A DNA stretch of 64,000 nt. Source: Streptomyces mesophilus (GTDB lineage Bacteria; Actinomycetota; Actinomycetes; Streptomycetales; Streptomycetaceae). The stretch covers positions 1 to 64,000 of the forward strand of contig NZ_JAAKZW010000015.1 in the NCBI RefSeq assembly GCF_011044995.1. Direction: 5' to 3'. Both the position numbers and the translations under genes were made by a program. The notes beneath the pieces are model-generated. The model did not search any database and had not been told where the DNA came from. It saw only the letters and a program-made list of their open reading frames with translations. Of this stretch, positions 1 through 64,000 are shown piece after piece. Position 1 is the stretch's first letter. Each line of letters begins with the position of its first letter.

Positions 1-1291
1 GCGTCGGGCGGCCAATCAATGGAAGCCACTGACGGCAGAACGTTGAAAGCCACACCCGACGCCCCTGGGTGGACGAACCATACGAAGGGCTCGCCCGGTC
101 CCGCAGAACAACGTAGGGAACGTTGAGGGCTCCCACCGTGTCCGCATGCGCCTGGTAACTGCACGAGACGCAGTGGAACTTCTCCTGTGTGAGCCGGTTC
201 TCCTTGTCGACGTGCCCGCATTCGGGGCAGGTCCGGGAGGTGTTGCGGGGGTCCACGGCGATCACGTCTCGTCCGGCGCTTTCAGCCTTGGCGTGCAGGA
301 TCGTCAGGAGTACCCCCCAACCGGCATCTGAGATCGAGTGGTTGAGCCCGGCCTTCACAGCCGCTCCATTGGGCAGGAAGCCGCCGGGCTGGTCGGGATC
401 CGGGTTCGGAGCGGGAGCCTTGACCATATTGCGGATCTTGAGGTCTTCGTGCGCGATGAAGTCGTGTTGCCGAACGAGGTCAAGCGCGGTCTTGTGTGCG
501 TGGTCGAGCCGCTGACGCCGGACCGTGCGATACAGGTCGGCGACCTTCTGAACGGCACGACGGTGGTTACTGGTGCGCTTGTCGCGCCGTACACGCGGGA
601 ACCGGGCGAGGGCCTGCTGTGCGGCTTCGAGCTTTGCTGCTGCCCGGCGTCCCGGGCGTGGGTTGGGGACGAACTCGCCGTTGGAGTCGGCGAGGAAGTT
701 GGCTATGCCCATGTCGACGCCAACCACACTGCCAGTTGCGGGCAGCGGCTCGGGCGGTGCCTGCTCTGCCGTCAGCACGACGTACCAGCGTTTGCCCTCG
801 AGCTTGACGGTCACGGTCTTGACCTTGCCGACCACAGGACGGTGCTGGTTGACCTTGACGTGCCCGACGCCTTGGAGGCGGACGCGAGTGACGGGGTCGT
901 GCGGGGTGGAGTTCCAGCGGCAGCCGTCGCCGTCTTTGGGGAACTCCACGGTGTCGAACCAATTGACGCCTCGGAACCTGGGGAATCCGGGCTTCTCTCC
1001 ACTCTTCGCGCGCCGGAAGAAAGCGGCGAACGCCTTGTCAAGACGGCGAAGCGTGGCCTGCTGCGAGGAGAACGACCAACGGCCCTGACGCTGCGGGGCG
1101 AATGCCCGGATGTCCTTGAGCTGGGCGGACTGCTGCCCGTACCGGACAGAGGTCTTCGAGGCATGCCGGTAGGCGTCGCGGCGCTCTTGCAAAGCCCCGT
1201 TGTAGAGACCGCAGTGGTCCCGCAACATCTCGGCCAGTGCCCACTGCTGGGCCACGGTGGGCCGCAAGAGGAACATGTACGCACGGATCAT
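1..1291 (-). CDS. tnpB: IS200/IS605-family accessory nuclease TnpB (3' end beyond window)
   Basis: RNA-guided DNA nuclease of the IS200/IS605 transposon type; in the family it cuts DNA using an RNA transcribed from the element's 3' end. The frame starts at ATG 1291 and stays open to base 1, giving 430 residues with no stop. Visible are the N-terminal helical region, the RuvC-like Asp193 in VDMGIANF, Glu282 in HEDLKI and Asp384 in HADTVGALN. A zinc ribbon lies between them (Cys355, Cys358, Cys374, Cys377, with CPECGH at 355-360). All nuclease residues are therefore present. After LNV391 the family usually continues with LR; here a short in-frame insertion (PYVV) comes first. It is head-to-head with a broken tnpA. 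The right end and guide RNA would lie left of the window and cannot be judged. Confidence 0.85.
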   Translation of the reverse strand, partial: MIRAYMFLLRPTVAQQWALAEMLRDHCGLYNGALQERRDAYRHASKTSVRYGQQSAQLKDIRAFAPQRQGRWSFSSQQATLRRLDKAFAAFFRRAKSGEKPGFPRFRGVNWFDTVEFPKDGDGCRWNSTPHDPVTRVRLQGVGHVKVNQHRPVVGKVKTVTVKLEGKRWYVVLTAEQAPPEPLPATGSVVGVDMGIANFLADSNGEFVPNPRPGRRAAAKLEAAQQALARFPRVRRDKRTSNHRRAVQKVADLYRTVRRQRLDHAHKTALDLVRQHDFIAHEDLKIRNMVKAPAPNPDPDQPGGFLPNGAAVKAGLNHSISDAGWGVLLTILHAKAESAGRDVIAVDPRNTSRTCPECGHVDKENRLTQEKFHCVSCSYQAHADTVGALNVPYVVLRDRASPSYGSSTQGRRVWLSTFCRQWLPLIGRPT

Positions 1292-1343
1292 CCTGCCCAC
1301 CCCCATTCCTGCTCAGATTCGACCTTCATACCATCCTCGGCGT

Positions 1344-1585
1344 ATGTCGCCCCGCTGGGCGCCAAACCCCGAAATTCGCGCTGATCATCACGTCGCATAC
1401 AACCTTCACGCTCACTTGGTATTCGTCACCAAGTACCGGCAGGGCATCTTCGATGACTCCATGCTCAAAGGTGCGAGGAGATCATGCGGGAGGTGCGCTA
1501 CAAGTCCGAGGTGGAGTTACGCGAGTTCAACGGCGAGGCCGATCACGTCCATCCCCTCGTGCACTACCCGCCGAAGATTGCTCTG
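1344..1585 (+). pseudogene. tnpA: Remnant of IS200-type Y1 transposase TnpA (frameshifted and truncated)
   Basis: The N-terminal half of an HUH single-strand transposase. Frame 1344 gives YNLHAHLVFVTKYRQGIFDDSML, typical of TnpA. At about 1470 a one-base indel moves homology to another frame, which reads CEEIMREV, then VELREFNGEADHVH and LVHYPPKIAL. The HVH metal-binding motif is still readable. Homology stops at about 1585, so the catalytic tyrosine helix is missing, replaced by unrelated coding sequence. It lies divergently 52 bases from tnpB, the usual IS605 layout. The frameshift and lost C-terminus mean it cannot make an active transposase. Confidence 0.8.
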
Positions 1586-1853
1586 GGGCCACCGCCAGGC
1601 AGCGGACGGCGGCGGACTGCGCGATTACGCCAACCGCGAGTGGTCCGGGCTGATCGACGGCCTCTACACCCTGCGCTGGCGAACGTACTTCGCCGAGCTC
1701 ACGTCCGCCCTCGCCGAGGAGCGCGAGCCGGCACCCATCGACTGGTACGCCCTCGAGGAGCACTGGCTCCGCACCCACCCCGCGTATCCGACGAAACCGA
1801 GCGGCGACATCGTGCGGATCGCACGCAAGGTGGCGCGGGCTGTGGGTGCCTGA
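1578..1853 (+). pseudogene. C-terminal remnant of a GH89 alpha-N-acetylglucosaminidase
   Basis: The open frame from about 1578 to TGA at 1851-1853 carries LLWGHRQAADGGGLRDYANR followed by EWSGLIDGLYTLRWRTYF. It ends with a proline-rich tail (HPAYPTKPSGD). The L-x-DYANR-x-W-x-GL pattern and the following RW are typical of the C-terminal helical domain of NAGLU-type GH89 enzymes, which run to 700 residues or more. Only about 90 residues remain. They join the tnpA remnant at about 1578-1585, so the transposon or a later deletion removed the catalytic part. It has no start codon or ribosome binding site of its own and is a gene fragment. Confidence 0.7.
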
Positions 1854-1881
1854 GCGGGCAGTCGAACAGCGTGAAGTCCAG

Positions 1882-2799
1882 TCAGGAATCGGCAGAGTTG
1901 GAGTGGGTGTCGGTGTCCTGCCCGCGCTCGTGGCCGGGTTCGAGGCGGCGGTCGCGAGGCGTGCCGTCGCCGTACCAGCTGGACAGGATGCGCAGGTTCT
2001 CCGCGTCCGCCGTCCCCGGCCGCGCGGTGTAGACGGTCAGGTACTGCTCGCTGTCGTCGGGCAGGTGCAGGGTCTCGTACTGCAGCGTCAGCGCACCCAC
2101 CACCGGGTGCTCGAAGCGCTTGTAGCCGTGCGACTTGCTCTTGACCGTGTGCATCGACCAGTGCCTGCGGAACTCTTCGCTCTTCAGTGACAACTCGCCG
2201 ACGAGCGCGGCCAGCTGCGGGTCGTCGGGGTGTCGTCCGGCGTCGAGGCGCAGGTGGCCCACGGTGTCCTTGACGACGAACTCCCGGTCCGGGTAGAGGC
2301 GGAGGACGTTCTCGTCGAGTAACACCAGCCGGGCGAGGTTGCGTTCGTGCGGAGCCAGTGCCCCGAAGTCGGTGATCAGCGCGCACGCGAGCTGGTTCCA
2401 GGCGAGGATGTCCATCCGTCGCCCGAAGACGAACGCGGGTGTGTCGCCGATGGTGTACAGCAGCTGCCGCATGCCCGGCCTGGCCTGCTGCGGCCGGTCC
2501 TGGCGCGGCACGCCGGCCGGCTGCCGGGCCAGGCGGTGCAGGTGGCTGCGCTCGTCCTCGTCCAGGCACAGCACCCGGGCGACCGCGTCCAGCACGGCGT
2601 CGGAGACACCGGGGTTGCGGCCCTGCTCCAGCCGTACGTAGTACTCGACGCTGATTCCGGCCAGGTATGCCAACTCCTCACGGCGCAGCCCGGGCACCCG
2701 CCGGATGCCACCGCCGGGGGCGAAGCCGACATCCTCGGGCCGCAGTCGGGCGCGGCGGGAACGCAGAAACTCTCCGAGCTCGGTACGTCGCTTCATCAC
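1882..2799 (-). CDS. XRE-family regulator with MmyB-like ligand-binding domain
   Basis: Cytoplasmic transcription regulator of 305 residues. An N-terminal HTH follows a short arm (ELGEFLRSRRARL, then PGLRREELAYLAGIS and YYVRLEQGRNPGVSD). A C-terminal MmyB-type PAS-like domain runs from about residue 100 to 285, with IGDTPAFVFGRRMDILAWN and the late YETLHLPDD. This architecture is abundant in Streptomyces, often next to the gene it controls. It is divergent from the secreted beta-propeller gene at 2961, which it may regulate. GTG at 2799 (or ATG at 2796) follows a GGAGG about 10 bases upstream. The ligand is unknown; MmyB relatives bind fatty-acid-like molecules. Confidence 0.88.
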   Translation of the reverse strand: MMKRRTELGEFLRSRRARLRPEDVGFAPGGGIRRVPGLRREELAYLAGISVEYYVRLEQGRNPGVSDAVLDAVARVLCLDEDERSHLHRLARQPAGVPRQDRPQQARPGMRQLLYTIGDTPAFVFGRRMDILAWNQLACALITDFGALAPHERNLARLVLLDENVLRLYPDREFVVKDTVGHLRLDAGRHPDDPQLAALVGELSLKSEEFRRHWSMHTVKSKSHGYKRFEHPVVGALTLQYETLHLPDDSEQYLTVYTARPGTADAENLRILSSWYGDGTPRDRRLEPGHERGQDTDTHSNSADS

Positions 2800-2960
2800 A
2801 GCATCATCACCTCCAGCGGGCGCCTGAGGGTGGTCCTGTCAGTACCCAGGAATGTCCGTACCGGGGAACAGCGGGGTGATCACAGCGGCTCCCGCGGCTG
2901 TCGACAATGGCGGCATACGAGCACCGCGCCCAGCGGCGCATCCCGATGAGGAGTGGGTGA

Positions 2961-3986
2961 ATGACGAAGCAGCCCCTGTCCCGGCGGACCTTGCTGTCCG
3001 CCACCGCCGCCACGGCCGCCACCGCGGTCCTGGCCGTGACGCCGCCCGCCGCCGCGCGCCCGGCGGCGCCCGCCCGGGCCCGCGGCGAAGTACTCCCGGA
3101 CCACTATGTCGTGCCCGGAGACCGCGCCTTCCCCACCGGCAGCACCAACGATCCACGCACCGGTCACCTCTACGTCGGCAGCGCCGAGGACGGCACCCTC
3201 TACCGGGGCCACCTCACCAAGCCTCAGTTGAGCCCCTGGTCGTCCGACGGCACCGACGGCCGCAGCATCACCTCCGGACTGGCGGTCGACGGCGCCGGCC
3301 GGCTCTTCGTGGGGGGCGCGGACACCGGCACGCTGCGCGTGTACGACACGACCAGCGGCACCCTGCTCGCCCTGCTGCACGGTGTGGAGGGCGGGTTCGT
3401 GAACGAGATCACCGTCGCATCCGACGGCACCGCCTACGCCACCGACTCCTTCCGCCCGGTCATCTACCGCCTGACCCGCTCCGGCGTCCGCTGGACCCTC
3501 GAGCGCTGGCTCGATGTCGCCCGCACACCCATCGACTGGGTCGACGGGCAGCACAACCTCAACGGCATCGTCTGCGTGGGCCGTTACCTGCTGACCGTCA
3601 ACAGCAACACCGGCCAGCTGTGGCGCATCGACCGCCACACCGGCGGCGTACGCGAAGTCGACCTCGGTGGTCACCTGCTCCGCAACGGCGACGGGCTCGT
3701 CTGGCGCGACGGCCGCCTCCACGTGGTCCAGGGCAACATCAACGACACCCCAGGGCTCACCCCGCAGGTGGCCGTCGTCCAGATGTCCGCCGACCTGAGC
3801 GCGGGCCGCTACACCGCCCGCATCATTCCTCCCGGCGGCTTCCGCCACCCCAGCTCGGCGTCGATCGCCCGCGACCGGATCATCGTGGTCAACAGCCAGT
3901 ACAACCGCTGGATCGCCGGCCTACCGCCGGAGGTGCTGCCGTTCACGGTCTCCAGCATCCCGCTGACCGACGCGGAGCCGGTGTGA
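2961..3986 (+). CDS. Tat-exported SMP-30/gluconolactonase-like beta-propeller protein
   Basis: Predicted secreted protein of 341 residues. It begins with a twin-arginine signal (LSRRTLLSATAATAATAVL, then an Ala-rich cleavage region ending near residue 42). The mature part has the repeating blade pattern of six-bladed propellers: NDPRTGHLYVGSAEDGTLYRG, GLAVDGAGRLFVGGADTGTL, ITVASDGTAYATDS and GIVCVGRYLLTVNSNTGQL. Relatives are annotated as SMP-30/gluconolaconase or superoxide-dismutase-like secreted proteins; the substrate cannot be told. ATG at 2961 follows GAGGAGTGGGTGA. The 3' end overlaps the convergent glycosyltransferase gene by 66 bases, so both proteins use the same DNA for their C-termini. 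Confidence 0.8.
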   Translation: MTKQPLSRRTLLSATAATAATAVLAVTPPAAARPAAPARARGEVLPDHYVVPGDRAFPTGSTNDPRTGHLYVGSAEDGTLYRGHLTKPQLSPWSSDGTDGRSITSGLAVDGAGRLFVGGADTGTLRVYDTTSGTLLALLHGVEGGFVNEITVASDGTAYATDSFRPVIYRLTRSGVRWTLERWLDVARTPIDWVDGQHNLNGIVCVGRYLLTVNSNTGQLWRIDRHTGGVREVDLGGHLLRNGDGLVWRDGRLHVVQGNINDTPGLTPQVAVVQMSADLSAGRYTARIIPPGGFRHPSSASIARDRIIVVNSQYNRWIAGLPPEVLPFTVSSIPLTDAEPV

Positions 3987-5822
3987 GGGACCTCGGTGGG
4001 TCGAGGCGAGGGCCCGGTCCGCGCGCAGCGCCAGTACCGGGGCGCAGGCGGCCAGGGCCGCGTAGAAGACGAGCATCGCGCAGACCCCGATGCGGGCCGG
4101 GGTGGGTGGCGCCGTGGCCGCCACGGTGACGGCGCCGGCAGCCCACAGGATGCCCAGAGATGTCTCCGGCCAGACCGCCGCCAACGCCGCGGCCCCCGAC
4201 GGCAGTTCGGGAAATTTGCTGGTGCGGCGCCAGGGCCGGTGCGAGGTCCACCAGGAAGGAAGGACGGCCGCCCAAGTGATGTGGTGGAGGGCGCACTGCG
4301 CCCAGACGGCACCGGCAGCCTCCCGTGCCGTGCACCGCAGTACGCGCCGGAACAGGCACCACCGCAGCGCGAGGCCGTTGGCTGCGAGCAGCAACGCGAC
4401 ACAGGCCAGGGCGGGATGCCATGGCACCTCACCGCCCGCGACAAGCACGCAGGCCAGCACGGCAACGCAGGCCATCGCCAGGGCGGTGTGCGCTGCCCGC
4501 ACCATCTCGCGGGCGCCATGGTGGGCGTGCAGGAGTTTCTGCGGTCCGCTCAGCGCCGAAGGCCGCGCCCACCGTCGGGGCAGCAGAATCCGCCAGTGGC
4601 GGCGCAGTTCTTGCGCGGGGCCGAAAACCCAGCGTGCGCGTTGCTTGCGGTAGCCACCGAAGGTCTCGGGCACCAGGCCGTGCCCGAAGGGCTCGTCGAA
4701 GTAGTGCGAGGCGTACCCGGCGGCATGGATGCGCAGGGCCAGTTCCGAGTCCTCGGAGCTGCACCACTGGGCCCAGCCCCCGGCCTCGCGCAGCGCGGAG
4801 GACCGGATCAGACACATGGTGCCCGCGATGATGGCGCTGCCGCGCTCCGCGCGCGCCACCAGGTAGGTGGCGTACATCATGCGGTACTCCCAATAGCAAG
4901 CCCGCACATAGGAGTTGCTCCACCAGCCGCGATAGTCGTGGCGCACCTGCACGAAGCCCGTCGCGGGGTCGTCGAACAGCGGGGTGAGGCGCGCCAGGAA
5001 GTCGGGGCGGGCCTGGTAGTCGGCGTCGATCACCGCCACGATCGCCACGTCCGGACTCGTGTGTTCCATGGCGTAGTTCAAGGCCCCGGCTTTGGCACCC
5101 TCAAGCCCCTCCACGTGGTGGAAGCGGAACTGCTTGCCCAGGCGCTCGCAGTGGTCGCGCACCGGCACCCACAGGGCCGGGTCGGTGGTGTTGTTGTCCA
5201 CGACGAGGACCTCGAAGTCGTCGTAGTCCTGGGCGGCGAGTGCGTCGAGGGTCGCCATCACGACCTCGGGCGGTTCGGCGTGACACGGCACCTGCACACA
5301 GACGCGGGCTCCGGCACGCCGACCGGTGCGGGGCGCGTGCCGGGACCGCCGCCAGGTCTGCCGCAGCAGCCGCTCCTGACAGAGGTAGGAGTCGAACAGC
5401 GTCAGGGCGACGCGCGGAATTCCGGTGAGCAGCCATGCGGCCATCGCCACGCGCGCCGGCCCGGACCCCGATGCCGTCACCAGCGCCTGCACACACCAGG
5501 CCAGGATCAGCAGATGCGCGGCGACGGACACCGCCACGGCCAGCCGCCCCGTCGTATGCAGGTCGCCGGTCAAGGGTCGTACGGCCAACCAAGCCACGGG
5601 AACGGCAGCCACCAGCACGGCCGACAGGCCCAGCGCGTCCGCCCCTTGGAGACACAGACCGGCCGCGACACCTGCTGATACCAGCACCAGCACCCACTCG
5701 GCGATCCGGCCGCCCGGTAGTGGGCCGCGCCCGGCCCGACGGCACACCAACAGGGTGGCGGCCGTGTGAGCCGCGGCCAACGTCGCCGTGAAGCTGCCGA
5801 GCAGCGGGAGGGCGGCGGTCAT
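3921..5822 (-). CDS. Membrane family 2 glycosyltransferase (cellulose-synthase-like)
   Basis: Integral-membrane processive-type glycosyltransferase, 633 residues from ATG 5822. N-terminal hydrophobic segments span about residues 1-145. The GT2 catalytic domain follows: CVQVPCHAEPPEV near 175-187, the nucleotide-sugar Asp in VVDNNTTD (~209), IDADYQ (Asp266 and Asp268), SSEDSE (base region, 355-360) and QRARW at 394-398, the QxxRW motif of processive enzymes. Several more membrane helices follow to about residue 600. It probably makes or extends an extracellular polysaccharide or glycolipid; product unknown. No cellulose-binding PilZ domain or partner hydrolase lies beside it. An upstream in-frame start at 5930 is possible but lacks conserved sequence. 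Confidence 0.85.
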   Translation of the reverse strand: MTAALPLLGSFTATLAAAHTAATLLVCRRAGRGPLPGGRIAEWVLVLVSAGVAAGLCLQGADALGLSAVLVAAVPVAWLAVRPLTGDLHTTGRLAVAVSVAAHLLILAWCVQALVTASGSGPARVAMAAWLLTGIPRVALTLFDSYLCQERLLRQTWRRSRHAPRTGRRAGARVCVQVPCHAEPPEVVMATLDALAAQDYDDFEVLVVDNNTTDPALWVPVRDHCERLGKQFRFHHVEGLEGAKAGALNYAMEHTSPDVAIVAVIDADYQARPDFLARLTPLFDDPATGFVQVRHDYRGWWSNSYVRACYWEYRMMYATYLVARAERGSAIIAGTMCLIRSSALREAGGWAQWCSSEDSELALRIHAAGYASHYFDEPFGHGLVPETFGGYRKQRARWVFGPAQELRRHWRILLPRRWARPSALSGPQKLLHAHHGAREMVRAAHTALAMACVAVLACVLVAGGEVPWHPALACVALLLAANGLALRWCLFRRVLRCTAREAAGAVWAQCALHHITWAAVLPSWWTSHRPWRRTSKFPELPSGAAALAAVWPETSLGILWAAGAVTVAATAPPTPARIGVCAMLVFYAALAACAPVLALRADRALASTHRGPSHRLRVGQRDAGDRERQHLRR

Positions 5823-6356
5823 CGCAGTACCGCGGGATGATCCGCACAAAAGCCGGTAAAGAACACATATGCGCAACGACCGGATCCCGTGAGGGTCACC
5901 CGCGCGCATGCCGCCCGGCGCCGTTCGCACGAGCTAACTCGTCTGGGCGATCAGGGCAATTGACGGGAAGTCGTTCCGCATCACGCCCCTTGCCCACACC
6001 ATCGCCATCGGTGCCGGAGCCCTGCGTCTCACCTGGTTCGCGACCCAACCCGCCGCAGCCGCGCCGACGGCGGCCGGCCCCGAGCCCGACCCGGCCGTGC
6101 ACACCGCGCTCTACTCGGTGCAGCACGTCGTGGACCAGGTCGCGAACGGCCCACCGTGGGGCCGCTGCAGGCGGGTCAGGACCTGCGGCACCCGGCAATA
6201 CGCCGTGTCGTCCGTGCAGAGCCTGGCCGATGGAACCGCACGCTCGGGCAACGGCGTGCATCCGTAGCCAAAATACGCCGTCCCCTGTGCCGCACCCCGT
6301 CGCCGCTTTCGCCTCCGTCCGGGACCCTGGGTCCGACGATGCAGGGCGCCGCATGA
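5823..6356. other. 534-base stretch without a convincing gene
   Basis: No open frame here has a good start, ribosome binding site and recognisable product. On the plus strand, 5962-6267 has an Ala-rich, coding-like translation (THTIAIGAGALRLTWFAT, ending at TAG 6265), but it lacks a start codon. It may be the decayed 5' part of the DUF4760-like remnant downstream. The promoter of the glycosyltransferase gene should lie near 5830-5900. Confidence 0.5.
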
Positions 6357-6839
6357 TGCGACCGCGATGGCCTGTACGGACGCAACCCGCTCCGCCTGGC
6401 CGAGGAGGCCAACCACTGGCCCGTACTGGCCGACTTGCTTGCCCAGTTCCGGACCGTCGAGCTCAACGACCACTATGTGTACGTGTGCACGAGGCTCCGT
6501 GCGGAGCACTCGCCGGAACTGGGCATCAGCGGGCTCCCGCGGCCGGCCCGGGAAGCTGTCTACGACATCGCCTACTACCTGCAGACCTTCGCCGGAATGG
6601 CCTCTTTGGGCGTCGCCGGTGAAAGGGAGCTGTTGGCGCTGCTGCACACCAGGGTTCCGCAGGTCTGGAACGCACTGCGGCCCTACGTCGAAAAGGAGCG
6701 CGAGACCGGACCCGTCGGCCCTCAGCTGCTTGCCCTCCTGGAAGCCTTCGCCGCACGTCCCGAGGCCCTGCGCGAACGGGCCGTTCACAACCTCCTGGAA
6801 CGCGCCCGCAGCGGACGAACCACCCGCCTCGCCCGATGA
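6357..6839 (+). pseudogene. 5'-truncated DUF4760-like protein
   Basis: The frame from the stop at 6354-6356 to TGA 6837-6839 encodes a protein-like sequence: GLYGRNPLRLAEEANHWPVL, then LLAQFRTVELNDHYVYVCTR, GISGLPRPAREAVYDIAYY and ALRPYVEKERE. This matches the cytoplasmic part of Streptomyces DUF4760 proteins, which normally start with a membrane helix followed by a (Q/E)ANHLP-type sequence. Here homology reaches back to 6357, yet the first possible start is TTG 6435, inside the conserved region. No ATG or GTG precedes it. The membrane anchor and start are missing, so this is most likely a broken gene. Function of the family is unknown. Confidence 0.6.
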
Positions 6840-7049
6840 AGACGCACCAAGGCCGACCGCCATGCGCGCAGGCCCGCCTTCCGCCCGCTCCTCCCGTCCG
6901 CCGCGTCCGCGAACACGCTCCTGGCCCCCGGCGTCGCTCTCGTCGACCGGATACGGGACTACGTGAGCGGCCGCGGGAAGTGACCCCCTGTGGATCACCG
7001 TGCGTGAGGCTGCCTGGTAGGGGTACTCGGCGGGCTGGAGGTTGATGAC

Positions 7050-7223
7050 ATGGTTCCCCTTCTTCTGGTGCTGTTGCTCGCTCTGGTCCTGTTCGGGGTG
7101 GGCTTCGCCGTCAAGGCGCTGTGGATCCTCGCGCTGGTCGTGATCGTGCTGTGGCTGGTGGGCTTCATGGCCCGCTCCCCCGCCACCGGAGGCGGCCGCA
7201 GGGCCCGCTGGTACCGCTGGTAG
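7050..7223 (+). CDS. 57-residue hydrophobic membrane protein
   Basis: Short gene with ATG 7050 and stop TAG 7221-7223. A GGAGG about 8 bases upstream (in gctggaggttgatgac) supports the start. The protein is almost entirely hydrophobic, with two membrane segments (MVPLLLVLLLALVLFGVGFA and LWILALVVIVLWLVGFMA) and a basic C-terminal tail (GGGRRARWYRW). Small two-helix proteins of this kind are common in Streptomyces, often beside stress genes; their role is not established. It is followed 111 bases later by a DJ-1/PfpI protein gene. Confidence 0.75.
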   Translation: MVPLLLVLLLALVLFGVGFAVKALWILALVVIVLWLVGFMARSPATGGGRRARWYRW

Positions 7224-7334
7224 TCGACGACTCCTGAAGCACGGGCGGTGGCGCCAGGTGTGCGCCGCCGCCCGTACCTGCAACTCCCCGCAGTGGAAAC
7301 CCTCTTGTAGCCCCCTTTGGAACGGAGCAACCTC

Positions 7335-7889
7335 ATGCGCGTCGCCTTCCTGGTCGCCCCCGAAGGCGTGGAGCAGAGCGAACTGACCGAGCCCTGGCGG
7401 GCCTTGGAGCACGCCGGGCACACTCCGGTGCTCGTCAGCACCGACCCCGGGCACATCCAGGCCTTCCAGCACCTCGACAAGGGCGACACGTTCCCCGTCG
7501 ACGAGACGCTCGCCGACAGCGAGCCCGGTGACTTCGCCGCGCTGGTGCTGCCCGGCGGGGTCGCCAACCCCGACTTCCTGCGCCTCGACGCACGCGCCGT
7601 CGCGTTCGTCCAGAGCTTCTTCCGCCTCGGCAAACCGGTCGCGGCGATCTGCCACGCACCCTGGCTGCTCGTCGAGGCGGACGTCGTCAGGGCCCGGACG
7701 CTCACGTCCTGGCCGAGCCTGCGCACGGACATCCGCAACGCGGGCGGCAATTGGAAGGACGCCCCCGTGAAGGTCTGCGAGGCGGCGCCCGGAGCGCTGA
7801 TCACCAGCCGTAAGCCGGATGACCTCAAGGTGTTCTGCGAAGCGCTGCTCACGGAACTCGCGCGGCACCCGGACAGCCCCGCGTCCTGA
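7335..7889 (+). CDS. DJ-1/PfpI family protein (YhbO-type deglycase/protease-like)
   Basis: Cytoplasmic protein of 184 residues with the class I glutamine amidotransferase-like fold. The start MRVAFLVAPEGVEQSELTEP contains the conserved Glu of the active site. LVLPGGVANPDFLR and AICHAPWLLVEA contain the nucleophile elbow with the reactive Cys in ICH. Family members remove glycation damage or act as stress chaperones; the specific activity is not shown by sequence. ATG 7335 follows GGAACGGAGCAACCTC, a good ribosome binding site; the TTG 18 bases upstream is unlikely. It stands alone, followed by a convergent gene 3 bases after the stop. Confidence 0.88.
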   Translation: MRVAFLVAPEGVEQSELTEPWRALEHAGHTPVLVSTDPGHIQAFQHLDKGDTFPVDETLADSEPGDFAALVLPGGVANPDFLRLDARAVAFVQSFFRLGKPVAAICHAPWLLVEADVVRARTLTSWPSLRTDIRNAGGNWKDAPVKVCEAAPGALITSRKPDDLKVFCEALLTELARHPDSPAS

Positions 7890-7892
7890 GCC

Positions 7893-8402
7893 TCAGCCCA
7901 TGGCGTGCGCGTACCGCACCATCGCCTCGATCGTCGCGCCCATGTTGTCGTTCATCGCCTGCAGTCGCTGGGGCAGGGACGACGGATCACGTTCCGAGGC
8001 GAGCCGCGTGCCGGTGATGCCGGGGCCGTGCTCGAAGCTGTGCACCAGCCGGGTGTGGCCCGGCGTCCCGGCCGGCGTGAGCTCGTATCGCCAAAGGGAG
8101 CCGGGGCGTTCGGGGTCCTCCGTGTCGTCGAGGACGATCCACGCGAAGACATCCGGCGGCTGCATCGTGGTGACCTGGCAGACGACCTTGCTGACGAATC
8201 CGTCCGGATAGCGGCTGCGCCCCTCGAAGCGGGCGCCCAGGCGGGGGCCGGGTGACGCGGTGTCGAGCCAGGCGCCGTAGATGCACTCGGGGCTCCATTC
8301 GCCGAACCGCGTGACGTCGGTGATCAGTTCCCACAGCCGCTCCTGCGGCAGGTCGACGGTGCGGGTGAGTTCGGTGCGTGCGCCGGTGACGGCGTCTTCC
8401 AC
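7893..8402 (-). CDS. SRPBCC (START/polyketide cyclase-like) family protein
   Basis: Protein of about 169 residues with the helix-grip fold used for hydrophobic ligands. The N-terminal part RTVDLPQERLWELITDV, then FGEWSPECIYGAWL, and the C-terminal helix MGATIEAMVRYAHAM fit the family. GTG 8402 is preferred because GAAGGGG lies 6 bases upstream; ATG 8426 would add 8 residues without family similarity. Longer frames extending to 9149 run antisense through the neighbouring lipoprotein and are not real. Ligand unknown. It is convergent with the DJ-1 gene and divergent from the lipoprotein gene at 8520. Confidence 0.8.
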   Translation of the reverse strand: MEDAVTGARTELTRTVDLPQERLWELITDVTRFGEWSPECIYGAWLDTASPGPRLGARFEGRSRYPDGFVSKVVCQVTTMQPPDVFAWIVLDDTEDPERPGSLWRYELTPAGTPGHTRLVHSFEHGPGITGTRLASERDPSSLPQRLQAMNDNMGATIEAMVRYAHAMG

Positions 8403-8519
8403 GGTGTGCCCCTTCGTCCGCGGCATGCGCGCCGCACACCGTACGGGGCATGCTGCCCGCAGCCGCCGAGGCCTGTACAGAGGCCGTACGGTGGGCGCAA
8501 CCGACCTCGGGGGGATGCC

Positions 8520-9005
8520 GTGAAGCCGTGGAGAGTGCTGCTCGCGCTGCCGGCGCTGGTGATCGCGGGCTGCGGTTTCGGCCCCGGCAGCGGCGGGCGC
8601 CCCTGCACCCTGATCGGCGGCGACTCGGGGGTCACCGTGCAGCTCGACACGGCGGACTTCACCGAACAGGTACGTGATGCCGACGGCTCCATCCTGCTGC
8701 GGCTCTGCGCCGACGGAGTCTGCAAGGAGGGCAGCGTCGCCAAGCATGACGGCGGCGCCAAGCATGACGGCGGCGCCAAGCATGACGGCGGCGCCATGGC
8801 GAGGGTCTTCGTGCAGCTCGACGAGGACATCGGCGAAGTGACGGTCCCGGTGCGGTTCACGATCTCCGCGGAGGGCCGTGAACTCTACGACGAACAGGCC
8901 GAGGTGAAGCTCCGCAAGTCGCAGCCCAACGGGGAGGGTTGCTCGCCGACCCTGTACCAGGGCGGGCTCACCGCCCACCCCGATCGAGGGCTCATCAAGG
9001 GCTGA
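8520..9005 (+). CDS. Lipoprotein with three KHDGGA repeats
   Basis: Predicted lipid-anchored extracytoplasmic protein of 161 residues. GTG 8520 follows a run of G residues; the protein starts VKPWRVLLALPALVIAGC, with lipobox IAG-Cys18. The mature part has paired cysteines (PCTLIGG, RLCADGVCKEG, GEGCSPT) and a beta-rich pattern (GVTVQLDTADFTEQV, VTVPVRFTISAEG). At about residues 75-92 the peptide KHDGGA is repeated three times by perfect 18-base copies, a spacer inside the fold. I do not recognise a specific family. The start excludes a longer frame from 8406 that would cross the divergent promoter. Confidence 0.75.
   Translation: MKPWRVLLALPALVIAGCGFGPGSGGRPCTLIGGDSGVTVQLDTADFTEQVRDADGSILLRLCADGVCKEGSVAKHDGGAKHDGGAKHDGGAMARVFVQLDEDIGEVTVPVRFTISAEGRELYDEQAEVKLRKSQPNGEGCSPTLYQGGLTAHPDRGLIKG
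8742..8795 (+). repeat. Perfect 18-base tandem repeat, three copies
   Basis: The unit AAGCATGACGGCGGCGCC occurs three times in tandem inside the lipoprotein gene, encoding KHDGGA each time. Because 18 is a multiple of 3, copy-number change keeps the frame and only changes spacer length. Confidence 0.95.
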
Positions 9006-9223
9006 GAGGGCGGTCGAGAAACCCTCGCCAGGTGATCGCTCAGAGCCCCCGTAACGGCCTTCCAGCGCCCTCTGAGCGCCTGCCCCAGGTGCCCCTGAAG
9101 GGGTCGGTCGGACAACGGGCTCGTAGCCCCTCCAAGCCTCGTCCAGCACTTCCCCGCACCGCCTCTGACCTGGGCTTTTCCTGCGTCGAGCACTAGAATC
9201 AAGGCTCTGACGAAGGGGTGGGA

Positions 9224-9961
9224 ATGACCCGCGATATACGCACCGTGGACGACGTCATGACGATGCTCGACGGACTGTTCTCCGACGGCGCCGACCGCTG
9301 GACCGACGAGGGAGCGGCCTGGTGGGACGGCTTCTACGCGGACCGGTCCAAGCCGGTTCCGTTCTTCGTGCCCAAACCCGATGAAAACCTCGCCGGGCAC
9401 GTCCAGAACGGACGGCTCAAGCCGGGCCGCGTGCTCGAACTCGGCTGCGGTCCCGGCCGCAACGCCCTCTATCTCGCCTCGCAGGGTTTCGAAGTGGACG
9501 GCGTCGACCTGTCGCCGGCCGCGCTCGACTGGGCGCGGGAACGTGCCCGTGAGACGGGAGCAGAGGCCCGCTTCCACCTCGGGGACATCTTCGGTCCGGT
9601 GCTCGCCGACCAGGAACCGTTCGACCTGATCTACGACTCGGGCTGCTTCCACCATCTGCCGCCGCACCGCCGCATCAGCTATCTCGCGCTCCTGGACCGG
9701 CTGCTCGCCCCGGGCGGGCACTTCGCCCTCACCTGCTTCGCCTCCGGCGGCATGGGCTGCGAGCTCCCCGACGCCGATCTGTACCGCGACCGCTCCCTGC
9801 ACGGCGGTCTCGCGTACACGGACGACTCCCTGCGTACGGTCTTCTGCGAGTACGAGGAGGTCGAGCTGCGCCTCATGCGGGCGCAGACGCCCGAATCGCC
9901 GTACTTCGGCGAGGACTTCCTGTGGACGGGCTTGTTCCGCAGGTCCACGCTGACTGCATGA
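9224..9961 (+). CDS. Class I SAM-dependent methyltransferase
   Basis: Cytoplasmic methyltransferase of about 245 residues. Motif I for AdoMet binding is VLELGCGPGRNALYLA near residues 70-85, followed by VDGVDLSPAALDWAR (motif II acidic loop) and the post-motif DLIYDSGCFHHLPPHRR, resembling TehB/UbiE-like enzymes of Streptomyces. ATG 9224 sits after AAGGGGTGGGA; GTG 9218 is the alternative. Its stop overlaps the start of the next gene (ATGA at 9958-9961), so the two are probably translationally coupled. A TAGAAT at 9194-9199 could be its -10 box. The substrate is unknown. Confidence 0.85.
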   Translation: MTRDIRTVDDVMTMLDGLFSDGADRWTDEGAAWWDGFYADRSKPVPFFVPKPDENLAGHVQNGRLKPGRVLELGCGPGRNALYLASQGFEVDGVDLSPAALDWARERARETGAEARFHLGDIFGPVLADQEPFDLIYDSGCFHHLPPHRRISYLALLDRLLAPGGHFALTCFASGGMGCELPDADLYRDRSLHGGLAYTDDSLRTVFCEYEEVELRLMRAQTPESPYFGEDFLWTGLFRRSTLTA

Positions 9962-10344
9962 CGCAGATCAGCCAGCTGTCCCTCGGCGTGCAGGACGACA
10001 AGCGGGCGGCCGCCTTCTGGGAGCGGGCGCTCGGGTACGTACGCCGGGCGCCGCGGTTCGAGGGCGACGACTGGATCGTCCTCGAACCGCCCGCCGGGGG
10101 CAGTGGGATGGCGATCGCGCTGGATGTGAGCGCCAGTCCCGCCGAGGAGTTCCCCCGCGTCCACCTCGATCTCGACGTGGGGACAAGGGACTTGGACGAG
10201 GAGGTGGAGCGGCTGGTCGCCCTCGGTGCCGAGCGGGTCGACTGGCCGTACTACCCCAAAGACCCTGACCCGGGCGCCAAGCCGTATGTGGTTCTTGCCG
10301 ACACCGAGGGCAATCGCTTCTGCGTCGAGGGCCGCCGGGCGTAG
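9958..10344 (+). CDS. VOC superfamily (glyoxalase/bleomycin-resistance fold) protein
   Basis: Protein of 128 residues with the two beta-alpha-beta-beta-beta modules of VOC proteins. The first starts ISQLSLGVQDDKRAAAFWER; the second has PRVHLDLDVGTRDLDEEVER and ends VVLADTEGNRFCVEG. The last segment holds the usual C-terminal metal or ligand Glu/Asn region. ATG 9958 overlaps the methyltransferase stop by four bases. The pair may act on one compound, for example a toxic small molecule, but this is only inferred from coupling. Confidence 0.85.
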   Translation: MTQISQLSLGVQDDKRAAAFWERALGYVRRAPRFEGDDWIVLEPPAGGSGMAIALDVSASPAEEFPRVHLDLDVGTRDLDEEVERLVALGAERVDWPYYPKDPDPGAKPYVVLADTEGNRFCVEGRRA

Positions 10345-10403
10345 CAGCCGAGGACGGCACGCCCCGGGCACGGGCGATCAGAGCGCGACCCGGGAACAAG
10401 CGC

Positions 10404-11993
10404 TCAGGGTGCGAACTTGTCCGGGTCCGCCTGGTCCCACGCCCGCGCCCATTCGTCCGGCAGGCCCTTGCCGCCGAGCAGGGCGCCGGGCTCCAGCCAG
10501 GTGAACAGGTCGGCGTACGAGGTCACCTGCTCGTAGGAGAGCCGACGGCGCAGCATGTGCGGGCGCAGCAGGGACGGGTCGTCGACGCCCATCGAGGCCA
10601 TGATCTGCAGGGCGCTGTGCACGGTGGCCCGCTGGAAGCGGTACACGCGCCGGTACTTGTCCTCGACGTCGAGTGCCTGCGCACGGCCCGGGTCCTGCGT
10701 GGCGACGCCGACCGGGCAGGTATTGGTGTGGCAGCGCTGGGACTGGATGCAGCCGACCGCGAACATCATCGCGCGCGCCGCGTTGGTGTAGTCGGCGCCC
10801 TGGATCAGACGCTTGACGATGTCGGCACCGGTGGCGACCTTGCCGCTGGCGCCGATCCGTACGTGCTCGCGCAGGCCGGTGCCGACGAGCGCGTTGTGCA
10901 CGATGTTCAGGCCCTCGGTGAGCGGGGTGCCGACGTGGTCGACGAACTCCATCGGCGCCGCCCCGGTGCCGCCTTCGGCGCCGTCGACCACGATGAAGTC
11001 CGGCCACATCCGTTCTTCGAGCATCGCTTTGCAGATCGCGAGGACATCGCGCCGACTGCCCACGCACAGCTTGAACCCGGCCGGTTTGCCGCCCGCGAGC
11101 TCGCGCATGCGGCCCATAAAGCGGATCAGTTCGCGGGGCGTGGAGAAGACCTGGTGGTATCCGGGCGAGTGCACGGTCACGCCCTCGGGCACATCGCGTA
11201 CGCGCGCGATCTCGGCGTTGACCTTGGCTCCGGGCAGGACCCCGCCCATGCCCGGCTTGGCGCCCTGGGACAGTTTCAGCGCCACGCAGCGCACCACGTC
11301 CTGCGCCGCCTTGTCCGCGAACTTCCGCTCGTCGAAGCCGCCGTCCTCCGTGCGGCAGCCGAAGTAACCGGTGCCGACCTCCCACACCAGATCGCCGCCG
11401 TGGCGCACGTGGTACTCGGAGATCCCGCCCTCTCCGGTGTCATGCGCGAAGCCGCCTTCGGCCGCTCCCCGGTTGAGCGCGAGGATCGCCTGGGCCGAGA
11501 GCGAGCCGAAGCTCATCGCCGACACGTTGAGCAGGGCCATGTCGTACGGCTGTGGGCAGGTGCCCTCGCCCAGGCGCACGGTCGGCGGCTCCTCGGGCAC
11601 GCGCACCGGCATCACCGAGTGGGTGAAGAACTCGTAGCCCGGCTCGTAGACGGAGAGCTCGGTGCCGAAAGGGTCGTCGCCGAAGACGCCCTTGGCGCGT
11701 TCGTAGACCGTCTCGCGGGTGTCGCGGTCGAAGGGCCGGCCGTCGTAGTCGCGCTCGATGAAGTACTGCTGGACCTCGGGCCTGATCATCTCCATGAGGT
11801 AGCGCAGATGGCCGATGACCGGGTAGTTCCGCAGGACCGAATGGCGGCGCTGGGTCACGTCGTACGTGCCGACGGCGGCGGCCCCGAGCAGGGGCCCGGC
11901 GAACAGCCACCACCAGGCGGAGCCGGTCACGGCCAGGGCTGTGCAGCCAAGCGCCACGACGGCGAGCGCCGCCACGAGTCCTCTGCGCAGCAC
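10404..11993 (-). CDS. FMN-binding glutamate synthase large-subunit-like protein
   Basis: Protein of 529 residues that corresponds to the central FMN/synthase domain of glutamate synthase (Pfam Glu_synthase) without the amidotransferase part. It begins with hydrophobic membrane segments (residues 1-45). Signature stretches are LNVSAMSFGSLSAQAILALN, GEGGISEYH, KLSQGAKPGMGGVLPG, ADFIVVDGAEGGTGAAP-like (PDFIVVDGAEGGTGAAPMEF) and GADYTNAARAMMFAVGCIQS. The Cys cluster CIQSQRCHTNTCPVG matches the 3Fe-4S ligands. GTG 11993 follows GGAAGGAGCCGTC. These stand-alone proteins are widespread; whether they make glutamate or oxidise another substrate is open. Confidence 0.88.
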   Translation of the reverse strand: MLRRGLVAALAVVALGCTALAVTGSAWWWLFAGPLLGAAAVGTYDVTQRRHSVLRNYPVIGHLRYLMEMIRPEVQQYFIERDYDGRPFDRDTRETVYERAKGVFGDDPFGTELSVYEPGYEFFTHSVMPVRVPEEPPTVRLGEGTCPQPYDMALLNVSAMSFGSLSAQAILALNRGAAEGGFAHDTGEGGISEYHVRHGGDLVWEVGTGYFGCRTEDGGFDERKFADKAAQDVVRCVALKLSQGAKPGMGGVLPGAKVNAEIARVRDVPEGVTVHSPGYHQVFSTPRELIRFMGRMRELAGGKPAGFKLCVGSRRDVLAICKAMLEERMWPDFIVVDGAEGGTGAAPMEFVDHVGTPLTEGLNIVHNALVGTGLREHVRIGASGKVATGADIVKRLIQGADYTNAARAMMFAVGCIQSQRCHTNTCPVGVATQDPGRAQALDVEDKYRRVYRFQRATVHSALQIMASMGVDDPSLLRPHMLRRRLSYEQVTSYADLFTWLEPGALLGGKGLPDEWARAWDQADPDKFAP

Positions 11994-12096
11994 GACGGCT
12001 CCTTCCGGCCCGGTCTCCGGATCTATTCATCGACAGGGCGATTCGACGCTACGGCGACTCGGCCACGGGTGCCCGCCGAGCAGGCCCGTAAGCCCG

Positions 12097-13404
12097 TCAG
12101 AGCTCGCCGCGCACCAGGCCGAGCAGCCGGTCGAGGACGCGCGGGCCGTCCGCCCGTACGCCGTCGTGCTCGTATTCGTCCGTCACCCAGGTGCGCAGGC
12201 CCCGGATGGCGCGGGCGGTCTCGAGCGAGTGGGCGGTGTCGACGTACATGTCGTCGTGGTAGACCACGGCTGCCACAGGGACCTCGTTACGGGCGAGGAT
12301 CTCGGGGGCGTACAGCTGACCCGGCCAGTCGGTGCGGGCGGCGAGCAGCTCTGCCGTCTCACGCAGCGGGGCGAGGGCGGGGTCGGCGTCGAACATCCAC
12401 GGGTGGATGGACTCGCCGGTGAACAGCAGCGGCGCCTCGCCCGCGAGGGTCTTCTCCGCGTCGAACTGCGGGAACTCGCCGCGTACGCGCTCGGCCGCCC
12501 AGCGCGTGGCAAGACCGGGCTGTGCGTAGATCGCTTCGTGAAGCACCGCGTACAGCGGGCGGGCGGCGTACGAGAGCGCGGCCTGGGCCTCTTCCTGGAA
12601 GGTGTCCGGCAGGGCGGGGCCGTTCGGGGTACGGACGAAGGCGTTCTCCAGGAGGTAGTGCAGCTTGTGGCTGCCGTCGCCGATGCCGAGCAGGATGCCA
12701 AGCGACTGGAAGGCCTCGACGCTCAGGCGGTAGCCGCCGTTCAGGGTGAGCGGTCCCTGCTCCGCCAGGTGGCCGGCGATGGCCCGGGCGCGCGCCACGT
12801 CCTGCGGGTAGCGGGCGTAATGGGCGGCCACCTTGCGCTCTACGCGCGGGTAGCCGGCGCGGTAGACCTCGTCGGCCGTCGCGCCGAGCGAGGGCAGACC
12901 GCCGGTGATGAGGACCGCCGCGAGACCCTCGGGAGCCGTCGAGAGGTAGTTCACGGCGCAGAAGCCGCCGAAGCTCTGCCCGAGGACGGTCCAGGGCGCG
13001 CCGCCGGTCAGCTCGCGGCGGATCAGCTCGCAGTCGCGGACGATCGCGTCGGCGCGGAAGTGGGCGAGGTAGTCGGCCTGTTCGCGCGGGCCGCCGCGCA
13101 GCGGAAGGGTCTGCCGGTTGGCAGGTGTGGAGCGGCCGGTGCCGCGCTGGTCGAGCAGCAGCACCCGGAAGTCCTCGAGCGCCCGCTCCAGCCATGCCTG
13201 TGCACCGATCAGCCGCCGGGCCTGGCACCCCGGACCGCCCTCCAGGTACACCAGCCACGGCAGGTTCTCGCCCGCTTTGCCCGTGGCGACCACCTCGCGT
13301 CCATACACCTCGATGGTCTCGCCGTCGGGCCGCTCGTGGTCGAGCGGGACGGTGAACACACGGTCGGTGAGGACGACGCCGGGCTGACGGTTCGAGAGGG
13401 TCAT
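12097..13404 (-). CDS. Proline iminopeptidase-like alpha/beta hydrolase (S33)
   Basis: Cytoplasmic peptidase of 435 residues, likely releasing N-terminal proline. The S33 signature includes the oxyanion GGPG at 56-59, LLLDQRGTGRS at 83-92 and the nucleophile elbow GQSFGG with Ser144. The C-terminal catalytic His is probably in YEHDGVRADG near residue 415. The length matches the long actinobacterial PIP family rather than the shorter (about 310) type. ATG 13404 follows CAGGAGCCCCGT. It stands alone on the minus strand, divergent from the DapB-like gene. Confidence 0.87.
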   Translation of the reverse strand: MTLSNRQPGVVLTDRVFTVPLDHERPDGETIEVYGREVVATGKAGENLPWLVYLEGGPGCQARRLIGAQAWLERALEDFRVLLLDQRGTGRSTPANRQTLPLRGGPREQADYLAHFRADAIVRDCELIRRELTGGAPWTVLGQSFGGFCAVNYLSTAPEGLAAVLITGGLPSLGATADEVYRAGYPRVERKVAAHYARYPQDVARARAIAGHLAEQGPLTLNGGYRLSVEAFQSLGILLGIGDGSHKLHYLLENAFVRTPNGPALPDTFQEEAQAALSYAARPLYAVLHEAIYAQPGLATRWAAERVRGEFPQFDAEKTLAGEAPLLFTGESIHPWMFDADPALAPLRETAELLAARTDWPGQLYAPEILARNEVPVAAVVYHDDMYVDTAHSLETARAIRGLRTWVTDEYEHDGVRADGPRVLDRLLGLVRGEL

Positions 13405-13597
13405 ACGGGGCTCCTGAGCTGTGCGGGTGCACGGCCCAGTCCATCACAGCGCGCACACCTGCCGGGATCCGCCCTTGCCGCCCGGCGACCGCGGGTGCGG
13501 CCCGCGGGACCGGCCCCGGACGCCAATTCCTGACGGCCCGTCAAATCCTTCGGTCAAGGCTCTACCAACCGAAAGGGCCGAGAGCTACCCTCCGCGC

Positions 13598-14677
13598 ATG
13601 ATTTCCACGGTTGTCTGGGGTACCGGAAATGTCGGCCGCCTGGCCCTGCGCGCGGTCGACGCGCACCCGGAACTCGAGCTCACGGACGTGATCGTGCACA
13701 GCCCGGACAAGGTGGGCCGGGATGCGGGCGAACTCGCCGGGTTCGAGAACCGGTTGGGCGTCGCGGCGACCGATGACATCGACGCGGTCCTGGCCAGGAA
13801 GCCCCGGGCCGTCGTGTACGCGGCATCCGGCGACCTGCGTCCCGACGAGGCGCTCGAGGACATCGGCCGCGCCCTGCGGGCCGGCGCGGTGGTCGTCACC
13901 TGCGCGCTGTACGGCCTGTACGACATCCGCAACACCCCGGACGAACTGCGCGCCCCGCTGCTCGAAGCGGTCGAGGAAGGCGGCGGTTCCCTCTTCGTCT
14001 CCGGCGTCGACCCCGGCTGGGGCAACGATGTGCTGCCGGCCCTGATCAGCGGGCTCGGCTCGCGGATCGACGCGGTCCGCTGCCAGGAGATCTTCGACTA
14101 CTCCACGTACGAACAACCCGAAGCCGTCCGCTACTCGGTGGGCTTCGGCCAGCCCATGGACTACATGGCGCCCATGCTCATCGAAACGGTCCCCTCGATG
14201 ATCTGGGGCGGCCAACTGCGCCTGATGGCCCGCGCGCTCGGCGTCGAACTCGAGGACATCCGCGAGACGATGGAGCGCCGCCCGCTCGAAGAGACCGTGA
14301 CCACCCCGTCCATGGGCGAGTTCGAGGCCGGTACGCAGGGGGCGATCCGCTTCGAGGTCCAGGGCATCGTGAACGGTGAACCGCGTCTGGTCATCGAGCA
14401 TGTCACCCGGATCCACCCTTCGTGCGCTCCCGACTGGCCGCAGCCGGCGAACGGTACCGGCGCCCATCGCGTGATCATCGAGGGGCAGCCGCATATCGAG
14501 GTGACGGTCGAGGCGAGCGACGAGGGCGAGAACCGTTCCGCGGGCGGCAACGCCACCGCGGTCGGCCGCCTCGTCAACGCCATCGACTGGCTCGCCGAGC
14601 AGAAGCCAGGACTCTACGACGCACTCGACGTCCCGCTCCGGCCCGCGGTCGGCCGACTCGGAAGGAAGCAGCCATGA
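13598..14677 (+). CDS. DapB-like NAD(P)H-dependent dehydrogenase
   Basis: Protein of 359 residues with an N-terminal Rossmann fold: VVWGTGNVGRLALRAVDAHP gives the GxGxxG nucleotide site. The rest resembles the dihydrodipicolinate reductase / diaminopentanoate dehydrogenase group (VVYAASGDLRPDEALEDIGR, SLFVSGVDPGWGNDVLPALI, FDYSTYEQPEAVRYSVGFGQ). These relatives act on amino or keto acids; many actinobacterial copies have unknown substrates. Stop and next start overlap (ATGA at 14674-14677), coupling it to a carboxymuconolactone-decarboxylase-family protein. Upstream at 13531-13543 is the palindrome TGACGG-c-CCGTCA, a possible operator. Confidence 0.83.
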   Translation: MISTVVWGTGNVGRLALRAVDAHPELELTDVIVHSPDKVGRDAGELAGFENRLGVAATDDIDAVLARKPRAVVYAASGDLRPDEALEDIGRALRAGAVVVTCALYGLYDIRNTPDELRAPLLEAVEEGGGSLFVSGVDPGWGNDVLPALISGLGSRIDAVRCQEIFDYSTYEQPEAVRYSVGFGQPMDYMAPMLIETVPSMIWGGQLRLMARALGVELEDIRETMERRPLEETVTTPSMGEFEAGTQGAIRFEVQGIVNGEPRLVIEHVTRIHPSCAPDWPQPANGTGAHRVIIEGQPHIEVTVEASDEGENRSAGGNATAVGRLVNAIDWLAEQKPGLYDALDVPLRPAVGRLGRKQP

Positions 14678-15156
14678 TCATCGATATCCCCGAGGGACAG
14701 GAACCCATCGGGTACGTATGGGACGACATGGTCCCGCACATCGGCCGGGCCGCCGCCGGGTTCTCCTTGTCCGTGTACGCCCACTCGAACCTGGGACTGC
14801 GCGAGTTCGAGGCCGCGCGCCTGCGGATCGCGCAGATCAACGGCTGCACGCTCTGTATGGACTGGCGCACCGAACGGGACGGCGAGGAGACGGTCGAGGA
14901 CTCCTTCCTCGACGCCGTGGAGCAGTGGCGCACGACCGACGCTTTCGACGACCGTACGCGCCTGGCGGCCGAGTACGCCGAACGCTATGCGGTCGACCAC
15001 CACAACCTCGACGAGGAGTTCTGGGACCGGATGACCGCGCACTACTCGCAGAAGGAGATCGTCGAGCTGAGCATGAGCATCGGCTCCTGGCTGGCCTTCG
15101 GACGGCTCAACCATGTGCTCGGCATCGACGCGGTGTGCAAGCTGCCGGCCAGGTGA
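14674..15156 (+). CDS. Carboxymuconolactone decarboxylase/AhpD-like protein
   Basis: Protein of 160 residues in the CMD/AhpD fold. The redox motif is CTLCMDW (CxxC at about residues 56-59), preceded by LREFEAARLRIAQINGC. The second half, EEFWDRMTAHYSQKEIVELS, is the usual helix pair. Family members are decarboxylases, alkylhydroperoxidases or unknown oxidoreductases. The start overlaps the upstream dehydrogenase stop, so they are one operon and probably one pathway. The substrate cannot be named. Confidence 0.85.
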   Translation: MIIDIPEGQEPIGYVWDDMVPHIGRAAAGFSLSVYAHSNLGLREFEAARLRIAQINGCTLCMDWRTERDGEETVEDSFLDAVEQWRTTDAFDDRTRLAAEYAERYAVDHHNLDEEFWDRMTAHYSQKEIVELSMSIGSWLAFGRLNHVLGIDAVCKLPAR

Positions 15157-15194
15157 CGGGTTGACCGTGTGTTCGTGGTGTGCCGCCGAGGCGC

Positions 15195-15674
15195 TCAGAG
15201 ATCCCTGCGGTACGCGAAGCCCGGCGCGTCTCCGATGACGATCTCCCCGGTCACCGTGAAACCGGTGCGGGTGAGCACGGCCTGGGATGCGGCGTTGTCC
15301 GTGGTGGTCACGGCGCGCAGCGCACGCAGACCGTACTGCTCCGCGGCGAGCGCGCACACCTGCCGTACCGCCGCCGTGGCAAGACCGCGCCCGCTCGCCG
15401 ACTTCGCGATGCGGTAGCCCAACTCGGCCTCCCCGTCGGTGACATCGATCAGATTGACCCGGCCGAGAATGGCGCCCTCGGTGTCCACGAGGACATGAAA
15501 ATGGCACTCCCCCGTGGCCTGTTCGTCGAGGCGCTCCTGGAGGCGCGCGTCGAACTCGGTGAAGAAGGCGTCGCCCCGGTCGGGCACGAAGGCGGCGAAG
15601 TACGCCCGGTTCTCCTGCTCGAAGGCGAGCAGGGCCGGTGCGTGCGCGGGGCTCAGGCGCTGCAGTGCGGGCAT
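15195..15674 (-). CDS. GNAT N-acetyltransferase (RimJ/RimL-like)
   Basis: Acetyl-CoA-dependent acetyltransferase of 159 residues. The fold is visible as MPALQRLSPAHAPALLAFE at the start, FHVLVDTEGAILGRVNL and the acetyl-CoA loop RIAKSASGRGLATAAVRQV, which carries the (R/Q)xxGxG/A signature as SASGRGLA, then NAASQAVLTRTGF. ATG 15674 begins at the conserved region. GTG 15728 would add 18 residues and overlap the upstream gene by 20 bases. It follows the 2H phosphoesterase gene on the same strand; substrate unknown. Confidence 0.82.
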   Translation of the reverse strand: MPALQRLSPAHAPALLAFEQENRAYFAAFVPDRGDAFFTEFDARLQERLDEQATGECHFHVLVDTEGAILGRVNLIDVTDGEAELGYRIAKSASGRGLATAAVRQVCALAAEQYGLRALRAVTTTDNAASQAVLTRTGFTVTGEIVIGDAPGFAYRRDL

Positions 15675-15708
15675 GGGCAGACAGTACGTGAGGTGCGGCT
15701 CGAGCACC

Positions 15709-16236
15709 TCACCGGCCGTCGCCCGCACTACCGTTCAGCCGGATGCGCCGCAGCACGGCGAACTCCGGTGGGCGCCCCTGCCGGTACACGGTCTCGGTCT
15801 GCAGCAACTCCGCCACCTGCACCACGCCTCCCGCATACCGCCCGGCCAGCTCGGCCCAGCACAGAGGGCCGCGTTCGCTCGTACGGGGGTGGGCGAGCGT
15901 CACGTGGGCGGGGATGTCGAGGCGACGCAGCGGCGGGGCGAGCAACTGTGCCCGCAGGCGCGCCCACCGGCCCTCCACATCGTCCACCGCGACGAACACC
16001 CCGCCCTGCCCGTCGTCCACCGCGCGCACTTCGCCGAGGCCGAGCCGGAATGGTCCGGACGTGGCGCAGTACTGCTCGGCGCGCTCGATCAGAAGCGCTT
16101 CGTCGGTGGTCTCCTCCGGGTAGACGACGGTCACATGAGCGGGGACCGCGGCGGCCATCACCGGGTCCCACTCGCCTCGCCACCGCTCGATCCGCTCGAC
16201 CCCCGCAAGGGCCACGCACAGGTGCCGTCGTCTCAT
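15709..16236 (-). CDS. 2H phosphoesterase / 2'-5' RNA ligase family protein
   Basis: Protein of 175 residues with the two HxT catalytic motifs of the 2H superfamily: PAHVTVVY near residue 35 and PAHVTLAH near residue 103. Relatives hydrolyse or join 2'-5' or cyclic phosphates in RNA or nucleotides. ATG 16236 starts MRRRHLCVALAGVERIERWR, which aligns with family starts; a longer frame to 16266 lacks similarity. It is the middle gene of a same-strand trio with DinB upstream and GNAT downstream. Confidence 0.85.
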   Translation of the reverse strand: MRRRHLCVALAGVERIERWRGEWDPVMAAAVPAHVTVVYPEETTDEALLIERAEQYCATSGPFRLGLGEVRAVDDGQGGVFVAVDDVEGRWARLRAQLLAPPLRRLDIPAHVTLAHPRTSERGPLCWAELAGRYAGGVVQVAELLQTETVYRQGRPPEFAVLRRIRLNGSAGDGR

Positions 16237-16275
16237 GGCCGCACCGTAGCCGCGCCGGGCTCCCACGGCAGCAGG

Positions 16276-16869
16276 TCAGCCCTGGTCGGCTTCCTTCGCC
16301 GCGGCCTCCAGGCGCTCGTAGTGCGCCTTCCACCACTCGGTGTCCGTCGAGGGCAGGTTCTCGTTGCCCTGCTTCATCCCGGCCGCACCGTCGACCAGTT
16401 CACGGACGATGTCGGCATGTCCGGCATGGCGGTGGGCCTCGGCGATCATGTGGATGAGGATCTGCTCAAGGGTGACCTGCCGGCGGTCCGGGTGCCACCA
16501 CGGCACCTCACCCGTGGCGCCCAACTCCAGTGCTTCGACGGTCGCGTCGGAGTGCTCCCACACGCGGTGATAGAGCCCCACGATGTCCTCGCGGGATTCG
16601 TCGGGCCTGGCCCACATGTCGGCATTGGCCTCGGCGTCCTCCGCCATCCACGGCAGCGGCTCGGGGAAGGGCCGGCCGAACACATCGCCCAGATAGCCCG
16701 CCTCCGTACCGGCCACATGCTTGACCAGGCCGAGCAGATTGGTGCCGGTGGGCGTGAGCGGGCGGCGCACCTCGTACTCGGAGAGTCCTTCGAGCTTCCA
16801 GAGCAGCGCCTCGCGGGCGGACTGCAGATAGCGGTGGAGGTGGGCCTTGGCCTGGGCATCAGTCGTCAT
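16276..16869 (-). CDS. DinB/DUF664 family protein
   Basis: Four-helix-bundle protein of 197 residues of the DinB/YfiT superfamily. Metal-site histidines are visible in LVKHVAGTE (helix 2) and in HMIAEAHRHAGHADIVRE (helix 4). Actinobacterial members are often thiol-dependent S-transferases using mycothiol or bacillithiol; the substrate here is not known. ATG 16869 starts MTTDAQAKAHLHRYLQSARE. It precedes the phosphoesterase gene by 39 bases. Confidence 0.87.
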   Translation of the reverse strand: MTTDAQAKAHLHRYLQSAREALLWKLEGLSEYEVRRPLTPTGTNLLGLVKHVAGTEAGYLGDVFGRPFPEPLPWMAEDAEANADMWARPDESREDIVGLYHRVWEHSDATVEALELGATGEVPWWHPDRRQVTLEQILIHMIAEAHRHAGHADIVRELVDGAAGMKQGNENLPSTDTEWWKAHYERLEAAAKEADQG

Positions 16870-16929
16870 GCGCGCAGTCTGGCATCCGGGACTGACAACA
16901 CGGTCCGCCGGGGCTCGGGCGCCCGCCGC

Positions 16930-18075
16930 TCAGACGGCGACCGCCTCCTCCATCTCCTCTTCCTCTGCGGCCAGTTCACCGGCGTGCTGCGCCCGCGCGG
17001 GGCCGGACGCGAGCGGAGTCGGGGACGCCGCGACGGCCTCGGTGGCCTTCCTGCGCCGCTCCACGATCCCCGCGACCGTCACCGCGGCCAATCCCGCCGC
17101 CAGCCAGATCACCAGCGTCCACACGCTGCGCGCCAGGTCATGGCCGCCGAAGTAGACCAGCGAGCGGACACCCTCGATGAAGCCGGCTCCGTTCCAAAAG
17201 GCGTGCAGTGAGCCGAAGAAGCCGTTCTGCAGCTCCGGCCGGAAGATCCCGCCCGAGCTCGTGAAGTTGAGCATCACGAACAGCACCATCACGCCGAGCG
17301 TCGTCCAGCGCTTGAGGAAGGTGTGCAGCCCGATGCCGAGGAACAGGATCCCGGCCGCGTACATCCAGGCCATCCCCCACAGGCCCCACAGGTGGCCGTC
17401 GACGAGGTGGAAGACCGGACCGGCGAAGGCGGTGCCGATGAGGCTGACGACGAAGGAGGCGCCGGCGACGAACAGGGCCCGTGTCCGCATCGGCAGTGCG
17501 CTGCCGGCGGCGCCGAGCGCGGCGACGGAGGCGTAGGCGCCGATGCTCAGCGCGACGAGAAGGAAGAAGACTCCCTGTCCGGTGGGGTCGCCCGAGGCGG
17601 GCGGCACCACGTCGGTCACGTGCAGGGGTTCGCCCTGCTGCTCGGCGACGGGCGTGAAGACCTTCTCCGTGGCGGTGGCGCTGGTGTCGGATCCGGCGGT
17701 CGCCACCAGCAGGGTGGAGCTGCCGGGGAGATAGGCGCCGGTGATGTCGCGCGTCTTCAGCGCCTGTTCGGCGGCGGCGCGGTCCGGCAGCGTGCGTACG
17801 TCGAGGGCGTCGCCGGTCTTGTCGTGCAGCTCCTGGGCGAGGACCTCGACCTGGGCGCCGCTGCCGACGACCGCCACGGGCAGCTGGTGGGGTTCGGGGT
17901 GGGCGAAGGCGCCGAGGTAGGCGAGGCCCATGCCGAGGCACATCAGGAGCGGAGTGAGCAGGTGCGTCACGACGTGGCGCAGGGTGCCGGGCGGTGCGGA
18001 GCCGAGCAGGCGCGAGGCGGGCGCCGCTTCGGCCGTGTACGTGCTTCCGTGGTCCTGCCGGTGTGTTCCGCTCAC
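16930..18075 (-). CDS. ABC-2/DUF3533-like multi-pass membrane protein
   Basis: Membrane protein of about 381 residues. One helix near the N-terminus (LLTPLLMCLGMGLAYLGAFA) is followed by an extracytoplasmic domain of about 130 residues (VAVVGSGAQVEVLAQELHDK to VVPPASGDPTG). Five or so helices then follow (GVFFLLVALSIGAYASVAAL, LFVAGASFVVSLIGTAFAGP, GMAWMYAAGILFLGIGLH, TTLGVMVLFVMLNFTS, LVIWLAAGLAAVTVAG) and an acidic tail. This is the layout of YhgE/ABC-2-type permeases. GTG 18075 is the probable start; no ATPase is adjacent. It is divergent from a MarR gene, and two 17-base palindromes between them suggest MarR control. Confidence 0.7.
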   Translation of the reverse strand: MSGTHRQDHGSTYTAEAAPASRLLGSAPPGTLRHVVTHLLTPLLMCLGMGLAYLGAFAHPEPHQLPVAVVGSGAQVEVLAQELHDKTGDALDVRTLPDRAAAEQALKTRDITGAYLPGSSTLLVATAGSDTSATATEKVFTPVAEQQGEPLHVTDVVPPASGDPTGQGVFFLLVALSIGAYASVAALGAAGSALPMRTRALFVAGASFVVSLIGTAFAGPVFHLVDGHLWGLWGMAWMYAAGILFLGIGLHTFLKRWTTLGVMVLFVMLNFTSSGGIFRPELQNGFFGSLHAFWNGAGFIEGVRSLVYFGGHDLARSVWTLVIWLAAGLAAVTVAGIVERRRKATEAVAASPTPLASGPARAQHAGELAAEEEEMEEAVAV

Positions 18076-18097
18076 GACTGCGTCCCTCAGAACTGAT

Positions 18098-18138
18098 AGT
18101 TGCCTTTTACAACTGCTTGATAGATGTACTGTACAACT
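18098..18138. promoter_or_regulatory. Twin 17-base palindromes between MarR and membrane-protein genes
   Basis: Two inverted repeats of the form AG(T/A)TG-N7-CAACT lie at 18098-18114 (AGTTGCCTTTTACAACT) and 18122-18138 (AGATGTACTGTACAACT). Their centres are 24 bases apart. They fill the 84-base divergent promoter region and are candidate binding sites for the MarR protein encoded at 18160. Confidence 0.65.
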
Positions 18139-18159
18139 ACTTCTTCCGAGGGAGCAACC

Positions 18160-18606
18160 ATGAGCGGCACGGCAGGCGCCGCGGGCGAGCGGGAGGCGGC
18201 GATCGCCACCATTCAGCGCGAGCTCACCGCCTTCGCACGCCGCTCCCGCGCCGCGGCGGCACGGATGCACCCCGAGCTGTCCCTGGTGTCGTTCACGCTG
18301 CTCGCGCACCTCGAGGACAGCGGCGGCTGCCGGGGCACGGATCTGGCGGCGCACTACCTGCTCGACAAGTCGACGGTGAGCCGGCAGGTGGCCGCCCTCG
18401 AGCGGGCCGGGCATGTCGAGCGGCGCAGCGATCCGGAGGACCACCGCATGCAGCTGCTGCATCTGACCGAGCAGGGCGAGCAGGTGCTCGCACGGGCCGC
18501 GGACCGCCGCAGCCAGGCCTTCCACGCGCGCCTGGGCGACTGGGAGCCGGCCGAACTGGAGCGGTTCGCGGCGTACTTGACGCGGTACAACGACGCGGCG
18601 GGCTGA
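18160..18606 (+). CDS. MarR-family transcriptional regulator
   Basis: Winged-helix repressor of 148 residues. The DNA-binding domain runs through LSLVSFTLLAHLEDSGGCRG, DLAAHYLLDKSTVSRQVAAL (recognition helix) and the wing HVERRSDPEDHRMQLLHLTE. ATG 18160 follows CGAGGGAGCAACC. It is divergent from the multi-pass membrane protein gene. The usual logic is that ligand binding releases the repressor and derepresses the exporter and itself. The ligand is unknown. Confidence 0.9.
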   Translation: MSGTAGAAGEREAAIATIQRELTAFARRSRAAAARMHPELSLVSFTLLAHLEDSGGCRGTDLAAHYLLDKSTVSRQVAALERAGHVERRSDPEDHRMQLLHLTEQGEQVLARAADRRSQAFHARLGDWEPAELERFAAYLTRYNDAAG

Positions 18607-18619
18607 CCGTATTCGCCGG

Positions 18620-19846
18620 TCAGTCCGCCAGGAGGGTGCCGCGGCGCCAGACGGCGCGGGTGTTGAGGGTGTCGGAGACGGTGGTGGTGGGATCGCCGTC
18701 GACGAGGACGAGATCGGCACGCAGTCCCTCGGCGATGCGCCCGCGGTCGTCGAGGCCGAAGCGGCGGGCAGTGGTGGCGGTGGCTGCGCGCAGCGCCTGG
18801 GCGGGGGTCAGTCCGGCCCGCACCAGGTACTGCAGTTCGTGGTGGACGCTGGCGCCGTGGGCGAGGCCGCCCAGGAACGGCAGCGGAAGCGAGACGTCGG
18901 TGCCCGCCAGGAGGTCGACGCCGGCGTCACCGAGAGCCTTGACGGTGGCCAGGACGTCTTCGATCCTGCCCTGCGGGTAGTGGCCGAAGCAGGAGCGCAG
19001 CGCCTTGTCGCAGTCGGCGTCCAGCCGTGCGGCGACGCGCGGGTCGTCGGCGAGTTCGCTGCCGGTGATGCCCATCATCGAGGCGTTCAGGACGACGCAC
19101 GGGACGACGAACGCCCCGGAGTCCTTGATCATGCCGATGATCTCGTCGGTGTGCGGCCGATCCATGAAGAGGTGGGCCAGGCCGTCGATGCCGGCCTCAA
19201 GAGCCATGCGGGTGGCGTCCACGGTCAAGGTGTGGGCGACGGTGAGCATGCCGTGCCGCTTGGCCTCCGCCACACCCGCGTTCAAGGTGGCCTGGTCGAG
19301 CATCGGCAGGCCCGGATGACCTTCGACACTGCCGTCGTCGACCATGAACTTGATGTAGTCCGAGCCGCGTTCGATCAGCTGCGGGATGAACGCCACCGCT
19401 TCTTCGGGGCTGGTGGAGAACGGCATGAGCGGCGGCTGACCGACGGGCTTCGCTCCGGGCGGCGGGCCGGGTCGGAAGCCTTCGGGGAACAGTTCGCCGG
19501 GGTGGCCGCCCGGCGGGGTGATGCCGAAGCCGGAGGAACGTACATCCGCGACCGTGTCGTCCTCGGTGATGTGGGTGCGGCTGTCCGCCGTGTTGGTGCC
19601 CTGCATCTCCAGCTCGGTGGTCACCCCGAATCGCAGTGCCAGGGCCAGTGACTCCCGGCCGGTGTGGGCGTGTGCGTCGATCAGGCCCGGCAGCAGCGTC
19701 GCCCCGCCGCCGTCGATGACCTCCGCTCCTTGTGGAACGTGGCCGCCGAGGCGGGCGATCCGCCCGGATTCGACGAGCACCGTGGTGACGCCCAGCGTCT
19801 TCTCACCGTCGAAGACCCGGGCACCGGTGATAGCAGTCACGGACAT
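18620..19846 (-). CDS. Amidohydrolase-superfamily hydrolase (imidazolonepropionase-like)
   Basis: Metal-dependent hydrolase of 408 residues. LLPGLIDAHAHTG holds the HxH metal motif near residue 59; IKFMVDDGS marks the Lys region; TVAHTLTVD and GLAHLFMD give the two further metal histidines; DLLAGTDVSLPLPFLGG holds the last metal Asp. The C-terminus LRADLVLVDGDP is the closing beta-strand. Such enzymes cleave cyclic amides, organophosphates or dipeptides; the substrate is unknown. It lies 105 bases downstream of a TetR gene on the same strand and may be co-transcribed with it. Confidence 0.85.
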   Translation of the reverse strand: MSVTAITGARVFDGEKTLGVTTVLVESGRIARLGGHVPQGAEVIDGGGATLLPGLIDAHAHTGRESLALALRFGVTTELEMQGTNTADSRTHITEDDTVADVRSSGFGITPPGGHPGELFPEGFRPGPPPGAKPVGQPPLMPFSTSPEEAVAFIPQLIERGSDYIKFMVDDGSVEGHPGLPMLDQATLNAGVAEAKRHGMLTVAHTLTVDATRMALEAGIDGLAHLFMDRPHTDEIIGMIKDSGAFVVPCVVLNASMMGITGSELADDPRVAARLDADCDKALRSCFGHYPQGRIEDVLATVKALGDAGVDLLAGTDVSLPLPFLGGLAHGASVHHELQYLVRAGLTPAQALRAATATTARRFGLDDRGRIAEGLRADLVLVDGDPTTTVSDTLNTRAVWRRGTLLAD

Positions 19847-19951
19847 GGCTTGCCTCGATCCTGGAGTGCGGCCCCCTCCATCCCATCCCGACCGGGCCGG
19901 ACCTGCACTGCGACGGATGCCGCGGCGAACCTCCGGCGGACGCGGCCCCCG

Positions 19952-20512
19952 TCAGTCGGTGGCCGTCAGCGCTTCGCGCGCGGCAGCGAGGATCTCCTCG
20001 GAGAGCGGGGACCCCTTGGTGGCCCGGGACAGGACGAGTGCGCCGAACAAGGTGCACAGCCGGGCGGTGCCGTCCTGATCCTCGGTGGCGAGGAAGTCGG
20101 CGAACTCCCCCACCCCTTGGGCGTAGACGCGGCGGGCCTCCTCGCCCGCGCCGTCACGGGCGATGTCGGTGGCGAGCGCGGCCACGGGGCAGCCGTCGGC
20201 CGGGCTGTCGCGGTGCTCGACGGAAAGGTAGGTGTCGATCAACGCGCGCTGGGCGGCGTCGCGCCCCCCGGCGTGCCGGTCGAGCCCACCCTCGTATCGC
20301 CGGGCGAGTTCGGCGAACGCGTGCGCGGTGGCCTCGTCGACGAGCTCCTCCTTGGAGGCGAACTGCTTGTAGAAGCCGCCGTGGGTCAGGCCGGCCGCCT
20401 TCATGAGGTCGGCGACGCTGACATGCGTCCCCTGCTCCCGGATCAGCCGGGAGGCGGTTTCCACGACGCGTCGGCGGTTCTCCTGCGCCTGTGCCTGCGA
20501 TACGCGGCCCAT
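19952..20512 (-). CDS. TetR-family transcriptional regulator
   Basis: Repressor of 186 residues. The HTH is RRRVVETASRLIREQG, then SVADLMKAAGLTHGGFYKQF with the typical GLTHGGFYKQF recognition segment. The C-terminal part (SPADGCPVAALATDIARDG) is the pattern seen in TetR proteins controlling short-chain dehydrogenases. It is divergent from an SDR/quinone-reductase operon, and a palindrome at 20565-20584 lies in between. Confidence 0.9.
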   Translation of the reverse strand: MGRVSQAQAQENRRRVVETASRLIREQGTHVSVADLMKAAGLTHGGFYKQFASKEELVDEATAHAFAELARRYEGGLDRHAGGRDAAQRALIDTYLSVEHRDSPADGCPVAALATDIARDGAGEEARRVYAQGVGEFADFLATEDQDGTARLCTLFGALVLSRATKGSPLSEEILAAAREALTATD

Positions 20513-20564
20513 CGGTCACACCTCCCATTTGGATGTCGGTCGGAATCTATTCTAGGGTAGAGTT

Positions 20565-20584
20565 TAGATGTTGCTCGACATCTA
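20565..20584. promoter_or_regulatory. Perfect inverted repeat, candidate TetR operator
   Basis: TAGATGT - 6 bases - ACATCTA forms a perfect 7-base-arm palindrome in the 116-base gap between the divergent TetR and SDR genes, 45 bases before the SDR start. Position and symmetry suit binding by the adjacent TetR protein. Confidence 0.65.
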
Positions 20585-20628
20585 TTGACGAACGGGCGGT
20601 CACCCCGCCCCCCACATCAGGAGTGCTC

Positions 20629-21315
20629 ATGGAGCTCAAGAACGCGGTCGCAGTGGTCACCGGCGCCAACCGAGGACTTGGACGGCACCTGGCCGCCCAG
20701 CTCCTTGAGCGTGGCGCCAAGGTGTACGCGGCAGCCCGGCGGCCGGAGACGGTGGACCTTCCCGGCGCCATCCCGCTGCGGCTCGACGTGACGGACCCGG
20801 AGTCCATCCAGGCCGCGGCCCGTACCGCCTCCGACGCGACGCTCCTGGTCAACAACGCGGGCATCTCCACCGGTACGCGACTGCTCGCGGGCAGCCCGGA
20901 CGCGGTACGCCAGGAGATGGAGGTGAACTTCTTCGGCCCGCTCGCCGTGACGCGGACCTTCGCCCCGGTCATCGAGGCGAACGGCGGCGGCACCGTGCTC
21001 AACGTGCTGTCGGTCCTGTCCTGGCTGCACCCGGCGGACCTCGGGGCGTACTCCGCCGCGAAGGCCGCGGCTTGGGCGTTGACCGGAGCGACCCGGGAGG
21101 AACTGGCGCCTCGCGGCATCACCGTGTCGGCTCTGCACGTCGGGTACATGGACACCGACATGGCCGCCGCCGTGCCCGCCGATCAGAAGGCCGACCCGGC
21201 CGAGGTCGCCGCCCAGGCCCTGTCCGGCATCGAGACGGGTCTGCCGGAGATCCTCGCCGACGACACCACACGGTGGGTGAAGCAGCAGCTCGCCGCTGCG
21301 CCGAGCGTCGCGTGA
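20629..21315 (+). CDS. Short-chain dehydrogenase/reductase
   Basis: Classical SDR of 228 residues. The cofactor site is VVTGANRGLGRHLA (TGxxxGxG), LLVNNAGIS is the NNAG motif, catalytic Ser is in VLNVLSVLSWL, and YSAAKAA is the YxxxK pair. R-rich sequence after strand 2 (AAARRPETV) suggests NADP. ATG 20629 follows CAGGAGTGCTC. It is followed 37 bases later by a quinone-oxidoreductase-type gene, forming a two-gene operon opposite the TetR gene. Substrate unknown. Confidence 0.9.
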   Translation: MELKNAVAVVTGANRGLGRHLAAQLLERGAKVYAAARRPETVDLPGAIPLRLDVTDPESIQAAARTASDATLLVNNAGISTGTRLLAGSPDAVRQEMEVNFFGPLAVTRTFAPVIEANGGGTVLNVLSVLSWLHPADLGAYSAAKAAAWALTGATREELAPRGITVSALHVGYMDTDMAAAVPADQKADPAEVAAQALSGIETGLPEILADDTTRWVKQQLAAAPSVA

Positions 21316-21352
21316 AGCCCCTGCCGACCACGGACGAGACACGGAGAGCGCG

Positions 21353-22357
21353 ATGAAGACCTTCCTGATCGAGAAGTACGGTGACCAGTCCGCGGTACGC
21401 GCCGCAAAGTCGCCCGATCCGCGACCGGGCCCCGAGGACGTCCTGGTCGAGATCCACGCCGCGAGCGTCAACCCGCTGGACTTCAAGATCCGCGACGGCG
21501 CGTTCAAGGCGATCCTGCCGTACCGCCTCCCGCTCATCCTGGGCAACGACCTCGCCGGTGTCGTGGTCCAAGTCGGCTCGGCCGTCACCCGGTTCGCGGT
21601 GGGCGACGAGGTCTACGCGCGCCCCGACAAGGACCGCATCGGCACCTTCGCCGAGTTGATCGCCGTCCACCAGGACGATCTGGCCCCCAAGCCGTCCGGC
21701 CTCACCATGGAACAGGCGGCCTCGCTCCCGCTGGTCGCCCTGACCGCCTGGCAGGCACTGGTCGAGCGCGGGCGGGTCCGGCCGGGCCAGAAGGTCCTGA
21801 TCCACGCGGGCTCCGGCGGAGTGGGCACCATCGCCCTCCAGCTGGCCAGGCACCTGGGCGCACATGTGGCCACCACCGCGAGCGCGGCCAACGCCGGCCT
21901 GGTCAAGGAGCTCGGTGCGGACGTCGTGATCGACTACCGCGCCGAGGATTTCGAGGAACTCCTGGACGGATACGACCTCGTCCTCGACACCCTCGGCGGC
22001 GAGATCCTCGACAAGTCCCTGCGGGTCCTCAAGCCCGGCGGGAAGGTCATCAGCATCGCCGGGCCTCCCGACGCGGACTTCGCCCGCGAGCTGGGCACCG
22101 GCCCGGTTCTCCGTCTGGCCATGAGCGCGCTGAGCTTCAGGACCCGCCGCCGCGCAAAGCGCCGAGGCGTCACCTACTCCTTCCTCTTCATGAAGGCCGG
22201 CGGCGACCAACTGCGCGAACTCACCCGCCTCATCGACGCCGGCGATATCCGGCCCGTCGTCGACCGCGTCTTCCCCTTCGGCCGGACCCGCGAGGCCCTG
22301 GAGTACGCCGAGCAAGGCCGCGCCAAGGCCGGCAAGGTCGTCGTCTCGATGGCGTGA
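21353..22357 (+). CDS. NADP-dependent quinone oxidoreductase-like (MDR family)
   Basis: Zinc-independent medium-chain reductase of 334 residues. The GroES-like N-terminal domain has VEIHAASVNPLDFKIRDG and LGNDLAGVVVQVGSAV. The Rossmann part has VLIHAGSGGVGTIALQLARH with the AGxGGVG cofactor motif, followed by VLDTLGGEILDKSLRVLKPG. No structural-zinc cysteine cluster is present, as in QOR/enoyl-reductase types. It is the second gene after the SDR and may share TetR control. Likely role: reduction of a quinone or enone. Confidence 0.9.
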   Translation: MKTFLIEKYGDQSAVRAAKSPDPRPGPEDVLVEIHAASVNPLDFKIRDGAFKAILPYRLPLILGNDLAGVVVQVGSAVTRFAVGDEVYARPDKDRIGTFAELIAVHQDDLAPKPSGLTMEQAASLPLVALTAWQALVERGRVRPGQKVLIHAGSGGVGTIALQLARHLGAHVATTASAANAGLVKELGADVVIDYRAEDFEELLDGYDLVLDTLGGEILDKSLRVLKPGGKVISIAGPPDADFARELGTGPVLRLAMSALSFRTRRRAKRRGVTYSFLFMKAGGDQLRELTRLIDAGDIRPVVDRVFPFGRTREALEYAEQGRAKAGKVVVSMA

Positions 22358-22461
22358 GGTCGGTTGGCCACGGACCGGCCCTGGTGGCCAACCTCACCGG
22401 CTTCGCCGCGGCCCCCGTACGACCGTTTGTGCGATCATGAAGGCAGAGCCCCAACCGGCTC

Positions 22462-22502
22462 CCGGACGAGGCGCACCGTACCCGGATTTTCGACGACGGT
22501 GC
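22462..22502 (+). promoter_or_regulatory. Guanidine-III riboswitch (ykkC-III class)
   Basis: A 41-base element with the conserved blocks of the guanidine-III class: CCGGACGAGG at the 5' end, GC-CCGTACCCGG in the middle and an ACGACGGTGC 3' end. Pairing is visible: GCACCG (22473-22478) with CGGTGC (22497-22502), and CCGG (22462-22465) with CCGG (22482-22485), giving an H-type pseudoknot. From memory it matches the Thermobifida fusca structure sequence over most positions and has the same length. A GAGGGAG ribosome binding site (22504-22510) follows at once, and the SMR exporter starts at 22519, so control is probably translational: guanidine present, gene on. Confidence 0.9.
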
Positions 22503-22518
22503 TGAGGGAGTCGTCGTC

Positions 22519-22833
22519 ATGGCATGGATCGTTCTGATCGTTTCCGGGATGCTCGAGGCCGTCTGGGCCACCGCACTGGGCAAATCCGAGGGGTTCTCCC
22601 GCGTCCTTCCCACCGTCGTCTTCGGCGTCGGACTCGTGGCGAGCATGGCCGGTCTGGCCTTCGCCCTGCGCACGCTGCCGGTCGGCACGGGCTATGCGGT
22701 CTGGGTCGGCATCGGCGCGGTCCTCACCGTCACCTACGCGATGATCTTCGACGGCGAGCCCGTCTCTGCCCTGAAGCTGCTCTTCCTGGCCGGCATCGTG
22801 GGCTGTGTAATCGGCCTCAAGGCGCTGCACTGA
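22519..22833 (+). CDS. gdx: SMR-family guanidinium exporter (Gdx/SugE type)
   Basis: Inner-membrane small multidrug resistance protein of 104 residues, four helices. The first helix has the essential Glu13 in MAWIVLIVSGMLEAVWATAL; the WAT-alternative with GKSEGF after helix 1, LPVGTGYAVWVGIGAV in helix 3 and the C-terminal ALKLLFLAGIVGCVIGLK are typical of the Gdx/SugE branch rather than the promiscuous EmrE branch. Proteins of this branch swap guanidinium for protons. The riboswitch directly upstream independently supports guanidinium as substrate. Works as a dimer; no paired SMR gene is visible. Confidence 0.9.
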   Translation: MAWIVLIVSGMLEAVWATALGKSEGFSRVLPTVVFGVGLVASMAGLAFALRTLPVGTGYAVWVGIGAVLTVTYAMIFDGEPVSALKLLFLAGIVGCVIGLKALH

Positions 22834-23103
22834 GCGCCAACCCGAGCGATCTCGACGCCCGGCGCGCGCCGCAGCTCGGCGAACGCGGTCAGGGAGCCGT
22901 TGGCGTGCAGCCTGCTCAGTTCGGCTTCCCGGTCACGCAGCCACTGCTCGCTGTCGAGTCCGGTGCTTCGTGACCGGACACCAGCAGGCGGGGTCGGACG
23001 GCGCGCAGTACTTCTTCATGGGGACACCGACCCAGGAGATGCTGGACATGCTCGCGGCGGGCGCGCCGCAGGCGGAGCGCGGTTCCCCGGTCCGCCTCAG
23101 GGA
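22834..23103. other. Region with coding-like remnants on both strands
   Basis: No intact gene is seen between the SMR gene and the DHFR-like gene. On the plus strand GTG 22970 opens a 53-residue frame ending at TAG 23129-23131 (contains AQYFFMGTPTQEMLDMLAAG) that overlaps the convergent DHFR-like gene. On the minus strand, roughly 22850-22955, a protein-like stretch reads LDSEQWLRDREAELSRLHAN. Both look like pieces of former genes; I cannot name the families. Confidence 0.4.
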
Positions 23104-23676
23104 CTACTCCCCGCCCCGCCCCGCCTCATAGCCGAGCAGCGCCACCCCGTTCGAGAACGTCCGTGTCTCCACCAGGCGCAGGTCGCTGCGCACGCCGGAG
23201 GCCGGGAACAGGGGGCGGCCGGCGCCGAGGATCACCGGCATGACGTAGAGGCGGTAGGCGTCGATGAGGCCCAGGCGGCGGAACTCGTCGGCGATGGTCG
23301 CGCCGCCGACGACCATGTCGCCGCCCGGCTGGGCCTTGAGCGCGTTGATCTCGTCCGGGTCGACCTCGCGCAGGATCGTCGTGTTCCAGTCGGCCTTGGT
23401 GAGGGAGCGCGAGAACACGTACTTGGGCATGTCGCGCCAGATTCCGGCGAACTCGGCCTCGGCGGAGGACGCTTCGGGGTTCGCGTCGGCCGTCGGCCAG
23501 TACGCGGACATCAGCTCGTGGGAGACCCGGCCGTCGAGGAAGGCGCTCATGGTGCGCAGCTCGTCGTTGAAGTGCTGGTGCAGCTCGTCGTCGACCAGAT
23601 GCCAGTCGAGGCTGCCGTCCGGTCCCTCGAAGTAGCCGTCGAGGGACACCGACAGGGACAGGATGATCCTCCGCAT
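23104..23676 (-). CDS. Dihydrofolate reductase/RibD-C family protein
   Basis: Protein of 190 residues with the DHFR-like RibD C-terminal fold. The start RRIILSLSVSLDGYFEGPDG is the standard N-terminal strand and loop; DMVVGGATIADEFRRLGLID is the cofactor GG loop; YVMPVILGAGRPLFP is the family C-terminal motif. Such stand-alone proteins are NADPH-dependent reductases of unknown substrate; they are not expected to replace FolA. It is convergent with the preceding region and alone on its strand. Confidence 0.88.
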   Translation of the reverse strand: MRRIILSLSVSLDGYFEGPDGSLDWHLVDDELHQHFNDELRTMSAFLDGRVSHELMSAYWPTADANPEASSAEAEFAGIWRDMPKYVFSRSLTKADWNTTILREVDPDEINALKAQPGGDMVVGGATIADEFRRLGLIDAYRLYVMPVILGAGRPLFPASGVRSDLRLVETRTFSNGVALLGYEAGRGGE

Positions 23677-23865
23677 CGCGGACTCCTCGTCGCAGGGGGC
23701 AGATCGTCCCGTTCGACGCTACCCGCCGCCTGTGACAACGCCCGGCACCCACACGGCAGCGCGCGCTCGGCGCGCGGCCTTGAACCTCCCCCAGGAGGAG
23801 TTCCTACGGTACGGACGAGCGCGGCCGGCCCGACGGTCCGGGCGCCGCGGGAAAGGAGCTTGGTC

Positions 23866-24648
23866 ATGACGGGATACGTCCTGGTCTCGGGCGGTTATAC
23901 GGGCGGCTGGATCTGGCGGGATGTGGCGGCGCAGCTGCGCGGCGGGGGTGCGGAGGTGCATCCGGCGACCCTCACGGGTTACGGGGACCGTCGCCATCTC
24001 GCCGGTCCGGCCACCGACTTGGAGACCCATGTCGAGGACGTGGTGCAGCTGATCGACCATGCGGACGCCCCGAAGCTCGTCCTCGTCGGTCACTGTTACG
24101 GCATCTTCCCGGTGCTCGGCGCCGCGGACCGCAGGCCCGAACGTGTCGAGCGGATCGTGTACGTGGACACCGGGATGCCCGAGGACGGCGAATCGGTGCT
24201 CGATGTCGCACCCGACGACGCGTCCGACCATGTCACCGGGCGCATCGCCCAGAGCGAGGACGGCCATACGCTCAAGCCGCCGCCGCTCACGGACACGGTG
24301 ACGTGGGGCAGCCTGGAGGGGATCGGCGAGGCGGGTCTCGAACAGCTCGCCCGCCTGGCCGCACCGCAGCCCATCGGCACCCTGACCCAGCCGCTGCGAC
24401 TGACGGGCAAGGCCCTCGAACTGCCCGCGTCCGGCGTCTTCTGCACCGCGAACGGGATGAGCATCGCCCTGGTCGAGGCCGTCGTCGCGGCCGGCGACCC
24501 CCGCGCCCAGCGCCTGTTGGACCCGCAGGTCACCCTCCACGACCTGCCGACGGGCCACTGGCCGATGCTGTCGGCGCCCGGCGAGCTGGCCGAGGTACTG
24601 GTCCGAGCCGCAGCCGGTGAAGGACATCGACTGGTCCCGGCGCCCTGA
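23866..24648 (+). CDS. Alpha/beta hydrolase with Cys at the nucleophile position
   Basis: Protein of 260 residues. It has the lid-less esterase/EstA-like layout: GYVLVSGGYTGGWIWRDVAA at the N-terminus, then TLTGYGDRRHLAGPATDLET. The elbow LVGHCYGIFPVLG places Cys77 where relatives have Ser (GHSYGG). A later acid and His are plausible in VYVDTGMP and DLPTGHWPML (catalytic His, about residue 235). ATG 23866 follows GAAAGGAGCTTGGTC. A Cys nucleophile occurs in dienelactone hydrolases; otherwise it would reduce esterase activity. Compare the Ser78 paralogue at 45171. A strong terminator follows. Confidence 0.83.
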   Translation: MTGYVLVSGGYTGGWIWRDVAAQLRGGGAEVHPATLTGYGDRRHLAGPATDLETHVEDVVQLIDHADAPKLVLVGHCYGIFPVLGAADRRPERVERIVYVDTGMPEDGESVLDVAPDDASDHVTGRIAQSEDGHTLKPPPLTDTVTWGSLEGIGEAGLEQLARLAAPQPIGTLTQPLRLTGKALELPASGVFCTANGMSIALVEAVVAAGDPRAQRLLDPQVTLHDLPTGHWPMLSAPGELAEVLVRAAAGEGHRLVPAP

Positions 24649-24654
24649 ACGCAC

Positions 24655-24687
24655 CGACAGGGCCCGGCACTTGGCCGGGCCCTGTCG
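24655..24687. terminator. Bidirectional hairpin terminator
   Basis: A 14-base perfect stem (CGACAGGGCCCGGC with GCCGGGCCCTGTCG) and 5-base loop starts 7 bases after the hydrolase stop, between convergent genes. No U-tract is needed in this high-GC group. Confidence 0.8.
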
Positions 24688-24701
24688 ACCTGCGCGCGAG
24701 C

Positions 24702-24763
24702 ACTCAGCCCAACACCCGCCCGTACGCCACGAACTCAGCCCAGCGCCCGCCCATACGTCACGA
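24702..24763 (-). repeat. 31-base tandem duplication covering a gene end
   Basis: Two adjacent 31-base copies (24702-24732 and 24733-24763; 27 of 31 identical) both encode the same C-terminus and stop on the minus strand, YGR(A/V)LG then TGA. The acetyltransferase gene uses the second (upstream) stop; the outer copy is an untranslated relic. Confidence 0.85.
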
Positions 24764-25715
24764 ACTCCCGCGCCACCGTGTACCCGAGCCGCTCGTACAG
24801 CCCGAGCGCACCGGACGGATTCACCGTGTCCACGGTGAGCGATGCCGTGTCGTACCCGGCCTCGTACGCGGCCTCGAGCGTGGCCGCCATCAGCGCGGGC
24901 GCCGCACCCCGGCCCCGGTACGCGCGGCGCGTGGCCAGATAACCGACGTGGCAGTCGCGGACGCCGAAGGCCTCGGTGTCGGCGTCCGACTCCTCGGCGA
25001 TCAGATAGGCCGCCACCTGGTCGCCGTCGACGAGGAGCCGTGTCATTTCCGGCCGGAAGGAGCGGGATCCGGTGACCCAGGTACGCCAGTCCGTCTCGTC
25101 CATGACCGTGAAGTTCCAGTGGTCGCGGAAGGCGTCGTTGTGCGCGAGCCGCGTCGCCTCGTCCAGGCTTTTGTCGTACGGAACGATGTCGAGGCCCTCG
25201 GGAGCGGGAACCCGTGCGGGCCGGCCGTGCTGCAGCGGGTGGGCCATCTCGAACCAGTAGCGCTCGGGCTCGAAGCCGAGCGCCGCGGTCAGCGCCTCGA
25301 GGTTCTCGTCACCGGACTTGCCGGTGATCATCAACCGGCCTTCCAGTGGCGCGAATCGTTCGGCGTGCAGGGCCTTGGCCCGCTGGTCGAGGAAGTCCAC
25401 GAGCCGGGCGCCGACGCCCTCGCGCCGCCATGCCGGATGCACTCCCGCGTCACCGTCGAAACGGGCCGCGTCCACGGCGCCCTCGGGCGTGTGGAGGATG
25501 GCGTACGCGATGAGCTGCTCGTCGTCGAACACGGCCAGGGTGTCCGTGGCCAGGTCGAGCTTGGGATCGGACAGCTCCTCGGCGAGATCGTCGGCGTCCC
25601 GGTGGTGGCCGGTGCGGTCGACCGCCTCGATGTCGTCGCGCAGGCTCAGCCAGGCGGGGACATCGCTCTTGTCGAGGGGGCGCTCGGTGCGGGCGTCCGT
25701 GTGCGCTTCGTTCAC
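24735..25715 (-). CDS. Tandem-domain GNAT acetyltransferase (MshD-like architecture)
   Basis: Protein of 326 residues with two GNAT domains. The first has DGDAGVHPAWRREGVGARLV (acetyl-CoA loop RREGVG) near residue 95; the second has HVGYLATRRAYRGRGAAPAL (RAYRGRGAA) near residue 262, followed by DTVNPSGALGLYERLGY. Double-GNAT proteins include mycothiol synthase, but the sequence is not close enough to claim that. The GTG start at 25715 opens MNEAHTDARTERPLDKSD. The last 31 bases, including the stop, are duplicated downstream. Substrate unknown. Confidence 0.85.
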   Translation of the reverse strand: MNEAHTDARTERPLDKSDVPAWLSLRDDIEAVDRTGHHRDADDLAEELSDPKLDLATDTLAVFDDEQLIAYAILHTPEGAVDAARFDGDAGVHPAWRREGVGARLVDFLDQRAKALHAERFAPLEGRLMITGKSGDENLEALTAALGFEPERYWFEMAHPLQHGRPARVPAPEGLDIVPYDKSLDEATRLAHNDAFRDHWNFTVMDETDWRTWVTGSRSFRPEMTRLLVDGDQVAAYLIAEESDADTEAFGVRDCHVGYLATRRAYRGRGAAPALMAATLEAAYEAGYDTASLTVDTVNPSGALGLYERLGYTVAREFVTYGRALG

Positions 25716-25783
25716 TGGACCATCGTCGTACGGATGGCCGGATCTCGCCCCTGCAGCCCGGCCTCGCGCCGCTCCCGCGGTGC

Positions 25784-25975
25784 TCAGCGGGTCGCGTGCG
25801 CCCGGCGTGCGGGTCTGCGCGCGGTCTGGCCCGTATGGGCCGGGCAGCGGACGGCCATCTTGCGTTCGCCGCAGTAGTACGGGCCGTTCGCGACGGAATC
25901 GATGCGCTCACCGCACAGCGGGCCCTCCTCGTCGGGCCGGTAGCTCACGACGCGCAGCCCGAAATGAAAACGCAC
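25784..25975 (-). CDS. Small Cys-containing protein (63 residues), unknown
   Basis: Short frame with GTG 25975 preceded by GGGGGAGAAGGCGCTC, a good ribosome binding site, and TGA at 25784-25786. The translation starts VRFHFGLRVVSYRPDEEGPL and holds three cysteines (PLCGER, YYCGERK, VRCPAH), with a basic tail (RRPARRAHATR). The two CGER turns suggest a small metal- or disulfide-stabilised fold. I do not recognise the family. It is divergent from a methyltransferase gene across a 246-base region full of inverted repeats. Confidence 0.55.
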   Translation of the reverse strand: MRFHFGLRVVSYRPDEEGPLCGERIDSVANGPYYCGERKMAVRCPAHTGQTARRPARRAHATR

Positions 25976-26056
25976 GAGCGCCTTCTCCCCCTTCGCATGC
26001 TCTGTGGCGCCCCGGAAACGGGACGCTGCTTGTGCCGCCAGGTTATGGAGGCAACC

Positions 26057-26105
26057 AGGCCCTTCGGGCCCGCAAAGGTCCCGCACCGGCAGGGTCCAAA
26101 GTCCC
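26057..26105. promoter_or_regulatory. Cluster of DevR/OsdR-like boxes in a divergent intergenic region
   Basis: AGGCCCTTCGGGCCCG (26057-26072) is a near-perfect palindrome, and the opposite strand of 26092-26105 reads GGGACTTTGGACCC, close to the mycobacterial DosR consensus GGGACTTTnGTCCC. Between them is a direct repeat (CAAAGGTCCCGCACCG and CAAAGTCCCGTACCG). A hairpin TTGCCG-ctt-CGGCAA lies further right, at about 26136-26150. Assignment to a DevR/OsdR regulator is by motif resemblance only. Confidence 0.4.
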
Positions 26106-26221
26106 GTACCGCCGAGGGCGCGACCGGGTGAGTTTTGCCGCTTCGGCAACAGACTTTGCCCCTGTGCACCGAGCGGGCACACGCTGGCCTTCCGTGCACC
26201 GCGAGCGGAAGGGGCCACACG

Positions 26222-26881
26222 ATGACCGAGACACAGAGCACCACGACCGGCGAAGCGTCGCCGAGCCCCCAGGAGTTCTGGGACGGGCGCTATCGGCAGA
26301 GCGAGAAGCTCTTCAGCGGCCGGCCCAATCTCGAACTGGTCGAGGAGACCGAGGGCCTCACGCCGGGCCGCGCCCTGGATCTGGGCTGCGGCGAAGGCGG
26401 CGACGCGATCTGGCTGGCGCGGCAGGGCTGGCAGGTGACGGCGAGCGATGTCTCCGCCGTGGCCTTGGAGCGTGCCGCCCGGCACGCCGAGGAGGCGGGC
26501 GTGGCCGAGCGGATCGATTTCCAGCGGCACGACCTCGCAACCAGTTTCCCGTCCGGCTCGTTCGACCTGATCTCCGCACACTTCCTGCAGTCGCTCATCG
26601 CGCTGCCCCGTGACGCGATCCTGCGCACCGCCGCCGCGGCCGTCGCCCCCGGCGGCACGCTGCTCGTCGTCGATCACGCCGGCTTCCCATCCTGGGAGCC
26701 GGGGCCACACCCCGATGTGCACTTCCCGAGCACGCAAGAGGTCCTCGCGGGGCTGCAGTTGAACCACTGCCAGTGGGAGGTGCGCACCGAACGGCTCTAT
26801 GAACACGAGGTGACGCTCGTCGACGGCCGGGTGATGACCCGGGCCAACAACATCCTCAAGGTGCGCCGGTTGAACGCCTGA
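26222..26881 (+). CDS. TehB-like SAM-dependent methyltransferase
   Basis: Methyltransferase of 219 residues. ALDLGCGEGGDAIWLARQGW is the AdoMet motif near residues 47-66, ASDVSAVALERAARHAEEAG the acidic second motif, DLISAHFLQSLIALPRDA the post-motif and GGTLLVVDHAG motif III. The pattern EFWDGRYRQSEKLFSGRPN at the N-terminus is shared with thiopurine/tellurite-type methyltransferases of actinobacteria. ATG 26222 follows GGAAGGGGCCACACG. A possible oxygen- or stress-type regulatory region lies upstream. Substrate unknown. Confidence 0.88.
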   Translation: MTETQSTTTGEASPSPQEFWDGRYRQSEKLFSGRPNLELVEETEGLTPGRALDLGCGEGGDAIWLARQGWQVTASDVSAVALERAARHAEEAGVAERIDFQRHDLATSFPSGSFDLISAHFLQSLIALPRDAILRTAAAAVAPGGTLLVVDHAGFPSWEPGPHPDVHFPSTQEVLAGLQLNHCQWEVRTERLYEHEVTLVDGRVMTRANNILKVRRLNA

Positions 26882-26918
26882 CAGGCGCCAGGGGCGTTCC
26901 GGTTTGTACCGGGCGTAC

Positions 26919-26936
26919 GGGGCGGCGGACCGCCCC
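26919..26936. terminator. Hairpin terminator after the methyltransferase gene
   Basis: GGGGCGG - cgga - CCGCCCC forms a 7-base GC stem with a tetraloop, 38 bases after the stop and before the cholesterol oxidase promoter region. Confidence 0.65.
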
Positions 26937-26941
26937 TGTAA

Positions 26942-28684
<1,743 letters not shown>

Positions 28685-28808
28685 GTGCCTGTACTGCTGA
28701 ACTGCTGCTCTGCTGATCGACATGCTCCGCTGCTCTGCTGAACCGCATGCTCTGCCGCTCAACGGATCCACCCCGGTGGCCCGGCCATGGTGCCGGGCCA
28801 TCGGCGTA

Positions 28809-28831
28809 CGGTGGAAGCGGATCTTCCACCG
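28809..28831. promoter_or_regulatory. Perfect 9-base-stem hairpin before the hydrolase gene
   Basis: CGGTGGAAG - cggat - CTTCCACCG. It ends 16 bases before GTG 28848 and may be an operator or a terminator of the cholesterol oxidase transcript. Just upstream, 28695-28755 has degenerate CTGCTGAAC / TGCTCTGCTGA repeats. Confidence 0.5.
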
Positions 28832-28847
28832 CATGAAAGGCACCCTG

Positions 28848-29876
28848 GTGACCGACGACGTTCTGGTACGGACCGAGGGCCACGCCGCCCAGATCGTGCT
28901 CAACCGGCCGCGTGCGCTCAACGCCCTCACCCACGCGATGGTCGGCGCCATCGACTCCGCACTGACCGCCGCGGAGTCGGACCCCTCGGTCGAGACCGTC
29001 GTCCTGTCCGGAGCCGGCGAGCGCGGACTCTGCGCGGGCGGGGACATCCGTGCCATCCACGACGACGCGAAAGCGCGCGGCGGCGCCTCTGCCGCCTTCT
29101 GGCGCGACGAGTACCGGCTCAACGCGCGGATCGCCCGCTTTCCCAAGCCGTACGTGGCCCTGATGGACGGCATCGTGATGGGCGGCGGTGTCGGCCTGTC
29201 CGCGCATGGTGCGCACCGTGTCGTCACCGAGCGCTCGCGGGTCGCGATGCCGGAGACGACCATCGGCTTCGTACCGGATGTGGGCGGTACGTATCTGCTC
29301 TCCCGCACTCCCGGCCTGCTCGGCGCGCATCTGGCGCTGACCGGTGCGGCGGTCGGGGCGGCGGATGCGCAGCTGTGCGGGCTCGCCGATCACTTCGTTC
29401 CCTCCGAGCTCTTGCCGGAGCTGCAGGCGGATCTCGCGCGACTGCCCGCACACGACGCGCTCGCCCGTTGGGCGCGGCCCACACCCGAAGGGGAGCTGGC
29501 CGAGGCCCGCGAGTGGATCGACGCGTGCTACGCCGCGGACACCGTCGAGGAGATCCTGGAGCGCCTGCTCGACAGTGGCGTGCCGGCCGCGAAGGAGGCG
29601 GCGGTCACGCTCCAGTCGAAGTCGCCCACTTCGCTCAAGGTGACCCTCGAAGCGGTCCGCCGGGCAGGCGAGTTGGGCTCCCTGGAGGAGGTCCTCGTCC
29701 AGGAGTTCCGCGTCTCGTGCGCCGCCGTGACCATGCCCGATCTCGTGGAGGGCGTGCGCGCCCAGGTCATCGACAAGGACCGGTCGCCGAAGTGGTCCCC
29801 TGCCGGTCTGGCCTCGGTGACGGCGGCCGATGTGGAGCGGTTCTTCGCTCCCGTACGAGATGAGCTGACCTTCTAG
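28848..29876 (+). CDS. 3-hydroxyisobutyryl-CoA hydrolase-like crotonase
   Basis: Crotonase-superfamily enzyme of 342 residues. AQIVLNRPRALNALTHAMVG is the N-terminal signature; SGAGERGLCAGGDIRAIHDD and VALMDGIVMGGGVGLSAHGA form the oxyanion hole. MPETTIGFVPDVGGTYLLSR carries the Glu and Asp typical of HIBYL-CoA hydrolases of valine breakdown. The long C-terminal half (TPEGELAEAREWIDACYAAD to SLEEVLVQEFRVSCA) is also typical. GTG 28848 has AAAGG 8 bases upstream; ATG 28833 is possible. It lies 163 bases downstream of the cholesterol oxidase; a link to sterol side-chain breakdown is only a thought, not supported by other genes here. Confidence 0.85.
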   Translation: MTDDVLVRTEGHAAQIVLNRPRALNALTHAMVGAIDSALTAAESDPSVETVVLSGAGERGLCAGGDIRAIHDDAKARGGASAAFWRDEYRLNARIARFPKPYVALMDGIVMGGGVGLSAHGAHRVVTERSRVAMPETTIGFVPDVGGTYLLSRTPGLLGAHLALTGAAVGAADAQLCGLADHFVPSELLPELQADLARLPAHDALARWARPTPEGELAEAREWIDACYAADTVEEILERLLDSGVPAAKEAAVTLQSKSPTSLKVTLEAVRRAGELGSLEEVLVQEFRVSCAAVTMPDLVEGVRAQVIDKDRSPKWSPAGLASVTAADVERFFAPVRDELTF

Positions 29877-29885
29877 CCAGAACCC

Positions 29886-29909
29886 CCGCCGCCCTCTGCG
29901 GGGCGGCGG
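29886..29909. terminator. GC-rich hairpin terminator
   Basis: CCGCCGCCC with GGGCGGCGG makes a 9-base stem 9 bases after the crotonase stop and 5 bases before the next -35 box. Confidence 0.75.
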
Positions 29910-29914
29910 CCACC

Positions 29915-29967
29915 TTGACATGCAGCCAAACAGCTGCCTATCGTTTTTTAGGCAGCCGAATGGCTGC
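29915..29967 (+). promoter_or_regulatory. Sigma-70-type promoter with two ArsR-type operators
   Basis: TTGACA (29915-29920), an 18-base spacer and TATCGT (29939-29944) form a near-consensus promoter. The spacer is almost entirely an inverted repeat, GCAGC-caaaca-GCTGC (29922-29937). A second one, GCAGCC-gaat-GGCTGC (29952-29967), lies 30 bases downstream. Both are within 75 bases of the ArsR-SRPBCC start and suggest autorepression. Confidence 0.75.
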
Positions 29968-29995
29968 GTATTGGTGAGGGGGTCGGAGCACAGCG

Positions 29996-30787
29996 ATGGA
30001 CGAGGTCTTCAAGGCGCTGGCGGATCCGAGCAGGCGACGCCTGCTCGACCGTCTCAACGAACGGGGCGGGCAGAGCCTGCGCGAACTGTGCGCGGAGCTC
30101 GACATGGCCCGCCAGTCGGTGAGCAAACACCTCGCCCTGCTCGAAGCGGCCCATCTGGTCACCTCGGTGAAGCAGGGCCGCGAGAAGCTCCACTACCTCA
30201 ACGCCGAGCCGATCAACGCCATCGCCGACCGCTGGATCAGCCGCTACGACCGCACCCGGGTGCAGGCACTCGCCGACCTCAAGACAGCACTGGAGCACTC
30301 CCCCATGGACAGCAACGCGTTCGTCTACACGACCTACATCCGTACGACGCCCGAGAAGCTCTGGCAGGGCCTGACCGACCCGGCGTTCACCACCCGCTAC
30401 TGGGGCATCTCGCTGCGCACCGACTGGGCGCCCGGTTCCCCGGTCGTCTGGGAGGGCGAGGGTCTGTCGGGCGCCGACCCGGCCCAGGTGGTCCTCGAAG
30501 CGGATCCGTACCGCCGGCTCTCGTACAGCTGGCACACCTTCACGCCCGAGTGGGCCAAGGCGGTGGGGGTCGACGAGGACACCTACGAGAAGCTGGCGGC
30601 CGAGCCGCGCTCCAAGGTGGCCTTCGACCTCGAGCAGCAGGGCGAGATCGTCAAACTGACCGTCGTCCACGACGGTTTCGAGCCGGGCAGCACCCTGCGG
30701 CAGATGATCTCCGGCGGCTGGCCGCATCTGATCTCCGACCTCAAGACGCTCCTCGAGACCGGCGAGACGCTGCCGCGCGAGCAGTGA
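29996..30787 (+). CDS. ArsR-type HTH fused to SRPBCC/AHSA1 domain
   Basis: A 263-residue one-polypeptide regulator plus ligand-fold protein. Residues 1-95 are an ArsR winged helix: VFKALADPSRRRLLDRLNER, LRELCAELDMARQSVSKHLA (recognition helix) and the wing SVKQGREKLHYLNAEP. Residues 105-255 form an Aha1/START-like domain: VYTTYIRTTPEKLWQGLTDP, YWGISLRTDWAPGSPVVWEG and LTVVHDGFEPGS. The same two modules occur as separate overlapping genes at 49178 and 49492. A promoter with two palindromes precedes it. Ligand unknown. Confidence 0.88.
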   Translation: MDEVFKALADPSRRRLLDRLNERGGQSLRELCAELDMARQSVSKHLALLEAAHLVTSVKQGREKLHYLNAEPINAIADRWISRYDRTRVQALADLKTALEHSPMDSNAFVYTTYIRTTPEKLWQGLTDPAFTTRYWGISLRTDWAPGSPVVWEGEGLSGADPAQVVLEADPYRRLSYSWHTFTPEWAKAVGVDEDTYEKLAAEPRSKVAFDLEQQGEIVKLTVVHDGFEPGSTLRQMISGGWPHLISDLKTLLETGETLPREQ

Positions 30788-30799
30788 ACGACCGGGCGA

Positions 30800-31546
30800 C
30801 TACTGGCCCTTCACGGGTGGCTGGGGCCAGGGCGGCGGTTCGGGCAGGGGCGCCGACGTCAGGATCTGCGCCACCGAGGACAGGCTCTGCGCCGGGACAC
30901 GGCCCGCGAGCCAGCCGAGGAGCAGCCGGGACGGGCCGGCCACGACCGGTCCGTCCGGGGAGATCTCCCAGCGTACGGAGAGGTCGGTGGCCTCGACGGC
31001 GGTGACCGGGAAGTTCCGGGACCGCAGGGTTTCCAGAGTGTCGTCCAACGCCCACCGCACGTATGGGGCGGGCCACTTGTCGTTGACGTAGCCGATGCCC
31101 AGGTCCGTGTGATGGGTCTCCAGTTCGCGCAGACAGCGCAGCAGCGTATAGCGGGCCGTGTGCTGCCAGCCGCCTCCCGAGGTGACCTCGCGCTCCCAGT
31201 CCTGCGGGGTCAGCGACCGCGCCCGGGCGATGAACTCCTCGGCGCCCTCGCACAGTTCGCGTACGAGGACTGGCCCCGGCAAGGCAGCCGTTTCCTCGAC
31301 GGGGCGGCTGTACGCGGCGGTGGTCCGGTCAAGAACCCCCGCACCCCGCTCGGAACTCGCCGCACCGCTCAGGATGCGGATGTACGCACCGAGGGCCTGT
31401 GCCACATGCGCGATCCCGTAGGCCCGCGTCCATCCCGGGAGCGCCGCCGGGGCTCGCAGCTCCTGCTCGCCGAGCGGACTCACGGCCGCGACGAGTCGTT
31501 CGGCCGCGCCCTCGGCCAGATCGATCGCCTGCTCGGTGCTCAGCAT
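30800..31546 (-). CDS. Maleylpyruvate isomerase-family mycothiol-dependent enzyme
   Basis: DinB-fold protein of 248 residues. The N-terminal bundle LSTEQAIDLAEGAAERLVAA to LPGWTRAYGIAHVAQALGAY holds the first metal His (near 47); LRCLRELETHHTDLGIGYVN holds the Glu and His of the metal site (about 140-147). The C-terminal extension (SPDGPVVAGPSRLLLGWLAG) is the sterol-carrier-like region seen in mycothiol-dependent maleylpyruvate isomerases. Enzymes of this group use mycothiol to transform electrophiles; the substrate is not known. Third gene of a same-strand trio with the Lnu-like and hydrolase genes. Confidence 0.85.
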   Translation of the reverse strand: MLSTEQAIDLAEGAAERLVAAVSPLGEQELRAPAALPGWTRAYGIAHVAQALGAYIRILSGAASSERGAGVLDRTTAAYSRPVEETAALPGPVLVRELCEGAEEFIARARSLTPQDWEREVTSGGGWQHTARYTLLRCLRELETHHTDLGIGYVNDKWPAPYVRWALDDTLETLRSRNFPVTAVEATDLSVRWEISPDGPVVAGPSRLLLGWLAGRVPAQSLSSVAQILTSAPLPEPPPWPQPPVKGQ

Positions 31547-31583
31547 CAGGCCCCCGCCCTCGAATCAACGCTGTACGTTCAGC

Positions 31584-32405
31584 TCAACTCTGTCCGTTCA
31601 GCCGATCAGCGATCTTGTCATGGAGCCGCTCGGGAACCTGGCAGCCCCACCGCCGTGCCGCCTCGGCGGCCAACTGCCGGGTCCAGGCCCAGCTGTTGCG
31701 GGCCGCGTCGCGCAGGGCCGCTTCCTCCAGCGGGGCCGTCGTCTTCGCGTAGCGGGCGATGTCCTCGGCCGGCAGGTCCTGTTCCAGGGCGCGGCTGGGG
31801 GTGAGCCAGTGGGTAGTGCTCTCCCGCAGGACGCGCAGCAGCTGGAGCTGCTGAGGCGCGATCATCGCGGTCAACAGATTGTGCGCGCGGGCCAGTTCGC
31901 CGCGGGCGAGGATATGGGCGAGGGCCAGGGTCCAGTTGGTGAGTTCGTCGATCCGCTGCTGCGCGGTGACCGCGGCCTCCGGTTCCCGGCGTTCGGCCAG
32001 GACGCGTGCGGCCTCGGTGAGACGGCCGGTGCGGTCGAGCAGGACGGCCGCCTCGGGGCGCGGCAGGTGGACCAGGCCCGCCCAGCCGGGGACTTCTTCG
32101 ATCCCGGTGCTCGCCGCCGTCAGATGGAACTCGCCGCGCATCAGGTCGTCGAAGACCACCGCGAGGATGCCGAACATGTTCGTGTACGCGAGTTCCAGCG
32201 GCGCGAGCCGGCCGAGGAAGGCTTCGCCGTCGAAGGTGTCGAGGTGTTCGTCGCGGACGTACAGATAGGCCTCGATGTCCGAGTGCTCGTCCGCCTCGCC
32301 GAGGGTCCACGACCCGTAGAGCAGGACTCCTTCGAGGCGTTCGTCGGCCTCGGCGAGCTCACGGAGAAGGGCGATGCGTTCGTCGAGCGCTGCGTGCTGG
32401 GGCAT
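31584..32405 (-). CDS. Lnu(B)/Lnu(F)-like nucleotidyltransferase
   Basis: Nucleotidyltransferase of 273 residues. The catalytic GS motif is EGVLLYGSWTLGEADEHSDI followed by EAYLYVRDEH, giving GS-x11-DxE. The helical C-terminal half (MRGEFHL, LARGELARAHNLL, ESTTHWLTPSRALEQDL) resembles, from memory, lincosamide O-nucleotidyltransferases Lnu(B)/Lnu(F), which are about 265-273 residues and adenylylate lincomycin or clindamycin. Sequence distance is large, so the substrate is inferred. ATG 32405 starts MPQHAALDERIALLREL. It sits between an alpha/beta hydrolase (14 bases upstream) and the mycothiol-type enzyme. Confidence 0.7.
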   Translation of the reverse strand: MPQHAALDERIALLRELAEADERLEGVLLYGSWTLGEADEHSDIEAYLYVRDEHLDTFDGEAFLGRLAPLELAYTNMFGILAVVFDDLMRGEFHLTAASTGIEEVPGWAGLVHLPRPEAAVLLDRTGRLTEAARVLAERREPEAAVTAQQRIDELTNWTLALAHILARGELARAHNLLTAMIAPQQLQLLRVLRESTTHWLTPSRALEQDLPAEDIARYAKTTAPLEEAALRDAARNSWAWTRQLAAEAARRWGCQVPERLHDKIADRLNGQS

Positions 32406-32419
32406 CGGCGAGTGGTTCC

Positions 32420-33259
32420 TTACGCGAGGAAATCGGATACGGCGGCGACGAACAGCTCCGGATCGTCGAGCCAGGGGAAGTGGGCGGTTCCGGGCTGCTC
32501 CACATAGGCGGCGGCCGGGAAGAGGTCGGCGAAGGTCCGCACCGCGGCCGGCGGCGCACCCGGGTCGACCTCGCCGGCGAGCAGCAGCACCGGTGCGTGC
32601 AGGGCGCTCAGTGCCGCGCGGGTGGCGTCCGGCTGGAAGGCACCCTCGCTGCCGTAGACGGCCATCGCCTCCGCGTTGCGCTGCACGGCTTCGCGGGCGT
32701 GATGCGCACGGGCCGCCTCGTCCCAACGCCCGTAATGGAACGGGGCGATGGCCTCCCAGTGCTCCGGCTCGGCCTTGCCCGACGCAATGGCCTCGAAGGC
32801 CGCGTACGCTTCCGCGAACCACGGCTCGTCGCGGCGCCGCAGCACGGAAGCCCGGCGCTCACCGCCGCTGGGCGGCAGTCCCACGGCGAACATGCCCGGA
32901 GTGATGAGCAGCAGCCGCGCGATGCGCTCGGGGTGCCGCGCCGCGTACAGGCTCGCGAGGTTCGCCCCGCCCGAGTGACCGAGCAGTTCGACCGTCTCCA
33001 GGCCCAGGTGCTCGCGCAGCGCCTCGACATCGTCGACGAGCCGGTCGCAGCGGTACGTCGCCGGGTCCTGGGGAACCGCCGAGTCGCCGGTGCCCCGCAG
33101 ATCCAGGGTGATCAGCTGACGGTGCCGGGTGAGGCCGCCGAGGTCGCCCAGGTAGGCGGAGGCCTGCATGCCGCCGGGCAGACAGATCAGCGGCCGGCCG
33201 CTTCCCTGGGTGTGAAAGGCGAGCTTGGTGCCGTCGTACGCGGCGAAGGTGGCAGTCAT
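32420..33259 (-). CDS. Alpha/beta hydrolase
   Basis: Protein of 279 residues with GRPLICLPGGMQASAYLGDL, LITLDLRGTGDSAVPQDP and the nucleophile elbow ELLGHSGGANLASLYAARHP (Ser about 97). The acid is likely in LLLAGEVDPGAPP and the His in EQPGTAHFPWLDDPE. This is the proline-iminopeptidase-like/epoxide-hydrolase branch; substrate unknown. ATG 33259. It leads a minus-strand trio (hydrolase, Lnu-like enzyme, mycothiol enzyme), all potentially detoxifying. Divergent from the STAS gene. Confidence 0.87.
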   Translation of the reverse strand: MTATFAAYDGTKLAFHTQGSGRPLICLPGGMQASAYLGDLGGLTRHRQLITLDLRGTGDSAVPQDPATYRCDRLVDDVEALREHLGLETVELLGHSGGANLASLYAARHPERIARLLLITPGMFAVGLPPSGGERRASVLRRRDEPWFAEAYAAFEAIASGKAEPEHWEAIAPFHYGRWDEAARAHHAREAVQRNAEAMAVYGSEGAFQPDATRAALSALHAPVLLLAGEVDPGAPPAAVRTFADLFPAAAYVEQPGTAHFPWLDDPELFVAAVSDFLA

Positions 33260-33322
33260 AGGCTCCGAGCCTCTCAACCTTGATCGGCGCGGGCAAACGG
33301 GTTTTCCGCACGGTGGTACGTA

Positions 33323-33362
33323 TCCCCGCTCCGCGGGGAATGCTTCCCCTCGGACGGGGAAC
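33323..33362. promoter_or_regulatory. Two adjacent hairpins upstream of the STAS gene
   Basis: TCCCCGC-tcc-GCGGGGA (33323-33339) is followed at once by a second inverted repeat, GCTTCCCC-tcggac-GGGGAACC-like (33343-33362). They lie 40-80 bases before ATG 33401. Function unknown: attenuator or operator. Confidence 0.4.
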
Positions 33363-33400
33363 CCGCAGCTCAGCCGGTCCGCGCCCCGGAGCGAGGTGCG

Positions 33401-33829
33401 ATGCACACACCATCCGAACCACCCCACCTGACGATCACCGAACTCGCCTGGGGCGAGGACAGCGCCGTGCTGCGCGTAAGCGGCGAACTCGACCACTCCG
33501 GCGAGGACTTCTTCCTGCGCACCCTCGGTTCCGTGATCGAATCCGGGCGCCAGCATGTGGTGCTCGATGTGACCGCGCTGGTGTTCTGCGACTCCCGCGG
33601 CCTCAACTGCCTGCTCGCGATCAGCTGGCTGCTGCAGCGCCGCCATGGAGTGCTGCTGCTCGCGGGCGTCGGGCGCCGTCTGGCCCTGCTGCTCGCCGGC
33701 ACGGGCAGCGCCGAGGTACTGCCCGTGCACTCCTCGGTGGGCCGCGCCCTGGAAACACTGCCGCCACGCCACCGTCCGCCCTGGCCACCGCTGCGGCCGG
33801 GCGAGGAGCACCAACTGGACGCCGGCTGA
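33401..33829 (+). CDS. STAS-domain anti-sigma factor antagonist
   Basis: Partner-switching protein of 142 residues. The STAS fold is visible in AVLRVSGELDHSGEDFFLRT and VVLDVTALVFCDSRGLNCLL, with the phosphorylatable Ser65 in FCDSRGLN. In this family the unphosphorylated form binds an anti-sigma kinase and frees a sigma factor. No kinase or phosphatase gene is adjacent, so the partner is elsewhere. The last 20 residues (PPRHRPPWPPLRPGEE) are proline-rich. ATG 33401. Confidence 0.88.
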   Translation: MHTPSEPPHLTITELAWGEDSAVLRVSGELDHSGEDFFLRTLGSVIESGRQHVVLDVTALVFCDSRGLNCLLAISWLLQRRHGVLLLAGVGRRLALLLAGTGSAEVLPVHSSVGRALETLPPRHRPPWPPLRPGEEHQLDAG

Positions 33830-33850
33830 CGAAACTCCTGGGTCGGCCCC

Positions 33851-34618
33851 TCAGATCACCGGCAACAGCTCCGGCCGCTTGGCCACCCGGCCGTCTCCCG
33901 AGGATCTGCCGCGCAGCCGGCGGCCGAGCCACGGGCCGAGGAAGCCGCCCGCCCAGCGCAGCTCCGCACCCCAGCCGCCCACCGGACCGGCCACGGGCGG
34001 CAACGCCTGCGTCCACGCATCGCTGCTGCCGGGGAGCGCAAGGGCCTGGGCGAGCGACGCGGCGATCCGTTCATGGCCGAGCGGACTGGCATGCAGCCGG
34101 TCCGCGCACCACAGCCGGGCGTCCGTGACCACCTCGTGCACATTGGTCTCGGCGAGGCTCACGCCATGCCGCCGGGCCGCTTCCCGTATGCCGGCATTGA
34201 GCGCCACGACCCGGCCGCCCAGGGGCTTGGCCAGCGGGACGATCCGGGTGATGTCCGGGAAGGTCACGGTCGCCACCCGGGCGCCCTGAGCGGTGAGTGC
34301 GGCGAACATCGCGTCGAGATGGCCGACCACCTCATCGGCGTCGAACTTCGGCCGCAGCAGATCGTTCACGCCGGCCACCACCGTCGCGACATCGGGCTTC
34401 AGCGCCAGCGCCGCATCGAGCTGCAGGGCGCGGACCTGTCCGGCCAGACGTCCTCGTACGGCCAGATTGGCGTACAGGAACTCGGAGTTGAGCCCCGCGA
34501 GCTGCTCGGCGAGCCGGTCCGCGAAGCCCCGCAGGCCAGCGATGTCGTCGCCGTCGCCGACCCCCTCGGTCTGACTGTCACCGAGCGCCACATACCGCCC
34601 GTACACGATGTCACTCAT
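33851..34618 (-). CDS. SGNH/GDSL hydrolase
   Basis: Esterase/lipase-fold protein of 255 residues without a signal peptide. Block I is YVALGDSQTEGVGDGDD (catalytic Ser about 15), block III VVAGVNDLLRP (Asn), and block V CADRLHASPLGHERIA (Asp and His). These four residues define SGNH hydrolases. The C-terminal 60 residues after WTQALPPVAG are Gly/Arg-rich. ATG 34618 overlaps the upstream PadR stop by 8 bases, so PadR and this enzyme form an operon. Substrate unknown. Confidence 0.88.
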   Translation of the reverse strand: MSDIVYGRYVALGDSQTEGVGDGDDIAGLRGFADRLAEQLAGLNSEFLYANLAVRGRLAGQVRALQLDAALALKPDVATVVAGVNDLLRPKFDADEVVGHLDAMFAALTAQGARVATVTFPDITRIVPLAKPLGGRVVALNAGIREAARRHGVSLAETNVHEVVTDARLWCADRLHASPLGHERIAASLAQALALPGSSDAWTQALPPVAGPVGGWGAELRWAGGFLGPWLGRRLRGRSSGDGRVAKRPELLPVI

Positions 34619-35180
34619 GCCGCCCCCCACTCTTACGTGCCTCCAGAATCCCGGCGATGCGCTCGCACCACTCCAGATAGCCCTGCTCGAAGACCAGACC
34701 GCCGAGACAGGTCAGATACGGGCCGATGCGCTCGCCGCCCCGCAGGAACTCCTCCTCGCCAAGCCCCTTGCGGAACTTGAGCAGGAGCGACTCGAAGAGC
34801 TCGATCTTCGCCCGGGCGAATGTCGCCCGCTCGCGCAGCTGGGCGATCACCGGCGCCGTGTCCACGAGATCGCTCGACTGCACCTTGACCGCGAGGTCGT
34901 CGCGGAGCATCGAGGGCTTGGCGGAGGCCGCGGCGAAGCGCTCCAGTTCCGCGAGACCTTCGTCGGTGACCTTGAACAGGCGCTTGTTGGGCCGGGATTC
35001 CTGCACCACTTCGCGGCCGGCCACGAGCCCGTCCGCCTCCAGCTTCGCGAGTTCGGCGTAGAGCTGCTGCGGCAGCGCGTGCCAGAAGTTGGCCACGCCC
35101 AGGTCGAAGGATTTGGCGAGCTGGTAGCCGCTCAGCTCCTCGTCGAGCAGCGCCGCGAGCACCGCATGGCGCAGAGCCAT
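34611..35180 (-). CDS. PadR-family transcriptional regulator
   Basis: Winged-helix regulator of 189 residues. The N-terminal HTH is ALRHAVLAALLDEELSGYQL, FDLGVANFWHALPQQLYAEL and the wing REVVQESRPNKRLFKVTDEG, typical of PadR. The C-terminal helices (AQLRERATFARAKIELFESL) form the dimerisation part. ATG 35180 follows GGGAGCGAT. It overlaps the SGNH gene and is divergent from the SnoaL-like gene. Confidence 0.9.
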   Translation of the reverse strand: MALRHAVLAALLDEELSGYQLAKSFDLGVANFWHALPQQLYAELAKLEADGLVAGREVVQESRPNKRLFKVTDEGLAELERFAAASAKPSMLRDDLAVKVQSSDLVDTAPVIAQLRERATFARAKIELFESLLLKFRKGLGEEEFLRGGERIGPYLTCLGGLVFEQGYLEWCERIAGILEARKSGGRHE

Positions 35181-35221
35181 ATCGCTCCCTCTCCCTCTGT
35201 TGCAGTCACCACCCGTCATGG

Positions 35222-35255
35222 TACTCAAGAATCTGACTATTCCTATACGTGAGTA
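35222..35255. promoter_or_regulatory. Possible operator between PadR and SnoaL-like genes
   Basis: TACTCA at 35222-35227 and TGAGTA at 35250-35255 form a perfect inverted repeat with a 22-base spacer in an unusually AT-rich 35-base stretch of the 98-base divergent gap. Confidence 0.35.
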
Positions 35256-35278
35256 TGCACACGAGCATGGAGGACCCC

Positions 35279-35710
35279 ATGGCCCAGTCGACCCCGTTCC
35301 GCGCCGCCGTCGAGGCGGGCGATCTCGCCGCTCTGGAAGCGCTGTTCACCGAGGACGTCCGGCTGTACAGCCCGGTGAAGTTCCGGCCGTTCGAAGGCCG
35401 CGAGATGGTGCTCGGGCTCTTCGGGGTGCTGCTGCGCACCTTCGAGGACTTCCACTACGTGGGCGAGCTCGAGGGCGCCGCCCGTACGAACGCCGACGAC
35501 GAAACCGCCCCGGCCGAGGCCCTGTTGTTCCGTACGGTCGTCGACGGCAAGCAGGTGCACGGGATGGATCTGCTGCAGTTCGACGAGGACGGGAAGATCA
35601 AGGAGTTCACGGTGATGGTGCGGCCGCAGTCGGCGGCGCAGGCCGTGCAGCAGGCGGTGTACGCGGGCCTGGTCGAGGCGGGTCTGGCGCCGACGCCCGC
35701 GCAGGCCTGA
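35279..35710 (+). CDS. SnoaL-like/NTF2-fold protein
   Basis: Small cytoplasmic protein of 143 residues with the cone-shaped NTF2 fold: FRAAVEAGDLAALEALFTED, EMVLGLFGVLLRTFEDFHYV and LLQFDEDGKIKEFTVMVRP. These proteins are enzymes (isomerase/cyclase) or ligand binders; nothing points to one substrate. ATG 35279 is chosen because GGAGG-acccc precedes it; the GTG at 35249 is less likely. It is divergent from PadR, which may repress it. Confidence 0.85.
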   Translation: MAQSTPFRAAVEAGDLAALEALFTEDVRLYSPVKFRPFEGREMVLGLFGVLLRTFEDFHYVGELEGAARTNADDETAPAEALLFRTVVDGKQVHGMDLLQFDEDGKIKEFTVMVRPQSAAQAVQQAVYAGLVEAGLAPTPAQA

Positions 35711-35773
35711 CCGGGGCCGGTCCGGCGGGTAAATGGCTGAGGGCCGGGCGGCCACGGCGCATAGGATCACGCG

Positions 35774-36742
35774 ATGGATTCCAGCGTCATAGCGCGTGCC
35801 CGCCGGATCGACTGGCGCGCCCAAGTGCGCCGCCCGGCCCGCACCACCCTGCTGCTCACGCTGTTCTGCCTGGTCACCGCGCTGGTCATCGCCATCCCCG
35901 CGGTGCTGCCCAACGCCGGGCCGCGGCTGGGGAGCTTCGTCGAGACCTTCCGCCCGTGGCTCGGGCTCGCGGTCCTGCCGGTGCTGCTTTTCGCCCTGAT
36001 CCGCCGCTCCCCCGCCGTGGCCGCGTCGGCCCTCGTACCGGTCCTGGTCTGGCTGGAGGTCTTCGCCGGGTGGTCCGGCGAGGAGTCGTACGACATCGAA
36101 GTCGTGCAGCACAACGTGAGCGACACGCACGCCGATCCGGCCCGCCTCGCCCGTCATCTCCTGCACAGTCAGGCCGAGTTGATCGCTCTGGAGGAGGTGA
36201 CACCGGCCGCTCGCGAGGACTTCCGTGGCGTCCTGGAAGACACCTATCCGCACCATGCCCACATCGGCACCGTCGACCTCTTCTCCCGCCACCCGCTGAG
36301 CGATGTGCGCCGGGTGGACCTGCGGCCGCCGGGGATCCCGCAGGGCTGGGAGCGGGGTCTGCGCGCGACGGCCCGGCTGCCGCAGGGCGAGACGGCCGTG
36401 TACGTCGCCCATCTGCCGTCCGTACGGTTCCGGGCCACCGGCTTCGGGACGGACCTGCGGGACGCGAGCGCCCGGCTGCTCGGCGAGGCACTCGACCGCG
36501 AACCCCTGGAGCGCGTGCTGCTGCTCGGGGACCTCAACAGCACCACGGACGACCGCGGTCTCGACCCCGTGCTCGACCGGCTCGACGCCCCCGACGAGCG
36601 GTTCGCGTTCAGCTGGCCGAGCTCCCTGCCCGTGGCCCGGATCGACCAAGTGCTCGCCAAGGGCGCGCGCGTGGTCGACGTACGGACGCTGCCCGACACC
36701 GGCAGCGATCATCTGCCGATCGCGGCACGCATCAAATTCTGA
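35774..36742 (+). CDS. Membrane-anchored endonuclease/exonuclease/phosphatase-family protein
   Basis: Protein of 322 residues. Three N-terminal membrane helices (TTLLLTLFCLVTALVIAIPA, WLGLAVLPVLLFALI, VAASALVPVLVWLEVFAGW) are followed by an extracytoplasmic EEP domain: VVQHNVSD, ELIALEEVTPA (metal Glu), YVAHLPSVR (catalytic His), LLLGDLNSTTDDRGL (DxN) and SDHLPIAARI (final DH). All catalytic residues of the fold are present. Family members hydrolyse phosphodiesters in nucleic acids, lipids or sugars. ATG 35774. Confidence 0.87.
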   Translation: MDSSVIARARRIDWRAQVRRPARTTLLLTLFCLVTALVIAIPAVLPNAGPRLGSFVETFRPWLGLAVLPVLLFALIRRSPAVAASALVPVLVWLEVFAGWSGEESYDIEVVQHNVSDTHADPARLARHLLHSQAELIALEEVTPAAREDFRGVLEDTYPHHAHIGTVDLFSRHPLSDVRRVDLRPPGIPQGWERGLRATARLPQGETAVYVAHLPSVRFRATGFGTDLRDASARLLGEALDREPLERVLLLGDLNSTTDDRGLDPVLDRLDAPDERFAFSWPSSLPVARIDQVLAKGARVVDVRTLPDTGSDHLPIAARIKF

Positions 36743-36795
36743 CGAAGCGGATCACATTCCAGGTCTCGGGCGCGCATCGGATTCCGAACCACGGA

Positions 36796-37326
36796 TCACG
36801 CGTGCCGCAGCGGTGTCAGCTGCTCGATGTCGTACCGCGCCCGCAGCTCGGCGATCGCCGTGTCGTCCACCGGTGCGCCCGAACGCAGGAGTTCGAGGAG
36901 TTCCTCGAAGTAGCGCTCGTGGTCGGGCGGCGGCGACGCCTGGAAGAACATCTTCGCCGGGGTGTCCGTGCGGTTGGCGAAGGCGTGCGGGCAGCCGGGC
37001 GGAACGACGATGACCGTGCCCGGCGTTGCCCGTACCGTTCCGGCGCCGCTGAGCGAGCGCCAGTCGCGCCAGTCGTCGGGCGTACGGACGAGGGGTTCGA
37101 AGGCCAGGATGTCCAGTTCGCCGTCCAGGACGTAGAACAGTTCCTCGCTGCGGGTGTGCCGATGCGCGCCCACGTCGAACCCGGGCGGCACGACCACCTC
37201 GAAGCTGGACGCGACGCTGGAGTGCTCCCCGGTCACCTTGAAGGTCACCTCGTGCGCCGGCACCTGCAGGGTGCGCCCCTGCCCGGCCGGAACGAGCAGA
37301 CCGTCGCGCGGGATCGCCGCCGTCAC
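36796..37326 (-). CDS. momA: Cupin-type quinone-forming monooxygenase (MomA-like)
   Basis: Cupin protein of 176 residues. GFDVGAHRHTRSEELFYVLD supplies the first cupin motif (GxxxxxHxHxxxEExxYVLxG) and TVIVVPPGCPHAFANRTDTP the second. In Streptomyces rppA operons the cupin partner (MomA, the SCO1208 homologue) oxidises 1,3,6,8-tetrahydroxynaphthalene to flaviolin; naming follows that context. GTG 37326 overlaps the P450 stop as GTGA (37323-37326). Third gene of the operon rppA-P450-cupin. Confidence 0.8.
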   Translation of the reverse strand: MTAAIPRDGLLVPAGQGRTLQVPAHEVTFKVTGEHSSVASSFEVVVPPGFDVGAHRHTRSEELFYVLDGELDILAFEPLVRTPDDWRDWRSLSGAGTVRATPGTVIVVPPGCPHAFANRTDTPAKMFFQASPPPDHERYFEELLELLRSGAPVDDTAIAELRARYDIEQLTPLRHA

Positions 37327-38549
37327 CAGGTCACCGGCAATCCCTCGGGGCCGCGGATCAACGCGCCGGGGCGCCAGCGCAGTTCGTCCACGGGGACCGC
37401 GAGCGTCAAGTCCGGGAGACGGTCGAGCAGGGTGGAGACGAGCAGTTCGCACTCCAGACGGGCGAGCATGCCGCCCACGCAGTAGTGCGGTCCGTGCCCG
37501 AAGGCCACATGCGGGTTGGGTGAGCGCGTGAAGTCGATCGTGTCGGGGTCGGGGAAGACCTCCGGGTCCCGGTTCGCCGCCAGGTAGGAGACGTAGACCG
37601 CGTCGCCCGCCGCGATATCCACGCCGCTGACCGTGACGTCCTCCAGGGCGATACGGGACAGGCCCACGGAGTTGCGGTGCGGGATGTAGCGCAGGAGCTC
37701 GTCGATGGCGCCCGGGCGCAGGCCGGGGTCCGTGCGCAGCCGGTCCCACAGTTCGGGGCGGCTGAGCAGCAGATAGACCATGTTTCCGGTGTTGTTGGTG
37801 ACGGCTTCGCCGCCGATCTGGATCAGGAGGGCGAGGCCCACGGCCTCGGACTCGCTGATCTCACCGCGTGCGACGGCGGCGGCGAGCAGGCTGGTGACGT
37901 CCTCGCCCGCGGGCTGTGCACGCAGCCGTTCGGCGAAGTACCCGCACATGGCGCGCTTGGCCTCTTCGCTGCGCTCCGCGCCCTCGGCCGAGGACAGGAT
38001 GCGCACGGTCCACTCGTGCATCCGCGGCCGGTCGGCCTCGGGGACGCCCATCACCTCGCACACCACGGCCAGCGGGAACGGTGCGAGGACCCGCTCGGTG
38101 AGGTCCGCCGGCGGACCCTCGGCGAGCAGCGGCTCGATCAGCTCGTCGAGCATCTCCTGGGCGCGGGCACGCAGGCGCTCCACTCCCCTGCTGGTGAACG
38201 CCGGGGCGACCGCGCGGCGCAGCGTGGTGTGGTGCGGCGGGTCCTGGACGCCGACGGCTTCCTTGCTCGGGATGAAGTGCGGTGCGAGCCGGGTGACGTC
38301 GCGGTCCATGACGGCGGCCCGGCCGAACCGCGGGTCGTTGGTGACCGCCTTGACGTCCTCGTGCCGGGTGATCAGCCAGGCCCAGCCCTCGCCGTGCGGC
38401 AGCCGGATCCGGGCGACCGGGCCCTCCCCCATCAACTCGGCGAGTACCGGGTCGAATTCGGTGCCCTTGAGCTCGGGCGCCGGCCACTCCCGTACGGGAG
38501 GAAGTCCGCCCGTGTCCGAGGCCGCCGGCCGTCCCGTGACGGTGGTCAC
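37323..38549 (-). CDS. cyp158A2: CYP158A2-like cytochrome P450 (flaviolin coupling)
   Basis: P450 of 408 residues expected to couple flaviolin oxidatively into dimers and trimers. The heme ligand lies in HVAFGHGPHYCVGGMLAR; the ExxR pair is in AIDELLRYIPHR. In the I-helix, LLIQIGGEAVTNNTG has Ala where most P450s have the conserved Thr, a known feature of CYP158A2. N-terminal LPPVREWPAPELKGTEFDPV is shared with the P450 at 47795. GTG 38549 overlaps the rppA stop (GTGA), with GGGGAGG 9 bases upstream. Redox partners are not encoded here. Confidence 0.88.
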   Translation of the reverse strand: MTTVTGRPAASDTGGLPPVREWPAPELKGTEFDPVLAELMGEGPVARIRLPHGEGWAWLITRHEDVKAVTNDPRFGRAAVMDRDVTRLAPHFIPSKEAVGVQDPPHHTTLRRAVAPAFTSRGVERLRARAQEMLDELIEPLLAEGPPADLTERVLAPFPLAVVCEVMGVPEADRPRMHEWTVRILSSAEGAERSEEAKRAMCGYFAERLRAQPAGEDVTSLLAAAVARGEISESEAVGLALLIQIGGEAVTNNTGNMVYLLLSRPELWDRLRTDPGLRPGAIDELLRYIPHRNSVGLSRIALEDVTVSGVDIAAGDAVYVSYLAANRDPEVFPDPDTIDFTRSPNPHVAFGHGPHYCVGGMLARLECELLVSTLLDRLPDLTLAVPVDELRWRPGALIRGPEGLPVTW

Positions 38550-39592
38550 CGCGACCACCTCCCCAGGGACATCTCGGCGGTGATCCCGGGACCGAATCCG
38601 GCGAGCATTCCGGTGGCCGCCTCGTGGGCGCCGCCCTCGTCGAAGAGCCGCCGCAGCGCGTCCAGGACGACGGCGCTGGCGATATTGCCGTACTCGGTGA
38701 GCGTGGCCCGGCTGAAGCGAAACGCTTCGGGGGCGACGCCGAGGTACTTGCTGAGGTCGTCGAGGATGCGCGGGCCGCCGGCGTGGATGATGTAGAAGTC
38801 CAACTGGGCGGCGTCCCAGCCGTGTTGACCGGCGATCTCCTTGAGCGCCGGGGCGAGCGGCTCCATGGTGCCGGGCACGCGCTTGTCGAGCTGGAAGTGG
38901 AATCCGGTGGCGCGGACCTGGTAGGAGATCCAGTCCTCGGTGTCGGGCACCAGGTAGGAGGCGTTGCGTTCCAGGCTGATGCCGGTGCCTCCGGTGCCGC
39001 GGACGACGGCGGCCGCGATGCCGTCGCCGAAGAGTCCGTTGGAGAGCAGATTGCCGACGCCGAGATCGGCGGGCTGGTAGCACAGCGAGCAGAACTCGCA
39101 GCAGACGATCAGCGCATTGGCCTTCGGGTAGGCCGTGCAGAAGTCGTGGGCCCGGTTGACGGCGGCACCGCCGGCGGCGCAGCCGAGCTGGGCGATGGGG
39201 ATCTGGCGGGTGTCGCTGCGGAACCCCATGCGGTTGATCAGCCAGGCCGTCATCGACGGCATCATGAAGCCGGTGCAGGACACGTAGATGATCACGTCGA
39301 CGTCCTGGGCGCGGATTTCGGCGTCCGCGAGCGCCCTGCGTATGACCTCAGGGACGCGCCGCTTGGCCTCGGCCTCGTAGACGGCGTTGCGGGCCTCGAA
39401 TCCGGGGTGGCGCAGCGTGTCCTCGATCGGCTGGACGATATGCCGCTCCTTGACCCCGGTGTTCTCGATCAGGCGCAGGGCGAGGTCGAGTTGGGGGTGG
39501 TCGGCGTGCAGTTCACGCGCCAGCTCGAGGGTCTGCTCCATGGTGATCACGTGCTCGGGTACGGAGACCGCCGGTCTGCAGATCGTCGCCAT
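38546..39592 (-). CDS. rppA: 1,3,6,8-tetrahydroxynaphthalene synthase (type III PKS)
   Basis: Type III polyketide synthase of 348 residues that condenses five malonyl-CoA to tetrahydroxynaphthalene. The catalytic triad falls exactly at Cys138 (QLGCAAGG), His270 (IIHAGGPRIL) and Asn303 (EYGNIAS), the same numbers as in Streptomyces RppA. VIIYVSCTGFMMPSMTAWLI carries the Cys106 that allows malonyl-CoA as starter. ATG 39592 follows AGAAGGG. First gene of the three-gene pigment operon, divergent from a sulfatase with a large palindrome between them. Confidence 0.95.
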   Translation of the reverse strand: MATICRPAVSVPEHVITMEQTLELARELHADHPQLDLALRLIENTGVKERHIVQPIEDTLRHPGFEARNAVYEAEAKRRVPEVIRRALADAEIRAQDVDVIIYVSCTGFMMPSMTAWLINRMGFRSDTRQIPIAQLGCAAGGAAVNRAHDFCTAYPKANALIVCCEFCSLCYQPADLGVGNLLSNGLFGDGIAAAVVRGTGGTGISLERNASYLVPDTEDWISYQVRATGFHFQLDKRVPGTMEPLAPALKEIAGQHGWDAAQLDFYIIHAGGPRILDDLSKYLGVAPEAFRFSRATLTEYGNIASAVVLDALRRLFDEGGAHEAATGMLAGFGPGITAEMSLGRWSR

Positions 39593-39657
39593 GGGAGGGC
39601 CCTTCTGTGTCGCCGAGGTGCGCGAGATGCGTGCACTCACCATCTCCCCCGGCCCCG

Positions 39658-39687
39658 GGTCGGCCCCCAGTTCAACTGGGCCGAACC
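39658..39687. promoter_or_regulatory. Large palindrome between rppA and sulfatase
   Basis: A core CCCAGTT-c-AACTGGG (39666-39680) sits inside a longer imperfect symmetry whose outer arms are GGTCGG and CCGAACC. It lies in the 115-base divergent gap and is a candidate operator for either gene. Confidence 0.5.
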
Positions 39688-39707
39688 GGTGACGCGCCCG
39701 GCCGCAC

Positions 39708-41993
39708 ATGGCTCTTGTCTTGTCCGCCCCTAAGGCCCACACTGCCGCCGTGCACCGGCCTGAGAGCGCCCCGCGTCCCGCCCCCGGCTCCCCCGACGTC
39801 GTGGTGATCGTCCTCGACGACCTCGGGTTCGCCCAACTGGGCTGCTACGGATCCGACATGGCGACCCCGCACATGGACCGCCTGGCCTCGGGCGGGCTGC
39901 GGTTCAACCGCTTCCATGTCACCGCGATGTGCTCCCCGACCCGGGCGAGCCTGCTGACCGGCCGCAATCACCATGCCGTGGGCATGGGCTTCCTCGTCGA
40001 CCTGCCGATCGCGTATCCCGGCTACACCGCCCGGCTGCCGAAATCCGCGGCCCCGCTGCCCCGCGTCCTGCGCGATGCCGGGTACTCGACGCTGGCCGTC
40101 GGCAAGTGGCATCTGACCCCGCGCTGGGAGCGGACGGCCTCCGGGCCCTTCGACCGCTGGCCGCTGGGCTACGGCTTCGAGCGGTACTACGGCTTTCTGC
40201 AGGGCGACACGAACCATTGGGCGCCCCATCTGGTCCGCGACAACCACTACGCCGAGCCGCCCGCGGGCCCCGATGAGGGCTACCACCTGAGCGAGGACCT
40301 GGCCGACAGTGCGATCCGGATGATCCTCGACCAGCACCAGGCGACCCCCGACAAGCCGTTCTTCCTGTACTTCCCGCTCGGCGCGATGCACGCCCCGCAC
40401 CATGTCGCGCCCTCATGGACCGAGCGCTACCGCGGCCGTTTCGACCAGGGCTGGGAGCGCTGGCGCGAGGAGACCTTCGCCCGGCAGGCGGCAGCGGGCG
40501 TCGTACCTTCCGGGACCACCCTGTCCGAGCGCCCGCCGTGGATCCCCGACTGGCGTGAACTCCCGGCGGACCAGCGGCGGTTGTTCTCCCGTATGCAGGA
40601 GGTGTACGCGGGGTTCCTCAGCCACACCGACGCGCAGATCGGCCGGCTCCTGGACTTCCTGGAGCGGATCGGACGCCTGGACAACACCCTGGTGCTGCTG
40701 CTCTCCGACAACGGGGCGAGCGCGGAGGGCGGGCAGCTCGGCACCCCCAACGAGCACCGCTTCACGGCCCGTTCGGGTGACACCGTGGAGGCCAATCTCG
40801 CCGCGTACGACGACTGGGGCGGGCCCGCCACGTATCCGCACTACGCGTGGGGCTGGGCCTGGGCGGGCAATACGCCGCTGCGGCTGTGGAAGCGCTACAC
40901 CTGGCTGGGCGGCACCCGTGCGCCACTGATCGCGCACTGGCCGCGCCGGATCCATGAACAAGGCGCGCTGCGGGGGCAGTTCGCGCACGCCGTGGACCTG
41001 ATGCCGACGATCCTCGACGCCTGCGGGGTGGCGCGGCCCGGGCAGGTGGACGGAGTGGAGCAGGAGCCGTTCGACGGGCGGAGTCTGTTGGACGTGTTCG
41101 ACGATCCCGAGGCGCCCGCGCCGCGCGGCACGCAGTACTTCGAGATGCTGGGGTCCCGGTCGATCGTGCACGACGGCTGGAAGGCCACCACCGACCATGT
41201 CTCGTACGGGGTGACGGACGAGGAGCGGCTGCTGCCGGGCAGCCGGGACTTCGCGGCCGACCGCTGGTCCCTGTTCCGCTTCGCCGAGGACTTCTCCGAG
41301 GCGCACGATCTGGCCGACGAACACCCGGAGGTTGTGCGGGAGTTGGCGGCGCGCTGGGACGCGGAGGCGGCCGCGAACCAGGTGCTTCCGCTGGACGACC
41401 GGATGCAGGAGCGGCTCAGCGCGATGATCGGTCCTGCCTGGCCGCTGCCCGACCGGGGGGTGTATCTGCCGGGCGGCTCGCCCGTGCACGACGAGGCGCT
41501 GCCCCTGCTCTTCGGCGGGTTCACGCTCACCGCCGACGCCGAGGTGCCGACGGCCGGCGCGCGGGGGGTGCTGTGCGCGCTCGGCGATCTGACCGGCGGC
41601 TTCGTCCTGTACGCCGACGACGCGGGGCGGCTCACCTTCGCCTGCTCACGCGCCGGGGACCTGGACCGGGTGGCGGCACCCGAGCCGCTCGCGCCCGGCC
41701 GGCAGTCAGTCGGCGTCCGCTTCGACGCCGCCACGGGCACGTATGCCCTCCTCGTGGACGAGAAGGAGGTGGCGGGCTGCGCACTCGGCGGCCCGTTCCC
41801 GTTCACCTTCCAGCACGGCGGTACGGGGCTGTGCGTCGGGCGGGACCGGGGACTGCCGGTGGAGGACGGCTATCGGCCGCCGTACCCCTGGACCGGGGTG
41901 CTGCATCAGGTGGTGATCGAGACGCCGCACGGGCGGCGTGCCGCTCGGCGCGCCCTCAAGGACGAGATCGAGGCGGCGATCCACGCGGACTGA
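39708..41993 (+). CDS. Sulfatase (arylsulfatase-type, formylglycine enzyme)
   Basis: Large sulfatase of 761 residues. The N-terminal metal site is [20 protein letters not shown]; the modification motif [12 protein letters not shown] has Cys75, which a formylglycine-generating enzyme would convert. [10 protein letters not shown] and [17 protein letters not shown] complete the active site (Lys/His and Asp-Asn). The C-terminal third ([20 protein letters not shown] and on) is a beta-rich extension of the AtsA-like actinobacterial family. No signal peptide is seen, so it may act in the cytoplasm. ATG 39708 lacks a clear ribosome binding site; GTG 39750 is an alternative. The formylglycine enzyme is not in the window. 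Confidence 0.88.
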
Positions 41994-42073
41994 GGGCCCG
42001 GCGTGAGGGGAGCGGCCGGCCCCGCAGCCGTCTGCGCCGACCGCGTCCGGGTCGCCTGTTCGGCCTACCGCGC

Positions 42074-44173
42074 ATGCACCCGCCTGCCGCCCCCACGACA
42101 GTGACAGGTGTGACCACAGCTACCGAGTCCGCAGCCCCGGCGTCCGCGCCCCCGGTGCTCGACAACCGGACGAAGAACATCGTCTTCGTGACGATCATGC
42201 TGGGCGTACTGCTCGCCGCACTCGACCAGACCATCGTGGGCACCGCGCTGCCGACGATCGTCTCGGATCTCGGCGGCGGCGCGCATATGTCGTGGGTGGT
42301 CACGGCGTATCTGCTCGCGGAGACGGTCTCGACGGTCCTGGTCGGCAAGTTCGGCGACCTCTTCGGCCGGAAGATCGTCTTCCAGGTGTCGGCGATCGTC
42401 TTCATCCTCGGCTCGTTCCTGTGCGGCCTCGCCGGGAACATGCTGATGCTGGTGCTCTTCCGCGGTATCCAGGGCATCGGCGCGGGCGGTCTGATGGTGA
42501 CCGCGATGGCCCTCATCGCCGATGTGATCCCGCTGCGCGAACGCGGCAAGTACCAGGGCGCGATCGGCGCGGTCTTCGGCGTCTCGACGGTCATCGGACC
42601 GCTGCTCGGCGGCCTGTTCACGGACCATCTGTCGTGGCGCTGGGCGTTCTACGTGAACGTGCCGATCGCCATCGCGGTGGTCGTCGCGGCCGCGCGCACC
42701 ATTCCCAGCGTCCGCTCGGCCGCGAAACCCGCGATCGACTATCTCGGTATCGCCCTGGTCGCGGTCGGTGCGAGCGCCCTGATCCTGGCGACGAGCTGGG
42801 GCGGCAACGAGTACGCGTGGAGCTCGGGCGTCATCATCGGCCTGTTCGTCGGCGGTGCCCTCGCGCTCGCGGCGTTCGCCGTGGTGGAGACCCGCGCGGC
42901 CGAACCGATGCTGCCCATGCGCCTGTTCAGCAATCCTGTCTTCACGGTCTGCTCGGTGCTCAGCTTCATCGTGGGCTTCGCGATGCTCGGCGCGATGACG
43001 TTCCTGCCGATCTATCTCCAATACGTGGACGGGGACTCGGCCACCGTGTCGGGCGTCCGCACCCTGCCCATGGTCCTCGGCCTGCTGATCGCGTCGATCT
43101 TCAGCGGCAACGTGGTCAGCAAGTCCGGCCGGTACCGGATCTTCCCCATCGTCGGCTCGGCGGTGATGACGCTCGGCCTCTTCCTGATGTCGCGGATGTC
43201 CGCCGACACCAGCGCGTGGCTCGAGTCCCTGTACATGTTCGTGCTCGGCGTCGGCATCGGCCTGTGCATGCAGGTCCTGACCATCGCGGTGCAGAACACG
43301 GTCGAGTACGCGGATCTGGGCACCGCCACGTCGGGCGTGACCTTCTTCCGTACGCTCGGCAGCGCCTTCGGCACGGCGGTGTTCGGCACCATCTACGCCA
43401 ACACCCTGGAGCCCAACCTCAAGGAAGGCATCACGGCCGCCGCACAGCTCGGCGCCGATCCGGCGCAGGCCGCGCAGGCGGCGGAGAGTCCCCAGGGACT
43501 GCACCGGCTGCCCGCCGAACAGGCCGCCCCGATCATCGAGTCGTACGCGGAAACGGTGCAGACCGTGTTCCTGTGGACCGTGCCGGTCGCGGTGCTCAGC
43601 TTCCTCGTGGCTCTGTTCCTCAAGGAGGTCAAACTGCGGGACTCCGCACGCTCCTCCTCCGCCGACATGGGCGAGGGCTTCTCCTCGCCGGCCGCCAACG
43701 CGGACTCGCGGCGGCTGCTCGAACTCTCCGTCGGCAAGGTCTTCAAGACCAAGGGCCTCTCCGACGCCCGCCAGGTGGTGGCCTCTTCGGACACCCGCCT
43801 CGACATGGCGGGCGCCTGGGCGGTGATGCAAGTCGCCCTGATGACACGGATGGTGGGCCATGCCAGCCTCGGTCTGATCGGCTCGACCAAGAAGGTGCCG
43901 CCGGAGGTGCTCCTGCCGGTGTACGAGCGCATGGTCGACGAGGGCTATCTGACCCGCGAGGGCAGCTATCTGTCGCTGACCTCGGCCGGTGAGCGGGAGG
44001 CCGAGACGATCGGCCGGGCATGGTCGCAATGGTTGGGCGACCAGGTGGAGGCCGACCTGGGCCGGCCCGCGGGCCCCGAACTGCGGGCGGCCGTGGACAC
44101 GATCGCCAAGCGGCTGCTCGCGGAGGATCTGCAGCAGGCACTGCCGCAACCACAGGCGGCGGGGGTCGGCTAG
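42074..44173 (+). CDS. DHA2 (EmrB/QacA) MFS exporter fused to a C-terminal winged-helix domain
   Basis: Protein of 699 residues. A 14-helix MFS drug exporter spans about residues 35-530: [20 protein letters not shown] is motif D-like, [16 protein letters not shown] the motif A loop, and [20 protein letters not shown] motif B/C-like. After helix 14 ([16 protein letters not shown]) comes a cytoplasmic domain of about 150 residues with a MarR/PadR-like shape: [40 protein letters not shown] (wing helix) and [20 protein letters not shown]. This suggests the transporter senses something. ATG 42074 or GTG 42110 may be the start. Confidence 0.83.
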
Positions 44174-44222
44174 CCGACCAGACTGCTGGGGTCGGCCGGC
44201 CGTCGCGGTTGCCGCGTCGGAG

Positions 44223-45038
44223 TCAGGAGCTGTCCGCCGCACCGTGACGTCCGGCCCGATAGCGGCCCGGGGTGCTGCCGATGAGGTGCGTGAAGGCGGC
44301 GATGAAGCCGCTGGGATTGGCCCATCCGCAGGCGTGGGCGGTGTGCGTGATGTCGTGACCCTCGGCAAGGAGCACGAGGGCGTGGTGGATGCGCAGTTGG
44401 GTGCGCCACTCGTAGAAGGTCATCCCGAGTTCGTTGCGCATCAGCCGGCTGAGGGTGCGCGAGCCGGCGCCGATCGTCCTGCCCAGCTCGGCCATCGAGG
44501 AGTTGTCCTCCGGCGTTTCGGTCAGCACCCTCGCCATGGCCCGCAGGCGATCGTCCCGAGGTTCCGGCAGGTACAGCGGCTGCTCCTGTGCCTCTCTGAG
44601 TTCGTCGACCAGGACGCGCAGGAGCCGGGCGCGGGCAGAACGGCTGTAACCCGGCTCCGTGCCCCCGTGGTGATGTGGTCCTGACAGAGCAAGGACGACC
44701 TCGCGCGCGAGGCCGGTGGCGAGGAACACCGCCGGCCGGTCCGGCAGACGCCCGGCCAGGGACGGCGCGAGGAACACGACGCGCATGTCCGTGTCCCCGT
44801 GGGCGCGGTGCCGGTGCGTGCTTCCGGCGGGGGTCCACGCGATCCGGTTGGCCGGGACGACGGAGGTGCCGCGGTCGGTGTGGACCGTCAGCACACCGGT
44901 GGCCGCGTACACCAGATGCCCCCGCGCGTGCGACTGCACCGAACTGGAGCCGCCCGACGGCCACAGGTGCTGTCCACCGGACGGCCAGACACGCGACGTC
45001 ACCCCTGCGGGTTCGGATGCTTGGCGGCCAACGGGCAT
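44223..45038 (-). CDS. AraC-family regulator with cupin sensor
   Basis: Regulator of 271 residues. The N-terminal cupin part (SHARGHLVYAATGVLTVHTD, NRIAWTPAGSTHRHRAHGDT) is the AraC_binding fold. The C-terminal double HTH reads DDRLRAMARVLTETPEDNSS, LGRTIGAGSRTLSRLMRNEL and ALVLLAEGHDITHTAHACGW, ending PSGFIAAFTHLIGSTPGRYR. ATG 45038. It is divergent from the alpha/beta hydrolase at 45171, a likely target. The MFS stop lies 50 bases from its 3' end (convergent). Confidence 0.88.
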   Translation of the reverse strand: MPVGRQASEPAGVTSRVWPSGGQHLWPSGGSSSVQSHARGHLVYAATGVLTVHTDRGTSVVPANRIAWTPAGSTHRHRAHGDTDMRVVFLAPSLAGRLPDRPAVFLATGLAREVVLALSGPHHHGGTEPGYSRSARARLLRVLVDELREAQEQPLYLPEPRDDRLRAMARVLTETPEDNSSMAELGRTIGAGSRTLSRLMRNELGMTFYEWRTQLRIHHALVLLAEGHDITHTAHACGWANPSGFIAAFTHLIGSTPGRYRAGRHGAADSS

Positions 45039-45141
45039 AACGCGGCAGCCTATTGGTGGCACGCCATGCCAGGGAAGTGGTGACCTGGACCGACTCCGGA
45101 ACCGAGGGTGTTCCGGAGCGCTCCGAAGTGGCACCACATCC

Positions 45142-45170
45142 GGAGATGGAGATGGAGAAGGAGATGGGTG
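45142..45170 (+). repeat. GGAGAT hexamer repeat forming multiple ribosome binding sites
   Basis: GGAGAT-GGAGAT-GGAGAA-GGAGAT-GGGTG leads straight into ATG 45171. Each unit contains a Shine-Dalgarno core at a different distance from the start; only the last is in the ideal range. Confidence 0.75.
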
Positions 45171-45872
45171 ATGGCGACGTTCGTCCTGGTCCCTGGCGCG
45201 TGGCACGGTGGTTGGACTTTCGAGGCGGTGACCCCTTTGCTGGAACGTGCCGGGCACACCGTCCACGCCCTGACCCTGACGGGGCTGAGGCCGGACGACG
45301 ACGATGCGACGGTCGCGAGCGCCAACCTCGATACGCACGCCGACGACGTCCTGAGCCTCTTGGGCCGCACCCGGATCACCGACGCGACGCTTGTCGGTCA
45401 CAGCTACGGCGGGATGGTGATCTCGGCCGCGGCCGACCGTGCGGGCGGCCGTGTCTCGCGACTGGTGCATCTCGACGCCTACGTTCCGCGTGACGGCGAA
45501 TCGTGCTGGTCTTTGACCACCGACGGCTACCGGCGGTCATTCGTCGAGGGTGCGGCGGACACGGGGTACGCCGTCCGTCCCCCGTTCCGGGCCCCGCACG
45601 GCGGCGACCCCCGTCGCCGTCCCCACCCCCTGGCCTCCGTCGTGCAGTCGATCCGGCTCACCGGCGCCGTCGACCGTGTGCCCCGGCGCGAGTTCGTCTA
45701 CTGCTCGGGCTGGGCGGACGGCACTCCCTTCACCGCACTCCGCACCCGCCTGCAGGCCGACCCGGAGTGGCACGTCCATGACGTCCCCACCGGTCACAAC
45801 GCGATGCGGGAGGCCCCACGTGCCGTCGCCGAGCTGCTGTTGCGAGCAGCACCGAGCGACACGTCGGCCTGA
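45171..45872 (+). CDS. Alpha/beta hydrolase (EstC/MenH-like)
   Basis: Cytoplasmic hydrolase of 233 residues. ATFVLVPGAWHGGWTFEAVT is the short oxyanion loop; TLVGHSYGGMVISAAADRAG has nucleophile Ser78; DVPTGHNAMREAPRAVAELL has the catalytic His (about 212). Same family as the Cys77 protein at 23866 (about 40 residues longer), but with the normal Ser. It is divergent from the AraC gene and may be under its control. A GGAGAT hexamer repeat sits in its leader. Confidence 0.86.
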   Translation: MATFVLVPGAWHGGWTFEAVTPLLERAGHTVHALTLTGLRPDDDDATVASANLDTHADDVLSLLGRTRITDATLVGHSYGGMVISAAADRAGGRVSRLVHLDAYVPRDGESCWSLTTDGYRRSFVEGAADTGYAVRPPFRAPHGGDPRRRPHPLASVVQSIRLTGAVDRVPRREFVYCSGWADGTPFTALRTRLQADPEWHVHDVPTGHNAMREAPRAVAELLLRAAPSDTSA

Positions 45873-45877
45873 TACGG

Positions 45878-46765
45878 CTAGCCGTCGAGCGGCTTCTCGA
45901 ACCAATGGTGCGCGTAGTACTCGTCGTTGAAGGCCGGGACCTCCTCGTAACCGGCCGACCGGTAGAGCGCGATCGCCTCGCGGAGCTCCCCGTTGGTCTC
46001 CAGACGCACCGACCGTGCACCGGAACGCACCGCGTACGCCTCGAGTTCGGCCAGTAGCCGGCGGCCGAGCCCGAGGCCGCGGGCCGACTTCGCCACCCAC
46101 ATGCGTTTGATGTACGGCGGCTCGTCCCCGCCGAGGTGAATGCCGCCGCACCCGACGGGCTCCCCGTGCAGGCGCGCCACCACGAACACCCCGTGCGGTG
46201 GCCCCAGGACACCGGCATCGGGCACCGCGCTCAGCGCGGCATCGAAGCCCTCCTCGAAACGTTCGCTCAGCTCGTCGAAATACGCCCCCAGGCAGGCCAC
46301 GGAATCGGGATGCGCCGGATCCAGCTCCTCCACGCTCACCGTCCCCGCGGTGAGCAGCCGGTCGACCTCGGCCATGGCGGCGGTGAGCCGGGTGCGCTGC
46401 CGCTCGTTGAGCGAGGTGAGGATCAACTCGGCCAGTTCGTCGCTGCGTTCGTCGAGTACGGCTCGCTCCTTCCGCCCGGCCGCCGTGAGCCGTACGGTGC
46501 GCACCCGCCGGTCGTGCTCCTGCGGCTCCACGGTCACCAGTCCGTCCCGCTCCAGGGACCGCAGCAGCCGGCTCACGTATCCGGAGTCGAGCCCGAGCCG
46601 GTCCCGCAGCCGCCGCACATCCCGCCCCTCGGCTCCGATCTCCCACAGCAGCCGGGCCTCACCGACGGGACGGTCCGTACCGAGGAAGTGGTCGTGCAGC
46701 ACACCGATGCGTTCGCCGACGGTGCGGTTGAAGCGCCGGACTTGGGCGATTGATTCAGCATCCAT
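45878..46765 (-). CDS. MarR-GNAT fusion regulator/acetyltransferase
   Basis: Two-domain protein of 295 residues. Residues 1-145 form a MarR winged helix (VGEARLLWEIGAEGRDVRRL, RLGLDSGYVSRLLRSLERDG as recognition helix, VTVEPQEHDRRVRTVRLTAA as wing). Residues 150-295 form a GNAT domain: VFVVARLHGEPVGCGGIHLG, KRMWVAKSARGLGLGRRLLA (acetyl-CoA loop RGLGLG) and NGELREAIALYRSAGYEEVP. Fusions of this kind are known in actinobacteria, but their substrates are mostly unknown. A 20-base palindrome abuts the start codon ATG 46765, and no ribosome binding site is visible, so the mRNA may be leaderless and self-repressed. Confidence 0.87.
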   Translation of the reverse strand: MDAESIAQVRRFNRTVGERIGVLHDHFLGTDRPVGEARLLWEIGAEGRDVRRLRDRLGLDSGYVSRLLRSLERDGLVTVEPQEHDRRVRTVRLTAAGRKERAVLDERSDELAELILTSLNERQRTRLTAAMAEVDRLLTAGTVSVEELDPAHPDSVACLGAYFDELSERFEEGFDAALSAVPDAGVLGPPHGVFVVARLHGEPVGCGGIHLGGDEPPYIKRMWVAKSARGLGLGRRLLAELEAYAVRSGARSVRLETNGELREAIALYRSAGYEEVPAFNDEYYAHHWFEKPLDG

Positions 46766-46785
46766 TCTCTGACTTTAGTCAGAGA
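46766..46785. promoter_or_regulatory. 20-base palindrome abutting the MarR-GNAT start codon
   Basis: TCTCTGACT-tt-AGTCAGAGA is symmetric over 9 bases each side. On the minus strand it includes TAAAGT, a possible -10 box 6 bases before ATG 46765. A bound repressor would therefore cover the promoter. Confidence 0.75.
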
Positions 46786-46870
46786 CTTCTGCGGAACGCA
46801 GCCCAATTGCCGGAATCGGAGGCACACTTGGCCGAGCGGATCGAGCGGATCGAGGGGAACGGGGTGGGGA

Positions 46871-47734
46871 ATGGGACGACGTCTGCTGTGTACCGCCGCA
46901 GCACTCCTGGCCCTGGCCCTCACCTCGTGCAGCGAGAGCCCGGGCGACCTCACGGTCGAGGGTTCGCCGCCGGCGTCGCCGTACGACGGGCCGCTGGATC
47001 TGCCGGTCAAAGAAGTCCCGGACGAGGACCCGGACGACGCGTACACCCCCATCCAGTCACTCGGGTCGGCGGGCCGCGCCCTGGAGTGCGACTGGGAGGT
47101 CATGAGCGGCGGCAAAGGCGACCGGTGGAGCAAGTCCGACGGTGGCGGCACACCCGAGGACGGGCTCCGCCTCTACTTCGAGATCTACCAGCCCGGCCTC
47201 CCCACGTCCGGCTATCGGATCGAGCGCAAGGAGAAGGGGCGCGTTCTCTTCTCGTACGACGTGCGGGGCCGCACGAAAGTCGCGGTGATCGTCGCCAAGG
47301 ACCAGCCGAGGCGGCCAGGTTGGGGTCCCGACACCTCGGCACACTGCGATGTCGCCGAACTCCCGGAGAGCTTCACCGACGACATGGCCGACGACATCTG
47401 GCACGACCTGGACGGACGGCGCGTACCGACGGCGATCATCACCAGCAGCGAGGGCTCCGGCCACTGCGACTGGCAGCGGGCGCACTTCCTGGAGTTGGGT
47501 TCGGGTATGAAACGTGTCCTGTACGCCCGCGACCCGCATACCGTCCTGCCGGACACCATGCTGATCTCCCGGTACGAGAAGGATGTCGAGCTGCCCGCCG
47601 ACGCGAAGGACAGCGGCTACCGCCTGGACGACTGGCAGTTGTGGCGCACGGACAGCAAGTCCGCCGTGTATGTGCGCACTTCGGACGCCGTGGAGAAGTG
47701 GCCCGCGGTACGCAAGGGGATGGCCTGCGCCTGA
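46871..47734 (+). CDS. Lipoprotein of unknown function
   Basis: Lipid-anchored protein of 287 residues: MGRRLLCTAAALLALALTSC with lipobox LTS-Cys20, then an acidic, Pro-rich spacer (LPVKEVPDEDPDD). The mature part has four cysteines (LECDWEV, AHCDVAELP, GHCDWQRA, GMACA) and a repeated CDW motif, suggesting two related subdomains that each hold a disulfide. No enzymatic motif is seen. ATG 46871. Close relatives may occur only in Streptomyces. It is divergent from the MarR-GNAT gene. Confidence 0.7.
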   Translation: MGRRLLCTAAALLALALTSCSESPGDLTVEGSPPASPYDGPLDLPVKEVPDEDPDDAYTPIQSLGSAGRALECDWEVMSGGKGDRWSKSDGGGTPEDGLRLYFEIYQPGLPTSGYRIERKEKGRVLFSYDVRGRTKVAVIVAKDQPRRPGWGPDTSAHCDVAELPESFTDDMADDIWHDLDGRRVPTAIITSSEGSGHCDWQRAHFLELGSGMKRVLYARDPHTVLPDTMLISRYEKDVELPADAKDSGYRLDDWQLWRTDSKSAVYVRTSDAVEKWPAVRKGMACA

Positions 47735-47794
47735 CCGCGCGGCGTCATCTGCGCGCGCCCCGCGGCGCCGGCCGCACGAACGGCAACTCGCGCC

Positions 47795-49009
47795 CTACGC
47801 CCCCCAGCCGACGGGCAGCGCTTCGGGGCCGCGGATCAGGGCGTTGCGGCGCCAGGTGACCTCCTCCTGCGGGACCGCCAGGTGGAGTCCGGGCAGGCGG
47901 TCGAGGACCGTGTTCATCAGGAGGTCGATCTGGAGGCGGGCGAGCAGTCCGCCGGTGCAGTAGTGGGTGCCGAAGCCGAAGGAGATGTGGGGGTTGGGGC
48001 TGCGGTCGAAGTCGATCTCCTCGGGGGCGGGGAAGACGTCGGGGTCGCGGTTGGCGGCGAGGTAGGAGACGTAGACCGGCTCGCCGGCCTTGATGCGGTG
48101 GCCGCGCAGGTCGAGGTCCTCGGTGGCGATCCGGGCGAGGCCGACCGCGCTGCGGTGCGGGATGTAGCGCAGGAGTTCGTCGAGGGCCCCCGGACGCAGG
48201 GAAGGGTCGGCCGCGAGACGGGAGAGCAGCGCCGGGCGGGTCATCAGCAGGTACAGCATCTGGCCCGTGTTGTTGGTGACGGCCTCCCCGCCGATCTGGA
48301 GCGGCCCGGCCACACCGGCGGCCTCCTCGGCGGTGAGTTCACCGCGGGCCACGGCCGCGCCGAGCAGCGACAGGATGTCCTCGCCGTCGGAGTCCTTGCG
48401 CGTACGGATCGCCTCGGCCAGCCAGGCGTAGAGCTGCTCCTTGACCTGGCCGGTGGTGCGCGGGTCGGCGGACGGGAACACGATCTGGTCGGTCCACGCC
48501 GTGAGTTGAGCCCGGTCCGCCGGCGGCACCCCCATGGCCTCGCACACCACCGCGACCGGGAACGGTGCGAGCACCCGTGCCACGAGGTCGGCGGGCGGGC
48601 CCTCGTCGAGGAGCGCGTCCATCAGGCCGTCGAGCATCGGCTGCGCCTTGACCCGTACGCGCTCGACGCCCGCAGCCGTGAACGCGGGGGCCACGACGCG
48701 CCGCAGCCGGTGATGGTCGGCGCCGTCCGCGAAAGCGAGGGATCCGGGCTTGGGCTTGAAATGCGGGGCGAGCCGGGTGATCTGACGCTCGGTCACGGGT
48801 CCACGGACGAACCGCGCGTCGTTGGTGACCATCCGCACATCCTCGTACCGGGTCACGAGCCACGCCCAGCCCTCACCGTGCGGCAGCTTGATGCGGTGCA
48901 CAGGACCGGCGTCCATGAGTTCACCGAGCACCGGGTCGAAGTCCATGCCGGTGAGATTCTGCGCGGGCCACTCGCGTACCGGGAGTGCTGCGGGGGCGTC
49001 GTCGATCAT
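47795..49009 (-). CDS. Second CYP158-type cytochrome P450
   Basis: P450 of 404 residues, clearly paralogous to the one at 37323. It shares LPVREWPA at the N-terminus, then GEGWAWLVTR, the I-helix QIGGEAVTNNTGQ (Ala in place of the usual Thr) and DELLRYIPHRSAVGLARI. Heme Cys is in HISFGFGTHYCTGGLLAR. This layout matches CYP158A1/A2, which couple flaviolin. Unlike the first P450 it stands alone, ATG 49009 with CGGAGCCCGCC upstream. It could act on the same or a related phenolic substrate; no PKS gene is beside it. Confidence 0.85.
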   Translation of the reverse strand: MIDDAPAALPVREWPAQNLTGMDFDPVLGELMDAGPVHRIKLPHGEGWAWLVTRYEDVRMVTNDARFVRGPVTERQITRLAPHFKPKPGSLAFADGADHHRLRRVVAPAFTAAGVERVRVKAQPMLDGLMDALLDEGPPADLVARVLAPFPVAVVCEAMGVPPADRAQLTAWTDQIVFPSADPRTTGQVKEQLYAWLAEAIRTRKDSDGEDILSLLGAAVARGELTAEEAAGVAGPLQIGGEAVTNNTGQMLYLLMTRPALLSRLAADPSLRPGALDELLRYIPHRSAVGLARIATEDLDLRGHRIKAGEPVYVSYLAANRDPDVFPAPEEIDFDRSPNPHISFGFGTHYCTGGLLARLQIDLLMNTVLDRLPGLHLAVPQEEVTWRRNALIRGPEALPVGWGA

Positions 49010-49177
49010 GGCGGGCTCCGTCCGTTCATCCGTGGTCCCCCTCACGCTCCCGCGCGCCCGGGGTACGGCTCGCGCTGAGTTACGCCGGATGGGCTCGCAG
49101 TACGTCCCCGGCGTCAGAAGACGCGCCCATCCGTACATGCCATTGCGGCTATATAACCAAGGAGGTATTTTCGAGAT

Positions 49178-49495
49178 ATGCCCATACCGTTCGATGTGCT
49201 CGCCGAACCCCAGCGCCGACGCATCCTGGACCTGCTCCTTGAGCGCCCCCGCCTGGTCGGCGAGCTGACCGCCGAGCTCGGCCTGAGCCAGCCCGGCACC
49301 TCCAAGCACCTGCGGGTGCTGCGCGAGGCCGGTCTGGTGCGCGTACGGCAGGACGCGCAGCGCCGCTGGTACGAGCTGCGCCCCGAGCCCCTCGCCGAAC
49401 TCGACGCATGGCTCGCGCACTACCGGCACCTGTGGTCGGCGAGCTTCGACCGCCTCGAACGCCATCTCGACCAGCTGAAGGACGACGCGCCATGA
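49178..49495 (+). CDS. ArsR-family regulator
   Basis: Small winged-helix regulator of 105 residues: FDVLAEPQRRRILDLLLERP, LTAELGLSQPGTSKHLRVLR (recognition helix) and VRVRQDAQRRWYELRPEPLA (wing). No metal-binding cysteine pair is present, so it is not a classical metal sensor. Its stop overlaps the following gene (ATGA at 49492-49495). The adjacent SRPBCC protein may act as its ligand-binding partner. ATG 49178 has GGAGG at 49160-49164, 13 bases upstream, in a locally AT-rich leader (TATATAACC). Confidence 0.9.
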   Translation: MPIPFDVLAEPQRRRILDLLLERPRLVGELTAELGLSQPGTSKHLRVLREAGLVRVRQDAQRRWYELRPEPLAELDAWLAHYRHLWSASFDRLERHLDQLKDDAP

Positions 49496-50331
49496 ACCCC
49501 GAAGCCGACACCCTCACCACCGCCGACGGCCGCAACGCCCTGGTGATGCGGCGCAGGCTCGCCCATCCCCCGGCCGCGGTCTGGGCGGCCGTCACCGAAC
49601 CGAAGCAGCTCGCCCAGTGGTTTCCGTCCGAGGTCTCCGTCGAGCTGAAGCCCGGCGGCACGGTGGGTTTCCACTTCCCCGGCGAGGACGGCCCCGGAAT
49701 GACGGGCCGGGTCACCGACGCCGACGAACCGCACGTGTTCGCGTTCACCTGGGGCGAGGACCATCTGCGCTGGGAGATCACGCCCGAGGGCGAGGGTTCA
49801 CTGCTCACGCTCACCCACACCTTCGGCGACCGCTTCGGCGGGGCGAGCTTCGCCTCCGGCTGGCATCTGTGCCTCACGGCGCTCGGCCAGGTCCTCGACG
49901 GGGTGCCCGTGGACGTCGAGCCGGACCGGGGCGAGCTGCACGAGGCGTATCTGGAGCAGTTCGATCTGGGCCGCGGTGAGATCGACGGCACGACGGTCCG
50001 CTTCGAGCGTCAGCTGCTGCGGCCCGCGGACGGCGTCTGGTCCGAACTGGCCGGCGGAGCTCCGGTGTCGGAAGGGTCCGCCGTTCCGCAGGGCTTCACG
50101 GCGCCCGCGTACGAGCAAGGCCATGTGACCGAAGTACGGGAGCCCGAGGTGCTCTCCTATCGGACGCCGTCGGGTGAGCTCGTCCGCTGGAAGTTCGGCG
50201 CGGGCACCGGCCACGGGGCCCGGCTGGTCCTCACCGTGGACGGGTCCGGCGATCCGCGGCATGCCCGGGACGCCTGGCATGAGCGGATCGAGCGGCTCGC
50301 GGCGCGGATGCTGGACATCGCCGCTTCCTGA
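49492..50331 (+). CDS. Tandem SRPBCC/AHSA1-domain protein
   Basis: Protein of 279 residues with two Aha1/START-like domains. The first has VMRRRLAHPPAAVWAAVTEP, QLAQWFPSEVSVELKPGGTV and LTLTHTFGDRFGGASFASGW. The second (about 160-279) starts TVRFERQLLRPADGVWSELA and ends RLVLTVDGSGDPRHA. ATG 49492 overlaps the ArsR stop, so the two are coupled. In the fused version at 29996 only one such domain is present. Such domains bind hydrophobic ligands; ligand unknown. Confidence 0.87.
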   Translation: MNPEADTLTTADGRNALVMRRRLAHPPAAVWAAVTEPKQLAQWFPSEVSVELKPGGTVGFHFPGEDGPGMTGRVTDADEPHVFAFTWGEDHLRWEITPEGEGSLLTLTHTFGDRFGGASFASGWHLCLTALGQVLDGVPVDVEPDRGELHEAYLEQFDLGRGEIDGTTVRFERQLLRPADGVWSELAGGAPVSEGSAVPQGFTAPAYEQGHVTEVREPEVLSYRTPSGELVRWKFGAGTGHGARLVLTVDGSGDPRHARDAWHERIERLAARMLDIAAS

Positions 50332-50347
50332 ACGGAGTTCGGCCGGC

Positions 50348-51205
50348 TCAGCGCGACCGTGCGTAGCGCCCCGGGGTCGTCCCGACCACGCGTTTGAAGT
50401 GACGTGTGAGATGGGGCTGGTCGTAGAAGCCGGCTGCCGCTGCCGTCTCGCCCGGAGGGTGGCCGGCGAGGAGCAGTCGGCGGGCGTGGTCGATGCGGCG
50501 CGACATCAGGTACTGGTGCGGGGCGATACCGAACGCGCCGCTGAACGCCCGTATGAGATGGGTGGAGTGGGCGCCGAACTGCCGCGCCGCTTCGTCCAGG
50601 GCGATGCCCTCCACGTGGCGCGCGTCGAGAAGTTCGCGCAGCCGGTGGGCGAGGGTGCGGTCGGTGGGCCCAGTGGCGGGGAGCAGGTGGGGGCGCAGAT
50701 GGCCGCGGAGCCGTTCACCGATCAGGGCGAGCCGGCTTTCGGCTTCCAGTTCGTCGCCGGGGCGGCCGAGCGCGGTGTGCAACCGGCCGATGCGGCTGCG
50801 CAGCGCGGGGTCGCGCAGATCCGGGCTGTCCACCGCGGCGCCGATCAGTGAGCGGTCCAGGTGGGACTCGTCCAGGTAGAGGACACGTTTGCGGAAGCCC
50901 TGCGGGGTGGCTGCGGAGCCGTTGTGCGGCACGTCCGGGGGCAGCAGCGAGACGGTGTCGCCGGGGATGCCGTGCTCGTGCCGGTCCAGGTCGTAGCGGA
51001 CCGCTCCCTCGTCGACGATCAGCAGGGCCCAGGCGTCGTGCACATGCATCGGATACGCGTGCTCCGTGAAGCGTGCGTGGAAGACCTCGACCACGCCCTC
51101 GACCTGGGGGCGCCATGCGGTGATGTGCTGTCCGGACGCCGCGTCCAGGGGCGGGTGCGCACGTCCCGCCTGCGGCGGCGCCGAGGGCTGCGGTTCGGTC
51201 GCCAT
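50348..51205 (-). CDS. AraC-family regulator
   Basis: Regulator of 285 residues. An N-terminal cupin sensor (HARFTEHAYPMHVHDAWALL, HEHGIPGDTVSLLPPDVPHN) precedes the DNA-binding part: LRELLDARHVEGIALDEAAR, GAHSTHLIRAFSGAFGIAPH and AAAAGFYDQPHLTRHFKRVV, ending GTTPGRYARSR. ATG 51205 is the probable start. The sensor pattern is that of AraC proteins controlling exporters or detoxification genes. It is divergent from the DUF2000 gene at 51255. Confidence 0.9.
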   Translation of the reverse strand: MATEPQPSAPPQAGRAHPPLDAASGQHITAWRPQVEGVVEVFHARFTEHAYPMHVHDAWALLIVDEGAVRYDLDRHEHGIPGDTVSLLPPDVPHNGSAATPQGFRKRVLYLDESHLDRSLIGAAVDSPDLRDPALRSRIGRLHTALGRPGDELEAESRLALIGERLRGHLRPHLLPATGPTDRTLAHRLRELLDARHVEGIALDEAARQFGAHSTHLIRAFSGAFGIAPHQYLMSRRIDHARRLLLAGHPPGETAAAAGFYDQPHLTRHFKRVVGTTPGRYARSR

Positions 51206-51254
51206 GCAAGGAACGTACAAGACCGGGCAGCGGGCCGTTCGGCAGTCTCATGGC

Positions 51255-51689
51255 ATGGACAACGACACCACCGCACCCATGCGTTTCGACACGAAGATCG
51301 CCATCCTGCTGCGGGAGGACCTGGAGACCTGGCAGCGGCTGAATGTGACCGCGTTCCTGGTGAGCGGGCTGGGCAGCGAGGCCGGCGAGGTGATCGGCGA
51401 GCCGTACGAGGACGCCGACTCCACCCCGTATCTGCCGATGTTCCGTCAGCCGGTCATGGTGTTCGAGGGCAGTAAGGAGACGATGACCGCCGCACACGGC
51501 AAGGCGCTCGCCCGGGGCCTGAAGGTCGCGGTGTTCACCTCGGATCTGTTCGCCACCGGCAACGACCGCGACAATCGCGCGGCTGTGCGCGCCGTGCCGC
51601 GTGACCAGCTCGATCTGGTGGGGATCGCGGTGTACGGGCCGCGCAATGCGGTGGACAAGGCCCTCAAGGGTGCCCGGATGCACCCCTGA
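51255..51689 (+). CDS. DUF2000-family protein
   Basis: Protein of 144 residues: MRFDTKIAILLREDLETWQR, LNVTAFLVSGLGSEAGEVIG, LPMFRQPVMVFEGSKETMTA and a C-terminal LDLVGIAVYGPRNAVDKALK. This matches the DUF2000 family (peptidyl-tRNA-hydrolase-like fold) with no established function. In the genome it lies divergently 49 bases from an AraC gene, and such pairs are commonly regulator-target pairs. ATG 51255. Confidence 0.87.
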   Translation: MDNDTTAPMRFDTKIAILLREDLETWQRLNVTAFLVSGLGSEAGEVIGEPYEDADSTPYLPMFRQPVMVFEGSKETMTAAHGKALARGLKVAVFTSDLFATGNDRDNRAAVRAVPRDQLDLVGIAVYGPRNAVDKALKGARMHP

Positions 51690-51701
51690 GGGCGGGGCCC
51701 G

Positions 51702-51935
51702 TCAGTCCTGGCGGCGCCATTCGGCCACCAGGTGGGGGCGGCCGTCGGCTCCCGTGACGGTGTGCCAGCGGGCCTGCGGCTTGCCGAAGCCGCGGCGGAC
51801 GGGCACCGACCGGACGACGCTCTGCTCCAGTGGTGCGTCGGCGAGACGGGCGATGACGCGGGCCAGGGCGCGTCGCCAAGCACGGGGAGCGAGCAGGGAG
51901 TTGAGGCGTACGGGGTGGTGGAAGACGGCTGCCAT
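51702..51935 (-). CDS. Small basic protein (77 residues), unknown
   Basis: Short gene with ATG 51935 and GGAGGTGCCGTC directly upstream, a clear ribosome binding site. The protein begins MAAVFHHPVRLNSLLAPRAW and is rich in Arg and Ala, with LARVIARLADAPL and a C-terminal ARWHTVTGADGRPHLVAEWR. No family is recognised. It is convergent with the DUF2000 gene (12 bases apart) and preceded by a possible leader peptide frame. Confidence 0.65.
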   Translation of the reverse strand: MAAVFHHPVRLNSLLAPRAWRRALARVIARLADAPLEQSVVRSVPVRRGFGKPQARWHTVTGADGRPHLVAEWRRQD

Positions 51936-51993
51936 GACGGCACCTCCATGGGTACGTGCGGCTCTCGGCCGGCGCACGCGGAGGTGCTGGTGC

Positions 51994-52071
51994 TCAGGGG
52001 AGCTGCTCGGCCGGGAGCGGGGTGTGGGTGACATGGATGAGTCGATGCCGACTCGGACTGTTGGAGTCCAT
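51994..52071 (-). CDS. Possible 25-residue leader peptide
   Basis: ATG 52071 with GGAAGGGGGCGGTC upstream, stop at 51994-51996. It contains HRLIHVTHTP, with three His. It lies just before the 77-residue gene on the same strand, with a promoter-like stretch (TTGCGTCAATGTG) further upstream. It could be a leader or a spurious frame. Confidence 0.3.
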   Translation of the reverse strand: MDSNSPSRHRLIHVTHTPLPAEQLP

Positions 52072-52151
52072 GACCGCCCCCTTCCCTCGGGCTCGACGGT
52101 GCCCCCATACTTGCACATTGACGCAACAAAGCGCAAAGCGGACAGGCTCGT

Positions 52152-52682
52152 CTATGCGGCCGACGTGCACAGCTCGCAGCGGTCCCGGCCGTCCCAGCGC
52201 TGCCAGCCGAACTCGGCCGGGGCGAGCGCCTTGCCGTCCAACTCGCCGCGCACCGCGACCCGGTAGCCCCAGACGGAGCCGATATAGGAGTGGTATGCGT
52301 CGTGGTACGCGGCCGAGTCCGGCTCGGCTCCTTCGCCCACCGTCCGCTGCAGTCGGCGCAGTTGCTCGAACATGGCCTGTCCCGCACCGGCCACTTGGGT
52401 GCTCGCGTCGATGAAGAGCCGTTCGCGCGCCTCGTAGATCCCTGAGGCGGTGAGCGCGGTACGCGACTCCCCTGCCCGCTCCTCGCGCGGAGTGCTCTGC
52501 AGGGCGCGCAGCCGAGAGTGGCAGGTCTCGGCGGCGGCGATGAAGTCCAGGTAGACGGCCCGGCGCCGCTCCCCCAACCCCCGGTCCTGCTCGTGCCGGT
52601 GGCGCAGATGGTCGGCCAGTACGGTGCCGGCCATGGCCAGCGAGCCGCCGCTGACGGCGGCGATGAGCGTGCCCCAGTCCAC
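52152..52682 (-). CDS. Membrane-associated protein of unknown function
   Basis: Protein of about 176 residues from GTG 52682, which has GGGGGACAC upstream. One membrane segment lies near the N-terminus (TLIAAVSGGSLAMAGTVLAD), then a long helical cytoplasmic part (HEQDRGLGERRRAVYLDFIA, EARERLFIDASTQVAGAGQA). The C-terminus is FGWQRWDGRDRCELCTSAA with a CxxC. Proteins of this layout are frequent in Streptomyces and have no known role. A longer frame to 52793 is possible but has no membrane start. Confidence 0.65.
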   Translation of the reverse strand: MDWGTLIAAVSGGSLAMAGTVLADHLRHRHEQDRGLGERRRAVYLDFIAAAETCHSRLRALQSTPREERAGESRTALTASGIYEARERLFIDASTQVAGAGQAMFEQLRRLQRTVGEGAEPDSAAYHDAYHSYIGSVWGYRVAVRGELDGKALAPAEFGWQRWDGRDRCELCTSAA

Positions 52683-52859
52683 GTGTCCCCCGATCGCGTA
52701 CCCCGGATCCGCCGGTGATCCAGGGGGCGAATCTACCGCCAGTCGGAGCAGCCCGGGCGGGGAGTGTGCGGGTCGGGGAAGCGACGCGGACATAGATGAG
52801 CGGTGATCACGCCGAGCACGGCTGATCGCGTCCGTCCCCGCGCTGCCCCTGGAGCTCTG

Positions 52860-53816
52860 ATGCGACTCCCCCGGATCGTCACCGTCCTCGCCACCTCACT
52901 CGCTCTGTCCTTGCCGGTCGCCGCGCCCGCCGCCGCATCGGTCCTGGAGCCGGCCGCCGCCGGCACCTCGTTCTCTTCCCCGCCCTCGGCCTCAGCCGGT
53001 AGACAGCTGGACCCCGTCGCCGACGCCAAGCAGCTCGCGACGTCCGGCCTCTCCGGTGCCAACGACTGGGCCTGCAAGCCCTCCGCCGCGCACCCGCGGC
53101 CGGTGATCCTCGCGCACGGCACGCTCGCGAACGGTCATGTGTGGGCCAAGACGGCACCTCAGTACAAGGCGGCCGGCTACTGCGTCTTCTCCCTCGATTA
53201 CGGCAAGGGCGGCGGCATCCTCCAGCTCATCGGCGGCGGCACCGCGCCCGTCGCCAAGTCCGCGAAGCAGCTGGCGGTGTTCGTGGACGGAGTCCTCGCC
53301 GCCACCCGGGCCCGGCAGGTGGACATCGTGGGCCACTCGCAGGGCGGGATGATGCCGCGCCAGTACATGAAGTTCGAGGGCGGTCAGCAGAAGGTGCACA
53401 CCCTGGTCGGGCTCGGACCGTCCAACCACGGTTCGCAGTCGCCGGTCGTCGAGGGCCTCCTCAGGGACCAGCCGTGGCTGGCGGCGCTGCTCAATCTCAT
53501 CGGCGGCGTGGTCTCCGATGTGACCTGCCCGGCGTGCGGCGACCAGATCGCCGGGTCCGCCTTCCTGCAGAAGCTCAACGCCGGCGGGGACACGCTGCCG
53601 GGCGTCAGGTACACGGTGATCGCCTCGCGCTATGACACGGGCGTCACCCCGTACAACGGGCAGTTCCTGAAGGGAGCGGGCGTGTCCAACATCCTGATGC
53701 AGGACGTCTGTCCGTGGAACTTCGCGTCGCACAGCGATCTGGACGAGGACCCCCTCGCCCTGCGGCTCGCGCTCAACGCACTGGATCCGGAGCACGCGGT
53801 GAAGCCGGCCTGCTGA
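52860..53816 (+). CDS. Secreted lipase/esterase (LipA-like alpha/beta hydrolase)
   Basis: Exported hydrolase of 318 residues. A Sec signal (RLPRIVTVLATSLALSLPVA, Ala-rich cleavage site about residue 28) leads into VILAHGTLANGHVWAKTAPQ, FSLDYGKGGG and the nucleophile elbow VDIVGHSQGGMMPRQYMKFE with Ser about 162. The His is likely in FASHSDLDEDP near 295. Six cysteines (residues about 71, 108, 222, 225, 283, 318) could form three disulfides. This is the actinobacterial secreted triacylglycerol lipase/esterase family. ATG 52860 follows CTGGAGCTCTG. Confidence 0.88.
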   Translation: MRLPRIVTVLATSLALSLPVAAPAAASVLEPAAAGTSFSSPPSASAGRQLDPVADAKQLATSGLSGANDWACKPSAAHPRPVILAHGTLANGHVWAKTAPQYKAAGYCVFSLDYGKGGGILQLIGGGTAPVAKSAKQLAVFVDGVLAATRARQVDIVGHSQGGMMPRQYMKFEGGQQKVHTLVGLGPSNHGSQSPVVEGLLRDQPWLAALLNLIGGVVSDVTCPACGDQIAGSAFLQKLNAGGDTLPGVRYTVIASRYDTGVTPYNGQFLKGAGVSNILMQDVCPWNFASHSDLDEDPLALRLALNALDPEHAVKPAC

Positions 53817-53933
53817 CGGGAGCGGGGCACGCGGCGCGGGCTGCGCGGCGTGCCCCCTGCGCCCGATATGCTGCGGGTTTGCCCGCCGCGGCGGCGGGTG
53901 CACAAACTCCCGCGACCCTCAGGAGACGCACCG

Positions 53934-54965
53934 GTGACCCTTGCCATTCCTGCCCCCGAAGTGCCCTCACAGACCGTCGAGGCCGCGCCCGTACCCGAGA
54001 CGATCGCGCAGGACGCCCGGGAGTTCGGCGCCTATGCGCGGACCGGCGGCTGGACCTTCGCCCTGAAGGTGGCGCGCAGCGTGCGCCCCGGCGGGCAGAG
54101 TGCCGAGGACAGCGACAAGGTGTCGGCGAAGCGTTTCGCCGAGCTCGCGGGGTGCTCGCCGGAGCGGGTGATGCGGTTCTACAAGGCCTGGGACGTCGCC
54201 GCCGACGACGGTCTGGTGCCGCAGTTCGAGACGCTCCAGCCGGGCGTGGACGTGGAACTCCCGGAAGCGGATGTGTGGTTGAGCTACTACAGCTCCCGCT
54301 CCAGCGCCACGTCCGTACGCGGCTCAGCGATCACCGCGGCCGCCGAGGCGGAGGGCATCCGTCCGACCAAGGCCCTCGAGGTCGCCGAGAACCCGACCGC
54401 ACTGAGGGCCGCGATCCTCGCCGACCCGAGTACGGCGCAGGCGGCCCGCTCGGCGCTGCTCGACCGGATCGAGGAGGACGACGCGCTGCGCAGCGCCCTG
54501 GCCCGTGATGTGGCCGCGCGCGAGGAGCTGAAGAAGGCGGTCGCCGGGGAGACCAAGGTGTCCGACCGTATCGAGTTCGTCCGCCAGGTCGCCGAGGGCG
54601 GTCAGGTCAAGACGCCCGCGGGTCAGGTCATCGAGGCCCCGGCCGAGCTCCGCCAGGAGGCCGAACGTCATCTGTCGCTGCTCGACGAGCTGGACGAGGG
54701 CGACGAGGCCGGGGAGTGGGCGGCCGAGGCGTACGGCACGGTGAAGACGCTGATCCAGGAGACCGTCGAGGCGGATCCGGAGCTGCGGGTCGCCGAGCGG
54801 CGCACGAAGTTCTACTCCAGCCTCAGCAAGGCGACGAAAGTGTTCGAGGAGCTGACCTTCGACGACGCCGATGAGTTCTATGAGGACGAGATGGTGGCGC
54901 GGCTGGAGGAGCTGCAGGGGGCGCTTGCGGTGTGCATCGAGGCTTTGCGCAAGGCTGCTGGCTGA
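53934..54965 (+). CDS. Conserved hypothetical protein, acidic and helical
   Basis: Cytoplasmic protein of 343 residues. GTG 53934 has CAGGAGACGCACCG upstream. The N-terminal part contains SAKRFAELAGCSPERVMRFY, an HTH-like sequence, and a middle domain (ITAAAEAEGIRPTKALEVAE). The second half is long helices rich in Glu (LDRIEEDDALRSALARDVAA, FDDADEFYEDEMVARLEELQ). The pattern resembles ParB-like partition or replication accessory proteins loosely, but I do not recognise a family. No partner gene is adjacent. A GC-rich hairpin (CCCGCCGC-GGCGGCGGG type) lies upstream near 53881. Confidence 0.65.
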   Translation: MTLAIPAPEVPSQTVEAAPVPETIAQDAREFGAYARTGGWTFALKVARSVRPGGQSAEDSDKVSAKRFAELAGCSPERVMRFYKAWDVAADDGLVPQFETLQPGVDVELPEADVWLSYYSSRSSATSVRGSAITAAAEAEGIRPTKALEVAENPTALRAAILADPSTAQAARSALLDRIEEDDALRSALARDVAAREELKKAVAGETKVSDRIEFVRQVAEGGQVKTPAGQVIEAPAELRQEAERHLSLLDELDEGDEAGEWAAEAYGTVKTLIQETVEADPELRVAERRTKFYSSLSKATKVFEELTFDDADEFYEDEMVARLEELQGALAVCIEALRKAAG

Positions 54966-55042
54966 GATTCGGGTGGGGTGTCGGGTGCGGGTGGGTGTGT
55001 GGCGGTCGGGTTCGTGGCGCCTGCGGCGGGCCGCGGCCGCGG

Positions 55043-56971
<1,929 letters not shown>

Positions 56972-57052
56972 GGCGTCGTCCGGGGTGAGGTGCTGAGCGG
57001 ATTACGGCTGGTCTGATGAGGGCTGTCTGGTCGGTACGGCCGGCTGGTCTGA

Positions 57053-57844
57053 TTACGGCTTCTGGAATCCGGCGTCCGCGAGGATCTTCTGCGCCTCGGC
57101 GCCGCTGAGCCATTTCACGAACGCGGCGGCGGCGTCGCTGTGTTCGGAGACCTTGAGGGTGGCGGCCGGGTAGGCGGCGATGGCGTTCTGCGCGTCGGGG
57201 ATGTCGATGCCCTCGGCCTTGCCGTCGGCGGCCGCGATGTCGGTCTTGTAGACGAGGCCGGCGTCGGCTTCGCCGAGTTCGACCTTGCTGAGCACCGCGC
57301 GCACATTGGGCTCCTGCGAGACCGGCTTGACGTCGACGTTCTGCTGGTCGAGCACCTGCTGGCTGTAGCGGCCGACGGGGACCTCCGGGGCGGCGAGGAC
57401 CACCTTGAGGTCGCCCTTCGCCAGGTCGTTCAGGTCCTTGATGTTCTTCGGGTTGCCCTTGCCGGCGGCGATGACCAGCCGGTTCTTGGCGATGACGGTC
57501 GGGGTGCCGGTGTCGGACTTCAGGCCGTCCATCGTCTTCTCGTCCGCGGTGACCAGGGCATCGGCGGGCGCACCCTGCTTCACCTGGGCGGCGAGATCCT
57601 GGGACCCGGCGAAGGAGAACTTCACCGTGGTCCCCGGGTGTGCCTTCTCGTACGCGGCTCCGGCGGTCTTGAACACATCGGTGAGCGAGGCCGCGGCGAG
57701 CACGGTCAGCTCGGTCTTCTGTCCCTCACCGCCGGCGTTCTCCGTCCCGCCGCCTTCCTCCCCGCCGCATGCGGCGAGCGGGAGCAGCAGCGCCGCGGTG
57801 AGGGCGCAGGCGGCTGCGCGGCGCGGAGTGAGGGCGATCGTCAT
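57053..57844 (-). CDS. modA: Molybdate-binding lipoprotein ModA
   Basis: Extracytoplasmic solute-binding protein of 263 residues, anchored by the lipobox LAA-Cys26 (TAALLLPLAAC). The mature protein is classical ModA: LTVLAAASLTDVFKTAGAAY (oxyanion Ser), VKFSFAGSQDLAAQVKQGAP, DALVTADEKTMDGL and APEVPVGRYSQQVLD, with VKLELGEADAGLVYKTD-like ligand loop (VELGEADAGLVYKTDI). It delivers molybdate to the fused ModBC downstream. ATG 57844 follows CAAGGAGTGCCACCAG. The regulator gene lies 91 bases upstream on the same strand. Confidence 0.94.
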   Translation of the reverse strand: MTIALTPRRAAACALTAALLLPLAACGGEEGGGTENAGGEGQKTELTVLAAASLTDVFKTAGAAYEKAHPGTTVKFSFAGSQDLAAQVKQGAPADALVTADEKTMDGLKSDTGTPTVIAKNRLVIAAGKGNPKNIKDLNDLAKGDLKVVLAAPEVPVGRYSQQVLDQQNVDVKPVSQEPNVRAVLSKVELGEADAGLVYKTDIAAADGKAEGIDIPDAQNAIAAYPAATLKVSEHSDAAAAFVKWLSGAEAQKILADAGFQKP

Positions 57845-57935
57845 CTGGTGGCACTCCTTGTACGGCACCGGGTGCGGTGCGAGCGGTGGTGATGGGTGCG
57901 CCGGGGACGGACGGCGTGCGCACCCGAGCTGCGGC

Positions 57936-58331
57936 TCAGGTGCGGTCGATGTGCACGTTGGTCGACTTCACACGGGCGGTGGCCTGCATGCCGACTTCGA
58001 GGCCGAGCTCCTCGACGGCCTCTCGGGTCAGCAGGGAGACGAGGCGGTGGGGTCCGGCCTGGATCTCGACCTGGGCGGCCACGTCGCCGAGCTTCACGGC
58101 CGTGACGATCCCGGGGAAGGCGTTGCGGGCGGAGGTGTACGAGGTCTCCTCGTCACTGTGGGCGCCCTGGCCGACCTCGACCGAGAACGCGGCAAGGGCG
58201 CGGCCCTCGATGAGCCGGCGCCCGCCTTCGTCGCGATGGGTCTCGACGCGTCCGGCGTCCGCCCAGCGGCGGACGGTGTCGGCGCTGACGCCGAGGAGAC
58301 GGGCCGCCTGCCCGATGGTGTACGACTGCAT
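57936..58331 (-). CDS. MerR-type HTH/TOBE (molybdopterin-binding) regulator
   Basis: Protein of 131 residues: an N-terminal helix-turn-helix of the excisionase/MerR type (YTIGQAARLLGVSADTVRRW, then ADAGRVETHRDEGGRRLI) and a C-terminal Mop/TOBE domain (ARNAFPGIVTAVKLGDVAAQ, EIQAGPHRLVSLLTREAVEE, GLEVGMQATARVKSTNVHID) that binds molybdate or tungstate. It heads the molybdate operon and probably regulates it according to molybdate level. ATG 58331 is used; the TTG at 58340 is in frame but less likely. Confidence 0.88.
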   Translation of the reverse strand: MQSYTIGQAARLLGVSADTVRRWADAGRVETHRDEGGRRLIEGRALAAFSVEVGQGAHSDEETSYTSARNAFPGIVTAVKLGDVAAQVEIQAGPHRLVSLLTREAVEELGLEVGMQATARVKSTNVHIDRT

Positions 58332-58473
58332 GTGCGTCAAAGTAGGCCCGTACTGGCCGCATCTGCAAGCCTCGGCCGCACAGTGGAGCGCAGATGCGAG
58401 GTTCCCCCATGGTCACCCGGCGTCATTGTGGACGATCGCCCAAGGGCTTGGCGCGAGATCGTTGCGGTGCCGG

Positions 58474-58499
58474 TGTCGAAAACCCGTGGACGCGTTCGT
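58474..58499 (+). promoter_or_regulatory. Candidate ECF42 promoter
   Basis: TGTCGA at 58474-58479 is, from memory, the -35 motif of ECF42-controlled DGPF genes; a CGT at 58497-58499, 17 bases on, fits the -10 CG(A/T) element only partly. It lies 65-90 bases before the DGPF gene start. Confidence 0.55.
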
Positions 58500-58563
58500 A
58501 TAGAGGGGGAAGAGGGAGAGGAGACCGGCGCCGGGCCGGCCCGCCCTCGGCAAGGAGCCGACC

Positions 58564-58908
58564 ATGCCGCAGTACCTGCTCAGCATCTACCAGCCCGCCG
58601 AAGGCACCCCGTCGCCGGAAGAACTGGAGCCCGTGGTCCGCGCTCTTGAAGCGCTGAACGCCGAGATGCAGTCCGCCGGCGCCTGGGTCTTCGCCGACGG
58701 CCTGCACGAGCCGGGCACCGCCACCGTCGTACGGGCCTCAGGTAGCGGCGCCGCCCTGCTGACCGACGGCCCGTTCGCCGAGGCCAAGGAGGTGCTCGGC
58801 GGCATCACCATCGTGCGGGCACCTGATCTGGACGCCGCCCTGAGCTGGGGCGAGAAGCTGGCCCGCGCCACCACGCTGCCCGTCGAAGTACGGCCGTTCC
58901 AGAGCTGA
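58564..58908 (+). CDS. DGPF/YCII-domain protein
   Basis: Protein of 114 residues of the YCII-related (DGPF) family. The name-giving motif is visible in [20 protein letters not shown] (about residues 60-80); the N-terminus [14 protein letters not shown] is the first strand. DGPF proteins are the usual partners and targets of ECF42 sigma factors and may be small redox- or ligand-binding enzymes. ATG 58564 follows GCAAGGAGCCGACC. It is one base from the sigma-factor gene, so the two are co-transcribed. Confidence 0.92.
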
Positions 58909-58909
58909 C

Positions 58910-60157
58910 ATGCCGCCGACCGCCTCGGAGATCGACCGCGTGTTCCGTCAGGAGTACGGACGCGCAGTCGCCTCCCTGACCCGCTTCTTCGGCGATCTCG
59001 ACCTCGCCGAGGAAGCCGTCCAGGACGCGTTCACGACCGCTGTGCAGAAGTGGCCGGAGACCGGTCTGCCGCCCAGCCCTGCCGGATGGATCATCACCAC
59101 CGCACGCAACCGCGCCGTCGACCGTCTGCGCCGGGAAGCCTCACGTACCCCTCGCCACGTCCAGGCGGCGCTGCTGCACGCGGACGACGAGCCCGCCGAG
59201 GAGGGCGCCGTGCCCGACGACCGGCTCCGGCTGATCTTCACCTGCTGCCACCCGGCCCTGGCGACCGACGCCCAGGTGGCCCTCACGCTGCGCCTCCTGG
59301 GCGGACTCGACACGGCCGAGATCGCCCGTGCCTTCCTGGTGCCGGAAACGACCATGGCCCAGCGCCTGGTGCGGGCCAAGCGGAAGATCCGTGCCGCCCG
59401 CATCCCGTATCGCGTCCCGGACGAGGCGGACCTTCCGGACCGGCTGCAGGCGGTCCTGGCCGTGCTCTACCTGATCTTCAACGAGGGATACGCGACCGGC
59501 TCGGGCGACCGGCTCGTCCGCGACGACCTGTGCCTCGAAGCCCTGCGTCTTGCCCGGCTCCTTGCCGCGCTGATGCCGGACGAGCCCGAGGTCCTCGGCC
59601 TGCTCGCGCTGACGCTGCTCATCGGGGCACGTCGAGCGGCCCGCACCGACGCCGACGGCGATCTCGTGCTGCTGCCCGACCAGGACCGCGGCCGCTGGGA
59701 TCACGCGCGCGTCGCCGAGGGCCAGGCACTTGTCCGCCGCTGCCTGCGCCGCAACCAGCCGGGCCCGTACCAGATCCAGGCGGCCATCCAGGCCGTCCAC
59801 AGCGACGCTCCCACGGCCGACCGCACCGACTGGCATCAGATCCTGCGGCTGTACGACCAGTTGCTGGCCCTGGCCCCCTCGCCGGTCGCGGCACTCAACC
59901 GGGCGGTGGCGGTGGCCGAAGTGGCAGGGCCCGCGCAGGCCTTGAAGGCCGTGGACCGGCTGGCGGCGCAGCTCGGCGGGTACCGGCATTTCCACGCCGT
60001 ACGCGGGGATCTGCTGCAACGGCTCCAGCGGCGGGACGAGGCCGCCGCCGCGTATTCGGCGGCGCTGCGGATGACGGACAACCGTGCCGAGCAGAAGTTC
60101 CTGCGCGCGGCCCTGAGGCGTCTCGACGGGGATGCCTCTGCCGGCCCTCCGGGGTGA
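58910..60157 (+). CDS. ECF42-type RNA polymerase sigma factor with C-terminal TPR-like domain
   Basis: ECF sigma factor of 415 residues, about twice the normal ECF length. Residues 1-180 hold sigma region 2 ([40 protein letters not shown]) and region 4 ([40 protein letters not shown]). The rest is the C-terminal helical extension of ECF42 ([40 protein letters not shown]), thought to replace an anti-sigma factor. It follows the DGPF gene by one base. Predicted to activate that gene and itself from TGTCGA promoters. Confidence 0.92.
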
Positions 60158-60174
60158 CCAGGCACCCCGTGTCC

Positions 60175-60684
60175 TCAGTCGTTCGACGACGTGTGGCGGC
60201 GCCGGGCCCAGAACGGAAGGGCGAACCAGCACAGGAGGTACCAGCCGACGACGCCGGTCACGAGCCACGGCACTATGCCGTCGTGCAGCGCCACGCGCAG
60301 GATCAGCAGGAGGGCGGCGGCGAGCGTGCCGAGCAGCAGGATCAGGCCGGTGAAGACGAGCCGGGAGGCCCAGGTGACGGTCTGCGGCTTGATGCGGCGG
60401 CCGGAGACGATCCGGTGGAAGGAGACCGGCCCGATCAGGGCCCCGGTGGCGAGCGAGCCGAGGAGCACGGTGGCGATGTAGATCGCCCGGTCCGTGTCCC
60501 CGAGCTCGGTGAAGCGCGGCGTGAACGCGACGGTCAGCAGGAAGCCGAACAGGATCTGGACGCCGGTCTGTGCGACGCGCACCTCTTGGAGCAGTTCCGC
60601 CCACTGGCGGTCGGCCCGTTCCTCGGGGGTTTCGTTCCGGCCGTTCCGCAGGCCGGTCCCCGCACCGTTCTCCTGTGTCGTCAC
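60175..60684 (-). CDS. DUF6328-like membrane protein
   Basis: Protein of 169 residues with four predicted helices after an N-terminal cytoplasmic segment (ERADRQWAELLQEVRVAQTG): ILFGFLLTVAFTPRFTELGD, YIATVLLGSLATGALIGPVS, LVFTGLILLLGTLAAALLLI and LVTGVVGWYLLCWFALPFWA. The ELLQEVRVAQTGVQILFGFL block is the hallmark of the DUF6328 family. GTG 60684 has GGAGGGAGTGCACGGC upstream. Role unknown. It is convergent with the ECF42 gene. Confidence 0.85.
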   Translation of the reverse strand: MTTQENGAGTGLRNGRNETPEERADRQWAELLQEVRVAQTGVQILFGFLLTVAFTPRFTELGDTDRAIYIATVLLGSLATGALIGPVSFHRIVSGRRIKPQTVTWASRLVFTGLILLLGTLAAALLLILRVALHDGIVPWLVTGVVGWYLLCWFALPFWARRRHTSSND

Positions 60685-60843
60685 GCCGTGCACTCCCTCC
60701 GCCCGGGCCGATGCCCCTGACAGGTACCCGGTCCGGCGCAGGTCAGACTTCTCCGGGCCGCTTGCTCGGGCCACGGCACCGTCCAGCCTCGCAGTCGAGG
60801 TAGCGACCGGCAAGGCGAGGATCACGTCGCAGGGCCTTCGCGG

Positions 60844-61734
60844 TCACTGCGCGGACCGGTGAGTCTTCAGGTTGATGGGAGCCCCGCTCAACGCGTCGAG
60901 CAGAACCCGCTCCCCCAGCGGCTGCTTCAGCTTCACTGTGACCTCCGTGGTCAGCAGCTGGCTCGTACAGGGGCCGTCGTCGCGGCCGCGCACCGATGCG
61001 GTGAGCACGACGTTGTCGCCGGTCTCCAGTGCCCGCACCGCGGGACCGTCGTCGCAGGCGCCGTGCCCGGCGACGACGGTCAGGGAACGTCCGTCCCGGG
61101 CCATGGACGCGAGTCCTTGGAGCGGCATCAGGTCGTCGGACTGGTGGGGCGCCGGGGCGATGGGGGCCTTGGCGATGACATCGGGCGCCACGGCCGCACG
61201 GATCAGCGGCTGGTCGTACCCCTTGATCGTGAAGTACCAGACGGGGATGTACGCCGGGCCGCGGCTGGTCCTGACCTGCTGCTGGTCCAGCTTCGCCCCG
61301 GTGATCGTCAGGCGGGGCTCCTTGCCGGACTGCTCCGTGTGTCCGAAGCGCTCGAAGACCGCCTGGGCCGACTGCACCTCGACCTCGAGCGGCTTGCCGT
61401 CACCGCTCTCCCAGCTGATCTGCCCGCTGCTCGTCTCGTCGGGCAGTTCGCTCTGCAGCGTGAACCGCCCTTCTTCATAGGCCATCTTGTCTTCTCCGGA
61501 GTGCCAGGCATCCTGCGGGAGCCAAGCCAGCTCCTCGAGCGGGAAGAACCCTTCGTGCCATTGCCGCGCGGCATCCGATCCCCGCCAGGCGTCGGCGACC
61601 TGCTGCGCCCGGCTCGTCGGATCACCACCCCCGCTCGGCGCCGTGCCCACGGAGTTGTCTTCGCCGCAGCCTCCGAGGGCCAGCGCCCCGGTCAGCACCA
61701 GTGCAAGCGCGCCCAGTAGTTGTCGCGTACGCAT
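60844..61734 (-). CDS. Lipoprotein of unknown function
   Basis: Lipid-anchored protein of 296 residues: MRTRQLLGALALVLTGALAL with lipobox LGG-Cys23. A low-complexity linker (APSGGGDPTSRAQ) precedes a mixed alpha/beta domain (GPAYIPVWYFTIKGYDQPL, VIAKAPIAPAPHQSDDLMPL, GRSLTVVAGHGACDDGP). Two further cysteines (GACDDG, GPCTSQ) may form a disulfide. No catalytic motif is recognised. ATG 61734. Divergent from the gene at 61946 with 211 bases between them. Confidence 0.72.
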   Translation of the reverse strand: MRTRQLLGALALVLTGALALGGCGEDNSVGTAPSGGGDPTSRAQQVADAWRGSDAARQWHEGFFPLEELAWLPQDAWHSGEDKMAYEEGRFTLQSELPDETSSGQISWESGDGKPLEVEVQSAQAVFERFGHTEQSGKEPRLTITGAKLDQQQVRTSRGPAYIPVWYFTIKGYDQPLIRAAVAPDVIAKAPIAPAPHQSDDLMPLQGLASMARDGRSLTVVAGHGACDDGPAVRALETGDNVVLTASVRGRDDGPCTSQLLTTEVTVKLKQPLGERVLLDALSGAPINLKTHRSAQ

Positions 61735-61945
61735 GACTCCACCCCTCGCAAGAACCCGGTCACGGCCTCACGCCGTGACGTCGCTTGGACGTGCGGACGG
61801 GGCGAAACGTTCGCAGTGAGCCGTGAGAGCGGGCACCGGAGTCGCGACAACCAGCCACATGTGACGATCAGTCGGACGTACAGTGCCGAGAGCATGAGTG
61901 CGGGGGCGCGGGGGCGCGGGGCGCGCGCGGTTCGAAGGTAGGGGC

Positions 61946-62836
61946 ATGGACAGCAGCGAGTACGACGAGTACGAGGCCATTGTCAGAGTCCGCAAGGGCG
62001 CGCGGTTCGTACGGTCGAGCAGGACGGCGGGCGCGCATCGCGGCATGACGCGTGACCCCGACACCCATCAGGTGGGGCAGGCCGAGCTCTTCCTCAAGGA
62101 GAACGAATCGCAGCCGGTGGGGGCCGAACCGCAGGATCGGCTCGACTCCGACCGGCAGGAGTCACAGGCCCGGGACCAGGAGCGTCGGGAGCTCCAGGAG
62201 CTTGTCGCCGAAATCCTCGTTCCGATCGTCCTCGAATTGACGAAGAAGGCCGCGCCACACGTCAGGAAGTGGTGGGCCGAACAAGCGTTTCCGGCCATGC
62301 GTGCGAAGTGGAGCGAGCGGACGCTCCCGTCCGTGCAGGCCAAGTGGTCCAGCGTGTCGCGAAGCCGCAGGAGTGACCGCCGGGCCGAGCCCACGCGGGA
62401 CCCGCAGGACCCGCAGGACTCACGGGCCATCGTCCCTCTGTCAGGCGAGCAGCGCACGACCATGAGCGGTACGGAGGCCCAGGAGCGGATCGTCGCGGCG
62501 GTGTTGGCCAGGGCCTTCAGCGATGAGCAGCTACGGCTGCTCCGCAACGCCCGGGTCGTGGACGAGGAGCAGGACAGTCCGGTGGAGCTGGGCTCGACCG
62601 CCGGACTGACGCCTCAGCGCCTCGGGGAATACGTCGCGTCGATGCTCGAGGCGAACCCTTCCCTGCTCGACGGCGACGCCCTGGCCGAACTCGGGAAATT
62701 CGTCGCGAACCTGCACGCCGAGGGCAACCGCGTTCCGCGGACGGTGGAGGGCGGGGCCTGCGGCCCGAGCGGACTCGCACCCGACGGGCGCCGAATCCCG
62801 GGTCACGAGGGCAGCTGCGGCAGCCGTCCCTCGTAG
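61946..62836 (+). CDS. Hypothetical protein with helical charged region
   Basis: Protein of 296 residues; ATG 61946 has GAAGGTAGGGGC upstream. The N-terminal 60 residues are charged and disordered-looking (SSEYDEYEAIVRVRKGARFV), then a helix-rich section: ERRELQELVAEILVPIVLEL, KKAAPHVRKWWAEQAF. The C-terminal half (QERIVAAVLARAFSDEQLRL, LGEYVASMLEANPSLLDGDA) is alpha-helical. The block ERRELQELVAEILVPIVLEL followed by W-rich helices recurs in actinobacterial proteins of unknown function. Its 3' end overlaps the convergent M1 peptidase gene by 34 bases. Confidence 0.65.
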   Translation: MDSSEYDEYEAIVRVRKGARFVRSSRTAGAHRGMTRDPDTHQVGQAELFLKENESQPVGAEPQDRLDSDRQESQARDQERRELQELVAEILVPIVLELTKKAAPHVRKWWAEQAFPAMRAKWSERTLPSVQAKWSSVSRSRRSDRRAEPTRDPQDPQDSRAIVPLSGEQRTTMSGTEAQERIVAAVLARAFSDEQLRLLRNARVVDEEQDSPVELGSTAGLTPQRLGEYVASMLEANPSLLDGDALAELGKFVANLHAEGNRVPRTVEGGACGPSGLAPDGRRIPGHEGSCGSRPS

Positions 62837-64000
62837 AGCCAGGCCTGGAAGAGTTCGTCCAGGGGCCGGTCCGCGTAGCGTTCCACGTGGGCCGCGAACA
62901 TCGGCGTGGTCACCACGCCGCCGCGGTGGAGCGTGGCCCAGGCGCGCAGCATCTTGAAGAAGGCCACGTCGCCGAGTGCGCAGCGCACCGCGTGCACCGT
63001 CAGGCCGCCGCGTTCGTAGAGCCGGTCGTCGAACATCAGCTTGCGGCCGGGGTCGGCGAGTTTCAGATCCTGGGGGCGGCCGGCGAGCGAACGGTGGGCG
63101 ACGGCGGCGAGTTCATGGGCCATGCGTCCGCCCGAACGCTCCGACCAGAGCCACTCCGCGTACTTCGCGAGTCCCTCGTTGAGCCAGATATGCCGCCAGT
63201 CGGCGATCGTGACGCTGTTGCCGAACCATTGGTGGGCGAGCTCATGGGCGACCAGGCGCTCCGAACCCCGGGCGCCGTCCACGTGGTTGGTGCCGAACAG
63301 GGACAGGCCCTGTGCCTCGACCGGTACGTCGAGTTCCTCGTCGGCCACCACGACGGCGTACTCGCCGAAGGGGTAGGGCCCGAAGAGGTCCTGGAAGAGG
63401 GTCATCATCTGCGGCTGGCGTGCGAAGTCACGGGAGAAGTCCGTGAGCAGATGCGCGGGGAAGTGGCCCGTCTGCGGGATGCCGCCGAGGCCCGGATCGC
63501 CGAGCAGCGCGGTCTGGTACTTGCCGATGGACAGACCGACCAGATAGCTCGGCGTGGGCGCCGCCTGCTCGTACAGCCAGGTCGTGGTGGAGGACTTGGT
63601 GGTACGGGTGAGCAGCTTGCCGCCGACGACCACCTGGTACGCGGACGGCGTCGTGACGGAGATCTGGTACGCGGCCTTGTCGGCGGGCCGGTCGTTGCAC
63701 GGGTACCACGAAGGTGCGCCGACCGGCTGGCTGGCGACGAGCGCGCCGTCGGTCAGCTCCTCCCAGCCGAGGCTCCCCCAGGGGCTGTTCACGGGCTTGG
63801 GGTTGCCCGAGTAGTGCACCTCGACGGTGAAGGCCTTGCCCGCGGGCAGCGCCTTAGCGGGTCTGACCCGCAGACGGCCACCACGGTGCGTGTAGTGGGC
63901 GGCGCGGCCGTCGACGCGGATCCGTCCGATCCGGAAGTCGGCGAGGTTGAGCTGGAACTCGCCGAGCGGGGCGCGGCCCGCGATGGCGCTGATCCGGGCC
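62803..64000 (-). CDS. M1-family metallopeptidase (aminopeptidase N-like), 5' end beyond window
   Basis: Zinc aminopeptidase; about 399 codons are visible and the frame is open at base 64000. The substrate-binding region is near the left of the visible part (SWYPCNDRPADKAAYQISVT). The zinc site is LVAHELAHQWFGNSVTIADW with HExxH, followed by the third ligand Glu in IWLNEGLAKYAEWLW. The C-terminal part ends HVERYADRPLDELFQAWLYE. The sequence upstream of the first visible Met (GKAFTVEVHYSG) is the start of the family's beta domain, so the true start lies right of the window. A signal peptide cannot be judged. The last codons overlap the convergent gene. Confidence 0.9.
   Translation of the reverse strand, partial: ARISAIAGRAPLGEFQLNLADFRIGRIRVDGRAAHYTHRGGRLRVRPAKALPAGKAFTVEVHYSGNPKPVNSPWGSLGWEELTDGALVASQPVGAPSWYPCNDRPADKAAYQISVTTPSAYQVVVGGKLLTRTTKSSTTTWLYEQAAPTPSYLVGLSIGKYQTALLGDPGLGGIPQTGHFPAHLLTDFSRDFARQPQMMTLFQDLFGPYPFGEYAVVVADEELDVPVEAQGLSLFGTNHVDGARGSERLVAHELAHQWFGNSVTIADWRHIWLNEGLAKYAEWLWSERSGGRMAHELAAVAHRSLAGRPQDLKLADPGRKLMFDDRLYERGGLTVHAVRCALGDVAFFKMLRAWATLHRGGVVTTPMFAAHVERYADRPLDELFQAWLYEGRLPQLPS

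Follow-up and report, generated by a model that had tools for sequence, protein, structure and literature searches.

Guanidine-III (ykkC-III) RNAs are regarded as translational ON switches (PMC5696562; PMC12186494), and an additional effect involving RNase E is described for them in one of these reports (PMC12186494). According to PMC5696562, the RNA of T. fusca is a 41-nt H-type pseudoknot with the core ACGAGG / CCGUACCCGG, the residues C6, G7 and G17, a P1 helix of four pairs and a P2 helix of seven, placed before the ribosome binding site (RBS). In the crystal structure, A32 and A33 are part of a continuous stack before P2, and the core nucleotides of the guanidine-III RNA are reported to be >97% conserved (PMC5696562). 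On the protein side, Gdx-Clo (structure 6wk5) and E. coli SugE are guanidinium/H+ antiporters of the SMR family; PMC7695847 gives W16 as conserved in Gdx proteins, with Gly or Ala at this position in the Qac subtype.

The locus described here lies in a 64-kb stretch of Streptomyces mesophilus DNA (the window, meaning the whole stretch that was analysed). Its RNA shares with that of T. fusca (family RF01763) the 41-nt H-type pseudoknot, the core, the pocket residues, the lengths of P1 and P2 and the position just before the RBS. It differs from the T. fusca leader (L077) in its J2 strand, AUUUUCGACG instead of UCAGGACAAG, in which the AA before GACGG is absent, and its Shine-Dalgarno (SD) sequence follows one base after the aptamer, compared with the 16 nt reported for T. 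fusca in PMC5696562. The arrangement is ordinary, with a known riboswitch in its usual place. The RNA is very likely a guanidine-III riboswitch acting as a translational ON switch of a Gdx-type guanidinium/H+ antiporter, a reading in which guanidine binding and the direction of control are what we infer. Taken jointly, the assignments of family, gene and translational ON control are held with high confidence.

Family assignment and structure of the riboswitch

The RNA elements are as follows:

22443..22505, + strand: guanidine-III riboswitch, extent of the RF01763 match
22446..22461, + strand: 5' hairpin of the Rfam model, GAGCC (22446-22450) with GGCTC (22457-22461), placed by alignment; fold -7.1 kcal/mol
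22462..22485, + strand: P1, CCGG (22462-22465) with CCGG (22482-22485), 4/4 Watson-Crick pairs
22466..22479, + strand: ligand-pocket equivalents C6 and G7 (22467, 22468) and G17 (22478), counted from the first P1 base in the numbering of PMC5696562
22473..22502, + strand: P2, GCACCGU (22473-22479) with ACGGUGC (22496-22502), a 7/7 complementary inverted repeat
22486..22495, + strand: J2 strand without the conserved AA of ACAAG, an alignment gap in which two As are deleted relative to RF01763

A cmscan search of the window with 4227 Rfam families returned RF01763 (Guanidine-III) as the sole family above its cut-off, at 22443-22505 on the + strand (42.1 bits against a cut-off of 36; E 2.1e-5) and over the full length of the model (positions 1-67 of 67). 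The score is near the cut-off, with relatives reaching up to 69.2 bits among the matches listed. The original prediction, made from the letters alone, had described a 41-base H-type pseudoknot carrying the class blocks, with an RBS two bases past it, and had proposed a covariance-model search with the family as a check. The search bears this out, and the blocks are present where they had been placed (CCGGACGAGG at 22462-22471, CCGTACCCGG at 22476-22485 and ACGACGGTGC at 22493-22502), the interval 22462-22502 comprises 41 bases with all pairs of P1 (4/4) and P2 (7/7) formed, and GAGGGAG begins at the second base after 22502. The Rfam match starts 19 bases 5' of the aptamer as first drawn, at 22443, and the 5' hairpin there, like the absence from J2 of the consensus AA of ACAAGAC, had passed unremarked. 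The core elements ACGAG and CCGUAC and the equivalents of C6, G7 and G17 are intact, as is the third strand apart from the shortening of J2. The whole leader folds no more stably than shuffles (157/200 fold as well as the native sequence), which makes this fold uninformative on structure; the program used cannot represent a pseudoknot.

Variation in the helices was assessed in 149 distinct aptamers drawn from 256 loci, after removal of the 12 loci, of 268, that did not fit the aptamer pattern; 34 of the 256 are without an accepted ORF. Pairs were counted in a fixed register, from which at least one aptamer (L087) departs in P2. The second pair of P1 is C-G in 146 aptamers and U-A in three, while the third is G-C in 84 and C-G in 65; these P1 changes come from the 150 genus loci only, since the pattern that fetched the 118 named loci fixed P1 as CCGG, and the model used to detect the genus loci prints a structure without P1. 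The third pair of P2 is G-C in 132 aptamers, A-U in eight (the window included), A-C in eight and C-C in one, and the fourth is C-G in 60 (again including the window), U-A in two and a C-A non-pair in 87 (e.g. L011), among them the common genus type. Both helices show two-sided changes among relatives, and P1 stays paired through them.

The exporter gene and its surroundings

The gene and the elements upstream of the riboswitch are the following:

21353-22357, + strand: zinc-type oxidoreductase gene, identified by domain search
22362..22393, + strand: 10-bp perfect hairpin, GGTTGGCCAC / GTGGCCAACC, just 3' of the oxidoreductase gene
22429..22434, + strand: GTGCGA, within a conserved GTGNGA motif, 33 bases 5' of P1
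22519..22833, + strand: SMR exporter gene, Gdx (SugE) type, 104 aa (PF00893, 75.1 bits)

The SMR reading frame starts 14 bases past the end of the Rfam match. In a search of solved structures, its product aligns with Gdx-Clo over residues 1-102 without a gap (86 bits, E 1.4e-23), the best EmrE-type chain reaching 32.5 bits (E 7.6e-7), and E13, W16, S42, Y59 and W62 are all kept. SugE (NF008512) is the best of 21 NCBIfam models at 92.1 bits, under its curated cut-off of 126, with the best Qac model at 54.6 bits; differences from Gdx-Clo include V63 and G58 in place of T63 and A58. The protein sequence, independently of the RNA, thus points to a guanidinium exporter. The genome contains two other SMR genes, on contigs C35 and C207, neither with an RF01763 match nearby (the C35 gene starts 174 bases from a contig end) and neither with W16, which is Gly in C35 and Phe in C207.

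That a guanidine-III RNA precedes a Gdx-type SMR gene, as originally proposed, agrees with both the family match and the protein sequence. The accompanying claim that the RNA fixes the function of the gene better than protein similarity alone holds in so far as RNA and protein concur here; as a general statement it is too strong, because SMRs with Met at the W16 position (20/235 leaders) and Ohr-family genes (8/150 genus loci) also lie downstream of such RNAs, making the RNA alone insufficient to assign gene function. Where general family models name the gene just SMR, the two lines of evidence together supply a sound functional label, that of a predicted Gdx exporter responsive to guanidine.

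Met replaces the Gdx marker W16 in SMRs behind guanidine-III RNAs of 19 Actinomadura leaders (L037, L039, L049, L051, L055, L058, L076, L078, L096, L102, L105 to L107, L120, L127, L128, L139, L144 and L149) and one Acrocarpospora leader (L099), so that RNA and marker do not always occur together. Several of these leaders carry an extended complement to the P2 strand, together with CCGGGAG at the SD and CUCCCGG at P1.

Upstream, the region 22358-22398 folds at -21.9 kcal/mol (6/200 shuffles at least as stable) and has no T run; its hairpin is possibly a terminator separating the oxidoreductase gene from the riboswitch transcript. The GTGNGA motif occurs at -32 to -38 from P1 in 15 of 16 leaders, which are related and hence not independent, compared with 101 of 6397 (1.6%) 30-base windows of this sequence. 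It is probably part of a promoter, which would place the transcript start near 22443. On the downstream side, the opposite strand carries a gene whose product has a RibD C-terminal domain. Six neighbouring genes in the window had no match at 1e-5 in 25 different related places, in all of which (25/25) the SMR was matched, a comparison that is weak for farther neighbours as 20 of the 25 places hold ~1.5 kb or less per side.

Candidate control of the ribosome site

Two further elements concern the ribosome site:

22504..22510, + strand: Shine-Dalgarno GAGGGAG, 8 bases 5' of the ATG at 22519
22492..22518, + strand: candidate OFF hairpin, GACGACGG (22492-22499) with UCGUCGUC (22511-22518), 8 bp with a last G-U pair, holding the SD in an 11-base loop

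An SD at the aptamer edge agrees with the view of guanidine-III RNAs in PMC5696562 and PMC12186494. In the proposed mechanism, the pseudoknot would be loose in the absence of guanidine, and the P2 3' strand could pair with the SD-AUG spacer, trapping the ribosome site in a hairpin. Guanidine, presumably bound through their Hoogsteen edges by the counterparts of G7 and G17, would close the pseudoknot and triplex, recover the P2 strand and release the ribosome site, so that the exporter would be translated and thereby switched on as toxic guanidine accumulates.

In the candidate hairpin, a stretch spanning the junction of J2 with the P2 3' strand (GACGACGG) pairs with the SD-AUG spacer (UCGUCGUC). 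Its duplex has a computed energy of -13.9 kcal/mol in the window, matched by 24/1000 spacer shuffles, and the local fold of 22487-22521 is -12.6 kcal/mol (14/200 shuffles as stable). Pairing tests used leader sets in which 235 of 273 entries were kept, 221 of them distinct. In a clade of 16 leaders, hand-picked as SMR relatives, the spacer and the P2 3' strand pair at a mean of -11.7 kcal/mol, compared with -7.4 +/- 0.6 for shuffled spacers (0/200 as good), and the two regions pair through differing sequences in different members. No spacer shuffle does as well for the common genus type or for other genera (0/100 each). Spacers swapped within the clade pair with the P2 strand only slightly less well than the native ones (136/5000 with 16 leaders; 217/2000 with 13).

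Predicted accessibility of the RBS falls when aptamer strands can pair with it, to an extent that no shuffle set reaches in the common genus type (0/25; 30 of 107 leaders drawn) or in other genera (0/25; 30 of 101 drawn). In the clade (13 leaders), 4/25 shuffle sets show a difference at least as large as the native one. When the window RNA is folded, the SD is predicted to be 0.52 unpaired without ligand, the difference with the aptamer strands is reached by 83/200 shuffles, and no significant switch is predicted from SD to AUG (108/300 shuffles do as well as the native RNA). In-line probing is reported to show P1 and P2 of a guanidine-III RNA paired even without ligand (PMC5696562), a result hard to reconcile with release of the P2 strand in the OFF state. 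The hairpin is retained as a candidate on the strength of the clade-level complementarity and the window's 24/1000, and its presence and its absence in the window RNA seem about equally probable. That the ribosome site is closed by the P2 strand, acting as switch strand, is a testable proposal, which the literature consulted leaves as a prediction.

Other strands of the leader also find partners at the ribosome site. GACGA (22465-22469) can pair with UCGUC, a pairing that 207/1000 shuffles equal. Outside the clade, the J1/P2 5' strand also beats spacer shuffles, both for the common genus type and for other genera (0/100 each), and complementarity is thus not limited to one strand; in the clade its advantage is not clear (7/100). 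As a spacer partner this strand was set aside, being no better than swaps in three groups (1533, 1518 and 336 of 2000).

A possible, if doubtful, alternative is a direct anti-SD OFF state, in which CGGCUCCC (22456-22463, part 5' hairpin and part P1) would cover the SD by pairing with GGGAGUCG (22506-22513). This is the strongest single duplex in the window (-15.8 kcal/mol), with a pairing probability of ~0.25 in the free ensemble, but it is often matched by spacer shuffles (267/1000 in the window; 71/200 in the clade of 16) and must open a local hairpin of ~-7 kcal/mol. Native pairing exceeds swapped pairing in the clade of 13 (29/2000) and in other genera (0/2000, not taken as proof since swap tests across genera ignore relatedness), whereas swaps in the clade of 16 do as well in 351/5000.

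It is decidedly unlikely that the RNA acts mainly by protecting the transcript against scanning by RNase E, translation changing as a consequence. The weak RBS switch predicted for the window RNA would suit such a role; an SD one base from the aptamer, and a clade-level spacer complementarity above that of shuffles, would be needless for a pure stability effect. Shielding and the favoured translational control are, moreover, not mutually exclusive.

The shortened J2 strand, relatives and distribution

In 140 of the 149 distinct aptamers, the strand that precedes the P2 3' strand has AAG at its end; nine differ, among them the window (CGACG). The AAG is thus a conserved feature and not a strict requirement of the family model. 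The eight other distinct aptamers without the AA are those of Streptomyces B-S-A6 and B-S-A12, two Pseudactinotalea, one Rhizocola and three RNAs linked to Ohr genes. Since two As present in 140/149 aptamers are missing, ligand affinity could differ. It is nevertheless very improbable that this aptamer, though of the guanidine-III fold, has changed its ligand preference or lost its function: the window RNA lacks both residues that correspond to the stacked A32 and A33 in a core of >97% reported conservation (both from PMC5696562), but its third strand is otherwise intact and the equivalents of C6, G7 and G17 are kept. Moreover, the same shortened strand in both Streptomyces, the two Pseudactinotalea and Rhizocola suggests that the change is tolerated, and the shortened-strand RNAs of Streptomyces and Pseudactinotalea have an SMR downstream. 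Whether guanidine binding is kept by a guanidine-III aptamer without the core AA is a testable point for which this RNA offers a case.

Guanidine-III RNAs are widespread in the genus, with RF01763 matches at E <= 0.001 in at least 168 of 199 congeneric genomes, at least 163 of which are above the cut-off. At least 118 stretches were obtained by a DNA pattern scan of genome contigs, mainly from actinobacteria and myxobacteria by title. The RNA also stands directly before a Gdx-type SMR in many other genera and in 15 further clade leaders, in one of which the SMR frame is broken. A Guanidine-I riboswitch was not found in the S. mesophilus genome, in which a covariance-model search of the whole 9-Mb draft gave a single RF01763 match (E 7.2e-7). 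That E value, the SMR start so close to the match end and the arrangement kept in relatives with SMRs 68-89% identical leave a chance family match in a GC-rich genome with practically no probability, conservation refuting it in practice even though a loose core pattern (<=1 mismatch) occurs at eight further genome places compared with three for a backwards control pattern.

The common genus cassette (CCCGACGAGACGCGCCGUACCGGG; the form CCCGACGAGACGCGCCGTACCGGG accounts for 119/256 aptamers) shares with the window the RNA family, a downstream SMR and a P2 strand complementary to the RBS spacer. It differs in its P1 (CCCG/CGGG), a C opposite A in P2, a longer gap to the SD and an SMR that is 42-49% identical to that of the window among the matches listed. 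Among the same matches, eleven congeners have SMRs 68-74% identical and a few reach 55-64%; closer relatives are Streptomyces sp. B-S-A12 (89.4%), Streptomyces sp. B-S-A6 (86.5%) and a replicon of Embleya sp. NBC_00888 (82.7%). Judged by sequence, the window cassette is of a minority lineage in the genus. A further idea, which seems unlikely, is that promoter motif, riboswitch and exporter move as one cassette that replaces the common genus version, and that the core change (GACGAC) also creates a complement of the SD-AUG spacer (GUCGUC), such that one sequence would serve as both pocket and switch.

Several observations concern other loci. In a Streptomyces sp. NBC_01445 plasmid (L311:3001-3366), a relative of the cassette has an SMR frame broken into two tblastn pieces, and its RNA gives no match at the RF01763 cut-off. 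Tandem SMR pairs of the window type, 62-63% and 56-59% identical to the window SMR, occur at L292 (genome G187), L294 (G066) and L295 (G115); a divergent guanidine-III RNA precedes the pair in G187 (L024, 52.4 bits), while no RF01763 match at E <= 0.001 is listed for G066 or G115.

The most curious lead, outside the window, is a guanidine-III RNA before an Ohr-family peroxiredoxin gene in eight of the 150 genus loci (L164, L165, L230, L244, L245, L262, L263 and L264). The RNA in L164 scores 48 bits, and the leaders are long, with the gene start ~110-120 bases after the first P1 base; these RNAs also are without the AA before the P2 3' strand. Family membership was tested on one protein (L313:201-789; TIGR03561, 135.5 bits against a cut-off of 88.85; PF02566), the others being judged by their similar translations. 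In the paper collection searched, no paper joined guanidine, riboswitch and OsmC, or guanidine riboswitch and organic hydroperoxide resistance. Finally, guanidine-III leaders in Streptacidiphilus, Dactylosporangium and Rhizocola (L062, at 57.2 bits, L064, L065 and L089) stand before short frames that are not SMR-like and start with residues such as QILGSVL or QLAGSLL.
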